Shown: positions 1-9,279 of the stretch, one piece after another
Layout: each line of letters begins with the position of its first letter
Position numbering within the stretch: the first letter of the stretch is position 1
Assembly (NCBI GenBank): GCA_900555675.1
Contig: UNSN01000027.1
Span: 1-9,279, forward strand
Source: Candidatus Saccharimonadota bacterium
Lineage (GTDB): Bacteria > Patescibacteriota > Saccharimonadia > Saccharimonadales > Saccharimonadaceae
Length of the DNA stretch: 9,279 nucleotides
Direction of reading: 5' to 3'
Notes under the pieces: generated by a model
The model's input: only the letters and a program-made list of their open reading frames with translations
Database searches by the model: none
Told to the model about the DNA's origin: nothing
Made by a program: the position numbers and the translations under genes

Positions 1-4
1 AATC

Positions 5-1438
5 ATGTCTAAATTACCAACAGTCGCCATCATCGGGCAAGCCAACGTCGGCAAAAGCTCATTATTCAATCGCTTGACGCGCTCTCGCACAGCCATAGTC
101 GCCAGAGAAGCTGGAACAACTCGCGACAATGTCGTTGGTAAAGTCTCGTACAAACGACGCAGCGTAGATTCTGCGCCGTCAGATGACTATTCGCAATTTT
201 GGCTCATCGACACGGCTGGGCTGAAAACTGCCGAGGACGAATTTGAAGCGACCATTCAGGACCAAATCGCTGACGCATCTGCCGCCGCTGACGTAATCCT
301 CGTAACTGTCGACTCCACCGCATATCCTTCCGACGCTGATCGACAATTAGCCAAAAAAGCCCTAAAAAGTGGCAAGTCAGTCATTCTAATCGCCAATAAA
401 GCAGACTTAAAAGACTCTCTTTCTATCGACGAGTTCAAACGACTCGGCATAAAAACCATCATAAAAACTTCCGCCGAGCACAGCATCGGCATTTCGGAGC
501 TTCTTGATAGCATTGCCGAACTTATTCCGCCAGCCACCGAAACCGCACCTGACGATATCATTCGTGTCGCGCTAATTGGTCGCCCAAACGTAGGAAAGAG
601 TAATCTGTTCAACACTTTGGCGGGCAAGCAGCAAGCCATCGTCGCCAACGTCGCCGGCACAACTCGCGACGTAAACCGCGTTCAAGTTCGTTATCACGGT
701 CAGACGATTGAGCTGCTCGACACCGCTGGAGTTCGCCGCCAAGGAAAGCAAGAAACGGGAATTGAAAAGTTTTCAGTTCTTCGCACCATGCAAGCCATCA
801 ACGAAGCCGACGTTTGTCTGCTTCTTATGGACGTCAATGAGCTTAACGTTCAATTGGACCAGCGCCTAGCTGGAATTATTGACGAGGCGGGTAAGGGGCT
901 TGTTCTGGTCGTCAGCAAATGGGACTCCGTCGAAGGTAAAGATGCTTACACACACGATGAAATTGCGCCACAAATCAGCTATAACTTCAAATTTACCCCA
1001 TACGCTCCACTGATATTCACCTCTTCCGTCACTGGGCAGAATGTCGCTAAGTTATTCGACCTAGCGCTTGATATCTATAAGCGTCGTCGCCAAGAATGTA
1101 AAACTCGTGCCTTAAACGACATTTTACAGAAAGCCATCGCCGCACATCCGCCAGCTGGTCTGAAAAATTCACACCCGAAACTGCGCTACATTGTCCAGAC
1201 GGACGTTGCTCCGCCGTGGTTTGTTGTATACGGCAGCAATCTAAAATTTGTCCACTGGAGCTATAAACGCTATTTGGAGCGAACTTTACGTGAAGCTTTC
1301 AATTTTGCAGGAACGCCAATTAAAATGTCTTTCCGCGATGAAAAGCAATTAAAAGCCAATCGCGAACGCGTTGCGCGCGGTCTGGCGCCAGTCACCAAAG
1401 CCTACAAGCAGGCCAAGAACGCCGAAAAAGGTATATAA
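5..1438 (+). CDS. der: Ribosome biogenesis GTPase Der (EngA)
   Basis: Der is a GTPase with two consecutive G domains and a C-terminal KH-like domain that assists maturation of the 50S ribosomal subunit in the cytoplasm. The 477-residue product shows this order. G domain 1 has a P-loop GQANVGKS (11-18), GTTRD (37-41), DTAG (69-72) and NKAD (131-134). G domain 2 has GRPNVGKS (192-199), GTTRD (218-222), DTAG (239-242) and SKWD (304-307). A KH-like tail covers about 355-445, followed by a basic end. Length fits the family, if slightly long. The guanine-specificity motif of domain 2 is SKWD rather than the usual NKxD, and the first P-loop has Q where R is common. The ATG lies 4 bases from the window edge, so its promoter cannot be seen and a longer start cannot be strictly excluded, but the P-loop position fits this start. 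No terminator hairpin follows the stop codon. Confidence 0.97.
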   Translation: MSKLPTVAIIGQANVGKSSLFNRLTRSRTAIVAREAGTTRDNVVGKVSYKRRSVDSAPSDDYSQFWLIDTAGLKTAEDEFEATIQDQIADASAAADVILVTVDSTAYPSDADRQLAKKALKSGKSVILIANKADLKDSLSIDEFKRLGIKTIIKTSAEHSIGISELLDSIAELIPPATETAPDDIIRVALIGRPNVGKSNLFNTLAGKQQAIVANVAGTTRDVNRVQVRYHGQTIELLDTAGVRRQGKQETGIEKFSVLRTMQAINEADVCLLLMDVNELNVQLDQRLAGIIDEAGKGLVLVVSKWDSVEGKDAYTHDEIAPQISYNFKFTPYAPLIFTSSVTGQNVAKLFDLALDIYKRRRQECKTRALNDILQKAIAAHPPAGLKNSHPKLRYIVQTDVAPPWFVVYGSNLKFVHWSYKRYLERTLREAFNFAGTPIKMSFRDEKQLKANRERVARGLAPVTKAYKQAKNAEKGI

Positions 1439-1448
1439 TACCACAATT

Positions 1449-1490
1449 TTGACAAAATCTATTGACATTTTATACTATTAGTGATATATA
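1449..1490 (+). promoter_or_regulatory. Two overlapping sigma-70-type promoters
   Basis: TTGACA at 1449-1454 is followed after 16 bases by TATACT (1471-1476). A second TTGACA at 1462-1467 is followed after 17 bases by TATATA (1485-1490). Both -35 boxes are perfect. They lie just after der and point toward the 133-aa gene, giving a leader of about 170-190 nt that would contain the complete 22-bp hairpin at 1569-1626. Assignment is by motif and spacing only. Confidence 0.55.
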
Positions 1491-1505
1491 TATATTAGCT
1501 TTTGT

Positions 1506-1531
1506 TGACAAGTTGAGATTTATTCCTTGTC
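1506..1531 (+). repeat. Short inverted repeat (GACAAG/CTTGTC)
   Basis: GACAAG (1507-1512) faces CTTGTC (1526-1531) with a 13-base loop. The same arm words form part of the longer stem-loop downstream of the 133-aa gene: TGACAAGTT is at both 1506-1514 and 2083-2091, and CTTGTC is at both 1526-1531 and 2140-2145. The word that follows each (CGAAAGCG...) is also shared, so this looks like a shortened counterpart of the downstream structure. Confidence 0.45.
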
Positions 1532-1543
1532 CGAAAGCGCACT

Positions 1544-1572
1544 TTGACAAGTGGAAGAATATACCTTAGATA
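1544..1572 (+). promoter_or_regulatory. Proximal promoter of the 133-aa gene
   Basis: TTGACA (1544-1549), a 17-base spacer, then TAGATA (1567-1572) gives a -35 box at 6/6 and a -10 box at 5/6 agreement with consensus. Transcription would start near 1579, about 90 nt upstream of the ATG. The last four bases of the -10 box lie inside the left arm of the inverted repeat 1569-1626, so anything that binds or extrudes that repeat would affect this promoter. Confidence 0.55.
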
Positions 1573-1626
1573 CAAGATGAGGTGTCGTAGCATTTAAGAA
1601 AATACTACGACACCTCATCTTGTATC
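1569..1626 (+). repeat. Perfect 22-bp inverted repeat (hairpin)
   Basis: The left arm 1569-1590 is an exact reverse complement of the right arm 1605-1626, with a 14-base centre. Inside the centre ATTT (1592-1595) can also pair with AAAT (1600-1603), leaving an AAGA tetraloop. No T-tract follows the right arm, so it is not a standard intrinsic terminator. It sits in the 5' leader of the 133-aa gene, 41 bases before the start codon, and overlaps the -10 box of the proximal promoter. It could be an operator, an mRNA-stabilising 5' structure, or an end of a small element. Confidence 0.9.
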
Positions 1627-1667
1627 AACCGGATACGAGAGAGTTTGGTCAGAAAGGCAGACTTGAA

Positions 1668-2069
1668 ATGGAAACGACAAACACAAAATTCGCCGTCAAT
1701 TTCGATGCGCTCCCCGATTTCGAGGTAGCACCCAACGTTCCTGTCGCGAAGTGGCAGGAACAAATGGAGCACAAGGATGAAGACTCCCTCCTCGGGGAGG
1801 TGATCAGGTTCTCCGTTAGGGTGGCGCGGCTCACGCAAGCCGCGGTATACGTAGACAAAAATCAGCCCATCAAGGAAATCATCCCTTGGGCTGTCTCGAT
1901 CGCAGACACCATTGGCATGTCCGGATACGGATTCTATTGCGCATCGCGCTGGCTAGCCTACTTTTGGGCGCGTCAATGCGAGTTTGCCGAATGGTATAAC
2001 GATGGACAGCCTAAGTCGGGATTCGTCCCAAGCCAGGATCTGATCCGTGCCCTAACTAAGGGCGAGTAG
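1668..2069 (+). CDS. Unrecognised 133-aa protein, ribozyme-associated
   Basis: I do not recognise this protein. It has 133 residues, no signal peptide and no obvious catalytic motif. The N-terminus (1-40) is acidic and looks extended. Residues 42-63 form an amphipathic helix-like stretch. Residues 70-110 are rich in aromatic residues (WAVSIAD, GYGFYCASRWLAYFWARQ, EWY), suggesting a compact helical core or a membrane-peripheral surface rather than a clear transmembrane span. I chose the ATG at 1668 because AGAAAGG (1651-1657) precedes it at Shine-Dalgarno distance; an in-frame TTG at 1620 lies in the hairpin and is unlikely. Hand count over 1681-2040 gives about 55% GC (197/360), above the genes beside it, with GC-ending codons frequent. 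Unlike most genes here it has a leader and a ribosome binding site. It is flanked by a 22-bp inverted repeat and, on the 3' side, by a stem-loop and a hammerhead ribozyme, which points to a recently acquired or mobile unit. Confidence 0.75.
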   Translation: METTNTKFAVNFDALPDFEVAPNVPVAKWQEQMEHKDEDSLLGEVIRFSVRVARLTQAAVYVDKNQPIKEIIPWAVSIADTIGMSGYGFYCASRWLAYFWARQCEFAEWYNDGQPKSGFVPSQDLIRALTKGE

Positions 2070-2160
2070 CGCTCCATTGAACTGACAAGTTAGAATAATT
2101 TACTTGGCGGTTCATAATCTCCCGCCAACAATTCTTCTGCTTGTCAGTTCGCTCCATAGA
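2070..2160 (+). repeat. 11-bp imperfect direct repeat around the stem-loop
   Basis: CGCTCCATTGA (2070-2080) and CGCTCCATAGA (2150-2160) agree at 10 of 11 positions and bracket the stem-loop 2079-2150. The right copy contains the hammerhead cleavage site (between C2154 and C2155). The pattern resembles a target-site duplication around a hairpin insertion, or a duplicated cleavage-site sequence. Only 3 bp of stem III could form with the upstream copy, so it is a poor ribozyme substrate. Confidence 0.6.
2079..2150 (+). repeat. Long imperfect stem-loop in the 3' UTR
   Basis: There are three nested pairing blocks. GAACTGACAAG (2079-2089) pairs with CTTGTCAGTTC (2140-2150), 11 bp perfect. AGAAT (2092-2096) pairs with ATTCT (2131-2135). 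TTGGCGG (2104-2110) pairs with CCGCCAA (2122-2128) around an 11-base loop. It starts 10 bases after the stop codon of the 133-aa gene. There is no T-tract, so it is not a typical terminator. Its last five bases (2146-2150) are also used in stem III of the hammerhead, so the two structures compete. Confidence 0.85.
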
Positions 2161-2202
2161 TGCGTATCTGTGCTGATGAGTCGAAAACGACGAAAGCGAA
2201 CT
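2146..2202 (+). ncRNA. Type III hammerhead self-cleaving ribozyme
   Basis: All conserved hammerhead parts are present in order. Stem III 5' strand is AGTTCGC (2146-2152). U2153-C2154 is the UH cleavage dinucleotide, so cleavage falls between 2154 and 2155. Stem I is CATAGAT (2155-2161) paired to ATCTGTG (2166-2172), 7 bp with one U-G, closed by GCGT. The core CTGATGA is at 2173-2179. Stem II is GTCG/CGAC (2180-2183/2188-2191) with an AAAA loop. The core GAAA is at 2192-2195. Stem III 3' strand is GCGAACT (2196-2202), 7 bp perfect with the 5' strand. Stem III is the open stem, hence type III. No invariant core base is missing. It lies in the 3' UTR of the 133-aa gene, reads in the same direction, and ends one base before the stop codon of the convergent gene. 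Activity is inferred from family knowledge, not shown. Confidence 0.93.
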
Positions 2203-3171
2203 TTATTCAAACATCATCAATTGTGCCGACAAAACCTCACGCGTAATTTCGTCCGCACGTTCACCAATTAGCACAATTTTTGCTGGCTCTTCCGCCGCAG
2301 AATTAGCTATTTGAATCTGATTTTCCGTTGCCTCCAAATGATGTCGCGCGCCATTATCATCAATAAAACAACCCTTCATTCGCCTGAGTTTATAAGCATC
2401 AAAAAGTTCCGGCCAAATTTTCTCCAGAGTCGCCGCAGCAATTTTCATACCAGAAACATCCAGCACGGCATATGTCGGATTATCCGGTACGACCAACTCG
2501 CCATCGTACGTATCAAAAAACGCCAACAAGCCAGACGACGTCGACATTTTATTGATATCAAATTTACCTCGTGGCGCGCTCAGTATTTTTCCGTAAGGCA
2601 GGGAGTTTAGCTTGGATTCGTATTGCAATCGCTCGTCGTCACTTAGCAAATCTTCTTTGGTCACTAAAATCATATCCGCCGCCTGCAACTCAATTTCATG
2701 CGCCGGCTCAATTCCATGTAAAATCTCATGCGCGTCAATAACATAAAAACTCTGCGCCAACTCGTACTTATTGAATATTTGTGCATTAATTAATTTCTCA
2801 ACCAAATTCATCGTTCGCGCCACACCAGTCGCCTCAATAAACACTGGGGCGGGGGAATTGCGACAAAAGTCAAGTAACATTCGCGTCAACGCATGCTTCG
2901 ACGAGCAACAAACACAATCGCCAGCCAAAGTCGTCACGATATCCGCCAGCTTCTCCAATCGATAACCGTCAACGTTTTCATTAGCATATTCATTCTCAAT
3001 CACCCGAGAACCCTTATAGTCGCTTTGTTGCAATAAGAACTCAAGAACACTAGTTTTCCCAGCACCCAACGAGCCGTTCACCAAATATAGCGGAACTTTA
3101 TCGATAACCGCTCGCCCATCATCAAACGGCGCATTAATGCTAAATTCCAAATCATCGTCGCGTTTTGCCAT
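2203..3171 (-). CDS. CobW/COG0523 G3E-family GTPase, metal chaperone-like
   Basis: G3E GTPases of COG0523 insert or deliver metals such as zinc or cobalt, and several are induced by zinc shortage. The 322-residue product has a P-loop GSLGAGKT (33-40), a following ENE (59-61), the signature metal site CVCC (86-89), IEATG (112-116), and TKED (171-174) in place of NKxD. A C-terminal CobW_C-like region extends from about 230 to the end. The frame is open further upstream (to 3333, into pth), but I chose the ATG at 3171 because TATAAT lies six bases before it (3183-3178, minus strand), giving a leaderless start, and because the P-loop then sits near residue 35. It is divergent from pth with 43 bp between start codons. 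Its stop abuts the hammerhead ribozyme of the convergent unit. With the permease and Fur-family genes nearby, a role in zinc or related metal supply is likely, though the metal is not determined. Confidence 0.9.
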   Translation of the reverse strand: MAKRDDDLEFSINAPFDDGRAVIDKVPLYLVNGSLGAGKTSVLEFLLQQSDYKGSRVIENEYANENVDGYRLEKLADIVTTLAGDCVCCSSKHALTRMLLDFCRNSPAPVFIEATGVARTMNLVEKLINAQIFNKYELAQSFYVIDAHEILHGIEPAHEIELQAADMILVTKEDLLSDDERLQYESKLNSLPYGKILSAPRGKFDINKMSTSSGLLAFFDTYDGELVVPDNPTYAVLDVSGMKIAAATLEKIWPELFDAYKLRRMKGCFIDDNGARHHLEATENQIQIANSAAEEPAKIVLIGERADEITREVLSAQLMMFE

Positions 3172-3214
3172 ATGCTTATTATACGTCATTTTCACAAGGT
3201 GATATACTAAGTCT
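3172..3214. promoter_or_regulatory. Divergent leaderless promoters, COG0523 gene and pth
   Basis: In 43 bp two start codons face away from each other. Plus strand: an extended -10 TG-A-TATACT (box 3203-3208) followed by six bases and the pth ATG. Minus strand: TATAAT (3183-3178) followed by AAGCAT and the ATG of the GTPase gene. With normal -10 to start-site spacing both transcripts would begin at or within a base or two of the ATG. No good -35 box is seen for either. No Shine-Dalgarno sequence fits in the gap. Confidence 0.7.
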
Positions 3215-3775
3215 ATGAAAGTCATCTTAGCGTTGGGAAATCCAGGCGAAAAATACACAAACACGCGGCATAATGCTGGGTTTTTAATTATTGATAAATT
3301 TGTGTCAGAGCAGGGAAAAACCTTTTCGAACAAGCCAAAGTTTTTCGCGGATATTGCCGAATCGAATATTTTTGGAGAGAAAATCCTGCTAGTTAAGCCA
3401 ACTACTTTTTACAACGAGGTCGGAATTTCCGCCCGAGCAATCTTAGATTTTTATAAATTGACATTGGACGATTTACTAATTATTCACGACGACACGACAC
3501 TGGATTTTGGTAAAATTCGAACCCGCAAGGGCGGACGAGACGCGGGCAGCAACGGATTGAAATCTCTGCATTCTCACATCGGATCAGACTTTTGGCATAT
3601 TCGCATTGGCACAGATAATTTGCTTAGGCGTCAAGTCGGTGACGTAGATTTTGTCCTAAGTAAATTCAACCCAGATGAGCAGAAAATTCTCCAAAGCTGG
3701 ATATTACCCGAATCAATTAATTTGATCGAGAAGTTTATTAACGGAACTATCGAGCCGTTCAGTATAAAATATTAA
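3215..3775 (+). CDS. pth: Peptidyl-tRNA hydrolase
   Basis: Pth hydrolyses the ester bond of peptidyl-tRNAs that drop off ribosomes, recycling tRNA in the cytoplasm. The 186-residue protein has normal family length. Visible motifs are LGNPGEKY (7-14), TRHNAGF with catalytic His19 (17-23), KPTTFYNEVG with Asn67 (61-70), HDD with Asp92 (91-93), and GKIRTRKGG (99-107) followed by DAGSNGLKS (109-117). The last motif normally reads GGHNGLKS; here Ser112 replaces the conserved histidine (His113 of the E. coli enzyme), while the next Asn113 is kept. The Met of TFMN is Tyr here. The main catalytic His and Asp remain, so activity is probably retained. Start: ATG six bases after an extended -10 box. It ends 7 bp before the stop of the convergent DUF475 gene, and I see no terminator hairpin in that gap. 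Confidence 0.95.
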   Translation: MKVILALGNPGEKYTNTRHNAGFLIIDKFVSEQGKTFSNKPKFFADIAESNIFGEKILLVKPTTFYNEVGISARAILDFYKLTLDDLLIIHDDTTLDFGKIRTRKGGRDAGSNGLKSLHSHIGSDFWHIRIGTDNLLRRQVGDVDFVLSKFNPDEQKILQSWILPESINLIEKFINGTIEPFSIKY

Positions 3776-3782
3776 ACAGATT

Positions 3783-4904
3783 CTAGCGTCGTTTTCGCAG
3801 CACAATTTTTGAAGCGCCGTTCTTCAATTGCTCTTCGGCTTGATGTAATTTTGCGGCCGCAGCTTCTTGTAGATTGATCGATCGGGCTTCCAATATGCTG
3901 CTACCGACCGCCAAACTCACGAACAATAAGCCCAAGCCGCCCGTCGCCCATTCCGGCAATTCCAAGTGGAATAATTTAGCAATCATCATCACGCCGAGCG
4001 CCATAATTGCCCAGTGAGCGCCATTTTCCAGATATTTATATTTACTAAGCGCGCCTGTTCGCAATAAATATACGGTTAGTGATCGAACCCAAATCGCTCC
4101 AGCGCCCAGTCCAGCCACGATTAATAGCACGCTGTTGGTAATGGCGAACGCACCAATCACACCGTCAAAACTAAAGCTGGCGTCCAAAATTTCCAAATAT
4201 AACAAGCTAGCGAACGCCGCCCAGCCAGTTTTAATCTTAACGGATTTTGCGTCATCTTCATGGAAAAATGACCCAAATAGCTCCAATCCGATATGCAGCA
4301 CAATTCCAAGCACTGCCGAAATCAGCACCAGAGATTTATGCGGCGCCTCGACCGTAAAATACAAAACAGCCGCCACGCTAAGCATTATGCACACCTTAAA
4401 ATTCTCAAATCGCCCAGCCTTCGCCAAAATCGGCTCAACATGTCGCATCCAGTGGACACGTTTGTTGTAATCGATGAAATAGCTAAGCCCAATCATAATC
4501 AAAAACGCACCACCAAACGCGTCAATCATCGGCGACGCCTCGTGCAGGATTTTGCCGTACTCAACAGGTTTATGTAGCGCCAGATTGACAACATCCATAA
4601 ACCCGTGGCCGCTCGCAATCATCACAATAGCAATTGGCAATATAAATCGAACGACAAACACTGCCACAAATATGCCAGCCGTCAGGAAGACTTTCTGCCA
4701 GACTTGGCTCATTCCCGCCAAAACCTTGCTATTTATCACCGCGTTGTCGAAGCTAAATGTAACTTCCAAAACCACCAAAATAGTAAATAGCCAAAGACCG
4801 CTAACGCCCATATGGCTAAAAATCAAACTACCCAGACCTAAGGTCAATAGGACTGAAAACCAGAAAATCCGAAACGGATGATGTGAATGTAAAAGATGCT
4901 TCAT
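3783..4904 (-). CDS. DUF475/TerC-like integral membrane protein
   Basis: The 373-residue protein matches the DUF475 (COG2899) family, related to TerC-type proteins linked to metal ion export or tolerance. It begins with a His-rich cytoplasmic start (KHLLHSHHP) and then multiple hydrophobic spans (about 12-30, 36-50, 72-98, 128-143, 170-186, 190-212, 228-240, 243-275, 298-312, 322-338). Two family motifs are clear: EVTFSFDNAVIN (47-58) and EILDASFSFDGVIGA (238-252), each with acidic residues inside a membrane segment, likely ion ligands. Residues 340-365 look like a short coiled coil, followed by a basic tail (LRKRR). The ATG at 4904 follows an extended -10 TG-C-TATACT (minus strand, box 4918-4913) by eight bases, so it looks leaderless. 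It is divergent from the permease operon, with 41 bp between start codons. The substrate is not known; manganese or another divalent metal is inference. Confidence 0.88.
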   Translation of the reverse strand: MKHLLHSHHPFRIFWFSVLLTLGLGSLIFSHMGVSGLWLFTILVVLEVTFSFDNAVINSKVLAGMSQVWQKVFLTAGIFVAVFVVRFILPIAIVMIASGHGFMDVVNLALHKPVEYGKILHEASPMIDAFGGAFLIMIGLSYFIDYNKRVHWMRHVEPILAKAGRFENFKVCIMLSVAAVLYFTVEAPHKSLVLISAVLGIVLHIGLELFGSFFHEDDAKSVKIKTGWAAFASLLYLEILDASFSFDGVIGAFAITNSVLLIVAGLGAGAIWVRSLTVYLLRTGALSKYKYLENGAHWAIMALGVMMIAKLFHLELPEWATGGLGLLFVSLAVGSSILEARSINLQEAAAAKLHQAEEQLKNGASKIVLRKRR

Positions 4905-4945
4905 ATTGATTTAGTATAGCATAAGCATGGAGTATAATTTTATAT
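4905..4945. promoter_or_regulatory. Divergent leaderless promoters, DUF475 gene and permease
   Basis: Plus strand: TATAAT (4933-4938), seven bases, then the permease ATG at 4946. Minus strand: extended -10 TG-C-TATACT (box 4918-4913), eight bases, then the DUF475 ATG at 4904. Neither gene has room for a Shine-Dalgarno leader. GCATAAGCAT (4919-4928), between the two -10 boxes, shares ATAAGCAT with the start region of the COG0523 gene (minus strand, 3179-3172) and might be a shared operator, though it is short. Confidence 0.65.
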
Positions 4946-5989
4946 ATGGCACAAAAATCGCCAGATGGTCGCATAAAAAAGTTTTTATCAGCCAACAGCG
5001 AATTGATCGGTTGGGTGGTTTTTGGCGTCCTTATAATTTCTATTTATCAATTCAGCTCACGATTCGGCGTTATGTTATTAAACGGAGAATTTGCAGAATG
5101 GTGCAATAAATTACTTCCGTCATTACAAGATTTCATCACGCTGACGCTAAGCGTAATTGTCGAGGCGGTCCCATTCTTAATTTTAGGAATTATCATATCC
5201 GCGCTTATCAGGTACTTTTTATCATCAAAAGATGTCTTCAAAATATTGCCAAAAAACGCCTTTCTTCGACGAATTGCGCTCTCTATGATCGGGCTAATTT
5301 TACCTGTATGCGAATGCGGCAACGTACCAATTGCACGCAGCTTAATAGCAAATGGGCTGAAACCCGCCGACGTTATTAGCTTTCTTTTCGCCGCGCCAAT
5401 CTTAAACCCGATAACCATAATCTCAACCATGACCGCCTTCAGTTTTGACACCCGAATGGTTTGGTGGCGAATTATTTTTGCGCTAATTATCGTACAAATA
5501 ACCGCTTTTATCGTCAGCTTTTTTAAGGAAGATTCCATTGTCAATCCAGAGTTTGAAAAACTTTGCCACCCTCATAATCACGGTTCAAAATTGTCAAACA
5601 TATTCAGCTCATCACGCAATGAATTCTGGCAATTATTTACTATGTTGGTCTTAGGTGCCAGCATCGCAGCCGCCACGCAAATCTTCGTTCCGCGATTCAT
5701 CATAAACGCTGTCGGTGGCGACATCTTCTTATCTGTCATATCCATGATCACGCTAAGTTTCATCATTTCGATATGCTCCAGCATCGACGCGTTCTTCGCA
5801 CTGGCTTACGTGCGAAATTTCACGACAGGCTCAATTTTATCTTTCTTGCTATTCGGACCGATGATAGACATAAAAATGATTACGCTATTAAAAACGACTT
5901 TTCGCTGGAAATTTATTGCAACAATTACCTTAACCGTATTCGCCTTATCGCTAATTGTCGGACTGGGAGTTAATTTATATGTACGCTAA
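4946..5989 (+). CDS. COG0701 (DUF318) family permease
   Basis: This is a predicted polytopic inner-membrane permease of the COG0701 group (B. subtilis YcgR type). The 347-residue protein has a cytoplasmic start and about eight hydrophobic spans (roughly 20-36, 60-90, 108-120, 143-163, 174-193, 228-250, 258-285, 297-310, 322-343). Family motifs are PVCECGNVPIARSLIANG (120-137) with the Cys122-Glu-Cys124 pair, AAPILNPITIIS (149-160), and a second half CSSIDAFFALAY (277-288). The internal loop holds HPHNH (208-212), a possible metal-binding patch. It appears leaderless (TATAAT, seven bases, ATG). It overlaps the next gene by 11 bases, implying translational coupling with the TIGR03943 protein, the usual partner. 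COG0701/TIGR03943 pairs occur beside zinc-regulated genes in other bacteria; the transported substrate is not established. Confidence 0.9.
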   Translation: MAQKSPDGRIKKFLSANSELIGWVVFGVLIISIYQFSSRFGVMLLNGEFAEWCNKLLPSLQDFITLTLSVIVEAVPFLILGIIISALIRYFLSSKDVFKILPKNAFLRRIALSMIGLILPVCECGNVPIARSLIANGLKPADVISFLFAAPILNPITIISTMTAFSFDTRMVWWRIIFALIIVQITAFIVSFFKEDSIVNPEFEKLCHPHNHGSKLSNIFSSSRNEFWQLFTMLVLGASIAAATQIFVPRFIINAVGGDIFLSVISMITLSFIISICSSIDAFFALAYVRNFTTGSILSFLLFGPMIDIKMITLLKTTFRWKFIATITLTVFALSLIVGLGVNLYVR

Positions 5990-6713
5990 CCTTGCAAGAT
6001 CAATTGGCGGAATTGTCGTTTGCGCATATATTTTGCTATTAGCTTGGCGTGACCAACTCGGCTTTTATGTTCATCCACGCTATCACACATTCGCGGTCAT
6101 AATTAGCGTAATCGGCGTTATACTTTTGCTTATTGATATAATGTTGCAATTAAAAAATAAATCCGCAAAAGACAAAACTAGAATTGGCTTGAAAAAAATT
6201 ACCCCGATATCTTATTTTGCAATAATTATATTATCAGTCGGATATATATTACCACCAAAGCCACTCTCTCCAAGCAGTCTCGCGCAAAAAGAAAGTCCTG
6301 CGATTATTGAACCTGAAAGCCGCTGCGAAGCACCTCAACCAAAAGAAGGCTCTTCTACAATCTCAATAAACCGCTGGAAAACCGCAATAAATTCCTGTAA
6401 AGAAGCCTCTTATTTTAACGGCAAAGATATCACCGTTACTGGCTTCGTTTCAAATGATCTGTTAAAAAACTACGGCTATAATTACTTCAATATTGCCAGA
6501 TACGTCATAAGTTGCTGCACTGTTGACAGCGTGCCTATGAAAATCCTGATCGAGAAAAACTTTTCGACAGATTACCCAGATGGAACATGGCTAATCGTCA
6601 AAGGCAAATTGTCACAGAAAATTGTTAATAGCCAAGCCGAATACGTCATAACCGACGCACACATCACAAAAATCAACCAACCCAAATATCCTTATGAATT
6701 GCTCGGGCTGTAA
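5979..6713 (+). CDS. TIGR03943/DUF1980 permease-associated protein
   Basis: Partner protein of COG0701 permeases (B. subtilis YcgQ type). The 244-residue product has hydrophobic spans at about 8-22, 36-55 and 77-92, then a linker containing the family element PPKPLSPSSLA (92-102), and a soluble C-terminal domain (about 125-244), presumably outside. That domain carries ITVTGFV (151-157), RYVISCCTVDSVP (174-186) with Cys179-Cys180 and Asp183, a WLIVKGKL strand (204-211), and YPYELLGL at the end. I chose the ATG at 5979, inside the end of the permease gene, because GGGAG (5965-5969) lies nine bases upstream; an in-frame TTG at 5955 is less likely. The Cys pair could bind metal or form a disulfide. 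The function of the complex is unknown; a link to zinc or another metal is suggested by the adjacent Fur-family regulator. Confidence 0.88.
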   Translation: MYANLARSIGGIVVCAYILLLAWRDQLGFYVHPRYHTFAVIISVIGVILLLIDIMLQLKNKSAKDKTRIGLKKITPISYFAIIILSVGYILPPKPLSPSSLAQKESPAIIEPESRCEAPQPKEGSSTISINRWKTAINSCKEASYFNGKDITVTGFVSNDLLKNYGYNYFNIARYVISCCTVDSVPMKILIEKNFSTDYPDGTWLIVKGKLSQKIVNSQAEYVITDAHITKINQPKYPYELLGL

Positions 6714-6718
6714 GTCTA

Positions 6719-6757
6719 TTGCACACTTGTTGCAATAAGTTATAAACTATTGATAAC
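6719..6757 (+). promoter_or_regulatory. Promoter and candidate operator of the Fur-family gene
   Basis: TTGCAC (6719-6724), 16 bases, then TATAAA (6741-6746) gives a good promoter, with transcription starting about 8 bases before the ATG. A 19-bp imperfect palindrome GTTATAAACTATTGATAAC (6739-6757; 7 of 9 pairs match) covers the -10 box and start point and has the size of Fur-family boxes. A second repeat TTGCA-N7-TGCAA (6719-6735) covers the -35 box. Autoregulation by the downstream gene product is a reasonable inference. Confidence 0.6.
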
Positions 6758-6760
6758 ACT

Positions 6761-7174
6761 ATGCTAAATGAAATATTTGAACGCCACAGTCTTCGCCTGA
6801 CAAAACCACGCCAGCAAGTATTTGATATCCTGCGAAATTCAGATGTGCCTCTTACGGTCGGCGATATTGCGAAAAACCGCAAAAACATTAACCGTGCCAG
6901 CATTTACCGTACGCTGCTAATGTTCGATACTCTGAACATTATAAACACTATAACTATTGGCTGGAAGAATTATTACGAGTTGGCGGAACCTTTTATACCA
7001 CATCATCACCATCTATACTGCATCAATTGTCAAAATGCCGAACCCATACAATCACAAGAACTCGAAAAACTCATAGATCTCATCGGTAAAAAACATAATT
7101 TCATAGTCACAAAACACCACTTTGAGCTGGAAGGTATTTGCGAAAAATGCCGACATATTATAGAAAATAAATAA
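6761..7174 (+). CDS. Fur-family metal-responsive repressor (Zur/PerR/Fur type)
   Basis: Fur-family proteins are dimeric DNA-binding repressors that sense zinc, iron, manganese or peroxide. The 137-residue product has an N-terminal winged helix with RLTKPRQQVFDIL (12-24) and the recognition region NRASIYRTLLMF (44-55), then the metal-sensing dimer domain with HHHHLYC (81-87). Two structural zinc pairs are present: CINC (87-90) and CEKC (127-130). His117, His119 and His120 plus the HHHH block are candidate regulatory ligands. Length is normal. It lies 47 bp after the TIGR03943 gene and has its own promoter and candidate operator, so it may be both co-transcribed and autoregulated. Its neighbours (COG0701 permease, TIGR03943 protein, COG0523 GTPase) favour a zinc-type regulator (Zur), but sequence alone cannot separate Zur from Fur or PerR. 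A bidirectional terminator follows 11 bp downstream. Confidence 0.92.
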   Translation: MLNEIFERHSLRLTKPRQQVFDILRNSDVPLTVGDIAKNRKNINRASIYRTLLMFDTLNIINTITIGWKNYYELAEPFIPHHHHLYCINCQNAEPIQSQELEKLIDLIGKKHNFIVTKHHFELEGICEKCRHIIENK

Positions 7175-7185
7175 TTTTTCCCAAC

Positions 7186-7228
7186 AAAAAAGCGCCAGGT
7201 AAGGGTGGGCATCACCTGACGCTTTTTT
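7186..7228. terminator. Bidirectional intrinsic terminator
   Basis: AAAAAAGCGCCAGGT (7186-7200) and ACCTGACGCTTTTTT (7214-7228) form a 15-bp stem with a 13-base loop. On the plus strand there is one C-A mismatch and the hairpin ends in T6, closing the Fur-family transcript. On the minus strand the mismatch becomes a G-U pair, so the hairpin is better there, and it also ends in T6, closing the minus-strand RNA. The loop contains GCCCACCC (minus strand), which can pair with an upstream GGGTGGGT. Confidence 0.92.
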
Positions 7229-7496
7229 ACCCTTCAACCCACCCGAGCTACCGTATCAGCGAAGCGTCGCGACTAAAACTCCAAAAGTCCGCGCCTGACT
7301 ATTATCAACACCAATTAGTGCTCGCCTCAACGGATGTCGCCTTTGAAAAAGGGCAGTTAAAGGGGTTAGTATGCGCGTAACGTTGAACCGCAAAAAGTGG
7401 AGGGTAAGAATACTTAATGCCATTGCGCGCAACCTAACATATAGTTAGAATAGGGGGTATAAGGTGCGTTTGGTTAATGATTACTTAACCAATCGT
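7187..7496 (-). ncRNA. Candidate structured RNA, about 310 nt, unknown family
   Basis: The gap between the Fur-family gene and dprA has no clear protein gene. The minus strand carries a perfect promoter (TTGACA 7530-7525, 17 bases, TATAAT 7507-7502, with an extended TGC) and ends in the terminator above, so an RNA from about 7496 to 7187 is predicted. Helices visible on it are: a 5' hairpin TTGGTTAA/TTAACCAA (7492-7485/7477-7470); a long-range helix GTTAG+TGCGCG with CGCGCA+CTAAC (7438-7426 with 7377-7365, 2x2 internal loop); CGC(G)GACT/AGTCGCG near 7292-7267; GCGA-CGCT-TCGC (7270-7259); and CCTTATACCC (7464-7455) with GGGTTGAAGG (7240-7231). I looked for tmRNA, RNase P and SRP RNA signatures and did not find them. 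An in-frame 55-codon reading (ATG 7423 to TGA 7256) exists but lacks a clear ribosome binding site. Confidence 0.6.
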
Positions 7497-7501
7497 CCTT
7501 G

Positions 7502-7530
7502 ATTATAGCAAACATTTGACAAAGTGTCAA
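7502..7530. promoter_or_regulatory. Consensus minus-strand promoter with shared palindromic -35 region
   Basis: The minus strand has TTGACA (7530-7525), 17 bases, TATAAT (7507-7502) preceded by TGC: consensus at both boxes plus an extended -10. On the plus strand TTGACA (7516-7521) could serve dprA, with a weak -10 TACCAC at 7538-7543. The two -35 boxes form one 15-bp palindrome TTGACAAAGTGTCAA (7516-7530), so RNA polymerase binding in the two directions would be mutually exclusive, and the palindrome could also be an operator. Confidence 0.75.
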
Positions 7531-7550
7531 TACTTTTTACCACATTTTTT

Positions 7551-8420
7551 ATGGAAATCAATAGAATTACACCAGATGAGCATATTTTCTCCCAGAGATT
7601 AGCGCATATTGCCAATCCACCAAAAAGCTTATGTTATATGGGAAAGTTGCCGGAAACAAGCGCACCCGTCGTATCAATCGTCGGATCCCGCAAGCCGTCT
7701 GCCTACGGAAAAGAAGTCACCGAGCGATTGGCAACAGATCTGGCAAAAGCTGGGTGTGTAATCGTGAGCGGGCTGGCGCTAGGAGTGGACTGCATTGCCC
7801 AAAAAGCTGCGATTGAAGCTGGCGGAACGGTCGTGGCGGTCGTTCCAAACGAGCTTCCTGATATTTCACCGCGGACCAATTATCAATTAGCCATGAGCAT
7901 CATAGAGCAAGGTGGCGCGGTCGTTTCGGAATGGATGAAGGGCGATAATAAAATAGTCAATCGTTGGAGCTTTCTGGAGCGTAATCGGCTGGTTAGCGGG
8001 CTAGCTGACGGAATTATTATCACTGAAGCCGCCGAGCGAAGCGGCACATTAAACACAGCCTCGCATGCACTGAATCAGGGAAGAGATTTGTTTGTAGTTC
8101 CCGGAAACATAACCAGCCCGTTGTCGGCAGGTTGTAACACTTTATTAAAGCAAGGGGCGTATTTGGTGACGGACGCCGACGACGTTTTGTCAATCATCGC
8201 GCCAGAAAAATTGCAAAAAGACAACGGCCAAGAATTAGCAACCAGCGCAACAATTGAAGAAGCTATTATCATAAAACTCATCTCAGAAGGACTTCGTGAC
8301 GGCGACGAAATCCAACAAAAATCAGGATTATCCGCGTCAGATTTTGCCACGGCGTTAACTATGCTGGAAATCAACGGTGTTATCAAACCTCTCGGGGCGA
8401 ACAACTGGACATTACGATAA
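7551..8420 (+). CDS. dprA: DNA-processing protein DprA (Smf)
   Basis: DprA binds incoming single-stranded DNA during natural transformation and loads RecA. The 289-residue protein has the Rossmann-like core with VGSRKPSAYG (44-53), SGLALGVDCIAQ (73-84), ERNRLVSGLAD (143-153), IITEAAERSGTLNTA (156-170) and GRDLFVVPGNI (177-187), then a small C-terminal winged-helix domain (about 230-289). The N-terminal SAM-like domain of longer DprA proteins is missing; residues 1-35 are a short lead-in only. I chose the ATG at 7551 over an in-frame GTG at 7524, which lies inside the palindrome TTGACAAAGTGTCAA and upstream of any plausible start site. No Shine-Dalgarno sequence is visible, so a leaderless or very short-leader mRNA is possible. 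The divergent RNA gene shares its promoter region. Competence genes are common in Saccharibacteria-like genomes. Confidence 0.95.
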   Translation: MEINRITPDEHIFSQRLAHIANPPKSLCYMGKLPETSAPVVSIVGSRKPSAYGKEVTERLATDLAKAGCVIVSGLALGVDCIAQKAAIEAGGTVVAVVPNELPDISPRTNYQLAMSIIEQGGAVVSEWMKGDNKIVNRWSFLERNRLVSGLADGIIITEAAERSGTLNTASHALNQGRDLFVVPGNITSPLSAGCNTLLKQGAYLVTDADDVLSIIAPEKLQKDNGQELATSATIEEAIIIKLISEGLRDGDEIQQKSGLSASDFATALTMLEINGVIKPLGANNWTLR

Positions 8421-8422
8421 TA

Positions 8423-8451
8423 TTGCTACTTTGACAAATTGATGTTATTAT
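8423..8451 (+). promoter_or_regulatory. Extended -10 promoter, likely leaderless
   Basis: TTGCTA (8423-8428), 17 bases, TATTAT (8446-8451) preceded by TGT gives an extended -10. The ATG follows after seven bases, so transcription should start at or next to the start codon. A perfect TTGACA at 8431-8436 is also present but is too close to this -10 box (9 bases) to pair with it. Confidence 0.55.
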
Positions 8452-8458
8452 ACGAACT

Positions 8459-9145
8459 ATGAAAAAAGCCCGAGAAACATCTCCTACCGTCCGTAAAGTC
8501 GCCAAAGACGTTTTTACCATCCCTAATTTGATAAGCGTGACTGGCGCCGCTTTAGCGATGCACGGATCTGAGAAAATCGATACACCCGAAGGGCTGGCGG
8601 AATGCGTGGTCGGGCGATTAGCTGACGTCTTGGACGGCAAAGTAGCGCGCATGACAGGGCAAACTAGCAATTTTGGAGCAGCCTTAGATGCCATAACAGA
8701 CAAAATAGTTATGGCAAAAATCCTCTATGAAATGGATAAAAAAAAGTTGGCTCCAAAGAAAGTTATTGACATTGTTGCGGTGCTAAACTTGATAAACGCC
8801 CTAGCTACGGGAATCGCTAATTTACGTAGTGACGAGAAAACCGAAACTCGACCGACTAAATCAGGGAAGGTGGGGCTAGCTATGGAGACAGCAGCCTTAG
8901 TCGCTTATGCCGCCGCCGAATTAGTAGACAAGCGAACCGACAATCCAAAGCCCGCCGAGATTCTACGCAAACTAGGAGCTGGAGCATTCGCCGCTTCGCT
9001 TCTGCCCGCTGCACACGCAACATGCACCTACATAGAACGAGCGATTAACGGCAACGCGGAAAAAGAAAAACCACGCCAAATAGCAGATGTCAATCGCACC
9101 CTCGGATCAATGGCAATGCTCGGTCGCCTCAGCGGTCGCTCGTAA
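8459..9145 (+). CDS. CDP-alcohol phosphatidyltransferase family protein
   Basis: Members of this membrane family transfer a phosphatidyl or similar group from a CDP-linked donor to an alcohol, for example in phosphatidylglycerophosphate or phosphatidylinositol synthesis. The 228-residue product has the complete catalytic signature: D56-x2-D59-G60-x2-A63-R64-x8-G73-x3-D77-x3-D81, the metal and CMP binding site. Before it, FTIPNLISVTGAA (19-31) matches the usual first-helix start of the family. Later hydrophobic stretches are about 104-120, 138-156 and 170-186. These are more polar and Ala-rich than usual, and the membrane spans are less distinct than in PgsA-type enzymes. The C-terminal 40 residues are charged. 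The substrate alcohol cannot be told from sequence. The start is the ATG seven bases after an extended -10 box, with no Shine-Dalgarno sequence. It lies between dprA and topA on the same strand, with its own promoter. Confidence 0.85.
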   Translation: MKKARETSPTVRKVAKDVFTIPNLISVTGAALAMHGSEKIDTPEGLAECVVGRLADVLDGKVARMTGQTSNFGAALDAITDKIVMAKILYEMDKKKLAPKKVIDIVAVLNLINALATGIANLRSDEKTETRPTKSGKVGLAMETAALVAYAAAELVDKRTDNPKPAEILRKLGAGAFAASLLPAAHATCTYIERAINGNAEKEKPRQIADVNRTLGSMAMLGRLSGRS

Positions 9146-9160
9146 TAATTCACTTTGCGG

Positions 9161-9188
9161 TTGTAGCCAGATAGTGATTTGTTATAAT
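9161..9188 (+). promoter_or_regulatory. topA promoter, likely leaderless
   Basis: TTGTAG (9161-9166), 16 bases, TATAAT (9183-9188) preceded by TGT gives a perfect extended -10 element. The ATG follows after eight bases, placing the transcription start at or within two bases of the start codon. No Shine-Dalgarno sequence is present. Confidence 0.7.
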
Positions 9189-9196
9189 ATAAAGTT

Positions 9197-9279
9197 ATGA
9201 AAAATCTCGTTATCGTCGAGTCACCAGCCAAAGCTAAAACCATCGAGAAATATCTCGGCAAGGATTTTCACGTCCTGTC
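9197..9279 (+). CDS. topA: DNA topoisomerase I, N-terminal part
   Basis: The first 27 residues read [20 protein letters not shown] followed by GKDFHVL, the Toprim start of type IA topoisomerase I, which relaxes negative supercoils. The [15 protein letters not shown] block contains the conserved metal-binding and catalytic glutamate of the Toprim domain (Glu8 here). The gene is cut by the window edge, so the active-site tyrosine and the zinc-finger tail are not seen. It is preceded by a perfect extended -10 promoter and lacks a ribosome binding site. Reverse gyrase or topoisomerase III starts are less similar. Confidence 0.95.

Follow-up and report, generated by a model that had tools for sequence, protein, structure and literature searches.

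The hok-type mRNAs of type I toxin-antitoxin systems combine competing local and 5'-3' pairings with a processed 3' end and a stable message. A different kind of modular unit is represented by the integron gene cassettes (attI/attC), in which one site holds interchangeable single genes, with a hairpin after the gene. Hammerhead ribozymes in bacteria and prophages have been described by Perreault et al. 2011 (PMC3088659); according to the available parts of that paper, they flank single prophage genes, and the processing of long transcripts was suggested as their role. The available part of a 2017 review (PMC6155905) treats the role of prokaryotic hammerheads as an open question and describes small non-conserved genes between hammerheads. 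In a literature search covering titles, beginnings of abstracts and the matches listed, with subscription journals and bioRxiv largely outside its scope, neither hammerheads in this phylum nor 5'-3' pairing or UTR pairing beside hammerheads was found.

The stretch of DNA analyzed here, called the window in the following, comprises 9,279 nt of contig UNSN01000027.1 from a member of the Saccharimonadia and contains a type III hammerhead. Compared with the available descriptions of the bacterial and prophage type III hammerheads (PMC3088659), core, helices, and permutation are the same, as are the small unrelated neighbor genes and the occurrence in clusters. In contrast to these, a strand complementary to the unit's own 5' leader precedes the ribozyme by about 9 nt, and the units are chromosomal and have a conserved leader, with no phage gene named in the window. 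The hok-type mRNAs would be the nearest functional parallel, as local and 5'-3' long-range pairings stand against each other in both; here, a ribozyme is found instead of nuclease processing, the cargo varies, and no toxin or antisense RNA is among the parts identified. Like integron cassettes, the units have interchangeable single genes at one site and a hairpin behind the gene, but they own a promoter-like sequence, a leader, and a ribozyme, and their hairpin contains G-U pairs.

The inserted unit and its surroundings

The following features, all on the forward strand, are distinguished in the window.

1439 to 2202, inserted unit between der and cobW, delimited by comparison with the relatives G009, G001, and G002
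1449 (TTGACA) and 1476 (TATACT), candidate promoter overlapping the next one, from a scan with 4 sites against 1.5 expected, this one with 11 of 12 matches
1462 to 1490, candidate promoter TTGACA - 17 nt - TATATA, by eye
1498 to 1538, 5' hairpin H1, from a match to model R2 (1498-1557), folds, and pair counts on sisters
1545 to 1560, P0, 5' strand of a putative long-range helix (TGACAAGTGGAAGAAT), complement of 2131-2146
1569 to 1626, H2, a 22-bp hairpin (GATACAAGATGAGG...CCTCATCTTGTATC), from the inverted repeat 1560-1595/1600-1635 and a fold
1668 to 2069, cargo gene of 133 aa, Tad4-like (type I Thoeris inhibitor family), assigned to Pfam PF25186 via relatives
2083 to 2096, P0c, local competitor of P0 (TGACAAGTTAGAAT) that can pair with P0' as a hairpin, from folds (ungapped 13-mer test, p 0.17)
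2104 to 2128, 3' UTR hairpin TTGGCGG...CCGCCAA within the P0c/P0' hairpin, from a fold
2131 to 2146, P0', 3' strand (ATTCTTCTGCTTGTCA) that can pair with P0 in the putative panhandle or with P0c in the local hairpin, from pairing tests
2146 to 2202, type III hammerhead ribozyme with a predicted cut at 2154/2155, from sequence reading, a descriptor, and covariance models

The stop codons of der and cobW are separated by 764 nt in the window (1439-2202) and by 6 nt in the relative G009. In the closer relatives G001 and G002, this site holds another gene, enclosed by the same leader (TTGACAAG...CTTGTCCGAAAGCGCACTTTGACAAG) and a near-identical hammerhead; the sequence shared with the window ends at TTTGACAAG on the left and restarts at CTTGTCA on the right. 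G001 is the nearest genome compared and has 23% of the window's sampled words in common. The gene order in the window is der, the 133-aa gene, the hammerhead, cobW on the opposite strand, pth, a TerC/DUF475 gene, and an ArsP-type permease gene, followed by genes for DUF1980 and a Fur-family regulator, dprA, and a CDP-alcohol phosphatidyltransferase gene. The surroundings consist of housekeeping genes, and of the genes named there none is a phage gene or encodes an integrase or a reverse transcriptase.

A preliminary description of this DNA had tied the hammerhead to the 133-aa orphan gene and to the adjacent metal-chaperone gene. Neither tie is supported: in G001 and G002 a near-identical hammerhead follows a different gene, across relatives hammerheads come after many unrelated genes, and the convergent cobW is merely a neighbor. 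The same description had considered a hammerhead tied to a small orphan gene next to a metal-chaperone gene as possibly undescribed; hammerheads flanking small genes are already in print for prophages and bacteria in the available parts of PMC3088659 and PMC6155905. The shared 5' leader and the complementarity of P0 and P0' go beyond that description.

Some further features of the surroundings were noted. In the region 2203-7174, cobW, the ArsP-type permease, DUF1980, and Fur-family regulator genes are close together, which likely represents a metal-handling region. A terminator-like hairpin (AAAAAAGCGCCAGGT...ACCTGACGCTTTTTT) is visible by eye at 7185-7230 and is followed at 7240-7500 by about 260 nt without an assigned gene, in which no Rfam family reaches its gathering score. 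The same applies to the entire window, and in 10 sister loci only two tRNAs reach this score. Matches of the leader to eukaryotic microRNAs and a scaRNA in Rfam were rejected, as a long hairpin alone gives them.

The hammerhead ribozyme

The hammerhead at 2146-2202 is confirmed by sequence reading, a descriptor, and a covariance model as a real ribozyme motif of type III, and its cleavage is predicted. As claimed in the preliminary description, the motif is complete with all core bases and three helices. Stem III consists of GTTCGCT (2147-2153) and AGCGAAC (2195-2201) with 7 bp, and A2146-T2202 forms an eighth pair. H17 is C2154. Stem I (2155-2161/2166-2172) has 7 bp including one G-U pair and is closed by the loop GCGT; the core CTGATGA (2173-2179) is followed by stem II (GTCG/CGAC with loop AAAA, 2180-2191) and the core GAA (2192-2194). 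The elements listed in the available methods of PMC3088659 are all found, namely CUGANGA, GAA, A15.1-U16.1, and H17, and there are no core-adjacent mispairs. The three helices are possible and stem III is open, which assigns the motif to type III according to the descriptor and the covariance model R1. Core and helices lead to the same predicted position of the break, between 2154 and 2155, which agrees with the earlier proposal, as does the location of the hammerhead downstream of the 133-aa gene in the same direction, which reads as the 3' UTR of this gene. Compared with G001, one position of stem I is changed with pairing kept (A-T in G001, G-T in the window).

R1 was built from 46 sister hammerheads, including the window's own, and its rows were picked by a descriptor that already requires part of the pairing. 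Among these pre-selected rows, 98.9% of the pairs are standard, and the bases of loops I and II are partly conserved. With its own ribozyme among the 46, the window is matched by R1 with 71.1 bits (E 4.6e-23), while the second-best match reaches 6.8 bits, in line with the previous view that a chance occurrence is unlikely. The check with Rfam that had been proposed, in which the lack of a hit above threshold was to count as a refutation, turned out otherwise: RF00008 yields 25.1 bits (E 0.0019) on 221 nt and the gathering score of 48.5 bits is not reached. The same cut-off, however, misses almost all sister hammerheads; RF00008 finds 33 places in 16 of 61 relatives at E ≤ 1e-3 and none in 14 control genomes, and the gathering score is passed by one and missed by 32 of these 33 listed places.

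The minimum-energy fold of 2070-2215 has a z of -5.0, with 0 of 200 shuffles equally stable. Stems I and II are drawn in this fold but stem III is not drawn as such; GTTC (2147-2150) is captured by an upstream hairpin and AGCG (2195-2198) is drawn with CGCT (2070-2073). This suggests that the local hairpin may hinder the ribozyme.

The 5' leader

H1 is composed of an outer stem GCUUUUG/CGAAAGC, a two-nt bulge UU, and an inner stem GACAAG/CUUGUC. In nine sister leaders, not counting the window, 93.4% of its pairs are standard, and none of 500 shuffles is equally high. Sister leaders have the layout promoter-like sequence, H1 (usually with a two-nt bulge on the 5' side), a short spacer often ending with ACTT, and P0; by reading, H2-like hairpins are found in many of them. 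The layout of a whole unit in Saccharimonadia is the 5' hairpin H1, P0, often H2, the gene, P0', and the hammerhead, and in most of 43 units the gene starts about 70-145 nt past P0, with start codons chosen by us.

The model R2 represents H1 and P0 and is derived from nine hammerhead-linked leaders, with one row altered by one base. In the window, its best match spans 1498-1557 and scores 18.2 bits (E 0.002), with 11.1 bits for the runner-up. Of 294 genomes of the class, 23 contain R2 matches, 51 places in all; of 379 genomes drawn across the phylum, one does, and it belongs to the family of the nearest genome. In contrast, R1 finds hammerheads in 83 of the 294 genomes (E ≤ 1e-3) and in 45 of the 379 (E ≤ 1e-5). 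From these counts, the leader looks like a feature of Saccharimonadia and the hammerhead like a wider one, and hammerheads thus have leader-free uses.

An exact leader motif, TTGACAAGCAGAYA, occurs 28 times, spread over 17 of 294 genomes, and its reversed control 3 times. A hammerhead on the same strand follows 505-1298 nt downstream of 17 of the 28 matches (16 by descriptor, L372 by R1); this test is partly circular, as 12 of the 17 are in hammerhead-selected loci from which the motif was derived. The 16 matches outside these loci include 5 with a hammerhead, 3 with P0' but no hammerhead (L345, L349, L355), and at least 4 that look like chance (L353, L354, L357, L358). By sequence comparison, the hammerhead is part of an insert with a recurring leader (H1, P0) and variable cargo.

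Complementarity between leader and 3' element

In the window, P0' ends 8 nt before the predicted cut, and its complementarity with P0 has a p of 0.005 against 200 shuffles and of 0.009 against swapped 3' elements. The generality of this arrangement was assessed from both ends of the unit. From the ribozyme side, the 35 nt before the cut were taken and a complement was sought 120-2000 nt upstream, with the 3' elements of other loci as control. The set consisted of 110 descriptor hammerheads with at least 1000 nt upstream, and the distance to the cut did not enter the score. A complement was obtained for 30 of 110 hammerheads at p ≤ 0.05 (5.5 expected) and for 9 at p ≤ 0.01; the other 80 had p > 0.05. 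The distance from the end of the 3' strand to the cut is 4-11 nt in all 30 significant cases and 9-10 nt in 21 of them. The upstream partners differ and include TGACAAGCAGACA, GACAGACAGATACGC, GCACCAACACATCC, TGTAAGGAGA, and others.

From the leader side, P0 was set by R2 and compared with shuffled P0 in 55 leaders, which are the 51 R2 places minus G235:C2:117850 and G181:C4:490178, plus six others including the window. A downstream P0' reaches p ≤ 0.05 for 42 of these leaders and p ≤ 0.01 for 34. A descriptor hammerhead follows 5-10 nt past P0' (H17 not counted) in 26 of the 55. No significant P0' is present for 13 leaders, and some of the significant ones are without any 3'-end signal after P0'. 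The helix is weak in G001 and G002 (p 0.08 and 0.17).

With both strands fixed, 34 units could be compared by permutation; these are the units with a descriptor hammerhead among 38 leader hits picked as hammerhead-linked. At the best of five distances, 93.0% of the positions are paired, while 2000 permutations among the units average 86.2%, peak at 89.3%, and never reach 93.0%, with kinship among units uncorrected. At the single distance 8 (H17 not counted), 68.7% are paired compared with 64.9% after permutation, and 2 of 2000 permutations are as high; at the other 15 of the distances from 0 to 15, 35-51% are paired. The high permutation baseline is due to one motif common to many units, and the covariation lies in the excess over this baseline. 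Shuffles and permutations alike take the units as independent, though they are related by descent.

Some related analyses were set aside. A first pairing scan of 163 hammerheads including viral contigs gave 32 at p ≤ 0.025 and was not used further because repeated palindromic hairpins in the viral contigs confound it. An additional helix between leader and 3' UTR (P1) was dropped with 5 of 23 units at p ≤ 0.05. Sequestration of the ribosome site by the 3' element was rejected as a general feature, as by reading it is confined to the G035 array described below and a few TGTAAGGAGA units.

A candidate local competitor of the putative long-range helix

Behind the gene, a second copy of P0, termed P0c, can pair with P0'. 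At p ≤ 0.05, P0c is found in 19 of 34 units and starts 59-93 nt before the end of P0'; two of the 34 (L326, L303) were scored with a wrong leader position, and both are among the misses and neither is in the 19. A typical P0c is TGGCAAGTGGATA alongside the P0 TGACAAGCAGACA. In the 19 units, P0:P0' has on average 12.4 Watson-Crick and 0.4 G-U pairs of 13, and P0c:P0' has 9.7 and 2.9, with the G-U count biased upward as the best partner was picked with G-U allowed; the same bias applies to the shuffles. P0 and P0c are direct repeats flanking the gene, and P0c/P0' forms a hairpin behind it. The weakening of P0c/P0' by G-U pairs points to RNA rather than DNA, since G-U counts only in RNA.

In the window, P0c is not significant in the ungapped 13-mer test (p 0.17). 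In a fold of the whole unit, P0' is assigned to P0c with 0.81 and to P0 with 0.11, and the isolated duplexes have -20.8 (P0'/P0c) and -22.7 kcal/mol (P0'/P0). The P0c hairpin (GAACTGACAAG...CTTGTCAGTTC) occupies four bases of stem III.

Terminator-like hairpins in place of the ribozyme

For units with and without a hammerhead, the 80 nt past P0' were searched with a strict terminator rule (stem of at least 5, at least 3 G-C pairs, T-run). The set included 43 of the 55 leaders, as 12 with an uncertain-looking P0' were excluded, and L291 and L037 were counted as hammerhead units though the descriptor missed theirs. Of the 15 units that lack a hammerhead, 5 have a terminator-like hairpin (L407, L408, L410, L421, L427; 0.7 expected from shuffles), L407 and L408 being nearly identical; of the 28 units with a hammerhead, none has one (0.4 expected). 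A looser rule gives 10 of 29 units without and 5 of 26 with a hammerhead; L404 has a terminator-like hairpin by this rule but not by the strict one, and L345 has one by reading. Also by reading, hammerhead remnants are located past P0' in L405, L406 (unit at 2031), and L426, in which stem II is broken, the first base of the core is changed, or only the beginning of the motif is left.

Across units, comparison thus establishes the complementarity of P0 and P0' at a near-fixed distance from the predicted cut and terminator-like hairpins in some ribozyme-less units. The latter suggest 3'-end formation as the job of the hammerhead.

Cargo genes

The 133-aa gene had been regarded as unrecognised. 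This stands for the window protein itself, which matches the Pfam family Tad4 (PF25186) with 14.7 bits (E 0.038), below the 25-bit cut-off, and is therefore named Tad4-like and not Tad4; it does not stand for its family, in which 26 of 27 members match Tad4 at E ≤ 1 with a best value of 1.1e-6. PF25186 is also present in the protein P0010, which shares 78% identity with the window protein, and the gene of the L279 unit matches Tad4 at E 6.5e-24 and the window protein at 2.2e-8. Through these close relatives, the window protein groups with the Tad4 family by sequence similarity. Thirty relatives of the window protein were found in the protein database; relatives of its gene were found neither by a scan of genome contigs nor in the 61 relatives. 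A PDB sequence search gave no match, and the fold of the gene product was predicted poorly, with a mean pLDDT of 43.9. Judged from its family, the Tad4-like cargo is likely directed against Thoeris-type defence; the literature search, with subscription journals and bioRxiv largely outside, gave no paper joining Tad4 with Thoeris.

Among 41 cargo genes, matches at E ≤ 0.01 are two DUF2807 and one each of DUF6197, ion channel, Band 7, Rce1-like, DUF1523, and DUF7101. We take the Rce1-like match (CAAX-protease family, E 0.0022) to be the cargo gene of G001 and G002, of which a 170-residue piece had no match at E ≤ 0.01. Matches of the 41 genes to two JetC models in PADLOC, with one member each and a best value of 8.8e-4, were not used. 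The cargo of the units is thus diverse, and anti-defence represents a single case rather than the rule. In L268, a cargo gene on the minus strand, with the cut at reverse-strand position 8238, encodes an RNA polymerase alpha C-terminal domain (PF03118, E 1.1e-12).

Hammerheads in other lineages and arrangements

The exact pattern CTGATGAGTCSRAAASGACGAAA occurs at no fewer than 80 loci of the named genome collection; among those listed, 64 have Patescibacteria names in their titles, 14 are titled only 'bacterium', and 2 belong to others (Phycisphaerales, Polynucleobacter). In viral contigs, hammerheads were found in 51 stretches. At the viral loci L186, L188, L199, L203, L206, L215, L219, and L230, a near-identical palindromic hairpin (GTGTCTTCAAAGACAC or similar) is located right before the hammerheads and is perhaps the phage form of the 3' element.

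Clustered arrangements were also observed. L078 (Parcubacteria S40-23) has eight hammerheads on one strand within about 4 kb. On the minus strand of L031 (G035:C13, 8440-5940), a four-unit array can be read in which small paralogous-looking genes are each ended by a hammerhead; its leader, GAGCACAAGGAGTGA, is of a different type, holds the ribosome-binding site and, by reading, complements CACTCCT...GTGCTC upstream of the hammerhead. On the minus strand of L033 (G045:C1, 7600-2340), hammerheads come after multi-gene stretches with a similar 3' element (CTAGAGAAAGTCTCTAG) before each, and the genes named by eye are ThiF/E1-like, MoaD/ubiquitin-like, and DGQHR/DndB-like. Outside Saccharimonadia, L119 (Shapirobacteria) has a 22-nt 5'-3' complement that ends 6 nt before the cut, so that other classes may own a version of the 5'-3' pairing.

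Alternative explanations

That the hammerhead only cuts read-through transcripts into gene-length pieces, as in phage-type processing, with the leader pairing as a side feature of one clade, is unlikely but has several observations on its side. Hammerheads are spread over the phylum without the leader (45/379 versus 1/379 genomes), they occur in the 51 viral stretches, and clusters of them flank single prophage genes in the available parts of PMC3088659. This does not readily account for units that own a promoter-like sequence and a leader, for a window situated among housekeeping genes with no phage gene named there, or for a P0' at a near-fixed distance from the cut, at which place some ribozyme-less units have a terminator-like hairpin. 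The repeats could also act at the level of DNA, with P0, P0c, and P0' as sites at which an integron-like system recombines and with the hammerhead as a passenger. The gene lies between the direct repeats P0 and P0c and is followed by the P0c/P0' hairpin, the same site bears different cargo in G001/G002 and is empty in G009, and several units lie close together in G035, G181, and G229; yet promoter, H1, and hammerhead travel along although they are outside the repeats, differences in the P0 sequence are matched by changes in P0', and the G-U pairs in P0c/P0' count only in RNA. We consider such a cassette improbable.

That the unit is a circular RNA of retrozyme or viroid type, replicating by means of the ribozyme, is highly improbable, as the window has one hammerhead only and a reverse transcriptase is absent among the genes named there, although the hammerhead does terminate a stretch of 0.5-1.3 kb with complementary ends and neighboring units in some loci place a ribozyme on either side of a gene. 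Finally, the hammerhead might be an inactive relic, like the broken ones past P0' in the sisters L405, L406, and L426, and stem III is undrawn in the local fold; its core bases are all intact, as in G001, and the lone change in stem I relative to G001 keeps the pairing, so that decay of the motif has next to no probability.

Proposed mechanism and significance

The reading preferred here, which we hold to be somewhat more probable than not, is that the hammerhead ends the inserted unit and would trim the mRNA 8 nt past P0', and that the ends of the message would then likely close as a panhandle. We infer promoter use, cleavage in the cell, the order of folding, and an effect on stability or translation from the layout of the units. 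Transcription would start at or near H1, and the hammerhead, or a terminator instead, would end the RNA just past P0'. P0' would fold first with the nearby P0c, which offers more G-U pairs, and P0, which is nearly all Watson-Crick, may then take P0' over from P0c and thereby close the message. Ends sealed by a helix would resist exonucleases and protect the RNA, and switching between the open and the closed message would set stability or translation.

In its full form, this amounts to a new class of structured mRNAs in Saccharimonadia, in which P0' is a two-state switch between the G-U-rich decoy P0c and the 5' leader P0, and in which the hammerhead about 9 nt behind, replaceable by a terminator, forms the 3' end that lets the panhandle close. 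We put this forward tentatively, with slightly less than even confidence. If it is true, 3'-end formation of self-closing accessory-gene messages would be the first defined job for bacterial hammerheads. The partner element, the near-fixed distance to the cut, the terminator-like hairpins, and the built-in competitor make a role of the hammerhead in bacteria testable. It would further represent an unusual control of accessory genes in Saccharibacteria, and the units provide a handle on the variable genes of these bacteria, one of which groups with an anti-defence family.
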